DNA from: Streptomyces sp. RKND-216
GTDB taxonomy: Bacteria > Actinomycetota > Actinomycetes > Streptomycetales > Streptomycetaceae
Assembly: GCF_004795255.1 (NCBI RefSeq)
Contig: NZ_SSBQ01000002.1
Coordinates: 5,304,001 to 5,368,000, forward strand
Direction of reading: 5' to 3'
DNA length: 64,000 bases
The notes below the pieces were generated by a model. That model was not told the DNA's origin and did no database searches. It worked only from the letters and a program-made list of their open reading frames with translations. Both the position numbers and the translations under genes were made by a program. This document shows, in pieces, positions 1 through 64,000 of this stretch; position 1 is the first letter of the stretch; every line of letters starts with the position of its first letter.

Positions 1-52
1 GCAGGGGAGGGTTACAGCTCGGTGGCTCACCTGCTCCCGTCTTCCGCCGTGT

Positions 53-820
53 TCAGGTTGGCCGAGGGGCGGCGAGCTCGGCGACGACTCGGCGCAGGGG
101 CAGTTGCAGTCGTCGTCCCGGGCGCGCCCAGCCAGCGAGAGAACGCTGGGCGGCCTCCGTCCGATCGGGCGTGACGTGCGGCAGGTAGAGGGCGTCGATC
201 AGGAGGGCCGCGGCGTGATGTGATTCGATGCGGAGGGCGAAGATCCGACGTTCGTCGGAGCGGACGCGGAAGCCCGACTCACTCAGCAGTGCGGAGAGTC
301 CGTCGCGGGCCTGCGGATTGGGCCACGGCTGGTGCGGCGTCCGCAGGGGGAGCATCACCCGGCCCCAGCCGAGCAACCCGGTGAGGGACAGGCCCGACTG
401 GGCGGGGACCAGTGCAGCCAGCGTGCCGCCTGGCTGTAGAACACGTCGGATTTCTTCCAGGACACGCGACAGCGGGGTGAGGACGGGCAGACACATCGCC
501 GCACTGACGACTCCGATGCTTCCGGAGGCGATGGGCAGGGCGTCGGCGGAGGCGCGCAGCAGCGGCCCGCGCTGCCGCATGGCGGCTTCGGCGAGTTCTT
601 CCTCGGACGAGTCGACGCCGATCCAGTCGGTGTCCGGCAGCAGTGGGCGGGTGGGCGCCGTACCGCAGGCGAGGTCGAGTACCGTTCCCTGCGCCGGCAG
701 AAGAGATTCGGCCAGCCACGCGTGCGGGTCGGAGTCGGCCTGCTGGAACAACCGTTCGGTGATGCCCGGCCGGGCGCCGTGGTAGGCGGCGATGTAGCGC
801 CGCCATTGCTGCTCGTCCAT
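53..820 (-). CDS. Class I SAM-dependent methyltransferase, substrate unknown
   Basis: A 255-residue methyltransferase. Residues 47-56 (VLDLACGTAP) are the glycine-rich SAM-binding motif I, GVDSSEEEL supplies the acidic residue that follows strand 2, and LEEIRRVLQPGGTLAALVP is the usual post-motif III region of the small-molecule methyltransferase fold. I chose the ATG preceded by a GGGGAAG Shine-Dalgarno; a 44-residue upstream extension of the frame is low-complexity and looks like leader DNA. Only two cysteines are present, so the cysteine set of arsenite methyltransferases (ArsM) is absent. It is transcribed away from the oxidoreductase to its right and could belong to the same accessory pathway, but its acceptor cannot be told from sequence. 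Confidence 0.75.
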   Translation of the reverse strand: MDEQQWRRYIAAYHGARPGITERLFQQADSDPHAWLAESLLPAQGTVLDLACGTAPTRPLLPDTDWIGVDSSEEELAEAAMRQRGPLLRASADALPIASGSIGVVSAAMCLPVLTPLSRVLEEIRRVLQPGGTLAALVPAQSGLSLTGLLGWGRVMLPLRTPHQPWPNPQARDGLSALLSESGFRVRSDERRIFALRIESHHAAALLIDALYLPHVTPDRTEAAQRSLAGWARPGRRLQLPLRRVVAELAAPRPT

Positions 821-1162
821 CGCGGTCTTCCCCTTTCTCTGCTGACCTTCGGTGTCTGCACGGTTCCGGCGGGCGACCGCGGGGGTGTGAACAGGGGGCA
901 ACCCGAGGGGAGGGCTCTCCGTGCGGGCGAAGCCCCGACGGTCGTCTCCCACCGAGTCGCCAGGGCCGAAACCCGCATCGACGGATGCGGCATTCCCCGT
1001 GACGCGCTGAGGGTGTGGAGCCCGGCAGGTTCAGTGACGGGCGCTCTTCGCCCGAAGCCTGTTGGATGGAAGGCGGAGGCCGTGAACGGGGGTTCCCCGT
1101 GCGTACCGATCGGGTCGCACGTGTCGGCGTCCCGAACCCTGGACCGGAGGATTGCCCGCATC
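821..1162. other. Divergent intergenic region, no gene recognised
   Basis: About 340 bases separate the start codons of the methyltransferase and the flavin disulfide oxidoreductase. Frames that cross it are continuous but lack ribosome binding sites and conserved motifs. It presumably carries both promoters. I saw no riboswitch core, no tRNA and no convincing -35/-10 pair. Confidence 0.4.
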
Positions 1163-2572
1163 ATGAGCGCATACGACCTGGTGGTTATCGGCGCCGGCAG
1201 CGCCGGACTGACGGCGGCACGTACCGCCGGACGATTCGGTGCGCGCACCCTCCTGGTGGAGCGGGACCGGCTGGGCGGTGACTGCCTGTGGACGGGGTGT
1301 GTGCCCAGTAAGGCGCTGCTGCATGCGGCGGCGGAGGTGCAGGCCGGCCGCCGCGTCGGCGCTTATGGGTTCCCGGCCGTCTCCGGGGCCGCCGACCTCC
1401 GGGCGACCATGATCCACGTGAGGCAGGCGATCGCGGCGATCGAACCGCACGATTCGCCCGAGGCACTCCGCCCGTTCGGTGTGGAAGTCGCCCATGGTCC
1501 GGCCGAGTTCACGGGGCCGCGTACCCTCGCTGTGGGTGACCGGCGGGTCTCCTTCCGATACGCGGTGATCGCCACCGGCTCGTCCCCGGCCCTGGTGCCG
1601 ATCCCCGGCCTGGCCGAGGCCAATCCGCTGACCAGCGACACTGTATGGCAGCAGTCCGAACTGCCCGGACGGTTGGCGGTGCTGGGCGGTGGACCCATCG
1701 GGTGCGAACTGGGCCAGGCGTTCGCCCGGCTTGGTGCGAAGGTGACCCTGGTCGAAGCGATGGACCGGCTGCTGCCACGAGAGGAGCCCGGCGCTTCACG
1801 GGCCGTACGCGAGCGACTGGAGGAAGAGGGCGCCACCGTGCTGACGGGTTACCGGGCCGAAAAGGTGGACGATGGCGCCCTGTACGGGCCGGGTGGCCCG
1901 GTTCCCTTCGACGCCCTGCTCGCCGTCACCGGGCGCCGCGCCGACACCGCGGGACTCGGCGTAGAGGCGGCCGGCGTGGCACTGACCGACCGCGGCGACG
2001 TCCAGGTCGATACCCGACTGCGTACGAGCAACTCGCACATCTATGCGGCCGGGGACGTCACCGGCCGGTCCGCCTTCACCCACTTGGGCGGGGTGCAAGG
2101 CGGGGCCGCCGCCACGGATGCGCTGCTCGGCGTGCGGCGCCGGATCGATGACGACGCGGTGCCCGCGGTCACCTATACGGACCCTGAGATCGCCCGGGTC
2201 GGGCCGACCGCCGACGAGGCACGCGCCCGGCGGGGCGAGAAGGTGCGAGTCGTCTCCTTGGAACACGACAGGGTCGACCGCGCAGTCGTCGACGGCCGTA
2301 CGGAGGGCTTCACCACCCTGGTGCTCAGCCCGCGTGGGAAGATCGTCGGCGCGACGGTCGTGGCGCCACGGGCCGGGGAGACCATCGCGCACCTGGCGAC
2401 GGCGGTACGGCTCGGCTGGACGCCCTCGCAGTACGCCAGGACTGTCCACCCGTACCCCACGTACGCCGATGGCCCCTGGCACGCCGCGCTGACCGACGTC
2501 TACGCGCGGCTTGCGCGCCGGCAGGGAACCATCGGCGCCCTACTGGCCCTGCGGAGGAAGCTCCGGCGCTGA
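1163..2572 (+). CDS. FAD-dependent pyridine nucleotide-disulfide oxidoreductase (mercuric reductase/lipoamide dehydrogenase-like)
   Basis: A 469-residue flavoprotein. An N-terminal FAD-binding motif (VVIGAGSAGL, residues ~7-16) is followed by the redox-active disulfide C-x4-C in GGDCLWTGCVPSK (residues ~41-53). A second Rossmann motif (LGGGPIGCELG) binds NAD(P)H, IYAAGDVTG is the C-terminal FAD motif, and the dimerisation domain ends with VHPYPTYADG, which carries the conserved His-Pro of the family. It lacks the N-terminal heavy-metal domain and the C-terminal cysteine pair of true MerA, so mercury reduction is not supported. The internal ATG is preceded by GGAGG; a longer frame upstream has no family similarity. 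It may supply electrons or disulfide exchange to the neighbouring radical SAM cluster, which is inference. Confidence 0.85.
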   Translation: MSAYDLVVIGAGSAGLTAARTAGRFGARTLLVERDRLGGDCLWTGCVPSKALLHAAAEVQAGRRVGAYGFPAVSGAADLRATMIHVRQAIAAIEPHDSPEALRPFGVEVAHGPAEFTGPRTLAVGDRRVSFRYAVIATGSSPALVPIPGLAEANPLTSDTVWQQSELPGRLAVLGGGPIGCELGQAFARLGAKVTLVEAMDRLLPREEPGASRAVRERLEEEGATVLTGYRAEKVDDGALYGPGGPVPFDALLAVTGRRADTAGLGVEAAGVALTDRGDVQVDTRLRTSNSHIYAAGDVTGRSAFTHLGGVQGGAAATDALLGVRRRIDDDAVPAVTYTDPEIARVGPTADEARARRGEKVRVVSLEHDRVDRAVVDGRTEGFTTLVLSPRGKIVGATVVAPRAGETIAHLATAVRLGWTPSQYARTVHPYPTYADGPWHAALTDVYARLARRQGTIGALLALRRKLRR

Positions 2573-2639
2573 CCCCCGGCTGGCACACGCGTTGTCCGGC
2601 TGTCTACGCAGTAGGTCCTGGACGGTCGGAGTGGAGGAA

Positions 2640-2850
2640 CCGCTGCCGTCGCCCGGGTTTCCCGTGCAGGACTCCGAGAAGGACCGGGACGGTGCGTCGT
2701 GGAACAGCAGTCTCGCGCGAGCAGGGGCCGGACCGGCGGCAGGTGCTCAGGGCGCCGGAGTGATCGGGGGCCTGGCGGTGCTGGCAGGGGGAGGCGCGGT
2801 CTACGGCCTGGGTGCCCTGCTCGGCGGCACAGGAGACGGTGCTGTGCGGT
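2640..2850 (+). pseudogene. Possible decayed 5' end of a membrane or exported protein
   Basis: The plus strand contains a glycine-rich hydrophobic stretch (GVIGGLAVLAGGG then AVYGLGALLGG). It is preceded in another frame by RRQVLR, which together would resemble a twin-arginine signal. No frame is intact, and the similarity stops where the oppositely oriented FAD-oxidoreductase stub ends. I read it as a frameshifted, 3'-truncated remnant. The call rests on composition only and could be chance. Confidence 0.22.
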
Positions 2851-3126
2851 TCACGCGAGTACCTCGGTGTCCGGGCCTGTCGGTGGCTCTGCGCCGGAGG
2901 GGACGGGTGGGCCTGCGGCCTTGAGGTGGTGCGCCGTCCGGCGGGAGACGTTGAGGTCCCACGGGCTGAACAGGCGCACGTGGCCCCAGGACCGTACGTG
3001 CCGCGCGCCACGGAGGACCCGGCTTCGTAGATGGTGAACGGCAGGCCGGGTGCTGGCACAGGCGAGTGCGGCGTCGAGGCCGACCGGACCGGCGCCGAGG
3101 ACCGCGACGTGCGGTGTATCGCTCAC
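2851..3126 (-). pseudogene. Truncated, frameshifted NAD(P)/FAD-dependent oxidoreductase
   Basis: The fragment starts at a GTG (VSDTPHVAVLGAGPVGLDAALA) with an intact GxGxxG dinucleotide-binding motif. Near 3053 the homologous reading moves to a second frame (GLPFTIYEAGSSVA), and near 3012 it returns to the first (ARHVRSWGHVRLFSPWDLNV). It then ends about 90 residues in, where the family normally runs to about 450 residues. Two compensating indels plus loss of most of the gene make it non-functional. It is the last member of the minus-strand radical SAM operon, so the complete pathway probably once used a flavin oxidoreductase here. Confidence 0.7.
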
Positions 3127-3179
3127 GGTGTGCCCTTCTGCAGAGGAGGTGGGCGTGAGGGGCGGGTGGTGCGGAAGGG

Positions 3180-4862
3180 TCATACGGCGCAGTGCACGGG
3201 GCGGGGGAGACTGCCGTCGGTGAGGCGGGCGGCGAAGAAGCGTTCGGTCACCAGTTGTTTGCCGCGTTCCAGTGGGGTTCCGGCGGCGGCCAGGTGCAGG
3301 TCGGGGCTGGTGTCCAGGTCGGCGCCGGCGGGGTGCCAGTGCAGTCCGTCGGCGGTGACGGTGAGTTCGGGGATGCTGGTGTCCTCGCTGATTTCCTCAC
3401 CGTGGTCGGAGAAGCCGCGGCGTAGCAGCGGGCGTACGGCGAATCGGTCGGCCGGTAGCCCGAGTCCGTTCAGGAGCTCGGCGACAGCGGGGATCTCGGC
3501 CGTGTTCTCCGGTGTTTCGGTGAGGGCGACACGTGGCGGCAGTCCGAGGTCGATGAGGTGGCGAATGCCTTCCATGGTGCGCTGCCAGGACCCGGCTCCT
3601 CGGTGGAGGTCGTGGGTGGCCGCCGTGGCGCCGTCCAGGGAGGTCTGGAGGGTGAGCTTGCGTCCGGCGAGGTGGGTGAGACCCTCGGCCCGGCGCCCGC
3701 GCAGCAGCATGGCGTTGGTCATGACGACGGTGGGCACCTGGGCAGCGGCGTGGTCGAGGAGTTCGAGGATGTCGGGGTGGAGGAAGGGCTCGCCGCCGGT
3801 GAGGTAGAGCTCGGTGAATCCTGCGGCGACTGCCTCGTCGACCAGGGCGTGGAAGGTGTCAGTGGGTAGGCTGCGCGGTACTGCTCGGGGTGAGGAGGCG
3901 ACGGCGCAGTAGTCGCAGGCGAGGTTGCAGTGGAAGTTGGTGTAGAGCCACAGCCGGGTCGGAAAGTACGGGCTGCCGAACAGGGGGATGACGGGTCGCT
4001 CGTCTGCCCTGTCCTGCGGGGCAGAGCTCGTGGGGCCCCAGCCGTCGTCCGTGGGCTGGAATCCGTTCGGGAGCGTGCTGCGGTAGAGGTGGAAACGGCC
4101 CCGCGAGCGTTCGGCGGGCGGAAGGATCTCCAGACACGTGGTCCACCATCCGGTCTCGATGGTCTCGGCGAAGATGCCGGGCAGCCCCGCTTCGCGCATC
4201 GAGCGGGCCTGGGCGCGCCAGTCGTAGGCGAGCGGGACGAGTTCGGCCCGGGCCTGCCCGGCGCCGAGGTCGAGGATCGCGTACCAGACCTCGCGGCGAC
4301 CGTCGTTCGCAGGCTTGCCGACGACGCCGACGTTGACCACGAGGGCGTCGCCGATGCGGCGCTGCCACGGCATCCCGCTGTGCGTGCACAGCACCACGTC
4401 CGCGCCACTGGCCTCGGTGCGCTGCCGGTGCTGGTCCTCGGGCAGGGACTCCCACCAGAAGTCGTTGAGCGCCAGGGTGGAGCCGTGCACCATGTGCACG
4501 TCGGTGCCGTCGAGGGTCTCCCGGTGCTCGGTGGGCAGCGTGCCCATCCAGGCCGCGAAGTCACGGCCGGTGGTGGCGAGGGTGTGGTCGTAGACGAGCT
4601 GGGCGTACTCGTTGTCCTTCGGGTCGCGGTAGCCGCAGCCGCAGTCGGTGTCGCCACGGGCGAGGGCCCGGTCGTAGTTCCCGGCGATGCACTCCACGCC
4701 GTGGTCGGTGAGGATCGGCCACAGGGCGTCGACCTCGGCGCCGAATCCTCCGAGGTCGCCCAGGCAGTACAGCCGTTCGGCGCCACGGGTACGGGCGTCG
4801 TCGACGAATGCCTGCAGGGCGTACGGGTTGCCGTAGGGGCCGCCGCATACTGCGATCCGCAT
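3180..4862 (-). CDS. Metallophosphoesterase-like/radical SAM fusion protein
   Basis: A 560-residue two-domain protein. Residues 1-~215 follow the YfcE-type phosphoesterase fold: CLGDLGGFG, AGNYD, MVHGS, VVLCTHSGMPW and VVNVGVVGKP align with the family's GD, GNH, H, GHTH and VNPGS blocks. The first metal-binding D-x-H is replaced by G-x-Y (CGGPYGN) and GNH by GNY, so ordinary two-metal phosphoesterase activity is doubtful. Residues ~300-560 are a radical SAM domain with the [4Fe-4S] ligands Cys312, Cys316 and Cys319 (CNLACDYC) and the SAM-contacting GGEP motif. The fusion suggests action on a phosphorylated or nucleotide-like substrate. It lies 41 bases downstream of the MFS gene in the same operon. 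Substrate and product are unknown. Confidence 0.75.
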   Translation of the reverse strand: MRIAVCGGPYGNPYALQAFVDDARTRGAERLYCLGDLGGFGAEVDALWPILTDHGVECIAGNYDRALARGDTDCGCGYRDPKDNEYAQLVYDHTLATTGRDFAAWMGTLPTEHRETLDGTDVHMVHGSTLALNDFWWESLPEDQHRQRTEASGADVVLCTHSGMPWQRRIGDALVVNVGVVGKPANDGRREVWYAILDLGAGQARAELVPLAYDWRAQARSMREAGLPGIFAETIETGWWTTCLEILPPAERSRGRFHLYRSTLPNGFQPTDDGWGPTSSAPQDRADERPVIPLFGSPYFPTRLWLYTNFHCNLACDYCAVASSPRAVPRSLPTDTFHALVDEAVAAGFTELYLTGGEPFLHPDILELLDHAAAQVPTVVMTNAMLLRGRRAEGLTHLAGRKLTLQTSLDGATAATHDLHRGAGSWQRTMEGIRHLIDLGLPPRVALTETPENTAEIPAVAELLNGLGLPADRFAVRPLLRRGFSDHGEEISEDTSIPELTVTADGLHWHPAGADLDTSPDLHLAAAGTPLERGKQLVTERFFAARLTDGSLPRPVHCAV

Positions 4863-4903
4863 GAATGGTTCTCCAAGAGGGTGCGGGAGTTCGGTTCACT
4901 GGC

Positions 4904-6335
4904 TCATGTAGGGGTGGCGGTCAGCGATTCCAGAGGACGAGTGGCGGCTTCGACACCGCCGCGCAGCGCGAAGACGCCGATCGCAGCGACTCCGGCCAAC
5001 CAGCAGGCGACCACCAGCAGGTAGGAGGCGGTGGCGCCGATCCGGGTAGCCAGGTCCGGCAGCAGGAGGGTGCCGACGATGGCGCCCACGCGGCCGACGG
5101 CTACGGAGAAGCCGACACCGGCGCCGCGCAGATGGGTGGGGAAGAGTTCCGTGAAGGTCGGGTAGGCGGTGGTCCAAGCGGCGGTGGCGAAGCCGTTGGC
5201 GGCGACGAAGGCGAGCGTCACCCACAGTGCACTCCCGCTCGCGGTGGCCCAGGCGAGAAGGCCGACACCGGCTGCGGCGAGTGTGTAGGAGACCGCCACC
5301 GTCCGGTGGCGGCCGAGCCGGTCGAAGACCAGGGACATCGCCAGGCCGCCGACGAGCGCGCCGACGTTGCCGACGATGAAGAAGAACGGCACTTGGGCGT
5401 GGCCGATATGCACTTCCTCGAGGACGACCACAGACAGCAGCGCGAAGATGCCGTAGTAGCCGAAGGCTTCAGCCAGGTCGAGCACCGAACCGAGGGCAAG
5501 CCGGCCACGGTGGTGGCGCAGCAGCTCCGCAAGTGCCCGCCGAGCGCCGGGAGACGCGGGCAGCGGGGGCGTGCTCCGCATCTCCCCTTCTGCCGGGGTT
5601 CGGTCCTCCCGGGGCCAGTCCGGAACGCGCCTCCATGCGGGCGACGATCGTCTCTGCCTCCTCGTACCTGCCCTGTGAGGCCAGCCAGCGGGGTGACTCG
5701 GGGATACGGCGACGGAAGACGAGGACGACCAGTGCTGTCAGCCCGCCGATCACGAACAAATAGCGCCAGGCGACCGCGTCGTTCAGCGCGAGCGCGTCGA
5801 GCAGGAGGTAGGCGAGCAACCCGGCGAGGATCGCGCCGGCAGACCAGAAGTTCATCACCACGGCCCCCGCCTTGCCGCGTACGCGGCAAGGCATCAGCTC
5901 CGCGATCGCCGTGTTGACGACGGCGTACTCGGCGCCTACACCGAGCGCGGCCAGGAACCGGAAGCCGTAGACGAAGTCCAGTGTGGGGCTGAACCCGGTC
6001 AGCGCGGTGAATCCCGCGTACCAGAGGAGCGTGAGGACGAACATCCTGCGCCGCCCGAACCGGTCGGCGAGGTGACCTCCGGCCAGGGCTCCGAGCAGAA
6101 TGCCGGTGAGCCAGACCGCCAGGACTGCGTTCTGCTGGAAGACGGAGGCGTTGAAGTGTTCGCCGAGCGGGCCCACCGCGCTCCCGAACAGCTGGACTTC
6201 GAAGGAGTCGAAGAGCCAGCCGGCGCCAAGTGCCGTGAGGATGGTGGTATGCAGGCCGTTCCACGGCAGGCGGTCCAGGCGTGCAGCGAGTTCCGTTGGC
6301 GCGGGGGAGTGTGCGGAAGCTTCGTCGACGGTCAT
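4904..6335 (-). pseudogene. MFS transporter (sugar-porter type), disrupted by one frameshift
   Basis: A 12-helix major facilitator of about 476 codons split by a single frame change. The 5' part (from the ATG at 6335) contains GGHLADRFGRRRMF between helices 2 and 3, PCRVRGKAG, and the sugar-porter signature PESPRWLASQGRYEEAE. The 3' part, in the next frame, contains LAEAFGYYGIFALLS, DRLGRHRTVAVS and FPTHLRGAGVGFS. The frames cross near 5605-5625, inside a CCCCGGG run, consistent with one inserted base; repairing it would give SGLAPREDRTPAEGE across the junction. Both halves are otherwise intact. Its start overlaps an ATGA that ends the preceding glycosyltransferase in one frame. It probably exported the product of the cluster. 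Confidence 0.75.
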
Positions 6336-7089
6336 GGTTGAGAAACCCCCGAGGGCCGGTCGACTTCCGATTGCGCCGCGGGAGCCGGGGTGGGCCGGCC
6401 GCGTACCGGTTGCAGATGCGTTCGGGGTCGACTCCGGCGAAGTAGAGCAGTTTCAGGTACTGCATGAAGGCGATCATGCGCCAGGTGCCATGATGCAGGA
6501 GGCGGCGAGCGGAGGCGGTCGAGGTGGCAGGCAACACGCACAGACGCCCGCGCCGGTGCAGCCGTCGGGAGATCTCCAGGTCTTCCATGAGCGGTAGGGG
6601 AGGGAAGCCGCCCAGTTCCTCGAAGACGGTGCGGCGGACGAACATCGCCTGGTCGCCGAAGATGTGGTGCAGGCGGCGGGCCCGAGCGTTGGAGGTCCGG
6701 GCCAGATAGTTCAGTGCCGTCGTGCGGTGGTCGAAGCGGAGCGTGAGACCGCCGCCCACGACCCGGGGATCGGTGAGGCAGACGCGGATCTGCCGCAGTG
6801 CGTCCGGGTCCACCACGGTGTCGGCGTGTACGAACCACAGCACATCTCCACTGCTTACCTTGGCGCCGGCATTCATCTGGGCGGCTCGTCCGCGCGGGGC
6901 CTGCACCACGCTCGCCCAGGGGCGGGCCAGTTCTGTCGTGCCGTCCTCGCTGCCGCCGTCCACGACGATCAGTTCGCAGTCAGGGAAGTGCCGGCGCAGC
7001 CGCCGCAGCGTGGGCTCGATGGTCGCCGCCTCGTTGAGTACCGGGACCACGAGGGACACGCTCAGCTTCCCGGCGGAGGACCGGTTCAC
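6332..7089 (-). CDS. Family 2 glycosyltransferase, TIGR04283 (rSAM/arsenosugar-associated) type, aberrant C-terminus
   Basis: The GTG start overlaps the previous stop (GTGA). Residues ~10-40 (LSVSLVVPVLNEAATIEPTL, then ELIVVDGGSEDGT) are the GT-A nucleotide-sugar fold, FVHADT is the DxD-type metal motif, and GDQAMFVRR, MEDLEISRRL and the tail MQYLKLLYFAGVDPERI are characteristic of the TIGR04283 group. Similarity ends near residue 232, where members normally stop. Here the frame runs on for some 380 codons through the MFS gene to a stop at 5218, with arginine-rich junk sequence. A neighbouring frame stops at 6332 in an ATGA overlap with the MFS start, so a small indel in the tail probably displaced the stop. 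The catalytic part looks intact. NCBI's family name links it to arsenosugar biosynthesis. Confidence 0.75.
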
Positions 7090-7769
7090 GGTCGCTCCGC
7101 GGGCCGGAGCATGGCGGCAACACGGGTGGGGAACTCACCGTCGGCCCCGGTGGAGAAGGCGTCGAGGTGTGCGGCGGCGTCCTCGGGTGTGTCGAGGTCC
7201 CGTAGTTCGGGTAGCGCAGCGATGGTCAGCCCCTCGTCCTCGGCGAGGGCGCGAGTGGCGGCGAAGACCCGGTCCCCGCCCCACAGGTCCGGTTCCAGAG
7301 CGAAGAGCCCCGTCTGTGGACGGTTCATGCCGATGAGGTAGTAGCCGCCGTCGCGTGCCGGGCCCAGGACGACGTCGCGGCTTTCCAGGGCCTGCAGTGC
7401 GGTGGTGAGATGACCGGCGGTCAGGGTGGGTGCGTCTGTGCCCATGACCAGCAGGGGCCCGGCGCCGGAAGCGAACACGTCCTCGACTGCGGCTGCGAGT
7501 CGCAGTCCCAGGGCTCCTGTGCGCTGCGGCCGTAGTTCGACGTTCGCAGGCACCAGCGCGGCCAGCGCGTTGCGCGCGTCGGCCGGGGCGTGGGCCAGGT
7601 GGCTGCGGAGCCCGTGTCCGGTGGTCAACGCGAGCGTGTGGCGAATTAGCTCGGCCTGGAGAGCGGCACACCCCTCCGGGCCAAGCAGCGGATGGAGCCT
7701 GGTCTTGACTGTACCCGGCTGCGGCGCCTTCGCCATCACCAGAGCCGACGGAACACCGGTCGCCGTCAT
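7086..7769 (-). CDS. TIGR04282 family (DUF2064) glycosyltransferase/nucleotidyltransferase-like protein
   Basis: A 227-residue protein of the DUF2064/TIGR04282 family, which has a GT-A fold like MobA and CofC. Diagnostic blocks are AKAPQPGTVKTRL (residues ~13-25, nucleotide-binding loop), GTDAPTL (metal-binding Asp), GPARDGGYYLIGM, and the C-terminal DLDTPED. Length is normal. The gene overlaps the phosphorylase stop by four bases (ATGA) and the next glycosyltransferase by four bases (GTGA), so the three are translationally coupled. TIGR04282 and TIGR04283 proteins co-occur with radical SAM enzymes in arsenosugar-type loci; here it may activate or transfer a sugar released by the phosphorylase. 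The precise substrate is unknown. Confidence 0.8.
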   Translation of the reverse strand: MTATGVPSALVMAKAPQPGTVKTRLHPLLGPEGCAALQAELIRHTLALTTGHGLRSHLAHAPADARNALAALVPANVELRPQRTGALGLRLAAAVEDVFASGAGPLLVMGTDAPTLTAGHLTTALQALESRDVVLGPARDGGYYLIGMNRPQTGLFALEPDLWGGDRVFAATRALAEDEGLTIAALPELRDLDTPEDAAAHLDAFSTGADGEFPTRVAAMLRPAERP

Positions 7770-8554
7770 GAGCCGAAGCGGTAGACGAATCCGGCGGGCG
7801 TGACCGTCTCCAGCGCAGGGAGGGCCTGCTCGGCGAGCGTCGCGAAGATCTCGGTGCTCGCAGCCATGCGCGCCAGCAGCGTCTCCACGGGTTCGGGTTC
7901 CGGCGCCACACCGTTCGCGTAGTCGGTGACATAGCCGACGAGTGCCATCGGCAGTTCCGCCTCACCGGCCAGTACGACCTCCGGGCCCGCGGTCTGGCTC
8001 ACCGCCGTCACGCCCGCCTGGGCCAGGGCACGGATCTCGCTGCGGCTGTTGAACCGGGGCCCGTCCACATGCCCGTACGTGCCCCCGTCCAGGACCGGGG
8101 CGCTGGTGTGCGTCGCTGCCGCGGTCAGCTCCTGGCGCAGCGGCTCGCTGAACGGCCGGTCGAAGATCCAGTGGCCCCGGCCCGCTGCGCCGGGTGCGTC
8201 GTACCAGGTACACGTGCTGCCGTCGGGCAGCCGGTTGGCGGGGAAGTGCAGGTCATCGAAGACGATCAGTGATCCGGGCTGAGCGGCCGGGTCCGTGCCT
8301 CCGCAGACGGTGAAGGACACCAGGGCGTCCACCTTGCAGGCGAGCAGAGCGGCGAGGTTCGCCTTGTGCCGCACCTGGTGGGACAGCTGGTGGTGCCCGG
8401 TGCCGTGGCGGGACAGGTACACCACTTCGGTGTCCTTGAGGTGGCCTTCGGCCACGGTGACGGTGCCGTGGTTCGTGGTCACCGTCCGCTCGGTCCGGTC
8501 GGACTCGTGTGGCCAGGTGTAGCTTCCGGAACCGGTGATGACTCCTATGCGCAT
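7766..8554 (-). CDS. MTA phosphorylase-like nucleoside phosphorylase (PNP/UDP family)
   Basis: A 262-residue nucleoside phosphorylase, usual length for 5'-methylthioadenosine phosphorylase (MTAP). The N-terminus GVITGSGSY and the YLSRHG segment form the phosphate site, GGTYGHVDGPRFNSRSEI is the ribose/base region, and VGYVTDYANGV corresponds to the base-recognition loop. In adenine-specific MTAPs this loop reads TDYD; here the second acidic residue is replaced (TDYAN), suggesting altered base or 5'-substituent preference. The ATG follows AGGAG at five bases. It lies 26 bases after the radical SAM gene. An MTAP homologue beside radical SAM genes suggests phosphorolysis of a 5'-modified 5'-deoxyadenosine, releasing adenine and a sugar 1-phosphate (inference). 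Confidence 0.8.
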   Translation of the reverse strand: MRIGVITGSGSYTWPHESDRTERTVTTNHGTVTVAEGHLKDTEVVYLSRHGTGHHQLSHQVRHKANLAALLACKVDALVSFTVCGGTDPAAQPGSLIVFDDLHFPANRLPDGSTCTWYDAPGAAGRGHWIFDRPFSEPLRQELTAAATHTSAPVLDGGTYGHVDGPRFNSRSEIRALAQAGVTAVSQTAGPEVVLAGEAELPMALVGYVTDYANGVAPEPEPVETLLARMAASTEIFATLAEQALPALETVTPAGFVYRFGS

Positions 8555-8580
8555 GTGCTCTCCTGCCGTTGTTCGAGTGG

Positions 8581-10011
8581 TCACTGCGGGTGGGGTGGAT
8601 CGACTGGTGCGCGGTTCGGCGTGCGGACCTCGACGAGCGGGAGGAGCGTGCGCAGTTCCGCGTTCTCGGCCAGGTCCAGCACGGCGTGTTGCACGCAGGC
8701 GGGCACCAGCGTGCCGTCTTCCGGGTGAGCCATGGCGTAATGGCAGGCGGTCAGCCGTTCCTGTGTCTCGCGCAGCCTGGGGTCGTCCGCCTGCTCGCCT
8801 CGCCGCATCATCTCCCATGCCGGCGCGACGTCTTCGGCGTCCATGAACTGGTGCATGACGAAGGTGACCGGCCGGACGCGGAGGCGGTTCCGCAGCAGTC
8901 GCCCCACGCCCACGCGGCGCACAGTACGGCCGAGCCAGCGCACCGCGAGGGGCACCGCGGCCGGGTGCCGGGCCACGGCCCTGGCCAGACGGACAGCGAG
9001 GACAGCGGGCGGGGTGCCGGTGAAGACCGTGTTGCCGAAGTAGCGGAAAAAGGCGTCGCGCACCACGAGGTCCCGCCGGTCGCCGCCGTCGAGGACGGGA
9101 TACCAGCGCCTGCCCACGTAGAAGCCGTAGGCGGTACGGTTGCAGCGCACGTCTCCGTTCTCGAACACACGGTAGTCCAATGGGGTGCCGGCGCCGCGTT
9201 CGATCTCGGCCCACACCGCGTCCGGCGTGGCCTCACGGTAGGACTCCTTCCAGCGCCGTTCGTCGCCGAGGAAGGCGGCGGGCTGGAAGGAGAACATGCC
9301 GTAGCCCATGGCGTGGCAGTCCCGGATCACGTCGGCGACCTCCTCCAGGTTCCCCGGGGTGACCGTCATGTTGTGCGCCAGGAAAAACCGCACCCCGTGC
9401 TCCCTTCGCAGCCGGACGAACATGTCGGTGAACCGCCTGCGGTAGAGGTTCAGCGCCTGCTCGCTCTCCGGCCGTTCGATGCCCCGCCGTCCGTACATGA
9501 ATTGGTCGAAGTGCGCGGCGAAAGACAGCCGGTGGACGCGCCGCCTGCCGTCCGGACCGAGTGCCAGGGCTGTGAGGTACTCCTCGTCGAAGTCGCCGTG
9601 GGTGAAACTCATCGGCTCCCGGCCGTGCTCGCGCATCACCTCCAGGGCCGCGGCATGGTCGTCGGGCGGCAACAGGCTGACCTCGCCGCCGATGAGCTGG
9701 GCGTGCGCCCGGGGCCCGCGCAACCTGCGCAGCAGCGCCATCTGCGCTCTCACCTGCTCCAGGGTGTGCGGGCCGTCCACCCGCACCCTGTTGGCGTCCC
9801 GCGAGTGGTAGCACGGGGTGCACTTCAGGTTGCACTTCGGGAAGACCCCATGGGTCCCCTCACAGCCGACCGCCTTCCGCCCCAGCACCTGCCCCGGCGT
9901 TTTCGCCACCTCGGGGAGCTCCGCCCACCGGCGCTCGAGGACGTCGGCAAGCTCGGGATCGGTCGGGCGCGTGGCACGTTCCAGGGCCCGCAACGTGGTC
10001 AGTATCCCCAT
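8581..10011 (-). CDS. Radical SAM protein, uncharacterised
   Basis: A 476-residue radical SAM enzyme. Cys60, Cys64 and Cys67 (CNLKCTPCYH) ligate the [4Fe-4S] cluster that cleaves SAM. LIGGEVSLLPPDD carries the GGE SAM-contact motif, and IRDCHAMGYGMFSFQP lies on the later barrel strands. An additional cysteine (GCEG) lies just before the cluster loop, and the C-terminus holds CNRTAYG, CHYAMAHPEDGTLVPAC and an arginine-rich helix, so an auxiliary cluster or membrane contact is possible but unproven. The ATG overlaps the upstream MauE-like stop by one base (TGATG). Homologues I can recall lack an assigned reaction. It is probably the entry enzyme of the operon, forming a carbon bond or a 5'-deoxyadenosyl adduct. 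Confidence 0.75.
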   Translation of the reverse strand: MGILTTLRALERATRPTDPELADVLERRWAELPEVAKTPGQVLGRKAVGCEGTHGVFPKCNLKCTPCYHSRDANRVRVDGPHTLEQVRAQMALLRRLRGPRAHAQLIGGEVSLLPPDDHAAALEVMREHGREPMSFTHGDFDEEYLTALALGPDGRRRVHRLSFAAHFDQFMYGRRGIERPESEQALNLYRRRFTDMFVRLRREHGVRFFLAHNMTVTPGNLEEVADVIRDCHAMGYGMFSFQPAAFLGDERRWKESYREATPDAVWAEIERGAGTPLDYRVFENGDVRCNRTAYGFYVGRRWYPVLDGGDRRDLVVRDAFFRYFGNTVFTGTPPAVLAVRLARAVARHPAAVPLAVRWLGRTVRRVGVGRLLRNRLRVRPVTFVMHQFMDAEDVAPAWEMMRRGEQADDPRLRETQERLTACHYAMAHPEDGTLVPACVQHAVLDLAENAELRTLLPLVEVRTPNRAPVDPPHPQ

Positions 10012-10490
10012 CAGATGCTCTCTCTCCTTCCTGTACGCAGGGACGGTCGTTGGCGCCGTCCCTCCGATGCCGATTTCTGGACGTTCGCCTGGTGCCGACG
10101 AGCTCCGCGTAGCAGCATCGCTGCGTACAGCAGCATCAGCGCGTCCTCCACCAGTACAAACCACCGCAGCGGCTGGGACAGGTACACGCCGAAGCAGCCA
10201 CAGTTGTCGAGTTCCAGTCCGCGTGCGAACGCCTGCACCGCCAGCGCCGCCCACAACACGGACACGCCGGTGTAGATCCACACCGGCGTGAGAGCCCTGG
10301 ACCGCGGCCGGACCAGGAACCAGACACCGCCCGCTGACTCGGCCGCGACGAGAGCCACCGCCAACACGGTCGACGCTGCCCCACCTGTCACGCCGTAGCT
10401 GCTGAGGATGTCCGGCATCGCACCGAAGGAGAACAGCTGGCCGAGAGCCATCGCCACCAGAAGTACGCCCAGAACCAGCCGGAGAATCAC
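10011..10490 (-). CDS. MauE/DoxX-like four-helix membrane protein
   Basis: A 159-residue integral membrane protein with four hydrophobic segments (LRLVLGVLLVAMALGQ, VLAVALVAAESAGGVWFLV, WIYTGVSVLWAALAVQAFA, WFVLVEDALMLLYAAML). The extracytoplasmic loop motif LDNCGCFGVYLSQPL, with a C-x-C pair followed by a WxxxxEDA helix, is typical of MauE-type DoxX relatives involved in disulfide or quinone redox chemistry. The GTG start is preceded by GGAGG at nine bases; the longer frame upstream is not hydrophobic and unlikely to be coding. It is the first gene of the radical SAM operon. It may feed reducing equivalents to the redox enzymes, which is inference. Confidence 0.7.
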   Translation of the reverse strand: MILRLVLGVLLVAMALGQLFSFGAMPDILSSYGVTGGAASTVLAVALVAAESAGGVWFLVRPRSRALTPVWIYTGVSVLWAALAVQAFARGLELDNCGCFGVYLSQPLRWFVLVEDALMLLYAAMLLRGARRHQANVQKSASEGRRQRPSLRTGRRESI

Positions 10491-10964
10491 CGCCCTGCAC
10501 CTCCAGGACGGCGCATGATCCCGACTGCGGCACCGGCGGCGATCCCAACAACCCGGCCACGCCCTGTCACCGTCGGGTCGTCCACATTCATCAGCCCGTA
10601 TCCTCACCCGTCGCCGAGCCGACGGACGTGCTCCACCGGCGTTGCCACGAGGAGGAACCCGTTGGAGCCGCCACGGCCTTCCCTCCTGGCTACACCAGTC
10701 CCGTCAGCGGGTCACCGAGACCCGCCGTGTCGGGGAAGGACCCGACACTGGACCGGGCTCCCGCTTGAAAACTGGGTCGACGTCGGAATTCCATGCCAGC
10801 TGGTGGGTAACCAGCTACGTCCCCGTCCGGGCGATCTGGAGGATTGGCTCGACGCTCAAGCGTGATGACACAGATCCCCATTCTCCAGACGTTGGATTGG
10901 CGCGTTCTCGGTTCGTGTCGAATCGTCCATGGATTGAGAGCTCGTAACAGGATCATGAGCGTGA
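10491..10964. other. Intergenic region between the radical SAM operon and the IS5 remnant
   Basis: About 470 bases with no frame that shows family similarity or a credible ribosome binding site beyond the one for the MauE-like gene. It should contain the operon promoter, firing leftward. Its base composition is visibly less GC-rich than the genes around it. The last ~30 bases (GAGCTCGTAACAGGATC) may be the outer end of the IS5-family element. Confidence 0.4.
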
Positions 10965-11117
10965 CTACTTGAGGCGCCTCCAGCAGATGGGGCCGCAGGC
11001 GAGGGAGACGAGGGCGTCGTGGAGTTCGAGGCGTCGTTCCCATCGAACGGCCAGGCGCTTGAGCTGGTGAAGCAGGACGAAGGTCTGCTCCACCACGTAG
11101 CGGAGCTTGCCGAGGCC
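10965..11117 (-). pseudogene. IS5-family transposase, C-terminal fragment
   Basis: Reading the minus strand from the IS481 insertion gives GLGKLRYVVEQTFVLLHQLK, continuing RLAVRWERRLELHDALVSLACGPICWRRLK and a TAG stop. This is the conserved C-terminus of Streptomyces IS5-type transposases and contains the third catalytic residue (Glu of VVEQT). It is the continuation, in the same frame, of the fragment ending at 12190; the IS481 element lies between them. Confidence 0.8.
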
Positions 11118-11122
11118 CTAGA
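11117..11122. repeat. Left copy of 6-bp target site duplication CCTAGA
   Basis: CCTAGA occurs here and again at the other end of the IS481 element. It fits the NCTAGN target duplicated by IS481-type transposases. Confidence 0.85.
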
Positions 11123-12071
11123 TGTGTTGTTCGGTGAGGTTGGTGACGCGGCTGGCTGGCACGTTGCCGCTGATGCCGGTGTGGGGTCGGTGGTAGTTGT
11201 ACCAGTCGAGCCAGTGGGGGAAGGCGGCTTGGCGTTCGGCTTCTGAGGTGTAGGGCTGGTGGTAGGCCCATTCTTCCAGCAGGGTGCGGTGGAAGCGTTC
11301 GACCTTTCCGTTGGTCTGGGGTCGCCAGGGCCGCGTCCAGCGGGGGCTGATGCCCAGGTCACGGCAGGTGTCGCGCCAGGTGTTCTTGGTGTAGGACCAG
11401 GCGTTGTCGGTCAGCACCCGCTCAACGGTGATGCCCCGCGCTGCGAACCAGGCCGTAGCGCGGGTGAGGAAGCCGGCGCAGGTGTTGGCCCTCTCATCGG
11501 GCAGGTCCTCGGTGTAGGCGAGTCGTGTGTGGTCGTCCAGCGCCGTGTGCAGGAAGGCGTAGCCGGTCTGGGTGCGGTTCTTGCGTCCGGCTGCCCGGCC
11601 CAGGACCTTGTGGCCGCCGCCGTCGGGGATACGGCCGAGTTTCTTGACATCGATGTGGATCAGTTCACCGGGTCGCTCGTGTTCGTAGCGGCGTATCGGC
11701 TCGCCGGTGGCGCGGTCCAGCGTCGCGAGTGCGGGCATGTGGTGGCGGTGCAGGATGCGGTGGCAGGTGGAAGGCGCCAGGCCCGTGCGGACGGCCAGTC
11801 GCAGAGGGCCGATGCGGTGCTCGCGCCGCAGTTGCAGCACGCGGTTCTCCAGCTCGGGAACGGTCTGCCGTGGGCAGTGGTGGGGGCGGCTGGAGCGGTC
11901 ACACATTCCGGCTTCGCCGTGCCGGCGGTAGCGGCCTGCCCAGCGGGCGGCGGTGGTGTGAGCGACCTGGAACCGCTCGGCTGCCCGCCGCAGCGGCCAC
12001 CCGTCGTCCACGACACAACGGGCCAGACGCAGGCGACCGGTCGGAGTCAACGGGGCGTTACGGTGGGACAC
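11118..12071 (-). CDS. IS481-family transposase
   Basis: A 317-residue DDE transposase. The N-terminal winged HTH region reads RLARCVVDDGWPLRRAAERF, then HTTAARWAGRYRRHG. The catalytic triad is visible as HIDVKKL (first Asp), VLTDNAWSY (second Asp) and NGKVERFHRTLLEEW (Glu), followed by the family ending YNYHRPHTGI. I prefer the GTG giving VSHRNAPLTP, the usual start of the family; an ATG 13 codons earlier is also open. The stop codon TAG falls inside the duplicated CTAG target, so translation is terminated by target DNA rather than by the element. The gene appears intact and possibly active. Confidence 0.9.
   Translation of the reverse strand: MSHRNAPLTPTGRLRLARCVVDDGWPLRRAAERFQVAHTTAARWAGRYRRHGEAGMCDRSSRPHHCPRQTVPELENRVLQLRREHRIGPLRLAVRTGLAPSTCHRILHRHHMPALATLDRATGEPIRRYEHERPGELIHIDVKKLGRIPDGGGHKVLGRAAGRKNRTQTGYAFLHTALDDHTRLAYTEDLPDERANTCAGFLTRATAWFAARGITVERVLTDNAWSYTKNTWRDTCRDLGISPRWTRPWRPQTNGKVERFHRTLLEEWAYHQPYTSEAERQAAFPHWLDWYNYHRPHTGISGNVPASRVTNLTEQHI
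11123..11147 (+). repeat. IS481 terminal inverted repeat, transposase 3' side
   Basis: Begins TGTGTTGTTCGGTGAGG and ends TTGGTGAC. It is the partner of the repeat at 12165-12189. Confidence 0.85.
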
Positions 12072-12164
12072 GAGGGCCTCCTGGCGTTCGGCGTAGATGT
12101 CGCAATCCACACCGGAACCAGAAGGCCCTCACCTCATGCAAGGACCACAAGCAGCGTGTCGCCT

Positions 12165-12189
12165 GTCACCAACGTGCCGGGACAACACA
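12165..12189 (-). repeat. IS481 terminal inverted repeat, transposase 5' side
   Basis: Reads inward on the minus strand as TGTGTTGTCCCGGCACG followed by TTGGTGAC. Confidence 0.85.
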
Positions 12190-12195
12190 CCTAGA
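12190..12195. repeat. Right copy of 6-bp target site duplication CCTAGA
   Basis: Identical to the six bases at the left boundary of the IS481 element. Confidence 0.85.
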
Positions 12196-12480
12196 TGTTG
12201 GGCGAGCCCTTGCGGGAGATCACGGGCTGGATCCGTCGTTCGCGCAGGTCACGGCGGTTCGGGTTGGAGTCGTCGCCCTTGTCGCCGAGGAGGGCTGCGG
12301 GGTGTTCGCGTGGGCGGCCGGGCTTGCCGGCCACAGGCGGGACGCCGTCGGCCAGAGCGAGCGTCTGGGTGACGTCGTTGACGTTCGAGGCCGTGGTGAT
12401 CACCCGCAGGGGTGTTCCGTCGCAGATCAGGTGCTGCCAGCTGACGTCGTTGAACAGCGCATACAAGACGGTCGGCGCCG
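12190..12480 (-). pseudogene. IS5-family transposase, central fragment with 5' truncation
   Basis: Minus-strand reading gives SWQHLICDGTPLRVITTASN, then VNDVTQTLALADG, LLGDKGDDSNPNRRDLRERR and PVISRKGSPNI. These are the catalytic-core segments of IS5-family transposases with the first two catalytic aspartates. The 5' end is lost near 12480. The frame then meets TAG inside the CTAG where IS481 inserted; homologues have NIKGLGK at this point, so a lysine codon has become a stop. The gene was therefore already defective when IS481 arrived. Confidence 0.75.
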
Positions 12481-12602
12481 GAGCGACGCTGCGAAGGACT
12501 GGCCGTGAGCACCGCGGGCCGGCTCGGCCCACCGAAGGTGCTCTGAGAAGAGCGAGCGGCCGTTGGTCACGTGATCGGTCAACCAGCGAATCCGGGCATG
12601 GG

Positions 12603-12627
12603 AAGACCCCCGCTAGGCAGGGGTCTT
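12603..12627 (-). terminator. Terminator downstream of tRNA-Leu
   Basis: AAGACCCC and GGGGTCTT form a perfect 8-bp stem around a nine-base loop, four bases beyond the encoded CCA end of the tRNA. Confidence 0.75.
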
Positions 12628-12633
12628 TGCTGG

Positions 12634-12718
12634 TGTCGGGAGGGGGACTTGAACCCCCACGCCCTGTAAAGGGCACTAGCACCTCAAGCTAGCGCGTCTG
12701 CCATTCCGCCACCCCGAC
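12634..12718 (-). tRNA. tRNA-Leu (anticodon GAG)
   Basis: An 85-base class II tRNA. The acceptor stem GTCGGGG pairs with TCCCGAC, the T arm is GGGGG-TTCAAGT-CCCCC, and a long variable arm (GTGCCCTTTACAGGGCGT) identifies leucine. The anticodon loop TTGAGGT is closed by CTAGC/GCTAG and places GAG at 12683-12685, reading CUC codons. The discriminator is A and a CCA end is encoded directly after it. Its 3' end faces the accessory region, the side on which tRNA-integrating elements insert. I found no second copy of the 3' end inside the window. Confidence 0.93.
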
Positions 12719-12854
12719 AGGTGAGCGTCCGGCGGCCGGGGCCGCCTCGACGTGACCAACTCTAACATCGGCGCGCGGGTGGTCGATCACGCGGCCTCTT
12801 GGGGGCGGGGCGGTCGAGGCGAGAGGATGGAACCCCGCTACATCAGGAGGCAGC

Positions 12855-14180
12855 GTGAGCCAGTCGAACCCGGCACCGGAACGCAGGGGCGAGGACGAGG
12901 TCGTCGACCTCTGCCGCGATCTGATCCGCATCGACACCAGCAACTTCGGCGGCAACGACTCCCGCGGGGAGCGGGCCGCCGCGGAGTACGTGGCGTCCAT
13001 GCTGGCCGAGGTCGGCGTGGAGCCGCAGATCATCGAGTCCGAGCGCGGCCGCGCCTCGGTGGTCGCCCGGATCGAGGGCGAGGACTCCTCCCGGCCCGGA
13101 CTGCTCATCCACGGCCACACCGACGTCGTTCCCGCGAACGCCGAGGACTGGACGCACCACCCGTTCTCCGGGGAGGTCGCCGACGGCTGCGTGTGGGGCC
13201 GTGGCGCGGTGGACATGAAGGACATGGACGCCATGACTCTGGCCGTCATGCGCGACCGGCTGCGCAGCGGCCGCCGGCCTCCCCGGGACGTGGTGCTCGC
13301 CTTCCTGGCGGACGAGGAGGCGGGCGGCATCTACGGCGCCCGGTACCTGGTCGACAACCACCCGCACCTCTTCGAGGGGGTCACCGAGGCGATCGGCGAG
13401 GTCGGCGGCTTCTCCTTCACCGTCAACGAGGACCTGCGGCTCTACCTGATCGAGACGGCCCAGAAGGGCATGCACTGGATGCGGCTCACCGTGGACGGGA
13501 CCGCCGGCCACGGCTCGATGACCAACGACGACAACGCGATCACCGAGCTGTGCGAGGCGGTCGGACGGCTGGGCCGCCACCGCTTCCCCGTGCGGGTGAC
13601 CAAGACCGTCCGCTCGTTCCTGGACGAGCTGTCGGACGCGCTGGGCACCGAGCTCGACCCGGAGGACATGGACGAGACGCTCGCCAAGCTCGGCGGCATC
13701 GCCAAGATCATCGGCGCCACCCTCCAGAACACCGCCGCTCCCACCCAGCTCGGCGCGGGCTACAAGGTCAACGTCATCCCCGGTCAGGCCACCGCGCACG
13801 TCGACGGCAGGTTCCTTCCCGGCCACGAGGAGGAGTTCCTGGCCGACCTGGACCGCCTCCTCGGGCCACGGGTGCGCCGGGAGGACGTGCACGCGGACAA
13901 GGCGCTGGAGACGAGCTTCGACGGTGCCCTGGTGGACGCCATGCAGTCCTCGCTGCGCGCGGAGGACCCGGTGGCGCGCGCGGTGCCCTACATGCTGTCG
14001 GGCGGCACGGACGCCAAGTCGTTCGACGACCTGGGCATCCGCTGCTTCGGGTTCGCACCGCTCAAGCTGCCTCCGGAGCTCGACTTCGCGGGCATGTTCC
14101 ACGGCGTCGACGAGCGCGTACCCGTGGAGGGCCTGAAGTTCGGCGTACGGGTGCTGGACCGCTTCCTCGACCAGTGCTGA
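12855..14180 (+). CDS. M20 family metallopeptidase
   Basis: A 441-residue di-zinc M20/M25/M40 hydrolase. GHTDVVP (residues ~86-92) supplies the first metal His, WGRGAVDMKD the bridging Asp, and DEEAGG the catalytic Glu with its neighbouring ligand. The dimerisation domain (TVDGTAGHGSM) is inserted before SGGTDAKSF and MFHGVDERVP, which complete the active site. This order resembles dipeptidase/acylase-type aminoacyl hydrolases rather than DapE with certainty. The GTG start has an AGGAGG four bases away. It is a stand-alone cytoplasmic gene next to tRNA-Leu; the substrate is not defined. Confidence 0.88.
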   Translation: MSQSNPAPERRGEDEVVDLCRDLIRIDTSNFGGNDSRGERAAAEYVASMLAEVGVEPQIIESERGRASVVARIEGEDSSRPGLLIHGHTDVVPANAEDWTHHPFSGEVADGCVWGRGAVDMKDMDAMTLAVMRDRLRSGRRPPRDVVLAFLADEEAGGIYGARYLVDNHPHLFEGVTEAIGEVGGFSFTVNEDLRLYLIETAQKGMHWMRLTVDGTAGHGSMTNDDNAITELCEAVGRLGRHRFPVRVTKTVRSFLDELSDALGTELDPEDMDETLAKLGGIAKIIGATLQNTAAPTQLGAGYKVNVIPGQATAHVDGRFLPGHEEEFLADLDRLLGPRVRREDVHADKALETSFDGALVDAMQSSLRAEDPVARAVPYMLSGGTDAKSFDDLGIRCFGFAPLKLPPELDFAGMFHGVDERVPVEGLKFGVRVLDRFLDQC

Positions 14181-14333
14181 CGCCTCCGCGCCCAGAGCGA
14201 GAACGCCCATACACCTGTGCGGGATTACTCCTGAAGAGTGAATGAGTGCTGGGAGTCGTAGCCCGGTTCCCCCCTCCTCGTTACACGGTGTGCGGTCCGC
14301 GGTATGGGATCGCATTGCCAACTAGGAGGAACA

Positions 14334-14567
14334 ATGCTCAAGAAGGTCGTCGCCACCGCGGCTGCCACCGGCTCCCTGGTGCTCGCTGGTGCGGGCATGG
14401 CCGTTGCCGACGCCGGCGCCAAGGGTGCCGCCGTGAACTCCCCGGGCGTGCTGTCCGGCAACGTCGTTCAGGTCCCCGTGCACGTGCCCGTCAACGTGTG
14501 CGGCAACACCGTGAACGTCATCGGTCTGCTGAACCCGGCGTTCGGCAACACCTGCATCAACGACTGA
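14334..14567 (+). CDS. chpH: Short chaplin ChpH
   Basis: A 77-residue secreted amyloid-forming protein that lowers surface tension so aerial hyphae can emerge. Residues 1-~26 are a Sec signal peptide ending at AVADA. The mature part is one chaplin domain (VNSPGVLSGNVVQVPVHVPV, then NVCGNTVNVIGLLNPAFGNTC) with the two conserved cysteines. AGGAGG precedes the ATG. The adjacent long chaplin reproduces the chpH-chpC pair of S. coelicolor (SCO1675/SCO1674). Expression of chaplins is developmental; I could not confirm a specific sigma-factor site upstream. Confidence 0.92.
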   Translation: MLKKVVATAAATGSLVLAGAGMAVADAGAKGAAVNSPGVLSGNVVQVPVHVPVNVCGNTVNVIGLLNPAFGNTCIND

Positions 14568-14620
14568 GGTCGTTCTCCCCGCTAGGGGAATCCGCCCCAC
14601 CGGGGCGAACACCGCCGCGC

Positions 14621-14653
14621 GGCCCTGGAGTGCGAGCCACGTGCTCCAGGGCC
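14621..14653 (+). terminator. Terminator after chpH
   Basis: GGCCCTGGAG pairs perfectly with CTCCAGGGCC (10 bp, 13-base loop). A second short hairpin (CGCCCC/GGGGCG) lies just before it. The pair separates the two chaplin transcripts. Confidence 0.6.
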
Positions 14654-14738
14654 GTCGGCCTTCTGGACGAGTCGATGTGACGGTACGACAGCCGTACCGA
14701 CTCGTGATTTCGTGAGAAATGAAGTCAGGGGAAGAACC

Positions 14739-15497
14739 ATGCGACAGGTCACCAGAAAAGGCCTGATCACCGTGGCCGCGGCGGGCGGCGTGCTCGCGAT
14801 CTCGGGGGGCTCTGCCTTCGCCGACGCGACCGCCGACGGCGGTGCCGTGAACTCGCCCGGCGTGCTGTCCGGCAACTCGGTGCAGGCGCCGGTGCATGTG
14901 CCGGTCAACGCGTGCGGCAACACCGTGAACGTCATCGCGCTGCTGAACCCGGCATTCGGCAACACCTGCGTCAACGACGGTGGTGACGCCTCCTCGCAGA
15001 CGGACGGCGGCCACCAGAACGGTGGCCAGGACGCGCCGGACGCTCACCAGGGCGGCGGTCACGAAGGCGGCAGCACCGCCGAGAGCACCACCGCCAACTC
15101 GCCGGGTGTCGGCTCGGGCAACAACGTGCAGGTGCCCGTCGAGGTGCCGGTCAACGCCTGCGGGAACAGCGTCGACGTGGTCGGACTGCTCAACCCGACC
15201 TTCGGCAACGGCTGCGCGAACGAGTCGGGGCACAGCCCCGACCAGCCGGACACCCCGGAGGAGCCGAACACTCCGGAGGAGCCGAACACCCCGGAGAAGC
15301 CCGAGCCCAAGCCCGAGGGCGAGAAGCCGGAAGCCCCGAAGGAGCAGCCGAGCGCCCCGGAGACCCAGACGGTCGCCACGCCGGAACTCGCCCAGACCGG
15401 CGCCGGCTACCAGCTGGAGACGGCCCTGGGTATGGGCGCGAGCCTGCTGCTCGGCGGGGCCGTGCTGTACCGCCGCGCCCGCGCCGTCCAGCGCTGA
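14739..15497 (+). CDS. chpC: Long, wall-anchored chaplin ChpC
   Basis: A 252-residue chaplin with two chaplin domains and a cell-wall sorting signal. A signal peptide ends near AFADA. Domain 1 (VNSPGVLSGNSVQAPVHVPV...CGNTVNV...FGNTC) and domain 2 (NSPGVGSGNNVQVPVEVPV...CGNSVDV...FGNGC) are joined by a Ser/Gly/His-rich linker. A proline-glutamate spacer follows, with tandem PEEPNT units. The C-terminus has LAQTG, a hydrophobic helix (ALGMGASLLLGGAVLY) and RRARAVQR, the class E sortase signal used by streptomycete long chaplins. It is covalently attached to peptidoglycan and seeds short chaplins at the surface. Confidence 0.92.
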   Translation: MRQVTRKGLITVAAAGGVLAISGGSAFADATADGGAVNSPGVLSGNSVQAPVHVPVNACGNTVNVIALLNPAFGNTCVNDGGDASSQTDGGHQNGGQDAPDAHQGGGHEGGSTAESTTANSPGVGSGNNVQVPVEVPVNACGNSVDVVGLLNPTFGNGCANESGHSPDQPDTPEEPNTPEEPNTPEKPEPKPEGEKPEAPKEQPSAPETQTVATPELAQTGAGYQLETALGMGASLLLGGAVLYRRARAVQR

Positions 15498-15533
15498 CGC
15501 GAACCGTCACACCCCTCGGCCGCCCAGGCCGAA

Positions 15534-15562
15534 GAGCGGGCTCCGCGCAGCGGGGCCCGCTC
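15534..15562. terminator. Bidirectional terminator between chpC and the DUF5703 gene
   Basis: GAGCGGGC and GCCCGCTC form a perfect 8-bp stem between the two convergent genes. Confidence 0.5.
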
Positions 15563-15587
15563 GTGCGTCCGGGCCGCGTCAGGAAGG

Positions 15588-15785
15588 TCACCAGGTGGCG
15601 CGCAGCTGGCGGATGATGCGGCGGCGCAGCCTGACGCGCCGGCTGCCGTCCGGAAACAGCCGCAGCCTGTCCAGTTCCCAGTGTCCGTACTCGGCGTGGT
15701 CGGTGAGGAGCTGCGTGGCGGCCTTGCGGGAGACCCCACGCGGAACGTACACATCGCGAAATTCGTATTCCGGCATCTCATCCAT
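15588..15785 (-). CDS. DUF5703 family protein
   Basis: A 65-residue basic protein (MDEMPEYEFRDVYVPRGVSR, ending RRRIIRQLRATW), matching the short DUF5703 proteins common in Streptomyces. It combines an acidic N-terminus, a central helix (KAATQLLTDHAEYGHWELDR) and an arginine-rich C-terminus; no catalytic motif or membrane segment is present. A second in-frame ATG three codons later is an equally plausible start, as neither has a clear Shine-Dalgarno. The gene converges on chpC and diverges from the next gene. Function unknown. Confidence 0.75.
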   Translation of the reverse strand: MDEMPEYEFRDVYVPRGVSRKAATQLLTDHAEYGHWELDRLRLFPDGSRRVRLRRRIIRQLRATW

Positions 15786-15810
15786 TGTGCGGGCAGGGGC
15801 CGATTGCGGA

Positions 15811-15816
15811 TAGCGT
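15811..15816 (+). promoter_or_regulatory. Candidate -10 element (TAGCGT), leaderless start
   Basis: TAGCGT ends seven bases before the ATG of the downstream gene, placing the transcription start at or next to the initiation codon. Confidence 0.35.
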
Positions 15817-15823
15817 CTGCACT

Positions 15824-16516
15824 ATGTCTGATGCTGAGCAGCCGACCGCTGCCGAGGTACGCGCCGCCGCGGACGCGGTCAAGGCCGCGCTGGACCGGCA
15901 CCTGGAGGCGGTCGAGCGCCGCGCGGAGGCTTCCTCCGGAGGCGTGGCCGACCCCGCCGCCGACACCGCCGTCCATGCCGCCTTCGACGAGCTGGCCGCG
16001 GCGGGGGAGGCGTACGACGAGCTGCTCTACGACGCTTACGACGAGGTCACCCCGTTCGAAATCCCCGGCGGCGACACCATGCCCGACTACACCGGGCCGG
16101 ACGAGCCGCGGGCGCTCAGCGTCCTCATCCGCCGCGACTACACGGTCACCGAGCCGTCCCGGCTGCTGTCGCAGGCCCAGCGCGTCACCGACCTCGACCC
16201 CGAGTCCGCGGACGAGTCCGAGTGGGGCGCCGGACACAGCGTGCACGCCGCGCTCGGTGTGCTCTTCGGCGAGTACGAGCCCGACGAGATCGCGACCCGG
16301 CACAAGGAGTTCGGCCTCGAGGAGGGCGACGCCACGCTGTGGATCGCCGCCGCCGACGAGCCGGGCGAGCCGGGGGAGTGGCTCGCGGCGCCGTTCGACG
16401 AGGCCGACCCCGAGCGGGTGGTCTGCCGCTTCGACGTCAGCACCGTCTTCGACGACGAGGAGGTCGACGGCGACCCGGGCACGACCGGCGGCCGTCGGGG
16501 CGCGCCCGTCCGCTGA
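15824..16516 (+). CDS. Conserved acidic hypothetical protein
   Basis: A 230-residue, strongly acidic cytoplasmic protein with no membrane segment and no catalytic motif I recognise. An N-terminal alpha-helical part (AAEVRAAADAVKAALDRHLE, continuing to LAAAGEAYDELLYDAYDEVTPF) is followed by a more globular part (RALSVLIRRDYTV, HSVHAALGVLFGEYEPDEI, ATLWIAAADE, VCRFDVSTVFDDEE). The ATG at 15824 is preferred because a -10-like element sits seven bases upstream. It is divergent from the DUF5703 gene. Conserved-looking but unassigned. Confidence 0.75.
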   Translation: MSDAEQPTAAEVRAAADAVKAALDRHLEAVERRAEASSGGVADPAADTAVHAAFDELAAAGEAYDELLYDAYDEVTPFEIPGGDTMPDYTGPDEPRALSVLIRRDYTVTEPSRLLSQAQRVTDLDPESADESEWGAGHSVHAALGVLFGEYEPDEIATRHKEFGLEEGDATLWIAAADEPGEPGEWLAAPFDEADPERVVCRFDVSTVFDDEEVDGDPGTTGGRRGAPVR

Positions 16517-16579
16517 CCTGCGCCCGCCGCGATCCGGGGCCCACGACGGGGCCGACGCGGCGGCGCCGGGACAGCACGG

Positions 16580-18580
16580 CTAACCGGTGCCGCCGCGCAC
16601 CGCCGCGACAGCCTGCGCGAGCAGTCTCCGCAGGCGGGTGGTGCGCGGCGGCGCCGTACGGCCCGCGACCGCCTCGGCCAGGGCGTGCTCCGCGCCGTGC
16701 ACCACCGACAAGTGCCGTGCCGCACGCCCGAACGCCGTGTACACCCACTCACGCGTCAGGGCGTCGCTCGCGTCTCCCGGCAGCACGGCGACCACGGCCG
16801 GCCAGCGCGCCCCCGCGGCCTGGTGGGCCGTGACCGCCCAGCCGTGCCGGACCGTCGCGGCCACCCGGTCCGGGCGCACGGCGACCGTGCACCCGGGCAG
16901 TTCGATGCGCAGGCCGTCGTCGTCGCCCGCCACCACCGTGCCCGTCGCGCCGCGGCCGGGGGCGGGGGAGTACAGCACCCGGTCGCCGGGGTCGAAGCCG
17001 CCGAACCGTCCCGGACCGGGGTTGAGCCGTTCCTTGAGCGCGGCGTTCAGCGCGCGGGTGCCCGCCGCCCCGTCGTGGCCCGGCACGATCACCTGCGTCT
17101 CGTCTGCGGGCACGCCGATCGCCCGCGGCACCGAGTCCGCGACCAGCTGCACGGTGCGGTGCACCGCCTCACCTGCGTCGCGCACCGGGACGATGACCAC
17201 CTCCCGGTCCGGCGCCTGGACCTGGAGCAGCTCTCCGGCGCCCACGCCCGAGACCAGCTCGCCCAGCGGACCCGGGTCGGGCGTGCGGGAGATCACCTGC
17301 GGGCAGCAGCGGGCGGCGGTCACATCGTGGAAGACCTGTCCCGGGCCGGCCGGGCCCAGCTCGTGCGGGTCGCCGCTGAGAACCAGCCGGGCCCCGTCCG
17401 GCAGCGACTCGGCCAGCGCCGCCGCCTCCTCGGTGCCGAGCTGCGCCGCGTCGCACACGACCAGCAGGTCCAGTTCCCAGAGGCCGTCGGTGTCCCGGGG
17501 CGGGCCCTCGCGGCCGGCCAGCAGCCCGGCCACCGTGCCCGCGGCGTCGCCGCCGTCGTCGGGCAGCAGCCGGGCCAGGCGCTCCCGGCCGTTCTCCCCG
17601 TGCGCCACGGCGAAGGCCCGCAGGCCGAGGGTGCCGGCGGACGCGGCCAGGAAGGCGGGCTCGGCCCGGGCCGCCTCGCCGCCGCTGTGCGTGACCACGC
17701 CGTGGCCGGCCGTGGCCCGCGCCAGTTCCGCGGCCGACGGAGTCGGCGCCGCCGAGGCGACCGCCTCCCACGCGTCGGCGTCTCCGGCCAGGACCGTGCC
17801 CGCCAGGCGGGCCAGGGCGTCCGCGAGGCTCTCCTCGGCCAGCGCGTGGCGCTCCAGCCCGACCAGCAGCCGGACCGGACGTTCCTCCTCGCCGTCCTCG
17901 CCTTCCGGCGCGTCCGCCTCGGAAGCATCGGCGGCCGCACGGTCGGTGACGTCCAGGGAGTCCAGCGTCTCTTCGAACACCAGCACGGCGCCGTCGTCGA
18001 GGGCGGCACGCACCGCCTCGTCCGGCTCCGGGACCGCGTGCTGCGTCAGTGCCCGGCTGAGTGCGGCCGGTTCGAGTACGGTGTGACCCCGTGCGGCGGC
18101 TCGCTCCAGCATCCGCACCACCAATGCGCGGGCGCGCCGTTCGTCGCCCGGCCCGCACGCGTCCCCGAGCAGTGCGCGGGCGAAGGAGTCGGCCTGCTCG
18201 GTCCGGACGGAGGGGACGGCGAGCAGTTGCCACGGGTCCGCGGTCAGCACCTCGTCCGCTCGCTCGCCCAGCGCCGCGACGACCTGCTCGCCCAGCGCCT
18301 CCGGCGCGCCGCCCCGGGCCAGCACCGCGCGGACGGCGTCGGGCACGGTCACGGGGACGGGCTCGCCGTCACCCGCCCCCGCTGCGGCGACGGGCCCCGG
18401 GCCGCCCGGGGCACGGGGCGCCCGGCGGGCGGGCGGGCGCAGCCGTTCGGTGAAGAAGGAGTCCGCGGACCGCTCGCCGCTCTCCACCGCCCGCACCGCG
18501 GCGAGGAGTTCGGCGGCCCTCGCGTTGCCGCCCGCGGGCGCGTCGGCCGCGCCGCCGCCGGTGGCGTCCTGGCTGCTCAC
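16580..18580 (-). CDS. RecD-like helicase homologue with degenerate ATPase motifs
   Basis: A 666-residue protein that follows the RecD2 layout. Residues ~75-190 carry helix-hairpin-helix-like segments (VRAVLARGGAPEALGEQVVA, then LTADPWQLLAVPSVRTEQAD). Residues ~380-430 correspond to helicase motifs II-III (LDLLVVCDAAQLG, GARLVLSGDPHELGPAGPG), and the C-terminus resembles UvrD_C_2 (WAVTAHQAAGARWPAVVAVL, then LTREWVYTAFGRAARHLSVV). I find no Walker A GxxGxGKT, and the Walker B Asp-Glu is Cys-Asp, so ATP hydrolysis is unlikely without another partner. Start ATG overlaps the upstream reductase stop (ATGA). Possibly a DNA-binding accessory factor. Confidence 0.7.
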   Translation of the reverse strand: MSSQDATGGGAADAPAGGNARAAELLAAVRAVESGERSADSFFTERLRPPARRAPRAPGGPGPVAAAGAGDGEPVPVTVPDAVRAVLARGGAPEALGEQVVAALGERADEVLTADPWQLLAVPSVRTEQADSFARALLGDACGPGDERRARALVVRMLERAAARGHTVLEPAALSRALTQHAVPEPDEAVRAALDDGAVLVFEETLDSLDVTDRAAADASEADAPEGEDGEEERPVRLLVGLERHALAEESLADALARLAGTVLAGDADAWEAVASAAPTPSAAELARATAGHGVVTHSGGEAARAEPAFLAASAGTLGLRAFAVAHGENGRERLARLLPDDGGDAAGTVAGLLAGREGPPRDTDGLWELDLLVVCDAAQLGTEEAAALAESLPDGARLVLSGDPHELGPAGPGQVFHDVTAARCCPQVISRTPDPGPLGELVSGVGAGELLQVQAPDREVVIVPVRDAGEAVHRTVQLVADSVPRAIGVPADETQVIVPGHDGAAGTRALNAALKERLNPGPGRFGGFDPGDRVLYSPAPGRGATGTVVAGDDDGLRIELPGCTVAVRPDRVAATVRHGWAVTAHQAAGARWPAVVAVLPGDASDALTREWVYTAFGRAARHLSVVHGAEHALAEAVAGRTAPPRTTRLRRLLAQAVAAVRGGTG

Positions 18581-19578
18581 AGCTCGCTCCAGTCCTGGTC
18601 GGGATAGCGGTGCACCGGAGCGGACACGTCGTCCAGCGCCCGCCGGATCTCGTGGGGAAGACTAAGCCCCTCCACTGACAACGCCTCACCGAGCTGCTCC
18701 GCCGTCCGCGCTCCCACCACCGGCGCCGTCACGCCCGGCCTGTCCCGCACCCACGCCAGCGCCACCTGCAGCGGGCTGACGGCCAGTCCGTCGGCGGCGG
18801 TGACCACCGCGTCCACGATCCGCGCGGCTGTCTCGTCCAGGTACGGCGCCACGAAGGAGGCCAGCCGCTCCGACGCGCCGCGCGACCCCGGCAGTGGTGT
18901 GGCGTCCCGGTACTTGCCGGTGAGCACGCCCCGTCCCAGCGGTGAGGACGGCAGCAGGCCGAGTCCCAGGTCCCGCGCGGCCGGCAGCACCTCGCGCTCC
19001 ACGCCGCGCTGCAGCAGCGAATACTCCATCTGTGTGCATGCCAGCCGGGTACGTGTGCCGGGCGCGGCGAGCTGCCAGGTCGCGGCCTTGGCGAGCTGCC
19101 AGCCGGAGAAGTTCGACAGGCCGGCGTACCGGGCGCGGCCGCTGGTCACCGCGATGTCCAGTGCCTGGAGCGTCTCGTCCAGCGGTGTGAGGGGGTCGAA
19201 GGCGTGCAACTGCCACAGGTCGACGTGGTCCGTGCCCAGGCGCTCCAGCGACCCGTCGAGGGAGGCCAGGAGGTGCCCGCGGGACGCGTCGAAGCGGCGC
19301 TCCGGGTCGGGGACGCTGCCCGCCTTGGTGGCGATCACCAGGTCGCGGCGGGGCACCTTGTCCTGCAGCAGCCCACCGAGCAGGTACTCGGCGCCGCCGT
19401 CCGCGTACACGTCGGCGGTGTCCACCAGGGTGCCGCCGGCCTCCCAGAAGGCCCTGAGCTGGTCGGCGGCGTCGCGCTCGGCCGTGTACCCCTCGCCCGG
19501 CTCGCGGCCCCAGGTGAGCGTGCCCAGCCCGATCCGCGACACGCGCAGGCCGGTGTGCCCCAGCTGCCTCGACTCCAT
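18577..19578 (-). CDS. Aldo/keto reductase
   Basis: A 333-residue NADP(H)-dependent (alpha/beta)8-barrel reductase. LVDTADVYADGGAEYLLG contains the catalytic Asp and Tyr, VIATKAG the Lys, and DLWQLHAFD the active-site His. GLSNFSGWQL and the late PVVGARTAEQL segment form the cofactor pocket, as in AKR11/12-type general stress reductases. The ATG at MESRQLGHTGLRVSRIGLG is the family start; TACGCT eight bases upstream could be the -10 of a leaderless transcript. It is translationally coupled to the RecD-like gene and divergent from the F420-type oxidoreductase. Confidence 0.9.
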   Translation of the reverse strand: MESRQLGHTGLRVSRIGLGTLTWGREPGEGYTAERDAADQLRAFWEAGGTLVDTADVYADGGAEYLLGGLLQDKVPRRDLVIATKAGSVPDPERRFDASRGHLLASLDGSLERLGTDHVDLWQLHAFDPLTPLDETLQALDIAVTSGRARYAGLSNFSGWQLAKAATWQLAAPGTRTRLACTQMEYSLLQRGVEREVLPAARDLGLGLLPSSPLGRGVLTGKYRDATPLPGSRGASERLASFVAPYLDETAARIVDAVVTAADGLAVSPLQVALAWVRDRPGVTAPVVGARTAEQLGEALSVEGLSLPHEIRRALDDVSAPVHRYPDQDWSEL

Positions 19579-19629
19579 GGGCGTTGAGCGTACCGACGGG
19601 CACACGCTAGAGTCCCCGGGACATCGTAG

Positions 19630-19643
19630 TTACTGATCAGTAA
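19630..19643. promoter_or_regulatory. Perfect 14-bp palindrome, candidate TetR-type operator
   Basis: TTACTGATCAGTAA is a perfect inverted repeat ending ten bases before the ATG of the LLM oxidoreductase and overlapping its ribosome-binding region. It also lies in the shared upstream region of the divergent aldo/keto reductase. The form fits operators of small dimeric repressors; no regulator gene is adjacent. Confidence 0.5.
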
Positions 19644-19653
19644 GGGGGCCGGT

Positions 19654-20703
19654 ATGCGGCTCGGCATCAACCTCGGCTACTGGGGAGCCGGGATGGACGC
19701 GGACAACCTCGCCGTCGCCCAGGAGGCAGACCGCCTCGGCTACGCCGTGTGCTGGGCCGCCGAGGCCTACGGCTCGGACGCCCCGACCGTGCTCTCCTGG
19801 GTCGCCGCCCAGACCGAGCGCATCGACATCGGCTCCGGCATCTTCCAGATCCCCGCCCGCACTCCTGCCATGACGGCCATGACGGCCGCCACCCTGGACA
19901 CCCTCACCGGCGGACGCTTCCGCCTCGGTCTCGGCGTGTCCGGCCCGCAGGTCTCCGAGGGCTGGTACGGCGTGAAGTTCGACAAACCGCTCGCCCGCAC
20001 CCGCGAGTACGTCGAGATCGTCCGCAAGGCCATGACGCGCGAGCGCCTGTCCCACCAGGGCGAGCACTGGACGCTGCCCCTGCCGGACGGGCCGGGCAAG
20101 CCGATCAAGCTCACCGTCCACCCGGTGCGCGAGCACATCCCGCTCTACATCGCCGCCATCGGCCCCAAGAACCTGGAGCAGACCGGCGAGATCGCCGAGG
20201 GCGCACTGCTGGTGTTCTTCTCGCCCGAGCACGCCGAGGAGACCACGCTGGGAGCCGTACGTGCCGGACGGGCCAAGGCCGGCAAGGACCTGGACGGCTT
20301 CGACATCTGCCCCACCGTGCCGATGGCCGTCGGGGACGACGTGGACGCTCTGGCCGACCTGTTCCGGCCCTACACCGCGCTGTACGTGGGCGGCATGGGC
20401 AGCCGCAAGCAGAACTTCTACAACAAGCTCGCCCAGCGCATGGGCTACGAGAAGGAGGCCGCCGAGATCCAGGACAAGTACCTGGACGGCGACAAGGAGG
20501 GCGCCGCGGCGGCCGTGCCGAAGCAGCTCATCGACTCCACCACGCTGCTCGGCCCCGTGGACCGCATCGCCGACCGGATGCGGGCCTACGCGGAGGCGGG
20601 CGTCGGCACCCTCTCCCTCGCCCCCGCCGGCTTCACGCTGGACGAGCGGATCGGTGCCCTGCGGGCCGGGGTGGAGGCCATGGAACGCGCCGGACTCGCC
20701 TGA
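19654..20703 (+). CDS. LLM class F420-dependent oxidoreductase
   Basis: A 349-residue luciferase-like (bacterial luciferase/F420) oxidoreductase. The barrel start (RLGINLGYWGAGMDADNLAV) and WAAEAYGSDAPTVLSW, IDIGSGIFQIPARTP, GRFRLGLGVSGPQVSEGWYG and the late PLYIAAIGPKNLEQTGEIAE are typical of the actinobacterial F420-dependent methylene-H4MPT-reductase-like subgroup. It should transfer hydride from reduced coenzyme F420 to an unknown small molecule in the cytoplasm. AAGGGGG precedes the ATG. A perfect palindrome just upstream suggests repression by a ligand-responsive regulator. Monocistronic by context. Confidence 0.88.
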   Translation: MRLGINLGYWGAGMDADNLAVAQEADRLGYAVCWAAEAYGSDAPTVLSWVAAQTERIDIGSGIFQIPARTPAMTAMTAATLDTLTGGRFRLGLGVSGPQVSEGWYGVKFDKPLARTREYVEIVRKAMTRERLSHQGEHWTLPLPDGPGKPIKLTVHPVREHIPLYIAAIGPKNLEQTGEIAEGALLVFFSPEHAEETTLGAVRAGRAKAGKDLDGFDICPTVPMAVGDDVDALADLFRPYTALYVGGMGSRKQNFYNKLAQRMGYEKEAAEIQDKYLDGDKEGAAAAVPKQLIDSTTLLGPVDRIADRMRAYAEAGVGTLSLAPAGFTLDERIGALRAGVEAMERAGLA

Positions 20704-20776
20704 CGCGCGGCTCTCCGCCGCCGGGCTCCGGGGAGGCGACGGGGACGGGAGGCCTGGGGGAGTGGGGGAAGAGATC

Positions 20777-20819
20777 ACGGCCGTGGTGGGGGCTCGGGGG
20801 TCATCCCCGCCACGGCCGT
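20777..20819 (+). terminator. Terminator after the LLM oxidoreductase gene
   Basis: ACGGCCGTGG pairs with CCACGGCCGT (10 bp), with further G/C pairing inside the loop. Confidence 0.5.
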
Positions 20820-20912
20820 CACCCCCTCAACGCCGCGGCGCCTCCGGAGGTTACGCACCCGCGCCGACGAGCACTCCACCGGCCACGTTCGGCCCTCAGG
20901 GACCTGTCCGCC

Positions 20913-20918
20913 TACCCT
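20913..20918 (+). promoter_or_regulatory. Candidate -10 element (TACCCT), leaderless start
   Basis: TACCCT ends seven bases before the ATG of the phosphomutase-like gene. Confidence 0.35.
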
Positions 20919-20925
20919 GGCTGCC

Positions 20926-21678
20926 ATGCCCACGCTGATCCTCCTGCGGCACGGCCGGTCCACCGCCAACACCGCCGGCCTGCTCGCCGGCCGCACCCCG
21001 GGGATCGCCCTGGACGAACTCGGCCGGGAGCAGGCCGCCGGCCTGCCCGCCCGCATCGCGCCGCTCGCCCCCGTGCTCGCCGTCACCAGCCCGCTCCAGC
21101 GCTGCCGGGAGACCCTCGCCCCGCTCGCCGAGGTCCGCCCGAATCTGGCCGTGCACACCGAGGACCGGATCAACGAGTGCGACTACGGCGACTGGACCGG
21201 CCGCAAACTCGGGGAACTGTCGGACGAGCCGCTGATGTCCGCCGTCCAGCAGCACCCGTCCGCCGCCGCCTTCCCGGGCGGCGAATCGATGCGCGCCATG
21301 CAGCACCGCGCGGTAGAGGCGGTCCGCGACTGGAACGCACGCGTCGAGGCCGAACACGGCCCCGGCGCCTGCTACCTGATGTGCGCCCACGGCGACATCA
21401 TCAAGTCAGTCGTCGCCGACGCCCTCGGCATGCACCTGGACCTCTTCCAGCGCGTCTCCGTCAGCCCCTGCTCCGTCACCGTCGTCCGCTACACCGCGCT
21501 GCGCCCGTTCCTTCTGCGGCTGGGGGACACCGGTGAACTCGACTCCCTGGCGCCACCGCCCGATCAGGAGCCGCCGCCCGGCGACGGATCGGCGACCGGC
21601 GCGCCCGATGCCGCCCCCGGAACGGGTACCGGAACCGGAACCGACGCCTCCGAGGCGCCCGTGGGCGGCGGTCTCTAG
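20926..21678 (+). CDS. Histidine phosphatase family protein (MSMEG_4193/phosphomutase type)
   Basis: A 250-residue branch-2-like histidine phosphatase. LLRHGRST (residues ~6-13) carries the phospho-accepting His, TSPLQRCRET the phosphate-binding Arg, INECDYGDWTGR the catalytic Glu region, and CAHGDIIKSVVADAL the second His. The C-terminus is a Pro/Gly/Asp-rich tail of ~60 residues (PPPDQEPPPGDG onward) absent from the catalytic fold. The gene lies upstream of the DUF3090 and SCO1664 genes and mshC, a block conserved through actinobacteria (Rv2135c-Rv2133c beside mshC in M. tuberculosis), suggesting a role linked to mycothiol or a related pathway. Substrate unknown. Confidence 0.85.
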   Translation: MPTLILLRHGRSTANTAGLLAGRTPGIALDELGREQAAGLPARIAPLAPVLAVTSPLQRCRETLAPLAEVRPNLAVHTEDRINECDYGDWTGRKLGELSDEPLMSAVQQHPSAAAFPGGESMRAMQHRAVEAVRDWNARVEAEHGPGACYLMCAHGDIIKSVVADALGMHLDLFQRVSVSPCSVTVVRYTALRPFLLRLGDTGELDSLAPPPDQEPPPGDGSATGAPDAAPGTGTGTGTDASEAPVGGGL

Positions 21679-21756
21679 GCACGCCCTCAGGCGCGGTGAT
21701 CGCCTGGCGCAGTAGGGTGCCAGTGACCGAAGCAGTCGACGACAACGGAGCAGGAC

Positions 21757-22347
21757 GTGTCCCGTCAGGTGTTCCTCTACGACCCGCCGGACCGGTTCGT
21801 GGCCGGCACGGTCGGGCTGCCTGGCCGCAGAACCTTCTTCCTGCAGGCCACGGCGGCTGGCCGCACCACCAGCGTGGCACTGGAGAAGGCGCAGGTGGAA
21901 GCCCTGGCGGAACGGATCGACGAGCTGCTGGACGAGGTGGTGCGGCGCTCCGGCGGCAACGCCCCGGTACCCGCCGTCGCCCCCGCCGAGGTGGATGACA
22001 CCGAGCCGCTCCAGTCCCCGGTGGACGAGGAGTTCCGGGTCGGCACGATGGCGCTGGCCTGGGACGGGGACGGCGAGCGGATGGTCGTCGAGGCCCAGGC
22101 CGTGGTGGAGCTGGAGGCCGACTCCGACGAGGATCTCGCCGAGGCCGAGGAACGCCTGCTCCAGGACGACGAGAACGGCCCGCCCATGCTGCGGGTCCGC
22201 ATCAGCGGCGCGATGGCCCGCGCCTTCGCCAAGCGCGCCCTGGAGGTCGTGAACGCCGGGCGGCCACCGTGCCCGCTGTGCAGCCTGCCGCTCGACCCGG
22301 AGGGACACGTATGTCCGCGCCAGAACGGGTACCGACGGAGCGAGTGA
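21757..22347 (+). CDS. DUF3090 (TIGR03847) family protein
   Basis: A 196-residue soluble protein that starts at a GTG (MSRQVFLYDPPDRFVAGTVG). Conserved blocks include GRRTFFLQATAAGRTTSVAL, EEFRVGTMALAWD, and the C-terminal MARAFAKRALEVVNAGRPPC followed by CSLPLDPEGHVCPR, where CPLC and C-P residues could bind a metal. The 3' end overlaps the SCO1664-family start by 37 bases, so the two are co-translated. It always travels with the phosphomutase-like and SCO1664 genes. No biochemical function is established to my knowledge. Confidence 0.85.
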   Translation: MSRQVFLYDPPDRFVAGTVGLPGRRTFFLQATAAGRTTSVALEKAQVEALAERIDELLDEVVRRSGGNAPVPAVAPAEVDDTEPLQSPVDEEFRVGTMALAWDGDGERMVVEAQAVVELEADSDEDLAEAEERLLQDDENGPPMLRVRISGAMARAFAKRALEVVNAGRPPCPLCSLPLDPEGHVCPRQNGYRRSE

Positions 22348-23198
22348 CCCCCCTCCCGACCGCGGCCGCACGCGACCTGCTCGCCCACGGCACGCTCACC
22401 GTCCGCGGACGCATCCGCAACGCCTCCAACGCCGTGCTCTTCGCCACGGTCGACGCGGACGGCGAAACCCTCGACTGCGTCTACAAGCCGGTTGCCGGCG
22501 AACGTCCCCTGTGGGACTTCCCCGACGGCACCCTGGCCGCCCGCGAGGTCGCCGCGTTCGAGGTGTCCGAGGCGACCGGCTGGAGCCTGATCCCGCCCAC
22601 CGTGCTGCGCGACGGCCCGTACGGCGAGGGCATGTGCCAGGCATGGGTCGGCCTGCCGCCCGACCGGGACCCCTCGGGTTCCTCCGACGACGAGGACGAC
22701 GACGGCAGCGGCCTCGGGGAGCTGTTCACCCTGGTCGAGGGAGGGACGCCGCCCCCCGGCTGGAAGACCGTCGGCCACGCCGAGACCGAGGACGGCCGGC
22801 CCGCCCTCTTCGTGCACGCCGACGACCCCCGCCTTCGGCGGCTCGCCGTGCTGGACGCGGTGCTCAACAACGCCGACCGCAAGGGCGGACACCTGCTCAC
22901 CTCGCGTGACGGGCGCCTCCAGGCCATCGACCACGGCGTGACCTTCCACGCCGAGGACAAGCTGCGCACCCTGCTCTGGGGCTGGGCCGGCGAACCGCTG
23001 ACCGGGGAGGCGGTCGCCGCGCTGCGCGTGCTCCGGGATGCGCTGGCGGACGGCGCGCCGCTCGCCCGCCGCCTGCCGCAGCTGCTCACGCCCGCCGAGG
23101 CGGACGCCGTGCGCGGACGCGTCGGCGCGCTGCTGGCCGCCGGGCGCCACCCGCTGCCCGGCGGAGACTGGCCCGCCATCCCCTGGCCGCCGCTTTAG
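22311..23198 (+). CDS. SCO1664 family protein (TIGR03843)
   Basis: A 295-residue protein related to phosphatidylinositol 3/4-kinase-like folds. NAVLFATVDADGETLDCVYK supplies a nucleotide-binding Lys (VYKPVAGERPLWDFP), and LAVLDAVLNNADRKGGHLL then LQAIDHGVTFH resemble the catalytic Asp/Asn and DHG metal motifs of kinases. An acidic insertion (SSDDEDDDGSG) splits the N-lobe. The ATG at 22311 follows GGAGGG and lies inside the DUF3090 gene. Together with the two genes before it, this forms the conserved actinobacterial trio adjacent to mshC. Substrate unknown. Confidence 0.85.
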   Translation: MSAPERVPTERVTPLPTAAARDLLAHGTLTVRGRIRNASNAVLFATVDADGETLDCVYKPVAGERPLWDFPDGTLAAREVAAFEVSEATGWSLIPPTVLRDGPYGEGMCQAWVGLPPDRDPSGSSDDEDDDGSGLGELFTLVEGGTPPPGWKTVGHAETEDGRPALFVHADDPRLRRLAVLDAVLNNADRKGGHLLTSRDGRLQAIDHGVTFHAEDKLRTLLWGWAGEPLTGEAVAALRVLRDALADGAPLARRLPQLLTPAEADAVRGRVGALLAAGRHPLPGGDWPAIPWPPL

Positions 23199-23201
23199 GT
23201 G

Positions 23202-23217
23202 TGCTGTCCGGACAGCA
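23202..23217. promoter_or_regulatory. Perfect 16-bp palindrome between SCO1664-family gene and mshC
   Basis: TGCTGTCCGGACAGCA has no unpaired centre and begins four bases after the SCO1664-family stop, 110 bases upstream of mshC. It could be an operator for mshC or part of a terminator; the lack of a loop favours a protein-binding site. Confidence 0.4.
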
Positions 23218-23314
23218 GGCTGGTCCAGCCGCCCCCACCGGCCCGCGCCGTGCGTCAAGAGTGCCCATCCGGCCGTATCGACCGCCGGGTTCGTGGCCGG
23301 TACAGCCGTGCGGT

Positions 23315-23320
23315 TAGGCT
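23315..23320 (+). promoter_or_regulatory. Candidate -10 element (TAGGCT) of mshC, leaderless start
   Basis: TAGGCT ends six bases before the ATG, so the mRNA probably starts at the initiation codon. No clear -35 is visible. Confidence 0.4.
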
Positions 23321-23326
23321 CGACGC

Positions 23327-24556
23327 ATGCATGCCTGGCCCGCTTCCGAGGTCCCCGCGCTGCCTGGTCAGGGCCGCGACCTCCGGATCCACGACACCGC
23401 CACCGGGGGGCGGGTGACCTCCACCCCGGGGCCCGTCGCCCGCCTCTACGTCTGCGGCATCACCCCGTACGACGCCACCCATCTGGGGCACGCGGCGACG
23501 TACAACGCGTTCGACCTCGTCCAGCGCGTGTGGCTCGACACCAAGCGCCAGGTCCACTACATCCAGAACGTCACCGACATCGACGACCCGCTGCTGGAAC
23601 GCGCGGCGGCCACCGGCGAGGAGTGGGCCGCGCTCGCCGAGCGCGAGACGGCGCTCTTCCGGGAGGACATGACGGCGCTGCGGATGCTCCCGCCGCAGCA
23701 CTTCGTCGGCGCGGTGGAGACCATCCCCCGCATCGTCCCGCTCGTCGAACGTCTCCGGGACGCGGGCGCCGCGTACGAACTGGACGGTGACGTCTACTTC
23801 TCCGTCGCCGCGGACCCCCACTTCGGCGAGGTCTCCGGGCTCGACGCGGGCACCATGCGGACCCTGTCCGCCGAACGCGGCGGCGACCCGGACCGCCCGG
23901 GCAAGAAGAATCCGCTCGACCCGATGCTGTGGATGGCCGCCCGCGACGGCGAGCCCAGCTGGGACGGCGGCTCCCTCGGTCGCGGCCGGCCCGGCTGGCA
24001 CATCGAGTGCGTCGCCATCGCCCTGGACCACCTCGGCATGGGCTTCGACGTGCAGGGCGGCGGCTCCGACCTCGCCTTCCCGCACCACGAGATGGGCGCC
24101 TCGCACGCCCAGGCTGTCACCGGCGAGCACCCGTTCGCCCGCACCTACGTCCACGCCGGCATGGTCGCCCTGGCCGGCGAGAAGATGTCGAAGTCCAAGG
24201 GCAATCTGGTCTTCGTCTCCGCCCTGCGCCGCGACGGCGTCGACCCCGCGGCCATCCGGCTGTCCCTGCTGGCCCACCACTACCGCTCCGACTGGGAGTA
24301 CACCGACGGCGTGCTCCGGGAGGCCGAGCAGCGGCTCGCCCGCTGGCGCAGCGCCGTCTCCCGGCCGGACGGGCCGCCCGCCGACGGCCTCCTCGCGGAG
24401 ATCAGAGAGGCTCTCGCCGACGACCTCGACGCCCCCGCGGCCCTCGCCGCCGTCGACCGGTGGGCCGCCGCGCAAGCCGCGGCCGGCGGCACCGACACCT
24501 CCGCACCGGGCCTGGTCTCACGGGCCGTCGACGCCCTCCTGGGCGTCGCACTCTGA
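23327..24556 (+). CDS. mshC: Cysteine:glucosaminyl-inositol ligase MshC (mycothiol biosynthesis)
   Basis: A 409-residue homologue of class I cysteinyl-tRNA synthetase that joins L-cysteine to GlcN-Ins using ATP, the third step to mycothiol. [17 protein letters not shown] carries the zinc-binding Cys and the HIGH variant (HLGH). [21 protein letters not shown] and [13 protein letters not shown] line the active site, and [10 protein letters not shown] is the KMSKS loop. The C-terminal anticodon-binding region of CysRS is missing, as expected for MshC. It follows the phosphomutase/DUF3090/SCO1664 trio and converges on the PAC2 gene. Confidence 0.95.
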
Positions 24557-24578
24557 CCCCCCGTCCCAGGAGCGCTCA

Positions 24579-24617
24579 GCGGCCCGCCGCGAAGGACCAC
24601 CCTTCGCGGCGGGCCGC
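24579..24617. terminator. Bidirectional terminator between mshC and the PAC2 gene
   Basis: GCGGCCCGCCGCGAAGG pairs perfectly with CCTTCGCGGCGGGCCGC (17 bp, five-base loop), serving both convergent genes. Confidence 0.8.
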
Positions 24618-24652
24618 ACACCTACCGCACACCGGCCGGGCCCGCCCCGGAC

Positions 24653-25756
24653 TCAGTCGTCGTTCTCCTCCCGGCGGTCCCGCTCCGCCGACCCGCCCGT
24701 GCCCGGAGTGCCGTCGCCGGACCCCTCCGCGTCGCCGCGGTCGTCGTCCGGCCCGCTCCGCGCCTCGGGACCCGTGCTCCCGGAGCGCCCCGCGGAACGC
24801 CTCCCGCCACCGGGACCGCGACCGCGTCCGCCCGCTCCTCGCCCGCCGCCGCGCCGGAACGATCCGCTCTCCGGCCCCTCCCCGGCCCGCCCGGCGGACG
24901 GGCCGCCGTCCCGGCGGCGCAGGTACCGCTCGAACTCCTTCGCGATGGCCTCACCGGACGCCTCCGGCAGCTCCGCGGTGTCCCGTGCCTCCTCCAGCGA
25001 CTGGACGTACTCCGCCACCTCGCTGTCCTCCGCCGCGAGCTGATCCACGCCCAGCTGCCAGGCCCGCGCGTCCTCCGGCAGCTCGCCCAGCGGCACACGC
25101 AGCTCCAGCAGGTCCTCCAGTTGGTTCAGCAGCGCGAGTGTCGCCTTGGGGTTCGGCGGCTGCGACACGTAGTGCGGCACCGATGCCCACAGGCTGACGG
25201 CCGGGACTCCCGCGTGCGTGCACGCCTCCTGGAGGATGCCGACGATGCCGGTGGGCCCCTCGTACCGCGACTCCTCCAGCTGGAGGGTCCGCGCCAGGTC
25301 CGGGTCCGAGGTCACTCCGGTCACCGGGACGGGGCGGGTGTGCGGCGTGTCGCCGAGCAGAGCGCCCAGCACCACCACCATCTCGACACCCAATTCGTGC
25401 GCGAAGCCGAGCACCTCGTTGCAGAAGGAACGCCACCGCATGCTCGGCTCGATGCCCCGGACCAGCACCAGGTCACGGGGTCTGCCCTTGCCGTCGGAGT
25501 CGCCGACGCGCACGACCGACAGCCGTGTCGTGGGCCAGGTGATCTTGCGGGCCCCGTCGTCCAGCCACACCTGCGGGCGATTGACCTGGAAGTCGTAGTA
25601 GTCCTCGGCGTCCAGCGCCGCGAACACCTCGCCCTTCCACTCCCGCTCCAGGTGCGCGACCGCGGCGGAGGCGGCGTCGCCGGCGTCGTTCCAGCCTTCG
25701 AACGCGGCCACCATGACCGGGTCGACCAGCTCGGGAACCCCCTCGAGCTCGATCAC
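24653..25756 (-). CDS. PAC2 family protein with disordered Arg/Gly/Asp-rich tail
   Basis: A 367-residue protein. Residues 1-~285 are a PAC2 domain (VMVAAFEGWNDAGDAASAAV, LVLVRGIEPSMRWRSF, VVVLGALLGDTPHTRPVPVT, YEGPTGIVGILQEAC, VSLWASVPHYVSQPPNPKAT), related to the eukaryotic proteasome assembly chaperone PAC2. About 80 further residues are low-complexity (GGGRGAGGRGRG, then acidic). The GTG start has AAGGAGG at seven bases; the frame extends upstream but without similarity. Rv2125, its M. tuberculosis counterpart, lies in the same synteny block as the proteasome genes. No role in bacterial proteasome assembly has been demonstrated to my knowledge. Confidence 0.88.
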   Translation of the reverse strand: MIELEGVPELVDPVMVAAFEGWNDAGDAASAAVAHLEREWKGEVFAALDAEDYYDFQVNRPQVWLDDGARKITWPTTRLSVVRVGDSDGKGRPRDLVLVRGIEPSMRWRSFCNEVLGFAHELGVEMVVVLGALLGDTPHTRPVPVTGVTSDPDLARTLQLEESRYEGPTGIVGILQEACTHAGVPAVSLWASVPHYVSQPPNPKATLALLNQLEDLLELRVPLGELPEDARAWQLGVDQLAAEDSEVAEYVQSLEEARDTAELPEASGEAIAKEFERYLRRRDGGPSAGRAGEGPESGSFRRGGGRGAGGRGRGPGGGRRSAGRSGSTGPEARSGPDDDRGDAEGSGDGTPGTGGSAERDRREENDD

Positions 25757-25767
25757 CCAGCGCCTCC

Positions 25768-26937
25768 TTACCCCCGGTCCGGAGCACTGCGCTCCGGACC
25801 GGCTGCCGTACGTGTTCCGTGCCTCGCCCAGCCTACGGCGTGCGGCCCCTCCCGCCGCATCCCTCGTGGCGGCGCGGACGCGCTCCGGGGACCGCACCAG
25901 TCGCGACGGTAGGCCCGCCAGTCGGCGGGTGTCGCCGCGAAGTCGACGTACAGCGCCACCCCGAACCTCCGGCGCGACGGGTCCTCGCGCCCCAGCCCCA
26001 GCCGCACGCCGCGCACGGCCGCCGGGACCGTCTCGGCCTCGGGCTCCCGGCCGGGGGTGTCGGTGTGGTAAAAGGGCAGGCCCATCAGCACGTCCACGTC
26101 CTCCGGGGCGTTCTCCAGCGCCAGCTCCGTCTGCTGCGCGACGTAGCCGCCGTACAAACTCTCCAGCGGCGTCCAGGTGTCGTACGACATCACCGCGATC
26201 TGGTCGACACGCCGCGCGACCTGCCCGAAGTAGTCCCGCGACCACCATTTCGTGCGCCCGTCCTCAGTGAGCTGCCCGGCCAGCGCGTGACCGCCGGGGA
26301 CCGGGTCGATCTGGTGGGAGGCGACCGAGAGGACGCCGCCGCGCCCGTGCACGGTGCGCCGCAGCCGGTCCAGCAGCCGCAGGTAGTGCGGGCTGCCCGA
26401 ACGCAGCGGCTCCAGGTTCAGGTGCACGCCGTCGAAACCCAGGTCCAGCACCCGGCGCGCGCTGCCCACGACGGCCCGCCGGGCGGCCGGATCGGGCATC
26501 AGCATGCCGCCCGGGTCGCCGTCCTCGTACACCACCAGCTGACCCAGCCACGCCTGCACCCGTACGTCCGGGAGCTCCCGCCGCACGGACTCCAGCAGCC
26601 ACGCGGCCCGCGGATGCCGTTCGAGGCGCAGCGTGCCGTCGAACTCCATCGGGCCGGTGTGCACGTACAGGTCGTGGATGCCGGTCCCCGCGATACGGCG
26701 CTTCAGCCGCGCCAGGTCGGTTTCGTCCCGGCGGCCGTCGACCCAGGCGTGTCCCAGCCACACCGCGTCCCGGCCGCGGGTGAGAGTGTCCGCGGCCGGG
26801 ACGCCCGCGTAGAACGCCCGCAGCGTCGCCGCGCCCGTGAGAGGCGGCAGCACCAGCAGCACGGCCAGCACCGCCGTGGCCCGCTTCAGCCCCCGCCTCG
26901 TCGGCCGCAGGCCGCGCAGCACCTTCCCCACGCCCAT
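25768..26937 (-). CDS. Membrane-anchored GH18-like barrel protein
   Basis: A 389-residue protein with one N-terminal transmembrane anchor (RATAVLAVLLVLPPLTGAAT, after an Arg-rich cytoplasmic start). The extracellular part reads like a glycoside hydrolase 18-type TIM barrel: LGFDGVHLNLEPL aligns with the catalytic DxxDxDxE strand and IAVMSYDTWTPLESLYGGYV with the VMTYD strand. The terminal Glu is kept but the assisting acids are His and Asn, so normal chitinase chemistry is unlikely; it may bind carbohydrate. The ATG follows GGGGGAA. Its stop lies 11 bases before the PAC2 start, so the two are probably cotranscribed. Function unknown. Confidence 0.7.
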   Translation of the reverse strand: MGVGKVLRGLRPTRRGLKRATAVLAVLLVLPPLTGAATLRAFYAGVPAADTLTRGRDAVWLGHAWVDGRRDETDLARLKRRIAGTGIHDLYVHTGPMEFDGTLRLERHPRAAWLLESVRRELPDVRVQAWLGQLVVYEDGDPGGMLMPDPAARRAVVGSARRVLDLGFDGVHLNLEPLRSGSPHYLRLLDRLRRTVHGRGGVLSVASHQIDPVPGGHALAGQLTEDGRTKWWSRDYFGQVARRVDQIAVMSYDTWTPLESLYGGYVAQQTELALENAPEDVDVLMGLPFYHTDTPGREPEAETVPAAVRGVRLGLGREDPSRRRFGVALYVDFAATPADWRAYRRDWCGPRSASAPPRGMRREGPHAVGWARHGTRTAAGPERSAPDRG

Positions 26938-27013
26938 GACCGTTCCCCCGCTCCCGTACGCCGGACGAGTGATCACCCTGCCACACGGGAGCGGGGGAGC
27001 GGGTGAGCGGCCG

Positions 27014-28633
27014 TCAGTCCTCGTGCGCCGCCAGCAGCGCCGCGACCCGGTCGCGGACCGGTTCGGTGTCCAGGCCGCGCACGGTCAGCGTGGTGCGGCG
27101 GCGCAGCACGTCGTCCACGGTCTGCGCCCACTCCCGGTCCCGCGCGTAGACGACCTGCGCCCAGATCTCCGGCCCGTCCGGGTGGATCCGCTCGCCCAGC
27201 GCCGCGTCCTCGTCCACCAGCCGCGCGACGTCGAACGCGAGGGAGCCGTAGTGGGTGGCGAGCTGACGTGCCGTCGCCGGGTCCATGCCGGCCCCGGTCC
27301 GGCCGTCCGCCAGCAGCCGGTGGGCCACCGCGTCCGGATTGGCGATACCGGGCAGCGGCGTGCGCCGCACCAGCGAGGAGACGGGTACCGGCACGCCTGC
27401 AGCCCCGGCGGTCCCGCCCACGGAGGGGAGCGCGGCCAGCTTGTTCATCACGGCACGTCCGATGTGCCGGTAGGTGGTCCACTTGCCGCCGGCGACCGAC
27501 AGCATGCCGCCGCGGCCCTCCGACACCACCGTCTCCCGCTTCGCGGACTCCACTCCGCCCGGCCCGCCCGGCAGCACCCGCAGACCGGCGAACGCGTACG
27601 TCATCAGGTCCCGGGACAGGTGCTCGCGGCGCACAGAGAGTGACGCCTCGTCGAGAATCTGCGCGATGTCGGCCTCGGTGGCGCGCACGTCGGCCGGGTC
27701 GCCCTCGTACGCCTCGTCGGTGGTGCCCAGCAGGAGCTGGTCCTCCCACGGCAGGGCGAAGGTGATGCGGTACCGGTCGATGGGCGTGGCCAGCGCCGCG
27801 CGCCACGGCGAACGCCGGCGCAGCACCAGGTGTGCGCCCTTGGACAGCCGGATGCTGGGCGCCGCGCCGGGGTCCTCCATCCGCCGCACGTGGTCCACCC
27901 AGGGTCCGGTGGCGTTGAGCACCAGCCGTGCGTCGACCCCGAATTCGGTACCGTCCAGGCGGTCCCGCAGCTCCGCGCCGGTCACCCGTCCGCCGGCGCA
28001 CCGCAGTCCGGTCACCTCGGCGTGGTTGAGCGTCACCGCGCCGGACTCGACGGCGGCGCGCACCGTCATCAGCGCCACTCGCGAGTCGTTCATCTGATGG
28101 TCGGAGTAGACCGCGACCGCCTTGAGGTTCTCCGTACGCAGCCCGGGGTTCGCCGCCGCCGCCTTCGCGGGGGAGATGACCCGGCCGACACCGTCGCCGA
28201 AGGCGGACAACGCCGAGTAGGCGAACACGCCCGCGCCCAGCTTGGCCGCGCTGTGCGGGCCTCCCCGGTACACCGGCAGGTGGAAGGTGAGCGGGTTGAC
28301 CAGGTGCGGGGCGACGTCCTTCGCCAGCACCCGCCGCTCGTGGTGGTTCTCCGCCACCAGCCGTACGGCGCCGGTCTGGAGGTAGCGCAGCCCGCCGTGC
28401 ACGAGCTTGGAGGAGGCGGAGGAGGTGGCGCCGGCGAAGTCGCCGGCGTCCACCATCGCCACCCGCAGCCCGGACTGCGCGGCGTGCCAGGCGACCGAGG
28501 TCCCCAGAATGCCGCCGCCGATCACCAGCAGGTCGTACGTTCCCCGGTCCAGCAGCTCCCTGGTCTCGGCGCGGCCCTGACGGCCGAAGGCGTTCCCGCC
28601 CCGGGCGGGCGTGCCGAGCGTGGTCGCGGTCAT
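27014..28633 (-). CDS. glpD: Aerobic glycerol-3-phosphate dehydrogenase
   Basis: A 539-residue FAD-dependent membrane-associated enzyme that oxidises glycerol-3-phosphate to dihydroxyacetone phosphate and passes electrons to menaquinone. YDLLVIGGGILGTSVAWHAA (residues ~33-52) is the FAD motif, ATSSASSKLVHGGLRYL binds the flavin and substrate, and VLNATGPWVD and LSVAGGKWTTYR are family signatures. The last ~130 residues are the DAO C-terminal domain. It begins five bases after the glpK stop, third gene of the glpF-glpK-glpD operon. Confidence 0.95.
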   Translation of the reverse strand: MTATTLGTPARGGNAFGRQGRAETRELLDRGTYDLLVIGGGILGTSVAWHAAQSGLRVAMVDAGDFAGATSSASSKLVHGGLRYLQTGAVRLVAENHHERRVLAKDVAPHLVNPLTFHLPVYRGGPHSAAKLGAGVFAYSALSAFGDGVGRVISPAKAAAANPGLRTENLKAVAVYSDHQMNDSRVALMTVRAAVESGAVTLNHAEVTGLRCAGGRVTGAELRDRLDGTEFGVDARLVLNATGPWVDHVRRMEDPGAAPSIRLSKGAHLVLRRRSPWRAALATPIDRYRITFALPWEDQLLLGTTDEAYEGDPADVRATEADIAQILDEASLSVRREHLSRDLMTYAFAGLRVLPGGPGGVESAKRETVVSEGRGGMLSVAGGKWTTYRHIGRAVMNKLAALPSVGGTAGAAGVPVPVSSLVRRTPLPGIANPDAVAHRLLADGRTGAGMDPATARQLATHYGSLAFDVARLVDEDAALGERIHPDGPEIWAQVVYARDREWAQTVDDVLRRRTTLTVRGLDTEPVRDRVAALLAAHED

Positions 28634-28638
28634 GCTGA

Positions 28639-30174
28639 TCAGTTCTCCTCTTCGATCCAGCCCATTGTCCGCTGGACGGCCTTGAGCCAGTTGCGGTACT
28701 CGCTCTCGCGCTTCTCGCTGTCCATGCGGGGCGTCCACTCGGCCGCCCGCTTCCAGTTGGCGCGGAGCGCCTCGGTGTCCGGCCAGAAGCCGACGGCGAG
28801 GCCGGCGGCGTAGGCGGCGCCGAGACAGGTGGTCTCGGCGACCATCGGCCGTACGACGGGGGCGTCGAGGAAGTCCGACATGGTCTGCATCAGCAGGTTG
28901 TTGGACGTCATGCCGCCGTCGACCTTGAGCGAGCTCAGCTCGACGCCGGAGTCCTTCTGCATCGCGTCGACGATCTCCCGCGTCTGCCAGGCGGTGGCCT
29001 CCAGCACGGCCCGCGCCAGGTGCGCCTTGGTGACGTAGCGGGTCAGGCCCGTGATGGCGCCGCGCGCGTCGGAGCGCCAGTACGGCGCGAACAGGCCGGA
29101 GAAGGCGGGCACGAAGTAGGCGCCGCCGTTGTCGTCGACGGAGCTGGCGAGCGTCTCGATCTCGGCCGCGCTGTTGATCAGGCCCATCTGGTCGCGCATC
29201 CACTGCACCAGCGCGCCGGTGATGGCGATGGAACCCTCCAGCGCGTACACCGGCCTTTCCTCGCCGATGCGGTAACCGACCGTGGTGAGCAGGCCGTTGT
29301 AGGAGTTGACGGCCTCCTCGCCGGTGTTCAGCAGCAGGAACGTGCCGGTGCCGTAGGTGGACTTCGCCTCCCCGGGGGCGTAGCAGGTCTGACCGAACAG
29401 CGCGGCCTGCTGGTCGCCCAGTGCCGAGGCCACCGGCACGCCCTCCAGCGCGCCCCGGGCGTGTCCGTACACCTCGGCCGAGGAGCGGATCTCCGGCAGC
29501 AGCGAGAGGGGGACGCCCATCGACTCGCAGATCTTCTCGTCCCACTGGAGCGTGCGCAGGTTCATCAGCATGGTGCGCGAGGCGTTGGTGACGTCGGTGA
29601 CGTGCACCCCGCCGTCCGGGCCGCCGGTGAGGTTCCAGATCACCCAGGAGTCCATCGTGCCGAAGAGCAACTCGCCGCGTTCGGCGCGCTCCCGCAGGCC
29701 GTCCACGTTGTCCAGCAGCCAGCGGATCTTGGGACCGGCGAAGTAGGAGGCGAGGGGGAGGCCCGTCTCGCGGCGGAACCGGTCCTGGCCGACGTTGCGG
29801 CCCAGCTCCTTGCACAGCGCGTCGGTGCGGGTGTCCTGCCAGACCAGGGCGTTGTGCACGGGCTCGCCGGTGGCGCGGTCCCACAGCAGCGTGGTCTCAC
29901 GCTGGTTGGTGATGCCGAGCGCCTTGACGTCCTCCCGGGAGATGCCGGCCCGCTCCAGTGCGCCGGTGACCACCTCCTGGACGTTGGTCCAGATCTCGGC
30001 GGCGTCGTGCTCGACCCAGCCGGGGCGGGGGAGAATCTGCTCGTGCTCCTTCTGGTCGACCGACACGATCCGGCCGTCCCGGTCGAAGACGATGCAGCGG
30101 CTGGAGGTCGTGCCCTGGTCGATGGCGGCGATGAACTCGCGCTTCGGGGCGTTTGCGGCGGGGGTCTCGCTCAT
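28639..30174 (-). CDS. glpK: Glycerol kinase
   Basis: A 511-residue FGGY kinase that phosphorylates glycerol to sn-glycerol-3-phosphate with [21 protein letters not shown] (residues ~14-31) is the phosphate-1 loop. [12 protein letters not shown] and VWQDTRT contact glycerol, [12 protein letters not shown] is the phosphate-2 loop, and [14 protein letters not shown] the adenosine motif. Length is standard. It follows glpF by 42 bases and is followed by glpD. Induction by glycerol-3-phosphate through GylR is established for streptomycete gyl operons. Confidence 0.96.
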
Positions 30175-30216
30175 GGTGGGCTCCGGTGGCGTCGGGATGG
30201 GCTTGCGGTCGGGTTC

Positions 30217-31023
30217 TCAGGCGAAGGCGAGGGTGTACAGGCCGCCGGCCAGTGCGCCGCCGAGCAGCGGACCGGCCACCGGCACCCAGGCGTAGCTCCA
30301 GTCTGATCCGCCCTTGTTCGGCAGCGGCAGCAGCGCGTGCACCAGGCGCGGGCCGAGGTCGCGGGCCGGGTTGATGGCGTAGCCGGTCGGGCCGCCCAGC
30401 GACAGGCCGATGCCGACGACGACGAGCGCGGTGATCAGCACGCCCAGCGGGCCCAGCCCCTCACCCTCCTGGTTCAGGCCCTGGGTGAGGATGGCCAGCA
30501 CCAGCACGACCGTGGCGACGACCTCCGTGGCGAGGTTCTGCCAGGTGTTCCGGATCTCGGGGGCGGTGGAGAATATGCCGAGCACGGGACCGGGCCCCGG
30601 AGTGGCCGGGCCCTGAGCCGTACGGTCGGCCACCGCCGTCTCCTGCGCCCCCGGACCGCCGGTTGCCTCCCGGCCGGTGAGGTGGGCCAGGAACTGGCCG
30701 TAGTAGGCCACCCACACCAGGGAGGCGCCCAGCATCGCGCCGATCATCTGCGCCAGCACGTAGGCGGGCACGTCGCTCCACTCGGTACCGCCCTGCACGG
30801 CCAGGCCCACGGTCACCGCGGGATTGAGGTGGGCGCCGGACACGCCGGCGGCGATGTAGGCGCCGGTGAGCACCGCCATGCCCCAGCCGAGCGCGATGGC
30901 CGTCCAGCCGGCGTTGAACGCCTTGGAGTGCCGGAACGTGACGGCGGCGCACACGCCGCCGCCGAGCAGGATCAGCACCGCGGTGCCGACGATCTCGCCG
31001 AGGAAGATGTCGGAGGTGGACAC
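30217..31023 (-). CDS. glpF: Glycerol uptake facilitator (aquaglyceroporin)
   Basis: A 268-residue MIP-family channel with six transmembrane helices and the two pore half-helices: HLNPAVT and [10 protein letters not shown]. The Asp after the second NPAR is the usual marker of glycerol-conducting members. An extended loop after helix 3 ([18 protein letters not shown] onward, Gly/Pro-rich) is longer than in E. coli GlpF. The GTG start has AAAGGAG at seven bases; the upstream frame is not membrane-like. First structural gene of the glycerol operon, with a GylR-type operator about 60 bases upstream. Confidence 0.93.
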
Positions 31024-31083
31024 CGGCGACTCCTTTGTTTCGTCCGATGAGGGGCAGACGGCGGTGCGCGTTCTCGTCCGGTG

Positions 31084-31098
31084 TTCGACAATGCCGAC
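31084..31098. promoter_or_regulatory. Candidate GylR operator upstream of glpF
   Basis: TTCGACAATGCCGAC matches the site at 32004 in its first 14 bases. The dyad form is TTCGnCAnTGnCGAA. It lies between gylR and glpF, as expected for repression of the operon. Confidence 0.6.
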
Positions 31099-31207
31099 CG
31101 CCGGACGGCAGTTTTCTCCGCCCAGCGGCAACCGTCAAGAGGCTGGACGCCGGGGGATACCGCCGGAGCCCTCCCTGGCGGAGGGTCCGACCTGCGGCGG
31201 CCGGGCA

Positions 31208-31975
31208 TCAGAAACGCCCCGAACCCAGGTCCCGGGAGACCGAGCGGGCGCAGTCCCGCACCGATGCCACCAGCGCCGGCCGCAGCTCCCCGGCCCCGTC
31301 GCACACCCGCTCCACCGCGCCGGTGATTCCCACCGCGCCCACCGGCATCCGGCGCCGGTCGTGGATCGGCGCCGCGATGGACGCAAGCCCTTCCCAGGTC
31401 TCCTCCACGTCCGCCGCCCAGCCGCGCGCACGCGTCAGCTCCAGCACAGACTCCAGACCCCTCGGTGCGGTCACGGTCCGGCCGGTGAAAGCCTCCCGGG
31501 GCGACTCCAGCACCTCGCTGTGCGCCACCGGGTCGTACGCCGAGAGCACCTTGCCCAGGGCGGTGCTGTGCAGCGGCTGCATCGCGCCCACCTCCAGCAC
31601 CTGCCGGCTGTCGTCCGGGCGGAAGACGTGGTGCACCACCAGTACCCCCTGCTGGTGCAGCACCCCCAGGTAGACGCTCTCCCCACTGGACCGCGCCAGG
31701 TCGTCCGTCCACACCAGGGCCCGGGCCCGCAGTTCGTGCACGTCCAGGTAGCTGTTACCCAGACGCAGCAGCTCCGCGCCGAGGGTGTACCGGCCGGTGG
31801 CCTCGTCCTGCTCGACGAAACCCTCCTGCTGGAGCGTGCGAATCAGCCCGTGGGCGGTGCCCTTGGCGAGCTGGAGAGCGGAGGCGATCTCGGAGAGGCC
31901 CAGGCGCCGTTCACCGCCCGCCAGCAGCCGCAGCACGGCCGCCGCCCGTTCGAGCGACTGGATGGTCCGGGCCAT
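31208..31975 (-). CDS. gylR: IclR-family glycerol operon regulator GylR
   Basis: A 255-residue IclR regulator. The N-terminal winged helix-turn-helix (LERAAAVLRLLAGGERRLGL, then SEIASALQLAKGTAHGLIRT) is followed by the ligand-binding GAF-like domain (VYLGVLHQQGVLVVHHVF, PLHSTALGKVLSAY, ASIAAPIHD, PVGAVGITGAVERV). AAGGAG precedes the ATG. It sits directly upstream of glpFKD in the same orientation, the arrangement of gylR in S. coelicolor (SCO1658), where it represses the glycerol genes. The same 14-base word occurs ahead of both gylR and glpF, implying autoregulation. Confidence 0.93.
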   Translation of the reverse strand: MARTIQSLERAAAVLRLLAGGERRLGLSEIASALQLAKGTAHGLIRTLQQEGFVEQDEATGRYTLGAELLRLGNSYLDVHELRARALVWTDDLARSSGESVYLGVLHQQGVLVVHHVFRPDDSRQVLEVGAMQPLHSTALGKVLSAYDPVAHSEVLESPREAFTGRTVTAPRGLESVLELTRARGWAADVEETWEGLASIAAPIHDRRRMPVGAVGITGAVERVCDGAGELRPALVASVRDCARSVSRDLGSGRF

Positions 31976-32003
31976 CGGCAGACTCCTTGCCGGATCGGGT
32001 GCA

Positions 32004-32018
32004 TTCGACAATGCCGAA
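32004..32018. promoter_or_regulatory. Candidate GylR operator upstream of gylR
   Basis: TTCGACAATGCCGAA is a 15-bp near-palindrome (12 of 15 positions match its reverse complement), repeated ahead of glpF. It begins 29 bases upstream of the gylR ATG. Confidence 0.6.
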
Positions 32019-32187
32019 CGCTATCGCCTGATGCCGACCCGCCGAAAGGCGAGGGCAATCCCCGGAGTGCCGTCCCGCTCCGCGGAACGCCCGGGAGAGC
32101 CTTGCCGACGACGGCTACCCTGGTCTGGTGCGCCGTCCCCACGGGTGGTGCAAAGCCGACAGCCGTCGCATCCCAGGGAGCAGTTTC

Positions 32188-35100
32188 ATGGCCTCGCCCA
32201 GCACGCCGTCCCCCGCCCGCACCACCCGTGCAGACGCCCTCCGCGAGGCACTGGCCTCCCGGGTGGTGGTCGCCGACGGAGCGATGGGCACGATGCTCCA
32301 GGCGCAGGACCCCTCGCTGGACGACTTCCAGCAGCTCGAGGGCTGCAACGAGATCCTCAACGTCACCCGCCCGGACATCGTCTCCGCCGTCCACCGCGAG
32401 TACTTCGAAGCCGGTGTGGACTGCGTGGAGACCAACACCTTCGGCGCCAACCTCGCCGCACTCGGCGAGTACGACATCCCGCACCGGATCTTCGAGCTCT
32501 CCGAGGCCGGAGTGCGCATCGCCCGCGACGTCGCCGACGCGTTCGAGGAGGGCGACGGACGCGTCCGCTGGGTCCTCGGCTCCATGGGCCCCGGCACCAA
32601 GCTCCCGACCCTCGGGCACGCCCCCTACGCTGCCCTGCGCGACGCGTACCAGGAGAACGCCGAAGGCATGATCGCCGGCGGTGCGGACGCCCTGCTGGTG
32701 GAGACCACCCAGGACCTGCTCCAGACCAAGGCCGCCGTGCTCGGCGCGCGCCGAGCCCTGGAAGCGACCGGCACGTCCCTGCCGCTGCTGTGCTCCGTCA
32801 CCGTCGAGACCACTGGCACCATGCTCCTCGGCTCCGAGATCGGCGCCGCGCTGACCGCGCTGGAGCCGCTGGGCATCGACATGATCGGCCTGAACTGCGC
32901 CACCGGCCCGGCCGAGATGAGCGAACACCTGCGGTACCTCGCCCAGCACGCCAAGGTCCCGCTCTCCTGCATGCCCAACGCCGGCCTCCCCGTACTCGGC
33001 AAGGACGGCGCGCACTACCCGTTGACGGCGCCCGAACTGGCCGACGCCCAGGAGTCGTTCATCAGCGACTACGGCCTCTCCCTCGTGGGCGGCTGCTGCG
33101 GCACCACCCCCGAACACCTGCGGCAGCTCGTCGAACGTGTCCGCGGCAGCGCTCCCGCCCCCCGCGCGCCGCAGCCCGAGCCGGGCGCCTCCTCGCTCTA
33201 CCAGACCGTGCCCTTCCGCCAGGACACCTCCTACCTGGCGATCGGCGAGCGCACCAACGCCAACGGGTCCAAGAAGTTCCGCACCGCCATGCTGGAAGGC
33301 CGCTGGGACGACTGCGTGGAGATGGCCCGGGACCAGATCCGCGAGGGCGCCCACCTGCTCGACCTCTGCGTCGACTACGTCGGCCGCGACGGCGTCGCCG
33401 ACATGACCGAACTCGCCGGGCGCTTCGCGACCGCGTCCACGCTGCCGATCGTGCTTGACTCCACCGAACCCGCCGTTCTGCAGGCGGGCCTGGAGAAGCT
33501 CGGCGGACGCGCCGTCATCAACTCCGTCAACTACGAGGACGGCGACGGGCCCGACTCCCGCTTCGCCCGCATCACCCGCCTCGCCGCCGAACACGGCGCC
33601 GCGCTGATCGCGCTGACCATCGACGAGGAGGGCCAGGCCCGTACCCCGGAACACAAGGTCGCCGTCGCCGAACGGCTCATCGAGGACCTCACCACCAACT
33701 GGGGCATCGCCGAGTCCGACATCCTCGTCGACTGCCTCACCTTCACCATCTGCACCGGGCAGGAGGAGTCCCGCAAGGACGGCGTCGCCACCATCGAGGC
33801 CATCCGCGAACTCAAGCGCCGACACCCGGAGGTGCAGACCACTCTCGGCCTGTCCAACATCTCCTTCGGCCTCAATCCGGCCGCCCGGCAGGTGCTCAAC
33901 TCCGTCTTCCTCGACGAGTGCGTGAAGGCCGGCCTGGACTCCGCGATCGTCCACGCCTCCAAGATCCTCCCCATCGCCCGGCTCGAGGAGGAGCAGGTCG
34001 AGGTGGCGCTCGACCTGATCCACGACCGCCGCCGCGAGGGCTACGACCCCCTGTCCCGGCTGCTGGAGCTCTTCGAGGGCGTGGACAGCAAGTCCCTCAG
34101 GGCCGGCAAGGCCGAGGAACTCGCCGCACTGCCCCTGGAGGAACGCCTCCAGCGCCGGATCATCGACGGCGAGCGCAACGGCCTGGAGGACGACCTGGAG
34201 GCCGCGCTGACCGAGCGGCCGGCCCTGGACATCGTCAACGAGACCCTGCTGGCCGGCATGAAGGTCGTCGGCGAGCTGTTCGGCTCCGGCCAGATGCAGC
34301 TGCCGTTCGTGCTCCAGTCCGCCGAAGTGATGAAATCCGCGGTGGCCCACCTGGAACCGCACATGGAGAAGTCGGACGACGAGGGCAAGGGCACCATCGT
34401 CCTCGCCACCGTCCGCGGCGACGTCCACGACATCGGCAAGAACCTCGTCGACATCATCCTGTCCAACAACGGCTACAACGTCGTCAACCTGGGCATCAAA
34501 CAGCCCGTCTCCGCCATCCTGGACGCCGCCCAGGAACACCGGGCCGACGTCATCGGCATGTCCGGCCTGCTGGTCAAGTCCACGGTGATCATGAAGGAGA
34601 ACCTGGAGGAACTGAACCAGCGCCGGATGTCCGCCGACTACCCCGTCATCCTCGGCGGCGCCGCCCTCACCCGTGCCTACGTCGAACAGGACCTGCACGA
34701 GATCTACGAGGGCGAGGTCCGCTACGCCCGCGACGCCTTCGAGGGGCTGCGCCTCATGGACGCCCTCATCGCCGTCAAGCGCGGAGTGCCCGGCGCGGAG
34801 CTGCCCGAACTGAAGAAGCGCCTGGTACCCAAGCGGGACGTGGCCCTGCCCGAACAGGCCGCCAACGACGGCTCCGTGCGCTCCGACGTGGCACGCGACA
34901 ACCCCGTGCCCGGCATGCCCTTCCACGGCACACGCGTCGTCAAGGGCATCGCCCTGAAGGACTACGCCTCCTGGCTGGACGAGGGAGCGCTCTTCAAGGG
35001 CCAGTGGGGCCTGAAGGAGTCCCGCACCGGCGACGGACCGTCGTACGACGAACTGGTCGAGACCGAGGGCCGCCCCCGCCTGCGCGGCTGGCTGGACACC

Positions 35101-35700
35101 CTCCAGCGCGACAACCTCCTGGAGGCGGCCGTCGTCTACGGCTACTTCCCCTGCGTCTCCAAGGGCGACGACCTGATCCTGCTGGACGACGACGGCGGGG
35201 AGCGCACCCGCTTCACCTTCCCCCGCCAGCGACGGGGCCGCCGCCTGTGCCTCGCCGACTTCTTCCGCTCCGAGGACAGCGGCGAGATTGACGTCGTCGG
35301 CCTCCAAATCGTCACGGTCGGTTCGAAGATCGGCGAGGCGACCGGCGAGCTGTTCGCCGCCGACGCCTACCGCGACTACCTGGAGCTGCACGGCCTGTCG
35401 GTGCAGCTCGCGGAAGCCCTGGCCGAGTACTGGCACGCCCGCCAGCGCGCGGAACTCGGCTTTGCCGGCGAGGACCCCGGCGCCATCACCGACATGTTCG
35501 ACCTCAAGTACCGCGGCGCCCGCTTCTCGCTCGGCTACGGAGCGTGCCCCGACCTGGAGGACCGGGCGAAGATCGCCGAGCTGCTGCGCCCCGAACGGAT
35601 CGGCGTGGAACTGTCGGCCGAGTTCCAGCTCCACCCGGAGCAGTCGACGGACGCCATCGTGCTGCACCACCCGGAGGCCAAGTACTTCAACGCACGGTAG
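32188..35700 (+). CDS. metH: Cobalamin-dependent methionine synthase
   Basis: A 1170-residue four-module enzyme that methylates homocysteine from 5-methyl-THF through cobalamin. Module 1 (residues ~20-330) starts VVADGAMGTMLQAQD and ends with the zinc-binding GGCCGTTPEHL. Module 2 (~355-620) is the pterin-binding barrel (IGERTNANGSKKF). Module 3 (~640-880) has the cap helices and the cobalamin motif DVHDIGKN with His as lower ligand near residue 746. Module 4 (~900-1165) is the SAM-dependent reactivation domain ending LHHPEAKYFNAR. The ATG follows GGGAG. I see no cobalamin riboswitch in its leader. Rv2124c is the syntenic homologue. Confidence 0.96.
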   Translation: MASPSTPSPARTTRADALREALASRVVVADGAMGTMLQAQDPSLDDFQQLEGCNEILNVTRPDIVSAVHREYFEAGVDCVETNTFGANLAALGEYDIPHRIFELSEAGVRIARDVADAFEEGDGRVRWVLGSMGPGTKLPTLGHAPYAALRDAYQENAEGMIAGGADALLVETTQDLLQTKAAVLGARRALEATGTSLPLLCSVTVETTGTMLLGSEIGAALTALEPLGIDMIGLNCATGPAEMSEHLRYLAQHAKVPLSCMPNAGLPVLGKDGAHYPLTAPELADAQESFISDYGLSLVGGCCGTTPEHLRQLVERVRGSAPAPRAPQPEPGASSLYQTVPFRQDTSYLAIGERTNANGSKKFRTAMLEGRWDDCVEMARDQIREGAHLLDLCVDYVGRDGVADMTELAGRFATASTLPIVLDSTEPAVLQAGLEKLGGRAVINSVNYEDGDGPDSRFARITRLAAEHGAALIALTIDEEGQARTPEHKVAVAERLIEDLTTNWGIAESDILVDCLTFTICTGQEESRKDGVATIEAIRELKRRHPEVQTTLGLSNISFGLNPAARQVLNSVFLDECVKAGLDSAIVHASKILPIARLEEEQVEVALDLIHDRRREGYDPLSRLLELFEGVDSKSLRAGKAEELAALPLEERLQRRIIDGERNGLEDDLEAALTERPALDIVNETLLAGMKVVGELFGSGQMQLPFVLQSAEVMKSAVAHLEPHMEKSDDEGKGTIVLATVRGDVHDIGKNLVDIILSNNGYNVVNLGIKQPVSAILDAAQEHRADVIGMSGLLVKSTVIMKENLEELNQRRMSADYPVILGGAALTRAYVEQDLHEIYEGEVRYARDAFEGLRLMDALIAVKRGVPGAELPELKKRLVPKRDVALPEQAANDGSVRSDVARDNPVPGMPFHGTRVVKGIALKDYASWLDEGALFKGQWGLKESRTGDGPSYDELVETEGRPRLRGWLDTLQRDNLLEAAVVYGYFPCVSKGDDLILLDDDGGERTRFTFPRQRRGRRLCLADFFRSEDSGEIDVVGLQIVTVGSKIGEATGELFAADAYRDYLELHGLSVQLAEALAEYWHARQRAELGFAGEDPGAITDMFDLKYRGARFSLGYGACPDLEDRAKIAELLRPERIGVELSAEFQLHPEQSTDAIVLHHPEAKYFNAR

Positions 35701-35872
35701 CCGTGCCGCACGGCGGCAGAGGGCACGCACGGTAGCCGCGCGAACGTCGTTCGGCGTGCCGCCGGGCGCATGATCCATGCCCGTCGTACACTGGACGGTC
35801 CGGTACAGGCCGGTCGCCCGTTCCGTGGAGCGTGCGGCCGGCCTTCTCGTCCCTCCAGGAGGCGTGACGCGG

Positions 35873-36625
35873 ATGACAAGCTCCCTCCCCGCTCCCATCA
35901 CCCGTACGGCCGACGGCGCCGGACTGCAGGCGGTACTGCTGGACATGGACGGCACCCTCGTCGACACCGAGGGATCCTGGTGGGACGCGGAGGTGGAGGT
36001 CTTCGCGGACCTCGGACACGAGCTCGAGGACACCTGGCGGCACATCGTCGTCGGCGGGCCCATGGCGCGCAGCGCGGGCTTCCTCATCGAGGCCACGGGT
36101 GCGGAGATCACGCTCGGCGAACTGACCGTGCTGCTCAACCACAAGTTCACCGAGCGCCTCGCCCACGGCGTACCGCTGATGCCCGGTGCCCGCCGCCTGC
36201 TCACTGAACTACGGGCCCACCAGGTGCCGACCGCCCTGGTGTCGGCCACTCACCGCGTCGTGATGGACCGGATGCTGCACTGGCTCGGCCCCGAGAACTT
36301 CGCCTTCACCGTTGCCGGGGACGAACTGCGGCACACCAAGCCGCACCCCGATCCCTACCTGCTCGCCGCTGCCCGTCTCGGCGCCGACCCCGGACGCTGT
36401 GCGGTGCTCGAGGACACCAGCACCGGAGTCGCCTCGGCCGAGGCCGCGGGGTGCCACGTGGTGGCCGTCCCCTCGGTCGCCCCCATCGCCCCGGAAGGCC
36501 GCCGTACCGTCGTGAAGTCGCTGGAGGAGGTCGACCTGGCGTTCCTCTCCGCGCTCGTCGCGGACGCACGCGGCCCGGCCGCCCTCTCACCCGGGACGAA
36601 ACGACCTGACGGACGACGGAGTTGA
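35873..36625 (+). CDS. HAD-superfamily hydrolase (beta-phosphoglucomutase-like)
   Basis: A 250-residue HAD phosphatase of subfamily IA. AVLLDMDGTLVDTEGSWWD carries the nucleophile Asp24 and acid/base Asp26, the alpha-helical cap follows, ALVSATHR is motif II, KPHPDPYLLAAARLG holds the motif III Lys and EDTSTGVASAEAAGCHVVAV the motif IV acids. It therefore dephosphorylates a small metabolite or acts as a phosphomutase; the substrate cannot be assigned. The start used is ATG, ten bases after AGGAGG; an in-frame GTG three codons earlier is too close to that site. Confidence 0.85.
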   Translation: MTSSLPAPITRTADGAGLQAVLLDMDGTLVDTEGSWWDAEVEVFADLGHELEDTWRHIVVGGPMARSAGFLIEATGAEITLGELTVLLNHKFTERLAHGVPLMPGARRLLTELRAHQVPTALVSATHRVVMDRMLHWLGPENFAFTVAGDELRHTKPHPDPYLLAAARLGADPGRCAVLEDTSTGVASAEAAGCHVVAVPSVAPIAPEGRRTVVKSLEEVDLAFLSALVADARGPAALSPGTKRPDGRRS

Positions 36626-36789
36626 CGGCGTGACGTTCCTCACGCCACGCCCCTCCCGGGTCGGTCCCGGTGGGGCCCGCGACGGCAGCCGCGGCCCCGG
36701 TCGCCGTCCGTGAAGCCCGGTATCCCCCGGTTTTCTTCGCGTCCCACGGTGTCCGGTATCCGGAACGGAGATCCAGATTATCGGTGCGT

Positions 36790-36809
36790 GACCGGGTGAT
36801 CACCCGGTC
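36790..36809. promoter_or_regulatory. Perfect 20-bp palindrome upstream of solute-binding lipoprotein gene
   Basis: GACCGGGTGATCACCCGGTC is fully self-complementary without a loop and lies about 90 bases before the ATG of the substrate-binding protein. Position and symmetry favour a repressor site over a terminator, although the upstream HAD gene ends ~165 bases before it. Confidence 0.45.
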
Positions 36810-36901
36810 TTGTCCGGCATGTCCCCGCAGAACTACTAGCCTCTGTGTCCCGGCCATCTATCTGATGCGACAACCCGGCCGGACGAGGGAGACCGTCGAC
36901 G

Positions 36902-38497
36902 ATGAACCGCAAGACCCTGGTGCTGCCTGCCCTGCTGGGCTTGCTCGCGCCCACCCTGGCGGCCTGCGGCGGAGCAACCGCAGGTGACTCTGGCGGCCAC
37001 GCCATCGTCGTCGGAACCACCGACCGGTTCGCGGTCAGCGAGGCCACTCCCGCCCCGTTCGACCCCGCCGCCGGCTACGACATCGCGTCGTGGAACGTCA
37101 TGCGCAGCACCTTCCAGACGCTGCTCCGCCCACCGCGCTCGGGCACCGAGCCGGAGCCGGAAGCCGCCCGCGAGTGCGCGTTCACGGACAAGCAGGGCAC
37201 GCAGTACCGCTGCACCCTGCGGGAGGGCATGAAGTTCTCCAACGGCAGCGAACTCACCGCCCAGGACGTCGAGTTCTCTGTGGAGCGGATGCTCGACGTC
37301 GGCGCCGACCTCGGCCCCGCCTCGCTGCTCGGCAACGTCGACACGGTGCAGGCGGTCGGCGACACCGAGGTCGTCTTCCACCTCAAGAAGCCCGACGCGA
37401 CCTTCCCCTACAAGCTCGCCACCCCCGCCGCGGCGATCCTGGACAGCCAGACCTACCCGCGCAGCGGCTACCTGGAAGGCACCGAGGTCGTGGGCTCCGG
37501 CCCCTACCTGCTGGAGTCCTACGACGCCTCCGGCGGCGTCGGCGTCTTCGTCAGGAACCCCGACTACACCGGCACGCTCGAGGTCCGCAACGACCGCATC
37601 GAACTCCGCAGCTTCGACAGCGCCGAGGCGATGGAGAAGGCGCTGAAGAACGGCGAGATCGACGTCATGAACCGGACGCTGACGCCCGCCCAGGTCAACC
37701 GCCTGAAGATCGCGGACGACGACCGCATCGACCTCGTGGAGTCACCGGGCCAGGAGATCCGCTACCTCGTCTTCCACACCGACCACCCCACCGCCGGGCA
37801 GCCCGCCGTGCGCCGGGCGATCGCCCAGATCGTCGACCGCAAGGCACTCGTGCGCGACGTGTACGAGCGTACCGCCGAACCGCTGTACTCCCTGGTGCCC
37901 AGCGGTCTGATCGGCCACCGCAACTCCTTCTTCAACGAGTACGGCGAGCCCGACCCCGCCGCCGCCCGCCGCACCCTGCGCGCAGCGGGCGTCGACACCC
38001 CGGTCCCGCTCGCCCTGCACTACACCACCGACCACTACGGCGCGGTCACCCGGCAGGAGTTCCAGCAGCTCAAGGAACAGCTTGACGCCACCGGCCTCTT
38101 CCGCACCGAGCTCCAGGGCACGCCGTGGAACGCCTACCGCAAGGAGGCCACCCAGGGGTCCTACGGCGTGTACGGCTTCGGCTGGTTCCCCGACTTCGCA
38201 GACCCGGACAACTTCGTCGCGCCGTTCTTCACCGAGGACAACTTCCTCCAGACGCCCTACGCCAACGAGGAGATCCGCGGCGAACTCATCCCGCAGACCC
38301 GCCGGGAGACCAACCGCGTCGACGCGGCCGACGAGTTCGGCCGGGTGCAGGACGTCATCGCCGAAGAGATCCCCGTGCTGCCGCTCTGGCAGGGGAAGCA
38401 GTACATCGCCGCCCGCGACGACATCACCGGCACCGAATGGGCGCTCAATTCCGCGTCCGTCCTTCAGCTGTGGGAGCTCGGACGCGGCGTCAGCTGA
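36902..38497 (+). CDS. ABC transporter solute-binding lipoprotein (family 5, peptide/nickel type)
   Basis: A 531-residue extracytoplasmic SBP_bac_5 protein. A lipoprotein signal ends LAPTLAAC, with Cys22 as the lipidated residue. The mature part shows DIASWNVMRSTFQTLLRPP, YRCTLREGMKFSNGSELTAQ, DVEFSVERML, VGSGPYLLESYD and the C-terminal lobe YGVYGFGWFPDFADPDNFVA, typical of oligopeptide/dipeptide binders. No permease or ATPase gene lies nearby, so it must work with a transporter encoded elsewhere or act as an orphan receptor. A perfect palindrome upstream suggests regulated expression. The ligand is unknown. Confidence 0.9.
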   Translation: MNRKTLVLPALLGLLAPTLAACGGATAGDSGGHAIVVGTTDRFAVSEATPAPFDPAAGYDIASWNVMRSTFQTLLRPPRSGTEPEPEAARECAFTDKQGTQYRCTLREGMKFSNGSELTAQDVEFSVERMLDVGADLGPASLLGNVDTVQAVGDTEVVFHLKKPDATFPYKLATPAAAILDSQTYPRSGYLEGTEVVGSGPYLLESYDASGGVGVFVRNPDYTGTLEVRNDRIELRSFDSAEAMEKALKNGEIDVMNRTLTPAQVNRLKIADDDRIDLVESPGQEIRYLVFHTDHPTAGQPAVRRAIAQIVDRKALVRDVYERTAEPLYSLVPSGLIGHRNSFFNEYGEPDPAAARRTLRAAGVDTPVPLALHYTTDHYGAVTRQEFQQLKEQLDATGLFRTELQGTPWNAYRKEATQGSYGVYGFGWFPDFADPDNFVAPFFTEDNFLQTPYANEEIRGELIPQTRRETNRVDAADEFGRVQDVIAEEIPVLPLWQGKQYIAARDDITGTEWALNSASVLQLWELGRGVS

Positions 38498-38575
38498 CCG
38501 CACGAACGAAGCCGGAGAGGCCGATGACCCGCCTGCCGGGGACAGCCGGCCCCTCCGCACTCCCGCGGCCGTCTC

Positions 38576-39247
38576 TCAGTGGGCGCCGGGCCGCACCAGG
38601 CCGCTCTCGTACGCGTACACCGCCGCCTGCACCCGGTCCCGCAGGCTCAGCTTCGTCAGCACGTGCCCCACATGGGTCTTGACCGTCGTCTCGCTCACGA
38701 ACAGGTCCGCCGCGATCTCGGCGTTCGACAGCCCCCGGGCCACCAGCTTCAGCACCTCCACCTCGCGCTCGGTCAGCGTGTGCAGCGTGTCCGGAAGCGG
38801 TTCCTCCCCCGACGGCAGCCGCCCGGCGTACTTGTCCAGCAGCCGCCGGGTCACCGACGGAGCAAGCATCGCCTCGCCCGCCGCGACCACCCGGATCGCC
38901 TGTACCAGCTCGCCGGCCGGCGCGTCCTTCAGCAGGAAGCCGCTCGCCCCCGCCCGCAGTGCCTCCACCACGTACTCGTCGAGGTCGAAGGTCGTGAGCA
39001 CCAGCACCTTCGCCGGGCCGTCCTTGTCCGGGCCGGTGATCTGGCGGGTGGCCTCCACACCGTCCATCCGCGGCATCCGGATGTCCATCAGCACCACGTC
39101 CGGCTGCAGCGCCCGCACCTGGTCCAGCGCCTGCAGGCCGTCTCCCGCCTCCCCGACGACGGCGAGATCGCCCTCCGCCTCCAGGATCATGCGGAATCCG
39201 GTGCGCAGCAGTGGCTGGTCGTCGACCAGCAGTACGCGGATGGCCAC
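38576..39247 (-). CDS. NarL/LuxR-family response regulator, orphan
   Basis: A 223-residue two-domain regulator. The receiver (IRVLLVDDQPLLRTGFRMIL) has phospho-acceptor Asp55 (VVLMDIRMPRMDG) and the switch Thr/Lys in LTTFDLDE and FLLKDAPAGELV. The C-terminal LuxR helix-turn-helix reads LTEREVEVLKLVARGLSNAE, IAADLFVSETTVKTHVGHVL. No histidine kinase gene is adjacent in the window, so its partner must be elsewhere. It sits between a solute-binding lipoprotein (convergent) and a RecB-like nuclease (same strand). Confidence 0.92.
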   Translation of the reverse strand: MAIRVLLVDDQPLLRTGFRMILEAEGDLAVVGEAGDGLQALDQVRALQPDVVLMDIRMPRMDGVEATRQITGPDKDGPAKVLVLTTFDLDEYVVEALRAGASGFLLKDAPAGELVQAIRVVAAGEAMLAPSVTRRLLDKYAGRLPSGEEPLPDTLHTLTEREVEVLKLVARGLSNAEIAADLFVSETTVKTHVGHVLTKLSLRDRVQAAVYAYESGLVRPGAH

Positions 39248-39301
39248 GTGGAGTCCCCTTCGGCGGACGGGCAGGTTGAGGCCCCCATTCTCGCCCAGTC
39301 G

Positions 39302-40267
39302 TCAGAACCGCGGCTCCGCGACCCCCTCCGCCGCGCCCGGCTCCTGCACTGCGCCGGGCTCCTCGACGTCCTCCCGCTCCTCGACGCCCTCGACGTCCTC
39401 CGCGCGCGGCTCCGGCAGCCGCGGCTGCACCGAGACCGGATACGGCGGCGGCGTGCCGCCGAACTCCGGACAGCGCGCCTGGTGGTCGCACCAGTCGCAC
39501 AGCCGGCTCGGCCGGGGCCGCCAGTCCCCGGTCTCCGTCGCCTTCCGGATCGCCTCCCACAGCGCCAGCAGCTTCCGCTCCACAGCCCGCAGGTCCGACT
39601 CGGCCGGATCGTAGGTCAGCACGTCACCACTGCCCAGATACACCAGCTGCAGCCGGCGCGGCACGGCCCCGCGCAGCCGCCACAGCACCAGCGCGTAGAA
39701 CTTCATCTGGAACAGCGCCTCGGACGCGTACTCCGGACGCGGCGCCTTACCCGTCTTGTAGTCCACGATGCGCACCTCGCCGGTCGGCGCGATGTCCACC
39801 CGGTCGATGATGCCGCGCAGCCGCAGCCCCGACTCCAGCCGGGCCTCCACCCGCAGCTCCCGCTCCGCCGGCTCCAGCCGGGTCGGGTCCTCCAGCGAGA
39901 ACCAGCGCTCCACCAGCCCCTCGGCCTCCGCCAGCCACCGCGCGAGCTCCGCCCCGTCCGCCGGGCCCGGCGCCCCGTCCTCGGCCGGCTCGGAGAACAA
40001 CTGCGCCAGCTCCGGCCGCCGCACCAGCAGCCGCTCCCACTCCCGCGCCACCATCGCCCGTGCCCGCGGCGCACTGCGCTCCGCCGCCGGCACGTCGAAC
40101 AGCCGCTCCAGCACCGCGTGCACCACCGTCCCCCTGGTGGCCGCGGCCGACGGCTTCTCCGGCAGCCGGTCGATCACCCGGAAGCGGTACAGCAACGGGC
40201 ACTGCATGAAGTCGCTCGCCCGCGACGGCGACAACGAGTCGGGAGCGGTGACGGCTGCGTCTCTCAT
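39302..40267 (-). CDS. RecB-family PD-(D/E)XK exonuclease with Fe-S cysteines
   Basis: A 321-residue single-domain nuclease of the Cas4/AddB-like PD-(D/E)XK fold. LSPSRASDFMQCPLLYRFRV contains the first conserved Cys. TRGTVVHAVLERLF supplies the active-site His, and LRGIIDRVD plus VRIVDYKTGKA are the D...(D/E)xK catalytic strands. CDWCDHQARCPEF gives three more cysteines, consistent with a [4Fe-4S] cluster clamping the domain. An acidic Glu/Pro-rich tail of ~45 residues follows. The M. tuberculosis homologue (Rv2119) holds the same position next to trmI. Likely DNA repair or processing; its helicase partner is not in this locus. Confidence 0.87.
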   Translation of the reverse strand: MRDAAVTAPDSLSPSRASDFMQCPLLYRFRVIDRLPEKPSAAATRGTVVHAVLERLFDVPAAERSAPRARAMVAREWERLLVRRPELAQLFSEPAEDGAPGPADGAELARWLAEAEGLVERWFSLEDPTRLEPAERELRVEARLESGLRLRGIIDRVDIAPTGEVRIVDYKTGKAPRPEYASEALFQMKFYALVLWRLRGAVPRRLQLVYLGSGDVLTYDPAESDLRAVERKLLALWEAIRKATETGDWRPRPSRLCDWCDHQARCPEFGGTPPPYPVSVQPRLPEPRAEDVEGVEEREDVEEPGAVQEPGAAEGVAEPRF

Positions 40268-40395
40268 GGCTACCGACCCTACGACCCGCCACCGACAACA
40301 CGGCGCTTACCATCGACTCCGGAAGCTCCCGCACTGCATGATCGAGTGACCGCGTCAGTGACGCGGGGTGCGAGAGCAGCGGCAGAGGGGAACCC

Positions 40396-41694
40396 GTGGC
40401 GGACACGGACAACGGCGAACCGCGCGACGACGGCACCGGCCGACCCACCCGGCCCGGGGATCCGTCCGCGCCGAAGCGGACGAACGCGCCGCTCACCCCA
40501 GGGGGCCCTGGCGGCCCCGGAAGCGGCGACCCCCGGCGGAACCGGGGCACCGGCGGCGGCATCCTCATGGGCCGCCCCTTCGGCGTGCCCGTCTACGTCG
40601 CCCCCAGCTGGTTCCTCGTCGCCGCCCTCATCACCTGGGTCTTCGGCGGCCAGCTCGACCGCGTGCTCCCGGAACTCGGCGGCGCCCGCTACCTGATCGC
40701 CCTGTTCTTCGCCGTCGCCTTCTACGCCTCCGTCCTCGTCCACGAACTCGCCCACACCGTCGCCGCCCTCCGTTTCAAACTCCCCGTGCGACGCATCCAG
40801 CTCCAGTTCTTCGGCGGCGTCTCCGAGATCGAGAAGGAGTCCGAGACCCCCGGCCGCGAGTTCGTCCTCGCCTTCGTCGGCCCCCTGCTCTCCCTCGTCC
40901 TCGCCGGCGTCTTCTACGCCGGCATGCAGGCCGTGGAACCCGGCACCGTACCCGGCGTCCTGCTCGCCGGGCTGATGATCTCCAACCTCATCGTCGCCGC
41001 GTTCAACCTGCTCCCCGGCCTGCCGCTGGACGGCGGCCGCATGCTCCGCGCCGTCATCTGGAAACTCAGCGGCAAAGCCATGACCGGCACCGTCGCCGCT
41101 GCCTGGACCGGGCGCGGCCTCGCCGTCGCCGTCCTCATCGGCTTCCCCCTCGCCACCCACGCCGGAGGCTTCACCGACGGCGGCGCCGGCGGCTTCGACA
41201 CCGTCACCGACGCGCTGCTCGCCGCCATCCTCGCCGCCATCATCTGGACCGGGGCGGGCAACAGCCTCCGCATGGCCCGGCTGCGCGAACGCCTCCCCGA
41301 CCTCCGCGCCCGCCGCCTGACCCGCCGCGCCGTACCGGTGGAGAACGACACCCCGCTCTCCGAAGCCCTGCGCCGCGCCAACGAGGCCGGAGCCCGCGCC
41401 CTCGTCGTCGTCGACGGGCACGGCGACCCCGTCTCCGTGGTACGCGAATCCGCCATCGTCGGCGTCCCCGAACACCGCCGGCCCTGGGTCGCCGTCAGCA
41501 CCCTCGCCCAGGACCTCAAGGACGGCATGCGGGTCTCCGCCGAACTCGCGGGCGAAGAGCTCCTCGACCACCTGCGGGCCACCCCCGCCACCGAGTACCT
41601 CGTCGTCGAGGAGACGGGCGAGATCTACGGAGTGCTGTCCACCACCGACGTCGAGAAAGCCTTCGTCGCCGCCATGGCCAAGCCCTCTGCCTGA
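40396..41694 (+). CDS. Site-2 protease (M50) with tandem CBS domains
   Basis: A 432-residue intramembrane zinc protease. After a 55-residue disordered Pro/Gly/Asp-rich start come the membrane segments. HELAH (residues 116-120) supplies two zinc ligands and NLLPGLPLDGGRML (near 210) the third. The C-terminal half has CBS-type segments (PLSEALRRANEAGARALVVV, then ATEYLVVEETGEIYGVLSTT), a class in which nucleotide or metabolite binding regulates the protease. It probably cleaves membrane-bound regulators such as anti-sigma factors; the substrate is unknown. The GTG start follows GAGGGG. It is 84 bases upstream of trmI and divergent from the RecB-like gene. Confidence 0.9.
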   Translation: MADTDNGEPRDDGTGRPTRPGDPSAPKRTNAPLTPGGPGGPGSGDPRRNRGTGGGILMGRPFGVPVYVAPSWFLVAALITWVFGGQLDRVLPELGGARYLIALFFAVAFYASVLVHELAHTVAALRFKLPVRRIQLQFFGGVSEIEKESETPGREFVLAFVGPLLSLVLAGVFYAGMQAVEPGTVPGVLLAGLMISNLIVAAFNLLPGLPLDGGRMLRAVIWKLSGKAMTGTVAAAWTGRGLAVAVLIGFPLATHAGGFTDGGAGGFDTVTDALLAAILAAIIWTGAGNSLRMARLRERLPDLRARRLTRRAVPVENDTPLSEALRRANEAGARALVVVDGHGDPVSVVRESAIVGVPEHRRPWVAVSTLAQDLKDGMRVSAELAGEELLDHLRATPATEYLVVEETGEIYGVLSTTDVEKAFVAAMAKPSA

Positions 41695-41766
41695 CCCCGG
41701 GGGCAGGACCACCGCCCTCGCCCAGCCCGCCCACCGCCCCGTGCGCACCCGCCCACCGGCGCCCGA

Positions 41767-41772
41767 TAGGCT
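41767..41772 (+). promoter_or_regulatory. Candidate -10 element (TAGGCT) of trmI, leaderless start
   Basis: TAGGCT ends six bases before the ATG of trmI, with no Shine-Dalgarno in between. Confidence 0.4.
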
Positions 41773-41778
41773 GGGGCC

Positions 41779-42672
41779 ATGTCCGAACCGACCGGTGCCG
41801 CCCGCCGTCGCGGGCCCTTCAAGGTCGGGGACCAGGTCCAGCTCACCGACCCCAAGGGACGCCACTACACGATCACGCTCGAGGCTGGGAAGAGCTTCCA
41901 CACCCACAAGGGTGCCTTCCCCCACGACGAGCTGATCGGCGCTCCCGAGGGCAGTGTCGTCCGTACCACCGGAAACGTCGCGTACCTCGCGCTGCGCCCC
42001 CTGCTCCCCGACTACGTCCTGTCCATGCCGCGCGGCGCCGCCGTCGTCTACCCCAAGGACGCCGGCCAGGTGCTCGCGATGGCCGACATCTTCCCCGGCG
42101 CGCGCGTCGTCGAGGCCGGCGTCGGCTCGGGCTCCCTCAGCACCTTCCTGCTGCGCGCCGTCGGCGACCACGGCATGCTTCACTCCTACGAACGCCGCGC
42201 CGACTTCGCCGAGATCGCCGAACAGAACGTCGAACGCTACTTCGGCGCCCCCCACCCCGCCTGGACACTTACCGTCGGCGACCTCCAGGACAACCTCGCC
42301 GACGCCGACGTCGACCGCGTCATCCTCGACATGCTCGCCCCCTGGGAATGCCTGGACGCCGTCTCCAAGGCCCTGGTCCCCGGCGGCATCCTCTGCGCCT
42401 ACGTGGCCACCACCACGCAGCTCGCCCGCACCGTCGAAACCATCCGGGAACACGGCACCTTCAACGAACCGCAGGCATGGGAGACCATGGTCCGCAACTG
42501 GCACGTCGAAGGCCTCGCCGTACGCCCCGACCACCGCATGATCGGCCACACCGGCTTCCTGCTCACCGCCCGCCGCCTCGCCGACGGCGTCGAACCTCCG
42601 CTGCGCCGCCGTCGTCCCGCCAAGGGCGCCTACGGCGCCGACTACTCCGGACCCGGCTCCGGCAGCCGCTGA
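41779..42672 (+). CDS. trmI: tRNA (adenine-N1-)-methyltransferase TrmI
   Basis: A 297-residue enzyme that forms m1A58 in the T loop of tRNA as a homotetramer. The N-terminal beta domain (GPFKVGDQVQLTDPKGRHYT, FHTHKGAFPHDELIG) precedes the Rossmann methyltransferase domain: MPRGAAVVYPKDAGQVLAMA, DIFPGARVVEAGVGSGSLST (SAM motif I), LHSYERRADFAEIAEQN and ILDMLAPWECLDAV (catalytic Asp). The C-terminus is basic. Rv2118c is the syntenic, structurally characterised homologue. The start appears leaderless. Confidence 0.95.
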   Translation: MSEPTGAARRRGPFKVGDQVQLTDPKGRHYTITLEAGKSFHTHKGAFPHDELIGAPEGSVVRTTGNVAYLALRPLLPDYVLSMPRGAAVVYPKDAGQVLAMADIFPGARVVEAGVGSGSLSTFLLRAVGDHGMLHSYERRADFAEIAEQNVERYFGAPHPAWTLTVGDLQDNLADADVDRVILDMLAPWECLDAVSKALVPGGILCAYVATTTQLARTVETIREHGTFNEPQAWETMVRNWHVEGLAVRPDHRMIGHTGFLLTARRLADGVEPPLRRRRPAKGAYGADYSGPGSGSR

Positions 42673-42855
42673 GCCCCCGGCAGTCACCACCCTCGTACGC
42701 CCGCGCCAACGCCGCGACCCGCCCGCCGGGTTGCGGCGTGTCGCTTCTCCAGGCCGGCACGTGAACCGGCACGCCCCCGCCGTTCCCCGCCGATGTGACC
42801 TGTGGCACCATGCTGGGCACCTCCCCAGTCACAGCTCCCCCAGGAGACCACCCCC

Positions 42856-43437
42856 GTGCAGCCCTCGGCCCGCCCGGACGCCCTTCCGCACACCCGCACC
42901 CGGCTCGTCCACTGGGTGGCGACCTCGGCCGCCCTGGCCGCCGTGCTCGGGGTGTCCGCCCTGGTCCAGCCCCCCGACGCACTTGCCGGACCCGCCGGCA
43001 CCACCCCCGGGGAAGGCCCCGACGCCGCCCAGGCCCGCTACCCCGTCGACTGCGGTCCGCGGAAGCAGCCCGCCGTCGCCGTGCTCGACTCCGCCTCCGC
43101 CGACTTCGACGCCGACGGACGCGCCGAGACCGTGGCCCTCGTCCGCTGCGACACCCCCACCGGCACCCCGCCCAGCGGCATCTTCGTCCTCACCCACCCG
43201 GCCGAACCGGGCGTGCCCCCGCCCGTGGTCGAGACCCTGCTGTCACCCGAGCAGGGCATGAGCGCCCAGGAGTTCACCGTCGGCGAACACGGCGACCGGA
43301 AGATCGCGGCCACCCTCCTGGGCTACTCTTCGCCCGACGTCCCCCGCTGCTGCCCCGACCAGCAGCGCAAGGTCTCCTGGGAATGGCGCGACGGCCGATT
43401 CGTGCTCGTCCCCGAACCCGTCGCCCAGAGCGTCTGA
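42856..43437 (+). CDS. Secreted or membrane-anchored hypothetical protein
   Basis: A 193-residue protein starting at a GTG eight bases after AGGAGA. Residues ~17-40 (LVHWVATSAALAAVLGVSAL, then VQPPDALAG) form a signal peptide or N-terminal anchor. The exported part contains ASADFDADGRAETVALVRCD, an FG-GAP/EF-hand-like calcium loop, and CCPDQQRKVSWEWRDGRFVL near the end, with four cysteines that may pair (DCG, VRCD, CC). The family is common in Streptomyces beside trmI, but I know of no assigned function. Confidence 0.75.
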   Translation: MQPSARPDALPHTRTRLVHWVATSAALAAVLGVSALVQPPDALAGPAGTTPGEGPDAAQARYPVDCGPRKQPAVAVLDSASADFDADGRAETVALVRCDTPTGTPPSGIFVLTHPAEPGVPPPVVETLLSPEQGMSAQEFTVGEHGDRKIAATLLGYSSPDVPRCCPDQQRKVSWEWRDGRFVLVPEPVAQSV

Positions 43438-43498
43438 GACCCACTCCCGGCGAGGTGCCCGCCCGCGCACCGCGCGCACGCGGAGTGACGAGGAACCG

Positions 43499-43786
43499 TC
43501 ACTCCGCGTCCGGACCGAAGACCTCCGTCTTGTCCGAAACCCGGCGCACATGGATGCACTCGCCCGGGCACTCCACCGCCGACGCCTGCACGTCCTTCAG
43601 CAACGGCAGCGGCACGGGCGTCGTCGCCCCCTTGTCCTGGAGCAGCTCGTCCCCGGAGTCCTTCACATACGCCAGACCGTCGATGTCCAGCTCGAAGACC
43701 TCCGGCGCGTACTGCGCGCAGATCCCGTCGCCCGTGCACAGATCCTGGTCGATCCAGACCTCGAGCGCTTCGTTTCCGGTACTCAT
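43499..43786 (-). CDS. Ferredoxin, [3Fe-4S]/[4Fe-4S] monocluster type
   Basis: A 95-residue acidic electron carrier. Cluster ligands are visible as C-T-G-D-G-I-C (Cys17, Cys23) and CPGEC (Cys74, Cys78). An Asp/Gly at the second ligand position is typical of streptomycete [3Fe-4S] ferredoxins that feed cytochromes P450. VWIDQDLCTGDGICAQYAPE and VFELDIDGLAYVKD are family segments. No P450 or reductase is adjacent; it diverges from arc, as a ferredoxin gene does in several streptomycete proteasome loci. The ATG follows AGGCGG. Confidence 0.9.
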   Translation of the reverse strand: MSTGNEALEVWIDQDLCTGDGICAQYAPEVFELDIDGLAYVKDSGDELLQDKGATTPVPLPLLKDVQASAVECPGECIHVRRVSDKTEVFGPDAE

Positions 43787-43993
43787 GCTGCCGCCTGCCG
43801 CTCCCTCGCTCGCGACGAAGTGGCGAAATAGCGCCACCCCGGACGGGTGTTGACAGTTCCGACGATACAACCGGGCCGTTCCGCCACGTTTGCGGGTGGG
43901 TATTCCACAGACGTGAGAAGGCGCGCAAGGGTGAAGATCGGCCACACCCCGGCGTCTTTGTGATCTAGGGGTTTCAACCCCCACCCGTGCAGG

Positions 43994-43999
43994 TAGGGT
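43994..43999 (+). promoter_or_regulatory. Candidate -10 element (TAGGGT) of arc
   Basis: TAGGGT lies 37 bases before the arc GTG, giving a short leader that contains the GGAGGAGGTGAGG ribosome binding site. A small inverted repeat (GGGG-TTTCAA-CCCC) lies 13 bases upstream. Confidence 0.35.
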
Positions 44000-44036
44000 C
44001 AGAAACGTCCAGCTCCCCCTGGAGGAGGTGAGGACC

Positions 44037-45803
44037 GTGGCAGCCCACGACGACGACACGAACCGCGGCATCCGGTCGGGTCGGGACATCGATGACCCGT
44101 CCGGCGAGGTCGCCCGTCTCGAGCAGGAGATCGCCGTCCTGCGTCGGAAGCTCGCCGACTCTCCGCGACACACTCGGATTCTCGAGGAGCGGATCGTCGA
44201 GCTGCAGACGAACCTGGCCGGCGTGTCCGCCCAGAACGAACGCCTCGCGGGGACGCTCCGCGAAGCGCGAGACCAGATCGTGGCCCTCAAGGAGGAGGTC
44301 GACCGGCTCGCCCAGCCGCCGGCCGGCTTCGGAGCCTTCCTTCAGGCCAACGAGGACGGCACGGCCGACATCTTCACCGGGGGCCGCAAGCTCCGGGTGA
44401 ACGTCAGCCCCAGCGTGGAGCTCGAGGAGCTCCGCCGCGGCCAGGAGGTCATGCTCAACGAAGCGCTCAACGTGGTCGAGGCCATGGAGTTCGAGCGCGC
44501 CGGCGACATCGTGACCCTCAAGGAGGTGCTGGAGGACGGCGAGCGCGCGCTGGTCGTCGGCCACACCGACGAGGAACGCGTCGTGCGGCTCGCCGAGCCC
44601 CTGCTCCAGGCCACCCTGCGCGCCGGAGACGCTCTGCTCCTGGAGCCCCGTTCCGGCTACGTCTACGAGATCGTCCCCAAGAGCGAGGTCGAGGAACTCG
44701 TCCTCGAAGAGGTCCCGGACATCGACTACAACCGCATCGGCGGACTCGGCGGGCAGATCGAGTCCATCCGCGACGCGGTCGAGCTGCCCTACCTCTACCC
44801 GGACGTCTTCAAGGAGCACGAGCTCCGCCCGCCCAAGGGCGTCCTGCTCTACGGCCCGCCCGGATGCGGCAAGACCCTCATCGCCAAGGCCGTCGCCAAC
44901 TCCCTCGCCAAGAAGGTCGCCGAGGTCACCGGCAAGCCCCAGGGGAAGAGCTACTTCCTCAACATCAAGGGCCCCGAGCTCCTCAACAAGTACGTCGGCG
45001 AGACCGAACGGCACATCCGGCTGGTCTTCCAGCGGGCCCGGGAGAAGGCGAGCGAGGGCACGCCCGTCATCGTCTTCTTCGATGAGATGGACTCCCTCTT
45101 CCGCACTCGCGGCTCCGGAGTCAGCTCGGACGTGGAGAACACCATCGTCCCCCAGCTGCTCTCCGAGATCGACGGTGTCGAAGGGCTGGAGAACGTCATC
45201 GTCATCGGCGCCTCCAACCGCGAGGACATGATCGACCCCGCGATCCTGCGCCCCGGCCGGCTCGACGTGAAGATCAAGATCGAGAGGCCCGACGCGGAGG
45301 CGGCCCGCGACATCTTCTCCAAGTACCTCGTCTCCACCCTTCCGCTGCACTCCGACGACCTGGCCGAACACAACGGCGACCCGGTCACCACCGTCGACGG
45401 CATGATCCAGTCCGTCGTCGAGCAGATGTACGCTGAATCGGAGGAGAACCGCTTCCTGGAGGTCACCTACGCGAACGGCGACAAGGAAGTCCTCTACTTC
45501 AAGGACTTCAACTCCGGAGCGATGATCCAGAACATCGTCGACCGCGCGAAGAAGATGGCCATCAAGGCACTCCTCGACCAGAACCAGAAGGGACTCCGCG
45601 TCTCTCACCTGCTCGCGGCCTGCGTCGACGAGTTCAAGGAGAACGAGGACCTTCCCAACACCACCAACCCCGACGACTGGGCTCGCATCTCCGGCAAGAA
45701 GGGCGAGCGGATCGTGTTCATCCGTACCCTCGTCACCGGAAAGCAGGGTGCGGACACGGGACGCTCCATCGACACGGTGGCCAACACCGGACAGTACCTG
45801 TAA
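44037..45803 (+). CDS. arc: Proteasome-associated AAA+ ATPase ARC/Mpa
   Basis: A 588-residue hexameric unfoldase that binds pupylated proteins and threads them into the 20S proteasome. Residues ~20-85 ([20 protein letters not shown] onward) form the coiled coil that docks Pup. Tandem OB domains follow (~90-225). The AAA+ module has Walker A GPPGCGKT, Walker [10 protein letters not shown], sensor 1 [10 protein letters not shown] and the arginine-finger region LRPGRLD. The extreme C-terminus QYL is the penultimate-Tyr motif that opens the proteasome gate. The GTG has a very strong Shine-Dalgarno. It is followed by dop after a long hairpin. Confidence 0.96.
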
Positions 45804-45810
45804 GGACGGA

Positions 45811-45856
45811 CCGACCGGCTGCGGGCGCCCCGGCCGGGGCACCCGCAGCCGGTCGG
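45811..45856 (+). terminator. Long hairpin between arc and dop
   Basis: CCGACCGGCTGCGGG pairs perfectly with CCCGCAGCCGGTCGG (15 bp), and the loop itself contains a GCCCC/GGGGC stem. It begins seven bases after the arc stop, so it should terminate or attenuate read-through into dop. Confidence 0.7.
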
Positions 45857-45891
45857 TTGGCGACGGGACACTGCCGGGCAAGGAGGGTCGT

Positions 45892-47403
45892 ATGACCGTA
45901 CGGCGAGTAATGGGCATCGAGACGGAGTACGGCATCTCCGTGCCCGGCCACCCGAATGCCAATGCCATGCTGACCTCCTCCCAGGTGGTCAACGCCTACG
46001 CGGCGGCGATGCACCGGGCCCGGAGGGCACGATGGGACTTCGAGGAGGAGAACCCGCTCCGCGACGCCCGCGGGTTCGACCTCGCCCGCGAGGCTGCCGA
46101 CGCCAGCCAGCTCACTGACGAGGACATCGGCCTCGCCAACGTCATCCTCACCAACGGCGCCCGCCTCTACGTCGATCACGCCCACCCCGAGTACAGCGCC
46201 CCAGAGGTCACCAACCCGCGCGACGCCGTGCTCTGGGACAAGGCCGGCGAACGCGTCATGGCCGAAGCCGCCCGGCGCGCCGCCGAGGTCCCCGGCTCCC
46301 AGCCCATCCACCTGTACAAGAACAACACCGACAACAAGGGCGCCTCCTACGGCACCCACGAGAACTACCTGATGAAGAGGGAGACACCGTTCTCGGAGAT
46401 CGTGCGCCACCTGACGCCGTTCTTCGTCTCCCGCCAGGTCGTCTGCGGCGCCGGACGCGTCGGTCTCGGCCAGGACGGCGGCGACCACGGCTTCCAGCTC
46501 AGCCAGCGCGCCGACTACTTCGAGGTCGAGGTCGGCCTGGAGACCACCCTCAAGCGGCCCATCATCAACACGCGCGACGAGCCGCACGCCGACGCCGAGC
46601 GCTACCGCCGCCTGCACGTGATCATCGGCGACGCCAACCTCTCGGAGATCTCCACCTACCTCAAGCTGGGCACCACGGCCCTCGTCCTCTCCATGATCGA
46701 GGACGGCTTCATCGCCGTCGACCTCGCCGTCGACCAGCCCGTCCGCACCCTCCACCAGGTCTCCCACGACCCCACGCTCAAGCGTCTGGTGACCCTGCGC
46801 AGTGGCCGGACACTCACCGCCGTACAGCTCCAGATGGAGTACTTCGAACTTGCCCGCAAGTACGTTGAGGACCGGTACGGAGCCGACGCCGACGAGCAGA
46901 CCAAGGACGTCCTGACCCGCTGGGAGGACGTGCTCGGCCGGCTGGAGTCCGACCCGATGAGCCTGTCCCGCGAACTGGACTGGGTCGCCAAACGCGAGCT
47001 GATGGAAGGCTACCGCCGCCGCGACGGCCTGGACTGGGACGCCTCCCGCCTGCACCTGGTCGACCTCCAGTACGCCGACGTGCGCCCCGAGAAGGGCCTC
47101 TACAACCGCCTCGCCGCGCGCGGCCGCGTGCAGCGCCTGGTGGACGAGGCCGAGGTCGGCCGCGCCATGGCGCAGCCCCCGGAGGACACCCGTGCCTACT
47201 TCCGGGGCCGCTGCCTGGACAAGTACGCCGACGACGTCGCTGCCGCCTCGTGGGACTCGGTGATCTTCGATCTACCGGGCCGTGACTCCCTGCAACGGGT
47301 TCCCACGCTGGAGCCGCTGCGCGGCACCCGGGAACACGTCAAGGACCTGCTGGATCGCTGCCGTACCGCGGAAGAGCTGGTCAAGGCGCTCTCCGGCAGC
47401 TGA
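45892..47403 (+). CDS. dop: Deamidase/depupylase Dop
   Basis: A 503-residue carboxylate-amine ligase-fold enzyme that deamidates the C-terminal Gln of Pup to Glu and removes Pup from substrates. The ATP/metal start is [11 protein letters not shown], and the active-site strand reads [14 protein letters not shown]. Residues ~43-80 ([20 protein letters not shown] onward) are the insertion that separates Dop from PafA (the Dop loop). [39 protein letters not shown] and [17 protein letters not shown] are shared with PafA. AGGAGG precedes the ATG. Pup needs Dop here because its coded C-terminus is GGQ. Confidence 0.96.
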
Positions 47404-47425
47404 TAGATCGGGCCGGAAAGGGCTA

Positions 47426-47469
47426 CCCGTCCTCCTCGCGGGGAATGATCCCCTCGACCCGAGGACGGG
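47426..47469 (+). terminator. Hairpin between dop and pup
   Basis: CCCGTCCTC pairs with GAGGACGGG (9 bp), with a GGGG/CCCC stem inside the loop. It separates dop from the pup promoter. Confidence 0.6.
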
Positions 47470-47503
47470 GGGCAAAGGAAGCGCCGATGTCAGCCACTGC
47501 TTG

Positions 47504-47509
47504 TAGGCT
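47504..47509 (+). promoter_or_regulatory. Candidate -10 element (TAGGCT) of pup
   Basis: TAGGCT lies 47 bases before the pup ATG and beyond the dop terminator hairpin, suggesting that pup-endonuclease-prcB-prcA has its own promoter. The -35 is not clear. Confidence 0.35.
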
Positions 47510-47556
47510 CTGATCTTGTACCTCTCGCGTACACCGACCCGAGCGGGGTGAGGGAA

Positions 47557-47775
47557 ATGGCGACCAAGGACACCGACGGCGGCCAGCAGAAGGCCACACG
47601 CCAGACCGAGGAGACCGAGGAGGAGACGCAGGACGCGCAGGTCTCCGAGGACCTCAAGGAGCGCCAGGAGGCGCTGTCCGAAGATGTGGACTCCGTCCTC
47701 GATGAAATCGACGACGTACTCGAAGAGAACGCCGAGGATTTCGTGCGAAGCTTCGTTCAGAAGGGCGGGCAGTAG
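47557..47775 (+). CDS. pup: Prokaryotic ubiquitin-like protein Pup
   Basis: A 72-residue, highly acidic, intrinsically disordered modifier. The C-terminal half (SEDLKERQEALSEDVDSVLD, EIDDVLEENAEDFVRSFVQK) forms the helix that binds ARC, and the chain ends GGQ. Dop converts the final Gln to Glu before PafA joins it to substrate lysines. The N-terminal third is Gln/Glu/Thr-rich and serves as the threading initiator. Preceding sequence has a GGGTGAGGGAA ribosome binding site. It leads the transcription unit with the endonuclease-like gene and the proteasome subunits. Confidence 0.97.
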   Translation: MATKDTDGGQQKATRQTEETEEETQDAQVSEDLKERQEALSEDVDSVLDEIDDVLEENAEDFVRSFVQKGGQ

Positions 47776-47805
47776 AGCTACCTTCTTTTCGAAGGAATCG
47801 GGGGT

Positions 47806-48411
47806 ATGAGTCCAGGAAATCGCGACAAGCGATGCAGCGGCTGCAAGCGCGTCATGCCGCTCGCAGCCTTCGCGGCGGACAGAAACCGCAAGGACGGTCT
47901 TCAGGTGCGGTGCCGGGAGTGCGTGGCCCGAGACGGAGCCGCGTACTCCCGGCACCGCCGTGCTGCTTTCGGTAAGCCCGTGCGCGAGAAGGTGGAGGTG
48001 CCCTCCGGGCACAGGCTCTGCCGGGGGTGCGGGGAGATCAAGCCCCATCGCGCATGGCACCGGAACGCCACAGCATCTGACGTGCTGTCGACGCGCTGCA
48101 GGGCATGCAAGGCCGTCCAGGGGCGCGCCGGTCATCTGAAGCGGCAGCACGGCATGACCACGGGAAAGCGCGACGCCCTCGTCGCCGAGCAGGTCGGCGT
48201 CTGCGCAATCTGCCTTTCTGCCGCCGCAGAACATGTGGATCACTGTCACGAGACGGGTAGGGTCCGAGGCGTACTGTGCTTCAGCTGCAACGCTGCCCTG
48301 GGGCAGTTCAAGGACCGGCCCGAGGTGATGCAGCGGGCCATCAGCTATCTGGAAGGAAACGCGTGGAAGCCGAAACTCGTGGCACCGGGCGTCTACCGGC
48401 TGCCTTCCTGA
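47806..48411 (+). CDS. Endonuclease VII-like zinc protein (HNH superfamily)
   Basis: A 201-residue protein with two N-terminal zinc-ribbon repeats ([13 protein letters not shown]...CRECVARD and [13 protein letters not shown]...CRACKAVQ). A C-terminal Recombination endonuclease VII domain follows: [20 protein letters not shown], then [20 protein letters not shown] with the HVDHCH metal site. This fold resolves branched DNA in phage T4. It starts 30 bases after pup and its 3' end overlaps prcB by 49 bases, so it is expressed with the proteasome. I can recall no published link between the two; the duplicated ribbon may bind DNA or a protein. Confidence 0.85.
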
Positions 48412-49208
48412 CGCCGGGCTCGTCGTCGTTCATGGACTTCCTGTCGGCGCACGCGCCGGAGCAGTTGCCGGGCAGTCGTCCGCTGCCGCCGGTGGAGGGC
48501 GCCGTGCAGGCGCCGCACGGCACGACGATCGTCGCGGCGTCGTTCCCCGGCGGCGTGGTGCTGGCCGGCGACCGGCGGGCGACGATGGGCAACGTCATCG
48601 CGCAGCGGGACATCGAGAAGGTGTTCCCGGCCGACGAGTACTCGGCGGTCGGCATCGCGGGCACGGCGGGCCTGGCGGTCGAGATGGTCAAGCTGTTCCA
48701 GCTGGAGCTGGAGCACTTCGAGAAGGTCGAGGGCTCGCAGCTGTCGCTGGAGGGCAAGGCCAACCGCCTGTCCACCATGATCCGCGGCAACCTGGGCATG
48801 GCCATGCAAGGCCTCGCCGTGGTGCCGCTGTTCGCGGGGTACGACGTGGACCGCGAGAAGGGCCGCATCTTCAGCTACGACGTGACGGGCGGCCGTTCGG
48901 AGGAGACGGGCTTCACCGCCGTGGGCTCGGGCTCGGTGTTCGCGCGCGGTGCGCTGAAGAAGCTGTTCCGCGAGGACCTGACGGAGCAGCAGGCGGCCAC
49001 CGCCGTCGTGCAGGCCCTGTACGACGCCGCGGACGACGATTCCGCGACCGGTGGGCCGGACCTGGCGCGGCGCATCTACCCCGTGGTCGCGGTGATCACG
49101 GAGGACGGCTACCGGCGGCTGAGCGAGGCCGAGGTGTCCGAGATCGCCCGGACGGTGCACGAGGGCCGTCTGCAGCAGCCCAACGGGCCGCAGGCCCCGG
49201 TTCTCTAG
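48363..49208 (+). CDS. prcB: 20S proteasome beta subunit
   Basis: A 281-residue Ntn-hydrolase precursor. A 53-residue propeptide ([20 protein letters not shown] onward, GTG start) is autocleaved at HG-TT, exposing catalytic Thr54 of [22 protein letters not shown] supplies Lys/Asp partners, and [20 protein letters not shown] and [14 protein letters not shown] are family hallmarks. The start is fixed by alignment with known streptomycete PrcB and by AAGGAA seven bases upstream; it lies within the endonuclease-like gene. Beta rings carry all proteolytic sites of the 20S core. Confidence 0.97.
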
Positions 49209-49240
49209 TCACTCGTCGATAAGGAAGGGACGGATAGCCG

Positions 49241-50005
49241 GTGTCGACGCCGTTCTATGTCTCACCCCAGCAGGCCATGGCGGACCGCGCGGAGTACGCC
49301 CGCAAGGGCATCGCGCGCGGCCGGAGCGTGGTCGTGTTGCAGTACGCCGACGGCATCGTGTTCGTCGCCGAGAACCCCTCCCGGGCGCTGCACAAGGTCA
49401 GCGAGATCTACGACCGCATCGCGTTCGCCGCGGTCGGCAAGTACAACGAGTTCGAGAATCTGCGCATCGGCGGTGTGCGGTACGCCGACCTGCGGGGTTA
49501 CACCTACGACCGGGACGATGTGACGGCCCGCGGCCTGGCGAACGTCTACGCGCAGACGCTGGGCACGATCTTCTCGTCGGCGGCGGAGAAGCCGTACGAG
49601 GTAGAGCTGATCGTGGCGGAGGTGGGTGCGGAGCGTGAGGACGACCAGATCTACCGGCTGCCGCACGACGGGTCGATCGTGGACGAGCACGGTTCCGTCG
49701 CCGTTGGCGGCAACGCGGAGCAGATCGGCAGCTACCTGGAGCAGCGTCACCGGGACGACATGTCGTTGAGTGAGGCGCTGAAGCTGGCGGTGGATTCGCT
49801 GTCGCGTGACAACAACGGCGGGGAGCGGTCGTTGACCTCCGAGCAGCTGGAGGTGGCGGTGCTGGACCGTACGCGCTCCCAGCAGCGGAAGTTCAAGCGG
49901 GTTCTGGGCCGTCGGCTGGCGACGTTGCTGGACGAGACCCCGTCGTCCGCGTCGGCCGGGTCGGATGACGCGGACGCGGACGAGGAGGACGACGCCTCGG
50001 AGTGA
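49241..50005 (+). CDS. prcA: 20S proteasome alpha subunit
   Basis: A 254-residue alpha subunit forming the outer gated rings. The N-terminal gating segment and H0 helix ([20 protein letters not shown]) are followed by the Ntn fold without a catalytic Thr: [60 protein letters not shown]. The C-terminus is an acidic disordered tail ([20 protein letters not shown]). The GTG start is 33 bases after prcB. The assembled alpha7beta7beta7alpha7 core receives substrates from ARC. Confidence 0.97.
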
Positions 50006-50019
50006 TCCACGCCTGCCGG

Positions 50020-50057
50020 CCTGTCGGCCCCGTCCCCCTGCGGGCGGGGCCGACAGG
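50020..50057. terminator. Bidirectional terminator between prcA and the lacI-type gene
   Basis: CCTGTCGGCCCCG pairs perfectly with CGGGGCCGACAGG (13 bp). It lies between convergent genes, 15 bases after the prcA stop. Confidence 0.75.
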
Positions 50058-50062
50058 CGTTC

Positions 50063-51121
50063 TCAGGGGACGCGGGGCGGCCCGGTGGAGCCGCGGGCGA
50101 CGAGTTCGACGGGGAGGACGTCGGCGTCCGGCACGCGGCTGTCCAGCACGGTGAGCAGGGCTCGCATGCCGGAGGCGCCGATGTGCTCGGCGGGCAGCCG
50201 GACGGTGGTGAGTTCCGGTTCGACGGCGGTGGCGACGGCGAGGTCGTCGAAGCCGGTGACGGAGACGTCTCCGGGGACGCGGAGGCCGAGCCGGCGGGCG
50301 GCCTTGCACGCTCCGGCGGCGAGCAGGTCGTCGTCGCAGACCAGGGCGGTGGGGGGCGTGTCGCGCCTGAGGAGCCGTTCGGCGGCGCGGAGCCCGCCGG
50401 TCACGCTCAGTTCGGCGGGTTCGGTGGCTGTCAGGGCGGCGCCGGTGCCCGTGAGGGCGTCGGCCAGGGCACGGGCGCGTACCCGGAAGGTCCAGGAGTC
50501 CACGGCGGCGGCGAGGTGGGCGATCCTGCGGTGTCCGAGGCGGAGCAGGTGGGTCGCGGTGGCGCGCATTCCGCCGGCGATGTCGAGGTTGACGGTGGCG
50601 GCGGGCCGGTCGCCGTCGGAGTCGCCGTCCGGGTCGCTGTCGAGCATCACCAGGGGGAGTCCGCCGCCGCGGAGGGCGGCGAGTGCCTCGGGGGCCATGG
50701 AGGAGGCGATGACGCCGTCCAGGGAGGCCTGGGCGGAGGCGAAGGGGTCGGGGGCGGGGCCGATGCCCTCGGGGGAGGGGTAGAGCACCATGCCGAAGTC
50801 GTGGTCGGCGGCGACGCGGGCGGCTCCGCTGTGTACGCGGGCGAAGAAGTCGCTGGTCAGGGCGGGAACGACGAGCAGGGCGGTGCGGGTGGAGCCGAGG
50901 CGCAGGCTGCGGGCGGCCAGGTTGGGGCGGTAGCCGAGTGCGCCTGCGGCGGCGCGGACGGATTCCGCGGTGCGTGCGGAGACGCGGCCGCGCCATTTCC
51001 CGCCCATCACCAGGGACACCGTCGCCTGGGAGACGCCTGCCCGGTGGGCGACGTCGCGGCTGGTGGGTGCCGTACCGCGGGGTGCGGCGGCACCGCCGTT
51101 CCGCGTCCCCCTCGTCGTCAC
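50063..51121 (-). CDS. LacI-family transcriptional regulator
   Basis: A 352-residue repressor. The N-terminal helix-turn-helix and hinge (TSRDVAHRAGVSQATVSLVM, then TAESVRAAAGALGYRPNLAA) are followed by a periplasmic-binding-protein-like ligand domain (ALLVVPALTSDFFARVHSGA, DGVIASSMAPEALAAL, RLGHRRIAHLAA, ALVCDDDLLAAGACKAARRL, VTGFDDLAVAT). The GTG has GGGGAGGAG at six bases. It is divergent from an MFS gene, and a long inverted repeat lies between them, so it probably controls that transporter and itself. The ligand is likely a sugar or nucleoside but is not defined. Confidence 0.92.
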   Translation of the reverse strand: MTTRGTRNGGAAAPRGTAPTSRDVAHRAGVSQATVSLVMGGKWRGRVSARTAESVRAAAGALGYRPNLAARSLRLGSTRTALLVVPALTSDFFARVHSGAARVAADHDFGMVLYPSPEGIGPAPDPFASAQASLDGVIASSMAPEALAALRGGGLPLVMLDSDPDGDSDGDRPAATVNLDIAGGMRATATHLLRLGHRRIAHLAAAVDSWTFRVRARALADALTGTGAALTATEPAELSVTGGLRAAERLLRRDTPPTALVCDDDLLAAGACKAARRLGLRVPGDVSVTGFDDLAVATAVEPELTTVRLPAEHIGASGMRALLTVLDSRVPDADVLPVELVARGSTGPPRVP

Positions 51122-51171
51122 GCGTGCTCCTCCCCTGTGGGGGTGGTGTGGACCTCGGTCAGCCGCCATGG

Positions 51172-51198
51172 TACGTATGACGCAGCACGTTATACGTA
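51172..51198. promoter_or_regulatory. 27-bp inverted repeat, candidate LacI-family operator
   Basis: TACGTATGACG, five bases, then CGTTATACGTA: 10 of 11 positions are complementary. It lies 51 bases from the regulator start and 40 bases from the MFS start, where one dimer could repress both promoters. Confidence 0.6.
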
Positions 51199-51238
51199 TT
51201 ACCCACGCGTCTTCCATCCGACCGAGAGGAACCGCATC

Positions 51239-52543
51239 GTGGCGACCGGCTACGCCGAACTCCTCCGCGCCAAGCACGCCGTGCGTCTTCTCGCCGGCAC
51301 GCTGGTGGGGAGGCTTCCCAACGCCACCGCCGCCCTGGCCATCGTGCTGTTCGTCCGCGCCGAGGGCGGCAGCTACACCCTCGCCGGCGTACTGTCCGCG
51401 GTGTACGGCCTGGCCACCGCCGTCGGCCAGCCCTCGCTCGGCCGCGCCGTCGACCTGTACGGCCAGCCCCGTGTGATGTTCCCGGCCGCCGTGCTCTCCG
51501 CCCTCGGCATGGGCGTCTTCGCTCTGGCCGGCATCGCGGACCCGGTGGTCTCCTACGGTGCGGTCCTCGTCGCGGGTCTCTTCACGCCGCCGCTGGAGGG
51601 CGGCCTGCGTGCGCTGTGGCCCAGCGTGCTCAAGCGGCAGGACCGGGTGCACGCCGCCTACGCGCTGGACGCCGTCGCTCAGGAGGTGATCTTCGCCGTC
51701 GGCCCGCTGCTCGTCACCCTGCTCGTCGCCTGGTGGAACGAGGCGGCCGCCCTGCTGGTGATCAACGCGCTGGGTGTTCTCGGTGCCCTGTCGGTGGTCG
51801 TCTCGCCGCCCTCCCGCAACTGGCGCTCCGAGCCCCGGGAGGCGCACTGGCTGGGGGCGCTGCGCTCGGGCGGACTGCTCGCGCTGCTGGGGGCGTTCTT
51901 CTTCGTCGGCCTGGCGCTGGGCTCGATCGCGGTGGCCGCCGTGGCGTACGCCGACGGGTACGGCGACAGCCTGATCTCCAGCTACCTGCTGTCCGCACTC
52001 GGCGCGGGCGCCCTGGTCGGCGGCGTGCTGTACGGCGCCCGCGTCTGGCCGGGCCGCCCGGAGAACCGGCTGCAGGTGCTGGTCGCCGCGCTGGCCGCCG
52101 GGTACCTGCCGTTGCTGCTGGTGCCGGGTCCGGTGGCGATGACCGCGCTCGCAGGCCTCTCCGGCCTGTTCCTCGCCCCGGCACTGGCCTGCTCCTTCGT
52201 GGTGGTCGACCGGCACGCGCCCGCCGGCACCGTGACCGAGGCGTTCTCCTGGCTCGTCACCACCTTCGGCGTCGGCGCCGCGGCCGGTACGGCCGTGGTC
52301 GGACCGGTGCTGGAGGAGGCAGGGACGGCGGCGGGCTTCGGTGTGGCCGGCGCGGGCGGAGTCGCCGCCTTCCTGGTGCTGCTGGCCACCCGTGGTGTGC
52401 TCTCGCCCCGGACCGCTGCTCCCGGCCGTCTCCCGGATCCCGTGCCGGGCGGCGGCGCCCCGGTGAAGGCGGAGTCCCCGGCGAACGAAAATGATCGGCA
52501 CGCGGCACCCGAACCCGGTTTCAGAACAGGCCATAAGGCGTAA
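51239..52543 (+). CDS. MFS transporter
   Basis: A 434-residue major facilitator with twelve predicted helices. LLAGTLVGRLPNATAALAIV begins helix 1, GQPSLGRAVDLYGQPRVM corresponds to the loop 2-3 motif, and LDAVAQEVIFAVGPLLVTLL and GLSGLFLAPALACSFVVVDR lie in the second half. The sequence resembles the streptomycete exporter group adjacent to pafA rather than sugar symporters. It ends with a polar tail (PVKAESPANENDRHAAPEPG). AGAGGA precedes the GTG. The stop codon is only nine bases from the pafA ATG. Confidence 0.88.
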   Translation: MATGYAELLRAKHAVRLLAGTLVGRLPNATAALAIVLFVRAEGGSYTLAGVLSAVYGLATAVGQPSLGRAVDLYGQPRVMFPAAVLSALGMGVFALAGIADPVVSYGAVLVAGLFTPPLEGGLRALWPSVLKRQDRVHAAYALDAVAQEVIFAVGPLLVTLLVAWWNEAAALLVINALGVLGALSVVVSPPSRNWRSEPREAHWLGALRSGGLLALLGAFFFVGLALGSIAVAAVAYADGYGDSLISSYLLSALGAGALVGGVLYGARVWPGRPENRLQVLVAALAAGYLPLLLVPGPVAMTALAGLSGLFLAPALACSFVVVDRHAPAGTVTEAFSWLVTTFGVGAAAGTAVVGPVLEEAGTAAGFGVAGAGGVAAFLVLLATRGVLSPRTAAPGRLPDPVPGGGAPVKAESPANENDRHAAPEPGFRTGHKA

Positions 52544-52546
52544 TGT
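52541..52546 (+). promoter_or_regulatory. Candidate -10 element (TAATGT) of pafA overlapping the MFS stop
   Basis: TAATGT contains the MFS stop codon and ends six bases before the pafA ATG, which would make pafA leaderless. No strong Shine-Dalgarno precedes pafA. Confidence 0.35.
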
Positions 52547-52552
52547 TCAGTC

Positions 52553-53914
52553 ATGGACCGCCGAATCTTCGGGCTGGAGAACGAGTACGGCGTCACGTGT
52601 ACGTTCCGGGGACAGCGGCGTCTGTCCCCTGACGAAGTGGCGCGGTACCTCTTCCGCCGTGTCGTGTCATGGGGCCGGAGCAGCAACGTCTTTCTGCGCA
52701 ACGGCGCCCGCCTCTACCTGGACGTGGGCTCGCACCCGGAGTACGCCACGCCGGAGTGCGACAGCGTCACCGAACTGGTCACCCACGACAAATCCGGCGA
52801 GCGCATCCTCGAAGGTCTGCTCGTCGACGCCGAACGCCGCCTGCACGAGGAGGGCATCGCCGGCGACGTCTACCTGTTCAAGAACAACACCGACTCGGCG
52901 GGGAACTCCTACGGCTGCCACGAGAACTACCTGGTGGCCCGACACGGCGAGTTCTCGCGTCTCGCCGACGTTCTCATCCCCTTCCTGGTCACCCGTCAGC
53001 TGGTGTGCGGTGCGGGCAAGGTCCTGCAGACCCCGCGCGGCGCGGTCTACTGCGTGAGCCAGCGCGCCGAGCACATCTGGGAGGGCGTCAGCTCCGCGAC
53101 GACCCGCTCCCGGCCCATCATCAACACGCGCGACGAGCCGCACGCCGACGCCGAGCGCTACCGCCGCCTGCACGTCATCGTCGGCGACTCCAACATGTCG
53201 GAGACCACGACGCTGCTGAAGGTCGGCGCCACCGACCTGGTGCTGCGCATGATCGAGGCCGGCACCGTGATGCGCGACCTCACGCTGGAGAACCCGATCC
53301 GGGCGATCCGCGAGGTCAGCCACGACATCACCGGGCAGCGCAAGGTCCGGCTGGCCAGCGGCCGCGAGGCGTCCGCGCTGGAGGTGCAGCAGGAGTACTA
53401 CGAGAAGGCGGAGGACTTCTGCGAGCGGCGCGGTATCCGCACCGGCATGGTCGAGCAGGTCCTGGACCTGTGGGGGCGCACACTGGAGGCCGTGCGCTCC
53501 CAGGACCTGGACAAGGTCGGCACGGAGATCGACTGGGTGATGAAGTACAAGCTCCTGGAGCGGTACCGCGCGAAGAACAACATCACCATGTCGCACCCGC
53601 GGGTCGCGCAGATAGACCTCGCATACCACGACATCCACCGCCGTCGCGGCCTGTACTACCTCCTGGAGCGCAAGGGGCAGGCCGCCCGGATCTGCGACGA
53701 CCTGAAGATCTTCGAGGGCAAGTCGGTGCCGCCGCAGACGACCCGGGCGCGGCTGCGGGGCGACTTCATCCGGCGCGCCCAGGAGCAGCGCCGGGACTTC
53801 ACCGTCGACTGGGTGCACCTGAAGCTCAACGATCAGGCGCAGCGCACCGTACTGTGCAAGGACCCCTTCCGTTCGGTCGACGAGCGGGTGGAGAAGCTGA
53901 TCGCCGGAATGTGA
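52553..53914 (+). CDS. pafA: Pup-protein ligase PafA
   Basis: A 453-residue ligase that phosphorylates the C-terminal Glu of Pup and forms an isopeptide bond with substrate lysines. [15 protein letters not shown] is the Mg-ATP start, [14 protein letters not shown] holds the catalytic Asp57, and [20 protein letters not shown] and [20 protein letters not shown] are shared with Dop. The Dop-specific loop is absent, which distinguishes the two. The C-terminal ~70 residues form the small domain ([20 protein letters not shown]). It is separated from the rest of the proteasome genes by the LacI/MFS pair. Confidence 0.97.
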
Positions 53915-53927
53915 CGGGCTCGTGATC

Positions 53928-53961
53928 GTGGGTGACGCGCCGGGTGAGGGGCGTCACCCAC
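53928..53961 (+). terminator. Terminator after pafA
   Basis: GTGGGTGACGC pairs with GCGTCACCCAC (11 bp, 12-base loop), 13 bases after the pafA stop. Confidence 0.7.
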
Positions 53962-54013
53962 GGCGGGCGTGATTCACCGTGTCGTGCGCCCCCGGGTGGT
54001 GCCGGCGGAGTCG

Positions 54014-54019
54014 TAGGCT
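54014..54019 (+). promoter_or_regulatory. Candidate -10 element (TAGGCT) for the FKBP lipoprotein gene
   Basis: TAGGCT lies just beyond the pafA terminator and 53 bases before the ATG of the FKBP lipoprotein gene. Confidence 0.35.
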
Positions 54020-54072
54020 GGGGTCTCGATGCCCGGCTCGTGCCGGGACCCCCTACCTCCAAGAGTGACCAC

Positions 54073-55014
54073 ATGACGCGCTCCACGACTGCCCGCCGCT
54101 TCGTCGCGGCCCTGGCCGTGCCCCTGCTCATCGCCTCGGCCGCCGCCTGCGGCGGTGACGACTCCGGGACGCCGGGCGCCGTGCCCGCCGTGTCCTGGGA
54201 GGACGGCAAGAAGAAGCCCGAGATCGAGGCCGGGGTCGGCGACCCGCCCGGGAAGCTCAAGGTCAAGGTCCTCGAGGAGGGCGACGGCCGCACGGTCCGG
54301 AAGGCGGACTTCATCACCGCCCACTACGCGGGGCAGACATGGAAGGGCAAGCCCTTCGACGACAGCTACCAGCGCAAGCTGCCGTCCGGTTTCCCGATCG
54401 GTACCGGCGGTGTCATCGAGGGCTGGGACAAGGGCCTCGTCGGGAAGACCGTCGGCAGCCGCGTCGAGCTGGTGATCCCGCCGGAGATGGCCTACGGCGA
54501 CAATCCGCCGCAGGGCAGCGCCATCGGCAAGGGCGACACGCTGGTATTCACCATCGACATCAAGGAATCGGTGCCGATGGCGCCGAAGGGCGAGGAGGTC
54601 CCGCAGGACGACTCCGCACTGCCCACGGTCGGCACCAACACCGACGCGAAGGCGCCGAAGGTCACCATCCCCGAGGACGCTCAGGCGCCCGGCGAGCTCG
54701 TCAGCCGGCCGATCATCGAGGGCACCGGCGAGAAGGTCACGGCCAAGGACACCGTCCTGGTCAACTACCGTGCCGTGGAGTGGAACAAGCCCGAGTCGGA
54801 GATCAGCACCTGGGAGGGCAACCCTGCGGCGCAGATGCCGCGCGGCCCGCAGGAGATCCCCGTCGGCCAGATGCCGGGCTGGGAGAAGGGCCTGGTCGGC
54901 CAGACCGTCGGCAGCCGGGTGCTGATCGTGGTGCCGAAGAGCGAGTTCCCCAAGGAGCAGCAGAAGCAGGCGAACGACGTGGTGATGGTCGTGGACATCA
55001 TGAAGGTCCAGTGA
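54073..55014 (+). CDS. FKBP-type peptidyl-prolyl isomerase lipoprotein with two FKBP domains
   Basis: A 313-residue exported foldase. The signal ends LLIASAAAC, with Cys26 lipidated; an Arg pair (ARRFVAAL) before the hydrophobic stretch may direct it to the Tat system encoded downstream. Domain 1 (residues ~60-170) is a canonical FKBP: VIEGWDKGLVGKTVGSRVEL, IPPEMAYGDNPPQGSAIGKG. Domain 2 (~210-313) is similar but degenerate (MPGWEKGLVGQTVGSRVLIV, with the AYG loop missing), so probably only domain 1 is catalytic. It catalyses cis-trans proline isomerisation outside the membrane. Confidence 0.9.
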   Translation: MTRSTTARRFVAALAVPLLIASAAACGGDDSGTPGAVPAVSWEDGKKKPEIEAGVGDPPGKLKVKVLEEGDGRTVRKADFITAHYAGQTWKGKPFDDSYQRKLPSGFPIGTGGVIEGWDKGLVGKTVGSRVELVIPPEMAYGDNPPQGSAIGKGDTLVFTIDIKESVPMAPKGEEVPQDDSALPTVGTNTDAKAPKVTIPEDAQAPGELVSRPIIEGTGEKVTAKDTVLVNYRAVEWNKPESEISTWEGNPAAQMPRGPQEIPVGQMPGWEKGLVGQTVGSRVLIVVPKSEFPKEQQKQANDVVMVVDIMKVQ

Positions 55015-55075
55015 TCACGCGTCTGCCACACTGGGACGGTTGTCAAGGACGGATTCGTTTCACAGGAGCAGTTTC

Positions 55076-55450
55076 GTGAGCATCGACAAGCCCGAGGTCG
55101 ACTTCCCCGAGGGCGAGCCCCCCGCCGACCTGGAGATCCGGGACCTCTGGGAGGGCGACGGCCCCGAGGCCAAGGCCGGGGACAACGTCTCCGTGCACTA
55201 CGTCGGCGTCTCCTTCTCCACCGGTGAGGAGTTCGACGCCAGCTGGAATCGCGGCAAGCCGCTGCAGTTCCAGCTCGGCGCCGGCCAGGTCATCGCCGGC
55301 TGGGACCGCGGCGTGCAGGGCATGAAGGTCGGCGGCCGGCGGCGGCTGACCATTCCCGCGCACCTCGCCTACGGCGACGCGGGCGCCGGCGGCGGTCGTA
55401 TCAAGCCGGGCGAGACGCTGATCTTCGTCTGCGACCTGGTCGCCGTCTGA
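55076..55450 (+). CDS. Cytosolic FKBP-type peptidyl-prolyl isomerase
   Basis: A 124-residue FKBP12-like protein without signal peptide (MSIDKPEVDFPEGEPPADLE). Active-site residues are in place: VSVHYVGVSF, GEEFDASWNRGKPLQFQLGA (Phe/Asp pocket), VIAGWDRGVQGMKVGGRRRL (Trp floor) and IPAHLAYGDAGAGGGRIKPG (AYG loop). It should isomerise X-Pro bonds and bind FK506-like macrolides. The GTG start is 61 bases after the FKBP lipoprotein gene and probably in its operon. A long hairpin follows. Confidence 0.93.
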   Translation: MSIDKPEVDFPEGEPPADLEIRDLWEGDGPEAKAGDNVSVHYVGVSFSTGEEFDASWNRGKPLQFQLGAGQVIAGWDRGVQGMKVGGRRRLTIPAHLAYGDAGAGGGRIKPGETLIFVCDLVAV

Positions 55451-55471
55451 GGACACCTCTCGTACGACCCT

Positions 55472-55499
55472 GTGGGTCCCCGCCGCGGCGGGGGCCCAC
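55472..55499 (+). terminator. Terminator between FKBP and pafB
   Basis: GTGGG/CCCAC encloses a fully self-complementary CCCCGCCGCGGCGGGG core. It is a strong stem, 21 bases after the FKBP stop. Confidence 0.65.
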
Positions 55500-55589
55500 G
55501 CGGCTTCCCGCGGTCCTTCGGCTTTGGTCCCACGCCCCGAAGAGCGGTACGTTCGTAGCCTCAAGTTGCATGAGAGAGGCAAGGGTTCC

Positions 55590-56564
55590 ATGGCGATTGC
55601 CAAGGCCGAGCGGCTGATGAACCTGGCGCTGTGCCTGCTGGGAGCCCGGCGTCCGCTGTCCAAGCGTGGACTGCGGGCGTCCATCGAGGCCTACCTCGAA
55701 GCGGCCGGCGACGACGCCTTCAACCGCATGTTCGAGCGCGACAAGGACGACCTGCGCGAGCTCGGCCTCGTCATCGACACCGTCGACAACCTCGACGGCG
55801 AGACCGGCTACCTCGCCCGCCGCGACAGCAACCGCCTGCCGCCCGTCACCCTGGACGCCGCCGAGGCCACCGCCCTCGGCCTCGCCGCCCGCGTCTGGCA
55901 GCAGGCCCGGCTCGCCGGAGCGGCCAGCGGAGCCCTGCACAAGCTTCGCGCCGCCGGCGGCATGCCGCAGGCCGACGAGGACGGCGGTTACGGCGACCTC
56001 CACCCGCACAGCACTCTCGAACCGCGCATCCCGGCCCGCGAGACCGCCTTCGAACCGCTGATGCTGGCCTGCCGCGACCGCCGCCTCGTCGTCTTCGACT
56101 ACCGGCGCTCCAACGCCGCCCGGCCCGAGCGACGCAGCGTCGAACCGTGGACCCTGGAGTGCTGGCGCGGCCACTGGTACCTGGCCGGGCACGACCGGGA
56201 CCGCGGCGCCGAACGTGTCTTCCGCCTCTCCCGCATCACCGGCCCCGTCCGCTCCCGGGCCGCCGCGTTCTCCGTGCCCGTCCCCGACCAGGTGACGGTG
56301 CGGGAGGCCGTGGAACGCTGGGCGGGTGAGTCCGCCACCGGCCGCGCCCGCATCCGGCTGCGCCGCGAGAGCGGCTACCCGCTGCGTGCCCGTGCGGTCG
56401 GCGAGATCAGGGAGACGGACGGCGGCTGGGACGAGCTGGAGATCCCGTACGGGCACGGACTCGACGCCTGGCTCGTCGAGTTCGGCCCGGACGTCGTCGT
56501 ACTGGAGCCCGCCGAGCTGCGGGCGGACGTGGTCGACCGGCTGCGCGCCGTCGCCAAGGGCTGA
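55590..56564 (+). CDS. pafB: WYL-domain transcriptional regulator PafB
   Basis: A 324-residue regulator. An N-terminal winged helix-turn-helix (AERLMNLALCLLGARRPLSK, DAFNRMFERDKDDLRELGLV) precedes a WYL domain (LVVFDYRRSN, then VEPWTLECWRGHWYLAGHDR) and a WCX C-terminal extension (GHGLDAWLVEFGPDVVVLEP). PafB and PafC form a heterodimer that, in mycobacteria, activates most LexA-independent DNA-damage genes, with the WYL domain sensing single-stranded DNA. The ATG follows GAGAGGCAAGGG. It is coupled to pafC by an 18-base spacer. It has no direct part in pupylation. Confidence 0.94.
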   Translation: MAIAKAERLMNLALCLLGARRPLSKRGLRASIEAYLEAAGDDAFNRMFERDKDDLRELGLVIDTVDNLDGETGYLARRDSNRLPPVTLDAAEATALGLAARVWQQARLAGAASGALHKLRAAGGMPQADEDGGYGDLHPHSTLEPRIPARETAFEPLMLACRDRRLVVFDYRRSNAARPERRSVEPWTLECWRGHWYLAGHDRDRGAERVFRLSRITGPVRSRAAAFSVPVPDQVTVREAVERWAGESATGRARIRLRRESGYPLRARAVGEIRETDGGWDELEIPYGHGLDAWLVEFGPDVVVLEPAELRADVVDRLRAVAKG

Positions 56565-56582
56565 GGGGAGTCGAGGAGAGAC

Positions 56583-57533
56583 GTGGCGACCAACGCCATC
56601 GACCAGACCCGGCGGATGCTGTCGCTGGTCACCTATCTGCGGGACCGGCCCGGCGCCCGCGTCGAGGACGTCGCCCGCGCCTTCGGCATCAGCGTCGACG
56701 AGCTGATCGGCGACCTGGACGTGCTGCCCATGTGCGGCACCAGCTTCCGGGGCGGCGACCTGCTGGAGATCGACACCGACGGCGAGCGGATCTGGTGGCG
56801 CAACGCCGACGATGTCGCCGAGCCGCTGCGGATCGCCGCCGACGAGGCCACCGCGCTGCTGGTCGCGGCCCGTGCGGTCGCTACCCTCCCCGGGTTGCGG
56901 GAGAGCGACCGGGAGGCGCTGCTGCGCGCGACCGCGAAGCTGGAGGCGGCGGCGGGGGAGAGCGCTGGCGCGAGCGCCCGGCTGTCGGTCACCTTCGAGT
57001 CCGAGGGTGGTGTCTTCGCCGACGTCGACCGGGCCATCGCCGAGCGCCGCCGGGTGTGGCTGCGGTACTACTCGCCCGCCCGGGACGAGCTCACCGAGCG
57101 GGAGATCGACCCCATCCGCCTCTTCGCCGTGGGACACACCTACGTTGAGGCCTGGTGCCGCCGCAGTGAGGCCCGGCGCACCTTCCGGCTCGACCGGGTC
57201 GCGGAGATCCGGCTGCTGGACGAGGCCGCCGACCCGCCGCCGATCACCCCCCGCGACCTGTCCGAGGGCTTGGTGCAGCCCGCCCCGGACGACCCGGAGG
57301 TCGTCGTCGAGGTTTCGCCCGGCGGCCGCTGGGTCGCCGAGTACTACCCGCACGACAGCGCCGAGGAGCTGCCCGACGGCGGCCTGCGGATCACCCTGCG
57401 CACCCCCGACCCCGCCTCGCTGCGGAGGCTGGCCCTGCGGCTCGGGCCGGACGGCCGCATCACCGCGCCGCGCGAGCTGGCCGAGAGCGCTCGGGAGGCC
57501 GCCCGCGCCGCGCTCGCGGCCTACGGCGAGTGA
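56583..57533 (+). CDS. pafC: WYL-domain transcriptional regulator PafC
   Basis: A 316-residue partner of PafB. The helix-turn-helix region is TRRMLSLVTYLRDRPGARVE with DVARAFGISVDELIGDLDVL. The WYL core is VWLRYYSPARDELTEREIDP with VGHTYVEAWCRRSEARRTFR, where the usual W-Y-L triad is varied. The WCX-like C-terminus reads GRWVAEYYPHDSAEELPDGG. GTG start with GAGGAGA upstream. The pair is conserved between the proteasome genes and tatAC in actinobacteria. Confidence 0.94.
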   Translation: MATNAIDQTRRMLSLVTYLRDRPGARVEDVARAFGISVDELIGDLDVLPMCGTSFRGGDLLEIDTDGERIWWRNADDVAEPLRIAADEATALLVAARAVATLPGLRESDREALLRATAKLEAAAGESAGASARLSVTFESEGGVFADVDRAIAERRRVWLRYYSPARDELTEREIDPIRLFAVGHTYVEAWCRRSEARRTFRLDRVAEIRLLDEAADPPPITPRDLSEGLVQPAPDDPEVVVEVSPGGRWVAEYYPHDSAEELPDGGLRITLRTPDPASLRRLALRLGPDGRITAPRELAESAREAARAALAAYGE

Positions 57534-57554
57534 CGCGGCACCGACCGGACGGAC

Positions 57555-57560
57555 TAGGCT
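57555..57560 (+). promoter_or_regulatory. Candidate -10 element (TAGGCT), leaderless start
   Basis: TAGGCT ends seven bases before the ATG of the small membrane protein gene. Confidence 0.4.
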
Positions 57561-57567
57561 CGCCCGC

Positions 57568-57759
57568 ATGCTGTGGCCGATGCTCTTCCTCGCGCTCGCC
57601 TTCGCCGGGACCGCCGTCCTGGGCGTCCTCGCCGTCCGCGTCGGCCTGGAGGTGCGGCGGTTCGCCCAGGCCGTCGGAGACGGCTCCGAGCGCATCGCCC
57701 GGGCCGCCGACGACCTGGAGCACGCGGCGGCCTCCTGCGGCCGGGGTCTTCGGCGGTAG
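57568..57759 (+). CDS. Small single-pass membrane protein
   Basis: A 63-residue protein. Residues ~3-25 (WPMLFLALAFAGTAVLGVLA) form one transmembrane helix, followed by an amphipathic cytoplasmic helix (RFAQAVGDGSERIARAADDL). The layout resembles TatB or small coiled proteins but lacks the FG hinge, so I do not call it Tat. A -10-like element sits seven bases before the ATG. It occupies the gap between pafC and tatA. Function unknown. Confidence 0.6.
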   Translation: MLWPMLFLALAFAGTAVLGVLAVRVGLEVRRFAQAVGDGSERIARAADDLEHAAASCGRGLRR

Positions 57760-57925
57760 GCTTGGTAGCTGCTGCCGCTCCGGTCGCGGCCCGGAAGGTG
57801 GAGGATGCACGGGCATTGCCCCGTGTTCACTCCTCAGGGTTACGATCGTGCGCAGCAGACCAGCCAGTCCGACGCATACGGCAGGCAACAGGACACACGC
57901 TGTCCCCGCGAGAAGGTAGTGAGAC

Positions 57926-58216
57926 ATGCCCAACCTGAGGCCCATGGAGATCGTGCTGATCGTACTGGTCATCCTGCTGCTGTTCGGGGCCAAGAAGCTT
58001 CCGGACATGGCCCGGTCCCTCGGCAAGTCGGCCCGCATCCTCAAGAGTGAGGCCAAGGCCATGAAGAAGGACGGCGGCGACGGCGGCGGTGACGGCGACA
58101 AGGACGGCAACGCCGAGGCGCAGCAGCCCGCGCCCAAGACGATCCAGGCGGCACCCGGCGACGTCAGCAGCTCGCGCCCGGTGAACGAGCAGGCCAAGCA
58201 GTCCCAGCAGAACTGA
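57926..58216 (+). CDS. tatA: Sec-independent protein translocase subunit TatA
   Basis: A 96-residue pore-forming subunit. The transmembrane helix [20 protein letters not shown] ends in the FGAKKLP hinge, then the amphipathic helix [20 protein letters not shown] and a charged unstructured tail rich in Gly/Asp and Gln. TatA oligomers form the passage for folded Arg-Arg signal proteins. It is 56 bases upstream of tatC; tatB is encoded elsewhere in streptomycetes. Confidence 0.96.
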
Positions 58217-58272
58217 CCCCCGGCAGCCTGCACGGTCGTCCGTGCGGCACAACTGACTGACGAGGACACGGG

Positions 58273-59217
58273 TTGCTCAAGTCCGCCCGCAAGCAGGGTA
58301 ATCAGCCGAAGGATCCCGAGGGGCGGATGCCCCTCGTGGAGCATCTGCGGGAGCTGCGGAACCGCCTGATGAAGGCGGTCCTGGCGATCCTGGCCGTGAC
58401 CGTCCTCGGCATGGTCTTCTACGAGCAGGTCGCGGACTTCCTCACCGAGCCGATGCTGGACCGCATCGGCTGTGAGGACGGTTTCGGCGCGTCGGCGACT
58501 CGTGAGGCCTGCGCGAACCTCACGATCAACGGCCTGGTCGGACCCTTCACGGTCATGCTGAAGATCGCCCTGACCGTCGGCGTCGTCCTCGCCTCGCCGG
58601 TCTGGCTCTACCAGTTCTGGGGCTTTCTGGCGCCCGGCCTCCACCGTCACGAGAAGAAGTACGCCGGAGCCTTCGTCTGCACCGGCGTCCCCCTCTTCCT
58701 GGCGGGCGCCTACGTCGCCTACCTGATCCTGCCCACCGCGGCCGAAGCGCTCATCGGATTCACGCCCCAAGGCGCGAACAACCTCATCGACCTGGGGGAG
58801 TTCGTCGACATCATCGCGCGTCTGGTGCTCGTCTTCGGCCTCGCCTTCGAGCTGCCCCTCGTCCTGGTCATGATGAACATGGGTGGGCTCGTCACGGGCC
58901 GGCAAATGCTCGGCTGGTGGCGCATCATGGTCGTCTGCATCACGGTCTTCTCCGCCGTCGCCACCCCGACCGGCGACCCGCTCACCATGGGGGCACTCGC
59001 CGCGCCGATCGTGCTGCTCTACTTCGGCGCCGTCGGTGTCGCCCTGCTCAACGACCGGCGGCGCGAGCGGAACGATCCGTACCGTGGCCTGGACGACGAC
59101 GAGGCGTCGGAGCTGGACCACGCGCCGGAGCCGGTCGCCGCCGCAGCACCGTTGCGCGACGACACTCCGGATGCGGGCGACGACCGCCGTCCCGACGGTT
59201 ACGGCGACGCCACCTGA
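58273..59217 (+). CDS. tatC: Sec-independent protein translocase subunit TatC
   Basis: A 314-residue twin-arginine signal receptor with six helices. MPLVEHLRELRNRLMKAVLA is the conserved cytoplasmic N-terminus that, with the first loop Glu, contacts the RR motif. WLYQFWGFLAPGLHRHEKKY is the F-x-x-P-x-L-x-x-x-E region, and FGLAFELPLVLVMMNMGGLV carries the conserved Glu of helix 4. A longer acidic cytoplasmic tail follows (LDDDEASELDHAPEPVAAAA). The start is TTG, the only codon that fits the N-terminus. Confidence 0.95.
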   Translation: MLKSARKQGNQPKDPEGRMPLVEHLRELRNRLMKAVLAILAVTVLGMVFYEQVADFLTEPMLDRIGCEDGFGASATREACANLTINGLVGPFTVMLKIALTVGVVLASPVWLYQFWGFLAPGLHRHEKKYAGAFVCTGVPLFLAGAYVAYLILPTAAEALIGFTPQGANNLIDLGEFVDIIARLVLVFGLAFELPLVLVMMNMGGLVTGRQMLGWWRIMVVCITVFSAVATPTGDPLTMGALAAPIVLLYFGAVGVALLNDRRRERNDPYRGLDDDEASELDHAPEPVAAAAPLRDDTPDAGDDRRPDGYGDAT

Positions 59218-59222
59218 CGCGC

Positions 59223-59228
59223 TAGTGT
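59223..59228 (+). promoter_or_regulatory. Candidate -10 element (TAGTGT), leaderless start
   Basis: TAGTGT ends seven bases before the GTG of the lipid-kinase gene, immediately after the tatC stop. Confidence 0.3.
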
Positions 59229-59235
59229 CCGGCGG

Positions 59236-60144
59236 GTGACCAGCGAGATCACCCTCCTCGTGAACCCGACCGCCGGACGCGGCCGCGGAGCGCAGGCCGC
59301 GCAGCCCGCTGCCGACGCGCTGCGCGGCGCCGGCTTCTCCGTCCGCACCGTCGTCGGCGTCGACGCCCCCGACGCGCTGCGCCGCGCCCGGGAGGCCGTC
59401 GCCGAGGGGACGGGCGCCCTCATCGCCGTCGGCGGCGACGGCATGGCCAACCTCGCGCTCCAGGCCGTCGCGGGCACCGACACGCCGCTGGGGGTGGTCG
59501 CCGTGGGCACCGGCAACGACTTCGCCCGCGCCACCGGCCTGCCCGTGCGGGACCCGGACGCGGCCGGTCGCCTCTTCGCCGACGCCCTCAAGGCGGGCCG
59601 GACCCGGCCTGTCGACCTGGGCCGGGTCACCTGCGCCGACGGTACGGAACGCCTGTTCGGATGCGTGCTTGCCTCCGGGTTCGACTCCCGCGTCAACGAC
59701 CGGGCGAACCGGATGCGGTGGCCCACCGGACCCCGCCGCTACGACCTGGCTATGCTCGCCGAACTCGCCGCGCTCCGTCCCGTCCGCTACCGGCTCACCC
59801 TCGACGACGGCCCGCCGCAGGAGGTCGCCGCCACCCTGGTCGCCGTGGGCAACGGGCCCAGCTACGGCGGCGGCATGCGGATCTGCGCCGACGCCGCGCT
59901 CGACGACGGCCTCCTCGACGTCACCGTGGTGGGGGAGTGCAGCCGCACCACCCTGCTCCGGGTCTTCCCCCGTGTCTACAAGGGCACCCACCTGAGCCAC
60001 CCCTCGGTCACCGTCCACCGGGTGCGCTCCCTCACCCTGGAGGCCGAGGGCGTCACAGGGTACGCCGACGGGGAGCCCGCGGGCGCGCTGCCGCTCACGG
60101 TCCAGAGCATGCCCAGCGCCGCGCGCCTCCTGCTGCCGCAATAG
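59236..60144 (+). CDS. Diacylglycerol kinase family lipid kinase
   Basis: A 302-residue DagK/YegS-type kinase. ITLLVNPTAGRGRG is the N-terminal nucleotide-binding strand, IAVGGDGMANLALQ the GGDG catalytic loop, and GVVAVGTGNDFARATGLPVR the GTxNDFA motif. GNGPSYGGGMRICADAALDD then GLLDVTVVGE gives the D-G-x-L/D metal residues of the C-terminal domain. It phosphorylates diacylglycerol or a related lipid to recycle it into phospholipid synthesis; the exact acceptor is not determined. GTG start. Confidence 0.9.
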   Translation: MTSEITLLVNPTAGRGRGAQAAQPAADALRGAGFSVRTVVGVDAPDALRRAREAVAEGTGALIAVGGDGMANLALQAVAGTDTPLGVVAVGTGNDFARATGLPVRDPDAAGRLFADALKAGRTRPVDLGRVTCADGTERLFGCVLASGFDSRVNDRANRMRWPTGPRRYDLAMLAELAALRPVRYRLTLDDGPPQEVAATLVAVGNGPSYGGGMRICADAALDDGLLDVTVVGECSRTTLLRVFPRVYKGTHLSHPSVTVHRVRSLTLEAEGVTGYADGEPAGALPLTVQSMPSAARLLLPQ

Positions 60145-60185
60145 ATCGATCGCTGTCGGGGGTGGCCGGTAGGCTCGGGAGCACG

Positions 60186-62999
60186 ATGACCGAGGATCTG
60201 TCCCCCGCAGAGCGGTACGCCGCGGCCCGCAAGCGGGCCGAGGAGCAAGCCACCGCTCTCGCCCCGTTCCGTGACCTGTACGACTTCGGACTGGACGACT
60301 TCCAGATCGAGGCGTGCCAAGCCCTCGAAGCCGGCAAGGGAGTGCTGGTCGCGGCGCCGACCGGCTCCGGCAAGACGATCGTCGGCGAGTTCGCCGTCCA
60401 CCTGGCCCTCACGCAGGGCCGCAAGTGCTTCTACACCACGCCGATCAAGGCGCTGTCCAACCAGAAGTACAACGATCTCGCCGCGCGCTACGGGCCGGAG
60501 CAGGTCGGCCTGCTCACCGGCGACAACAGCGTCAACGGCGACGCACCCGTGATCGTGATGACCACCGAGGTCCTGCGCAACATGCTCTACGCGGGCTCGC
60601 GCGCCCTGCTCGGCCTCGGCTACGTCGTGATGGACGAGGTCCACTACCTCTCCGACCGCTTCCGCGGCGCCGTGTGGGAGGAAGTGATCATTCACCTGCC
60701 CGAGTCGGTGACACTGGTGTCGCTCTCCGCGACGGTGTCGAACGCCGAGGAGTTCGGCGACTGGCTGGACACCGTGCGCGGCGACACCCGGGTGATCGTC
60801 TCCGAGCACCGCCCCGTCCCGCTGTGGCAGCACGTCCTCGCCGGGCGGAAGATGTACGACCTGTTCGAGGAGAAGGGCGACCGCAAGGAGGTCAACCCGG
60901 ACCTGGTGCGGATGGCGCGGATGGAGAACAGCCGCCCCCTCTCCAACCGCGACCGCCGCCGCAACGGCCGTCCCAAGCGGGAGGCCGACCGGGAGCGCGA
61001 GCGGCGGCAGCGTGCCCGGATCTGGACGCCGAGCCGGCCCGAGGTCATCGACCGCCTCGACGCACAGGGCCTCCTCCCGGCGATCACGTTCATCTTCAGC
61101 CGGGCCGGCTGCCAGGCCGCCGTCCAGCAGTGCCTCGCGGCCGGGCTCCGGCTCAACGGTCCGGCCGAGCGCACCCGGGTCCGGGAACTCGTCGAGGAGC
61201 GCACTGCGGACATCCCCGACGAGGACCTGCACGTCCTGGGCTACTTCGAGTGGCTGGAGGGCCTGGAACGCGGCGTCGCCGCCCACCACGCGGGCATGCT
61301 GCCGACCTTCAAGGAGGTCGTCGAGGAACTGTTCGTCCGCGGGCTGGTGAAGGCCGTCTTCGCCACCGAGACCCTGGCGCTGGGCATCAACATGCCGGCC
61401 CGGTCGGTGGTGCTGGAGAAGCTGGTCAAGTGGAACGGTGAGCAGCACGCCGACATCACCCCCGGCGAGTTCACCCAGCTCACCGGACGTGCGGGTCGGC
61501 GCGGCATCGACGTGGAGGGGCACGCCGTGGTGCTGTGGCAGCGCGGCATGGACCCCGGCGCCCTGGCAGGGCTCGCGGGCGCGCGCACGTACCCGCTGCG
61601 GTCGTCGTTCAAGCCGTCCTACAACATGGCGGTCAACCTGGTCTCGCAGTTCGGCCGGCACCGCTCCCGGGAACTGCTCGAGACCTCCTTCGCCCAGTTC
61701 CAGGCGGACCGCTCCGTCGTCGGCATCTCCCGCCAGGTGCAGCGCAACGAGGAGGGCCTGGAGGGCTACCGCGCCTCGATGACCTGCCACCTCGGCGACT
61801 TCGACGAGTACGCGCGGCTGCGCCGCGAGCTGAAGGACCGCGAGACGGAGCTGGCCAAGCAGGGCGCCGCGCAGCGCCGCGCCCAGGCCGCGGCCGCTCT
61901 GGAGAAGCTGAAGGCCGGGGACATCATCCACGTGCCCACCGGCAAGTTCGCCGGCCTCGCGCTGGTGCTGGACCCGGGCACGGGCGCCGGGCGAAGCCCC
62001 GGCCACCGGCGCGGCTTCGAGCAGTACGACGGGCCCCGCCCGCTGGTGCTCACCGCGCAGCGGCAGGTCAAACGACTGGCCGCGCTCGACTTCCCGGTCC
62101 CCGTGGAGCCGCTGGAACGGATGCGGGTGCCGAAGTCGTTCAACGCGCGCAGCCCGCAGTCGCGGCGCGACCTGGCGTCCGCGCTGCGCACCAAGGCCGG
62201 CCACTACGAGCCGCAGCGGCACCGTCGTCAGCGCTCGGGGGCGGCCGACGACGAGCAGATCGCCCGGCTGCGGGCCGACCTGCGCCGCCACCCCTGCCAC
62301 GGATGCGACGAGCGCGAGGACCACGCCCGGTGGGCGGAGCGGTACCACCGGCTGCGCCGCGACACCCGCCAGCTCGAGCGGCGCATCGAGGGGCGCACGA
62401 ACACCATCGCCCGCACCTTCGACCGGGTCTACGCCCTGCTGTCGGAGCTGGACTACCTGCACGGCGACCAGGTCACCGACGACGGGAGGCGGCTGGCCCG
62501 GCTGTACGGCGAGCTGGACCTGCTGGCCTCGGAGTGCCTGCGCGAGGGCGTGTGGGAGGGCCTGCCACCCGCCGAGCTCGCCGCCTGCGTGTCCGCCCTG
62601 GTGTACGAGTCGCGGGCGGCCGACGACGCCATGCCGCCACAGCTGCCGGGCGGCGGCCGGGTGAAGGCCGCACTGGGCGAGATGGTACGCATCTGGGGTC
62701 GGCTCGACGCGCTGGAGGAGCAGCACGGCGTCAGCGCGACCGAGGGCGTCGGCCAGCGCGAACCGGACCTGGGCTTCGCGTGGGCGGCCCACCAATGGGC
62801 GGACGGGCACGGTCTGGACGCGGTGCTGCGCGAGACCGACATGCCCGCAGGCGACTTCGTGCGCTGGTGCAAGCAGGTCCTCGACGTCCTCGGGCAGCTC
62901 GCCGCGGCGGCGCCCGAGGGCGGCACGGTGGCGAAGAACGCGCGGCGCGCGATCGAGGCCATGCTGCGCGGCGTCGTCGCGTACACGTCCGTCGGCTGA
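60186..62999 (+). CDS. helY: DEAD/DEAH-box superfamily 2 helicase, HelY/Ski2-like
   Basis: A 937-residue Ski2/Mtr4-type helicase. Walker A APTGSGKT (near residue 60), TTPIKALSNQKYNDL (motif Ia), MDEVHYL (motif II), LSATVSNAEEF (motif III) and the RecA2 motifs (ETLALGINMPARSVVLEKL, TQLTGRAGRRGID) are intact. The C-terminal third resembles the DSHCT arch/stalk domain. M. tuberculosis helY (Rv2092c) holds the same position after tatC. Related proteins unwind RNA or branched nucleic acid from the 3' end, consistent with RNA turnover or repair. The ATG is ten bases after TAGGCT. Confidence 0.92.
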   Translation: MTEDLSPAERYAAARKRAEEQATALAPFRDLYDFGLDDFQIEACQALEAGKGVLVAAPTGSGKTIVGEFAVHLALTQGRKCFYTTPIKALSNQKYNDLAARYGPEQVGLLTGDNSVNGDAPVIVMTTEVLRNMLYAGSRALLGLGYVVMDEVHYLSDRFRGAVWEEVIIHLPESVTLVSLSATVSNAEEFGDWLDTVRGDTRVIVSEHRPVPLWQHVLAGRKMYDLFEEKGDRKEVNPDLVRMARMENSRPLSNRDRRRNGRPKREADRERERRQRARIWTPSRPEVIDRLDAQGLLPAITFIFSRAGCQAAVQQCLAAGLRLNGPAERTRVRELVEERTADIPDEDLHVLGYFEWLEGLERGVAAHHAGMLPTFKEVVEELFVRGLVKAVFATETLALGINMPARSVVLEKLVKWNGEQHADITPGEFTQLTGRAGRRGIDVEGHAVVLWQRGMDPGALAGLAGARTYPLRSSFKPSYNMAVNLVSQFGRHRSRELLETSFAQFQADRSVVGISRQVQRNEEGLEGYRASMTCHLGDFDEYARLRRELKDRETELAKQGAAQRRAQAAAALEKLKAGDIIHVPTGKFAGLALVLDPGTGAGRSPGHRRGFEQYDGPRPLVLTAQRQVKRLAALDFPVPVEPLERMRVPKSFNARSPQSRRDLASALRTKAGHYEPQRHRRQRSGAADDEQIARLRADLRRHPCHGCDEREDHARWAERYHRLRRDTRQLERRIEGRTNTIARTFDRVYALLSELDYLHGDQVTDDGRRLARLYGELDLLASECLREGVWEGLPPAELAACVSALVYESRAADDAMPPQLPGGGRVKAALGEMVRIWGRLDALEEQHGVSATEGVGQREPDLGFAWAAHQWADGHGLDAVLRETDMPAGDFVRWCKQVLDVLGQLAAAAPEGGTVAKNARRAIEAMLRGVVAYTSVG

Positions 63000-63107
63000 C
63001 GTTTCACGTCCGTTCGACCACCGGCCCGGCAGGCGCGGTTGACCGCCCGCCGGGCCGGCGGCATGTTGTCTTCGTCCCGTCCGTCCCGCTCCCACCGGAG
63101 GCGAGCA

Positions 63108-64000
63108 GTGCGCAGACACCCCGTCAGGAACGTGCCCGGGAACAGGTTCCGCCGATGGCTCGCCGCCGCGGTCGCCGTCGCCGCCGTGGCGACGCTCACC
63201 TCGGCGGCGCAGGCACGCCCCGACGACGACCGGCACGGGCACGACCTGCGGCTCAATCAGATTCAGACCATGGCCACGCACAACAGCTACCACCGTGAGG
63301 TGTCGTTCGCCGAGCAGAAGGTCATGGAGGCGAACGACCCGAACTTCCGCACGCTGCTCTACAGCCACGCCTCGCTGCCGCAGCAGTTCGCCCGCCAACG
63401 GGTGCGCGGCATCGAGCTCGACGTCTTCCCCGACCCGGAGGGCGGCCTGTACGCGGACCCGCTGATCCGCAAGGCCGCCGGTCTGCCGCTGCCGGAGGAT
63501 CCGGCCTGGCACGAGCCCGGCTTCAAGGTCCTGCACTGGGCGGACTTCGACTACCGCACCTCGTGCATCACCCTCACCGGCTGCCTCACGCAGGTGAAGG
63601 AGTGGTCGCAGCGCCACCCGCAGCACGTCACCGTCCCGGTTCTCCTGGAGCTGAAGCAGACCGACCCGCGGCTGGAGGAACGCGGCGGAGCGGTCAGTCC
63701 GCCGTGGGACACGGCCATGCTCGACGCGCTGGACGCCGCGATCCGCCGGGTCTTCCCCGACCGCACTACCGTGACCCCCGACGACGTCCGGCACCGCGGC
63801 GAGACCCTGGAGGAGTCCGTCCTCACGCAGGGCTGGCCCCGGCTGTCCGCGGTGCGCGGCAAGGTGATGTTCCTGATGGACAACGACGACCAGGAGCTCC
63901 AGGACGCCTACCGGGCGGGTGGGCGCGAGAGCCTCCAGGGCCGGGTGCTGTTCACCGACTCCGAACCGGGGCGGGCGGACGCCGCGTTCATGAAGGTCAA
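63108..64000 (+). CDS. Secreted Ca2+-dependent phosphatidylinositol-specific phospholipase C, 3' end outside window
   Basis: At least 297 residues, open at the window edge. The signal peptide contains an Arg pair (GNRFRRWLAAAVAVAAVATL), possibly a Tat signal. The mature part starts near LRLNQIQTMATHNSYHREVS, whose His residues match the catalytic site of the Streptomyces SaPLC1 type. RVRGIELDVFPDPEGGLYAD supplies metal-binding Glu/Asp, and FKVLHWADFDYRTSC the second catalytic His. The enzyme hydrolyses phosphatidylinositol to diacylglycerol and cyclic inositol phosphate. The GTG start follows GGAGG at seven bases. It begins 108 bases after the helicase stop. Confidence 0.88.
   Translation, partial: MRRHPVRNVPGNRFRRWLAAAVAVAAVATLTSAAQARPDDDRHGHDLRLNQIQTMATHNSYHREVSFAEQKVMEANDPNFRTLLYSHASLPQQFARQRVRGIELDVFPDPEGGLYADPLIRKAAGLPLPEDPAWHEPGFKVLHWADFDYRTSCITLTGCLTQVKEWSQRHPQHVTVPVLLELKQTDPRLEERGGAVSPPWDTAMLDALDAAIRRVFPDRTTVTPDDVRHRGETLEESVLTQGWPRLSAVRGKVMFLMDNDDQELQDAYRAGGRESLQGRVLFTDSEPGRADAAFMKV

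Follow-up and report, generated by a model that had tools for sequence, protein, structure and literature searches.

Arsenosugar clusters that combine ArsS (TIGR04167) with ArsM and the transferases TIGR04282 and TIGR04283 share with the operon of Streptomyces sp. RKND-216 described here a phosphorylase, both transferases, a FAD reductase, a TVP38/DedA protein and an MFS porter (not every gene occurs at each locus), and in Burkholderia and Cupriavidus they also contain a homologue of rSAM1, one of the two radical SAM proteins of the operon. They differ in that a phosphoesterase-radical SAM fusion (MPE-rSAM) stands in the stead of ArsS and in that arsM has been lost in RKND-216. To our knowledge, the route from the ArsS product to the finished arsenosugar has not been worked out in bacteria. 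The same two-step logic, adenosyl transfer by a radical SAM enzyme followed by a phosphorylase, is that of hopanoid HpnH and HpnG, although neither protein of the operon is a member of these families (48 of 225.05 bits on HpnH for the fusion; 28.8 of 187.1 on HpnG for the phosphorylase). The fusion is also related to the Rv1681 radical SAM protein, for which we know of no assigned function, but it is joined to a degenerate phosphoesterase and its C-terminal part, aligned to positions 72-325 of 326 of the Rv1681 model (NF049973), scores 271.7 bits, below the cut-off of 380. rSAM1, in turn, lies far below the cut-offs of TrsS (NF045646; 17.1 of 490 bits) and of the tetraether lipid synthase Tes (NF045702; structure 7tol; 15.6 of 450 bits).

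In Streptomyces, organoarsenic metabolism is represented by the bisenarsan (bsn) cluster, for which the accessible part of PMC12159101 reports no genes for SAM-dependent enzymes. A literature search with coverage of few subscription journals found no description of the present cluster, of rSAM1 in ArsS operons or of an MTAP-family phosphorylase beside ArsS, including the accessible parts of PMC12159101, PMC13188914 and PMC12608789.

The operon in RKND-216 and its decay

The window (the whole stretch of 64,000 nucleotides analysed) contains a minus-strand operon running from 10490 to 2851, which codes, in this order, for a MauE-like protein, rSAM1, an MTAP-like phosphorylase, TIGR04282, TIGR04283, an MFS porter, the fusion and a FAD oxidoreductase remnant; neighbouring genes overlap by 1-4 nt at four junctions (MauE/rSAM1, MTAP/TIGR04282, TIGR04282/TIGR04283 and fusion/FAD remnant). 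A disulfide reductase gene (1163-2572, plus strand) and a methyltransferase gene (53-820, minus strand) flank it. The features are:

53..820, minus strand: class I methyltransferase (best NCBIfam match the DVU_1556 family, 56.9 of 155 bits, below the cut-off)
1163..2572, plus strand: FAD/NAD(P) disulfide reductase, MerA/lipoamide-dehydrogenase-like (FADred), from profile matches
2851..3183, minus strand: FAD oxidoreductase (FADox) remnant of 110 aa, N-terminus only, frame-shifted
3180..4862, minus strand: degenerate calcineurin-like phosphoesterase fused to an Rv1681-type radical SAM domain (MPE-rSAM; Metallophos_2, Radical_SAM)
4904..5581, minus strand: MFS exporter, C-terminal piece of a broken gene (compared with the single frame of the relative L053)
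5469..6335, minus strand: MFS exporter, N-terminal piece of the same broken gene (same comparison)
6391..7089, minus strand: TIGR04283 family-2 glycosyltransferase, conserved part (231.5 bits; cut-off 182)
7086..7769, minus strand: TIGR04282 CofC-like nucleotidyl/glycosyltransferase (182.8 bits; cut-off 134)
7766..8554, minus strand: MTAP-family nucleoside phosphorylase, divergent from housekeeping MTAP (PF01048)
8581..10011, minus strand: rSAM1, radical SAM protein; no curated model exists for its family (Radical_SAM match, Cys motif)
10011..10490, minus strand: MauE/DoxX-like membrane protein (PF07291)

For MauE, the GTG start at 10490 chosen by the sequence-only reading is preferable to the longest-ORF opening at 10607, because the PF07291 match (48.7 bits; cut-off 27) begins at residue 40. 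That reading had also described a coupled operon, and its gene order, strand, overlaps and flanks stand, but the FAD gene is a remnant, the MFS gene is broken and the TIGR04283 frame is lost.

Judged by its reading frames, the operon in RKND-216 is a decaying copy and not an intact pathway. Where the FADox gene was called (20 loci), its product has 388-417 aa in all but two, against the 110-aa remnant found here; L053, the nearest relative, has at this gene some 2.4 kb that RKND-216 lacks (L053 17416-19862), and the remnant itself shows length differences from L053 near 3128, 3054 and 3008. Streptomyces tardus P38-E01 and Streptomyces sp. SM1 are relatives with a seemingly complete cluster. 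MFS is split over the two frames listed above where L053 has one frame of 478 aa, and the TIGR04283 frame is lost near its C-terminus by a length change at about 6350, after which the open frame continues to 5218. No protein of RKND-216 qualifies as an intact ArsM; what is found of arsM is a 48-residue C-terminal scrap outside the operon, together with weaker matches of 26-35 bits. Sequencing error may be a source of the single-base length changes, but would not explain the 2.4-kb loss. A long-dead operon was considered and rejected: dN/dS against L053 is 0.14-0.25 for rSAM1, MTAP, TIGR04282, the fusion, MFS and FADred, values that point to selection through much of the separation of the two lineages. 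Values are high for MauE (0.60) and for TIGR04283 (0.63, affected by the frame change).

The two radical SAM proteins, the phosphorylase and the transferases

The fusion matches Metallophos_2 (45.6 bits; cut-off 27) and Radical_SAM (69.2 bits; cut-off 29.5), and its cluster motif (C312/C316/C319) is present in 12 of 12 aligned sequences, while in the phosphoesterase part a DCGCG thiol motif is conserved and the DxH metal motif is lost. Both domains are separate genes in Roseomonas, and a plasmid of Mycolicibacterium vanbaalenii codes for a radical SAM protein that aligns with 38% of the fusion at 47.6% identity. The radical SAM domain does not resemble ArsS more closely than it does many other enzymes, which speaks against its taking the place of ArsS: the ArsS model TIGR04167 ranks 19th among its NCBIfam matches (50.6 of 300 bits). 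The structure model of the fusion is of low quality (mean pLDDT 61.4, pTM 0.46). None of four ArsS genomes contains the fusion, though the same query finds matches in Actinomycetota.

rSAM1 passes the Radical_SAM threshold narrowly (PF04055; 30.0 bits, cut-off 29.5), its cluster cysteines 60, 64 and 67 (CxxxCxxC) are kept in 18 of 18 aligned sequences and four further cysteines (50, 290, 423 and 439) are invariant. It was discarded as an ArsS homologue, the ArsS model being not among the NCBIfam matches of the window protein at E<=0.01 and also being absent from the three families matched by 15 aligned members. TrsS scores are 106.3 bits for the Burkholderia homologue and 100.4 for that of Roseomonas (cut-off 490). 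A Foldseek search with the rSAM1 model gave a best E of 0.015, and a sequence search of the PDB a best E of 0.68, to an unrelated protein. rSAM1 is a second radical SAM enzyme with a distant likeness to TrsS and Tes; it is also found alongside genuine ArsS, and the adenosylation is probably not its task.

The phosphorylase matches PF01048 (88.3 bits; cut-off 25.1) and scores 143.2 of 274.85 bits on TIGR01694 (S-methyl-5'-thioadenosine phosphorylase), below the cut-off. All 14 aligned cluster phosphorylases (nine of this cluster type, two from the genomes G382 and G413 and three from family f25) share a SQT[AC]GPE stretch, in place of which the five nearest solved MTAPs have MT-x-x-PE; it fails as a universal diagnostic motif, since the phosphorylases of Burkholderia and Cupriavidus have the canonical form. 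The Burkholderia protein also passes the canonical MTAP cut-off, and taken together with the Cupriavidus motif this suggests that the phosphorylase could be a salvage enzyme recruited to the cluster. An MTAP-family phosphorylase and TIGR04283 lie near genuine ArsS in all five ArsS loci examined (three of the four loci in family f25, Burkholderia and Cupriavidus, the last two reached through rSAM1, so that the set is not unbiased), and TIGR04282 in three of the five. The logic of radical SAM adenosylation, phosphorolysis and sugar transfer put forward by the sequence-only reading thus fits, but rSAM1, again, is probably not its first enzyme.

It is highly improbable that these genes form an ordinary operon for the salvage of methylthioadenosine or of 5'-deoxyadenosine, which radical SAM enzymes release as a by-product, or a radical SAM cluster for peptide (RiPP) modification. 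The phosphorylase does belong to the MTAP family, and MauE and the disulfide reductase could serve redox maturation; however, the phosphorylase scores far under the MTAP cut-off, salvage needs neither transferases nor exporter, and the gaps between operon genes in compact loci are only short (small ORFs lay outside the search).

Distribution, arsenic genes and alternative readings

A sample of 297 genomes from the family contains rSAM1 in 12 and the fusion in 12, with 11 genomes common to both (Fisher p = 4e-18, uncorrected for relatedness); of the two exceptions, G132 is cut by the end of a contig and G141 has a match to only part of the fusion. The co-inheritance that the sequence-only reading had proposed to look for is thereby confirmed. 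At 38 named rSAM1 loci, homologues were found of the fusion (27), FADred (32), MauE (23) and the methyltransferase at 53..820 (20). Across 346 Actinomycetota, rSAM1 is slightly more widespread than the fusion (nine genomes, one partial, versus seven, one with the radical SAM part only). A plasmid-borne cassette in streptomycetes was rejected: 72,556 plasmids gave one Roseomonas record for rSAM1 (31.2%, at E<=1e-10) and one Mycolicibacterium record for the fusion (at E<=1e-40).

These patterns bear on an exchange of roles, in which adenosylation would fall to rSAM1, as an analogue of ArsS from a different family, and the extra step to the fusion. In Streptomyces, it is rSAM1 and not the fusion that lies directly upstream of MTAP, the place of ArsS in family f25; in Streptomyces sp. 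PH10-H1 (L025), arsM sits between MauE and rSAM1; and the wider occurrence of rSAM1 also counts in its favour. We nevertheless regard this exchange as unlikely, given that Burkholderia and Cupriavidus have rSAM1 homologues together with genuine ArsS and would have no need of a second adenosyltransferase, and that no MTAP or transferase was found around rSAM1 in the stretches of L030, L036, L046, L051, L054 and L057 (some cut by contig ends). Moreover, G382 and G413, of one distant genus, retain MFS, the fusion, both transferases, FADred, MTAP and DedA without rSAM1, and no ArsS was found in them; because they keep phosphorylase and transferases with the fusion but not with rSAM1, and because ArsS is missing from the rSAM1-positive genomes of the family, we assign the adenosyl step to the fusion.

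Outside Actinomycetota, Cupriavidus sp. KK10 carries on one strand arsM-like, arsS, FADred, TVP38, TIGR04283, TIGR04282, MTAP, rSAM1-homologue and DUF547 genes, with two ArsC-like genes and an ArsI-like gene nearby, and a Burkholderia glumae plasmid carries annotated arsS, MTAP, TIGR04283, TIGR04282, MFS, sigma/zf-HC2, DUF427 and an rSAM1 homologue. A Roseomonas plasmid contains both radical SAM genes, phosphoesterase, MauE, FADred, VTT, TIGR04282, a TIGR04283-like transferase (165 of 182 bits) and an ABC importer of the phosphonate type, with no arsM, arsS or MTAP among the features listed for the 32 kb examined in the PLSDB gene table, which is incomplete. FADred homologues in the clusters of Roseomonas, Burkholderia (fused to TVP38) and Cupriavidus are 41-42% identical. 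Sharing of FADox across phyla is not supported, as the FAD genes near the transferases in Burkholderia and Roseomonas give no FADox match (blastp, E 1e-3).

The sequence-only reading had argued from the lack of arsM that the acceptor may not be arsenic, an argument undone by the relatives: an arsM-type gene is present over at least half its length at 19 of the 38 named loci and in part at three more, leaving 16 without it, some of which are truncated by the end of a contig. The SNC stretch is retained in 17 and the ECLAGA cysteine stretch in 16 of the 20 arsM ORFs called; we take both to be arsenic-binding. Against the model for arsenite methyltransferase, one copy reaches 191.7 of 263 bits. 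In the 297 family genomes arsM was found in eight, six of them among the 12 with rSAM1 (Fisher p = 3e-8). The stretches examined of G382, G413, G395, G436 and Roseomonas gave no arsM; an arsM-like gene lies elsewhere in the genomes of G382 and G436, and none was found in those of G413, G578 and G395. ArsS exceeds the TIGR04167 cut-off in none of the 12 rSAM1-positive family genomes, RKND-216 included (of 14 control genomes, Synechococcus elongatus did). General ars genes are rare neighbours: ACR3, ArsC and TrxR adjoin the cluster of L026, ArsR is near that of L059 and ArsI near that of L041, each of the five at one of 38 loci (E 1e-20).

On an acceptor other than arsenic, the core of two radical SAM proteins, phosphoesterase, MauE, flavoproteins and TIGR04282/04283 would make an adenosyl-derived sugar on, say, selenium, sulfur, a phosphonate or a lipid, with arsM as a frequent but separate neighbour. 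The Roseomonas core with its phosphonate-type importer agrees with this, as do the several actinobacterial loci without linked arsM; in addition, some loci code for a DedA protein, an importer and a phosphatidyltransferase that match E. coli ydjX/ydjZ and ynjB/ynjD/ynjF, and that part of the E. coli genome has no annotated arsenic genes (the permease of some loci gave no match to YnjC at E 1e-3). We judge such an acceptor to be quite improbable, since arsM accompanies half of the named loci, Burkholderia and Cupriavidus have genuine ArsS, and acr3, arsC, arsR or arsI turn up at a few loci.

Proposed pathway and its meaning

We favour, with some confidence, the reading that the RKND-216 operon is a decaying actinobacterial form of an arsenosugar-type cluster in which the fusion would do the job of ArsS; the pathway, which the sequence-only reading had called possibly unassigned, is not wholly so, being of the arsenosugar type with ArsS displaced. 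This reading is weakened by the lack of an intact arsM in RKND-216 and of arsM at a number of the relatives' loci, by the rarity of general ars genes nearby, by the place of rSAM1 upstream of MTAP and by the possible salvage origin of the phosphorylase. Gene content, linkage, co-inheritance, the missing ArsS, arsM in relatives and the damage to this copy can be read from the sequences; we infer each chemical step that follows. ArsM (lost in RKND-216, present in many relatives) would methylate arsenite, and the radical SAM domain of the fusion would move 5'-deoxyadenosyl to the methylated arsenic, as ArsS does elsewhere. The MTAP-family phosphorylase would then swap adenine for phosphate, yielding 5-arsinoyl-5-deoxyribose 1-phosphate, which TIGR04282 (CofC-like) would activate and whose sugar TIGR04283 would transfer to an acceptor. 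The flavoproteins may set the arsenic redox state and MFS may export the product, while rSAM1, with the flanking methyltransferase, DedA and sometimes a CDP-alcohol phosphatidyltransferase, may carry out a further modification, perhaps on lipid. A more specific and doubtful proposal is that the phosphoesterase part of the fusion serves as an arsenic-holding platform and that the Tes-like rSAM1, with its extra four-cysteine site, joins arsenosugar or methylarsenic to lipid carbon, giving, with the YnjF-like phosphatidyltransferase, arsenosugar phospholipids or other arsenolipids.

That ArsS in some lineages and the fusion in others are accompanied by an MTAP-family phosphorylase and the same transferases provides candidate, assayable enzymes for the arsenosugar steps, and rSAM1 emerges as a radical SAM enzyme able to travel with genuine ArsS; were the lipid proposal true, rSAM1 would form arsenolipids in Actinomycetota and Pseudomonadota alike. 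If the favoured reading is true, Streptomyces would have a second organoarsenic route besides bisenarsan.

The operon and its decay in Streptomyces sp. RKND-216

The window lies at G000:C2:5304001-5368000 (G000 being the strain's own genome, of 5.6 Mb), and the sampled relatives are streptomycetes. The operon of the sequence-only reading stands in gene set, minus strand, order and flanks, but its FAD oxidoreductase (FADox) is a remnant and its MFS gene is split:

10490 to 2851, minus: MauE, a radical SAM protein (rSAM1), a phosphorylase of the methylthioadenosine phosphorylase (MTAP) family, TIGR04282, TIGR04283, an MFS porter, a phosphoesterase-radical SAM fusion and the FADox remnant
1163-2572, plus: disulfide reductase (FADred), flanking the operon
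53-820, minus: methyltransferase, flanking the operon

TIGR04282 and TIGR04283, the two transferases, score above their NCBIfam cut-offs; the phosphorylase stays below that of MTAP, and rSAM1 belongs to no curated family, its only NCBIfam matches at E<=0.01 being TrsS (17.1 bits) and Tes (15.6 bits). An integrase/transposase-like gene, named by eye, is found upstream of the operon (11118-12110, minus). Just left of the window, at L061:13291-17175 (G000:C2 about 5299290-5303174), lie an ECF sigma factor, anti-sigma-like genes, a second FAD disulfide reductase and a small gene, F21, all homologues of cluster neighbours in relatives; the F21 family matches a Burkholderia DUF427 at 52%.

The nearest relative found is Streptomycetaceae bacterium MP113-05 (locus L053; rSAM1 96% identical). 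Compared with this locus, the MFS gene is divided into two frames instead of one of 478 aa, TIGR04283 shifts into another frame close to its end, and FADox stops after about 110 codons, with a loss of about 2.4 kb. In many relatives the methyltransferase (in reverse) is followed by FADred, MauE, rSAM1 and the remaining genes in a single direction; in the window and L053 the operon and FADred run in opposite directions. Homology between the two stops at window position 10763, beside the arsM fragments of L053, which are all that this locus holds of the gene and which lie next to MauE. No intact arsM was found in the window's genome; what remains is a C-terminal scrap of 48 codons at G000:C2:252009-252152 (L062), 0.25 Mb from the contig start and between other genes, which is 52% identical over 48 residues and ends in GCC. 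The dN/dS values against L053 are 0.14-0.25 for six genes, which speaks for selection during much of the separation of the two lineages; MauE (0.60) and TIGR04283 (0.63) fit this reading less well. The cluster is taken to be inactive, or becoming inactive, in this strain.

Co-inheritance and partner genes

Thirty-eight named loci with rSAM1, of which 30 are titled Streptomyces, came from a scan of GTDB r220 that takes one genome per species and can reach only close relatives. Neighbours were counted at thresholds of 50% for query coverage and 38% for identity, several loci being cut by contig ends: FADred was present at 32, TIGR04283 at 28, MTAP and the fusion at 27 each, FADox and MauE at 23 each, TIGR04282 at 22, the methyltransferase at 20, arsM at 19 (plus three partial), an ECF sigma factor and DedA at 16 each, a CDP-alcohol phosphatidyltransferase at 10, three ABC importer subunits at seven each and MFS at three to four. 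Among 297 sampled genomes of the window's family, rSAM1 and the fusion occur in 12 each, 11 of them common to both; arsM of the cluster type is present in eight, six of which are among the 12 with rSAM1. Linkage of the cluster is strong.

In some relatives DedA, the importer binding protein and ATPase, and the phosphatidyltransferase match E. coli YdjX/YdjZ, YnjB, YnjD and YnjF (32-38% identity); the K-12 ydjXYZ-ynjABCDEF operon (L118, 1833401-1841403) has DedA, importer and phosphatidyltransferase homologues in common with some rSAM1 loci. We know of no function for this operon; the common genes may hint at its substrate.

The arsenic link

The absence of arsM had suggested that the acceptor may not be arsenic; it is a trait of this decayed copy, relatives having the gene (19/38). 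The score of one arsM product is 191.7 of 263 bits against the model for arsenite methyltransferase and 106.5 of 400 against that for arsenosugar ArsM, the latter match extending over most of the length; among 20 arsM ORFs called, the cysteine stretches SNC and ECLAGA occur in 17 and 16, respectively. The identity of arsM is also supported because, in two family genomes that have it without rSAM1, it stands among relatives of ArsR, ArsC, ACR3 or ArsI. ACR3, ArsC and TrxR adjoin one cluster, ArsR is near a second and ArsI near a third; at the remaining named rSAM1 loci none of these was found at E 1e-20.

ArsS, the known arsenosugar radical SAM enzyme, was over its cut-off in four of 296 sampled Actinomycetota, all of one family, and in none of the 12 rSAM1-positive genomes, where the fusion was the best sub-threshold match in 11. 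At the three actinobacterial ArsS loci examined (of the four), TIGR04283 is followed by ArsS and then by an MTAP homologue that shares 42-45% identity with the window phosphorylase; TIGR04282 was matched at one of the three.

About 14 kb of a Burkholderia glumae plasmid carries annotated arsS, MTAP, TIGR04283, TIGR04282, MFS, DUF427, a sigma factor with a zf-HC2 protein, and an rSAM1 homologue (27.7% identical, HMM E 7e-28); a TVP38-FAD reductase fusion comes after the arsS gene set. In the unannotated record of Cupriavidus sp. KK10, tblastn assigned consecutive genes on one strand: ArsM-like (33% identical), AhpD-like (named by eye), ArsS, FADred, TVP38, TIGR04283, TIGR04282, MTAP, rSAM1 and DUF547, with two ArsC-like genes and one ArsI-like gene about 5-6.5 kb beyond. 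Much of this set is common to the Streptomyces operon, which has the fusion where ArsS stands. Both the Burkholderia and the Cupriavidus cluster were reached via rSAM1 and are uninformative on its frequency in ArsS operons. On a Salinirubellus sp. SYNS196 plasmid (L125, NZ_CP147842.1), a haloarchaeal radical SAM gene adjoins DUF547 and a methyltransferase gene; its product is 34.4% identical over 40% of its length to an rSAM1 homologue from Roseomonas.

Two radical SAM enzymes

Taken as one sample, the searches for rSAM1 and the fusion (identical in size: 346 genomes, 274 good, 218 genera) found rSAM1 in nine (one partial), the fusion in seven (one match being the radical SAM part only) and both in three (G000, G395 and G436). 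Two genomes of one genus (G382 and G413) hold MFS, fusion, TIGR04282, TIGR04283, FADred, MTAP and DedA together, and neither rSAM1 nor ArsS was found in them. Conversely, eight loci (L030, L036, L051, L054, L057, L088, L090 and L094) have rSAM1 with FADred and some of the phosphatidyltransferase, DedA and ABC importer; the phosphorylase and transferases were not found in these stretches, several of which are short contigs. Because of these two sets, the phosphorylase/transferase module would accompany the fusion or ArsS rather than rSAM1, as a phylogenetic profile over few independent lineages suggests. Against this tie, MTAP is directly preceded by rSAM1 in Streptomyces.

In the fusion a calcineurin-like phosphoesterase domain precedes an Rv1681-type radical SAM domain; on a Roseomonas plasmid each is a gene of its own. 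The run that contains them also includes an rSAM1 homologue and TIGR04282, and MauE, FADred, VTT and a TIGR04283-like transferase are close by. Where the phosphoesterase family normally has D-x-H-G-N, 11 of 12 aligned fusions have GGPYGN (GGPYAN in L047), Roseomonas GGPYSN, and L093, L101 and L104 GGVY; DCGCG is kept in all 12, in Roseomonas and in L101 and L104. The domain may serve binding instead of hydrolysis. On a Mycolicibacterium vanbaalenii plasmid (L120, NZ_CP126902.1), an Rv1681-type radical SAM gene adjoins genes for a PhnD-like binding protein, CcdA, a disulfide oxidoreductase, an MFS protein (43-44% identity with that of the window) and a further radical SAM protein plus methyltransferase; this set is possibly related to the two-radical-SAM arrangement.

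In the open-access papers searched, no description of this cluster was found. According to PMC12159101, arsenosugar biosynthesis involves radical SAM adenosylation of arsenic, and the bisenarsan route is SAM-independent. The cluster appears to be of the arsenosugar type with ArsS displaced, and its chemistry is predicted accordingly.
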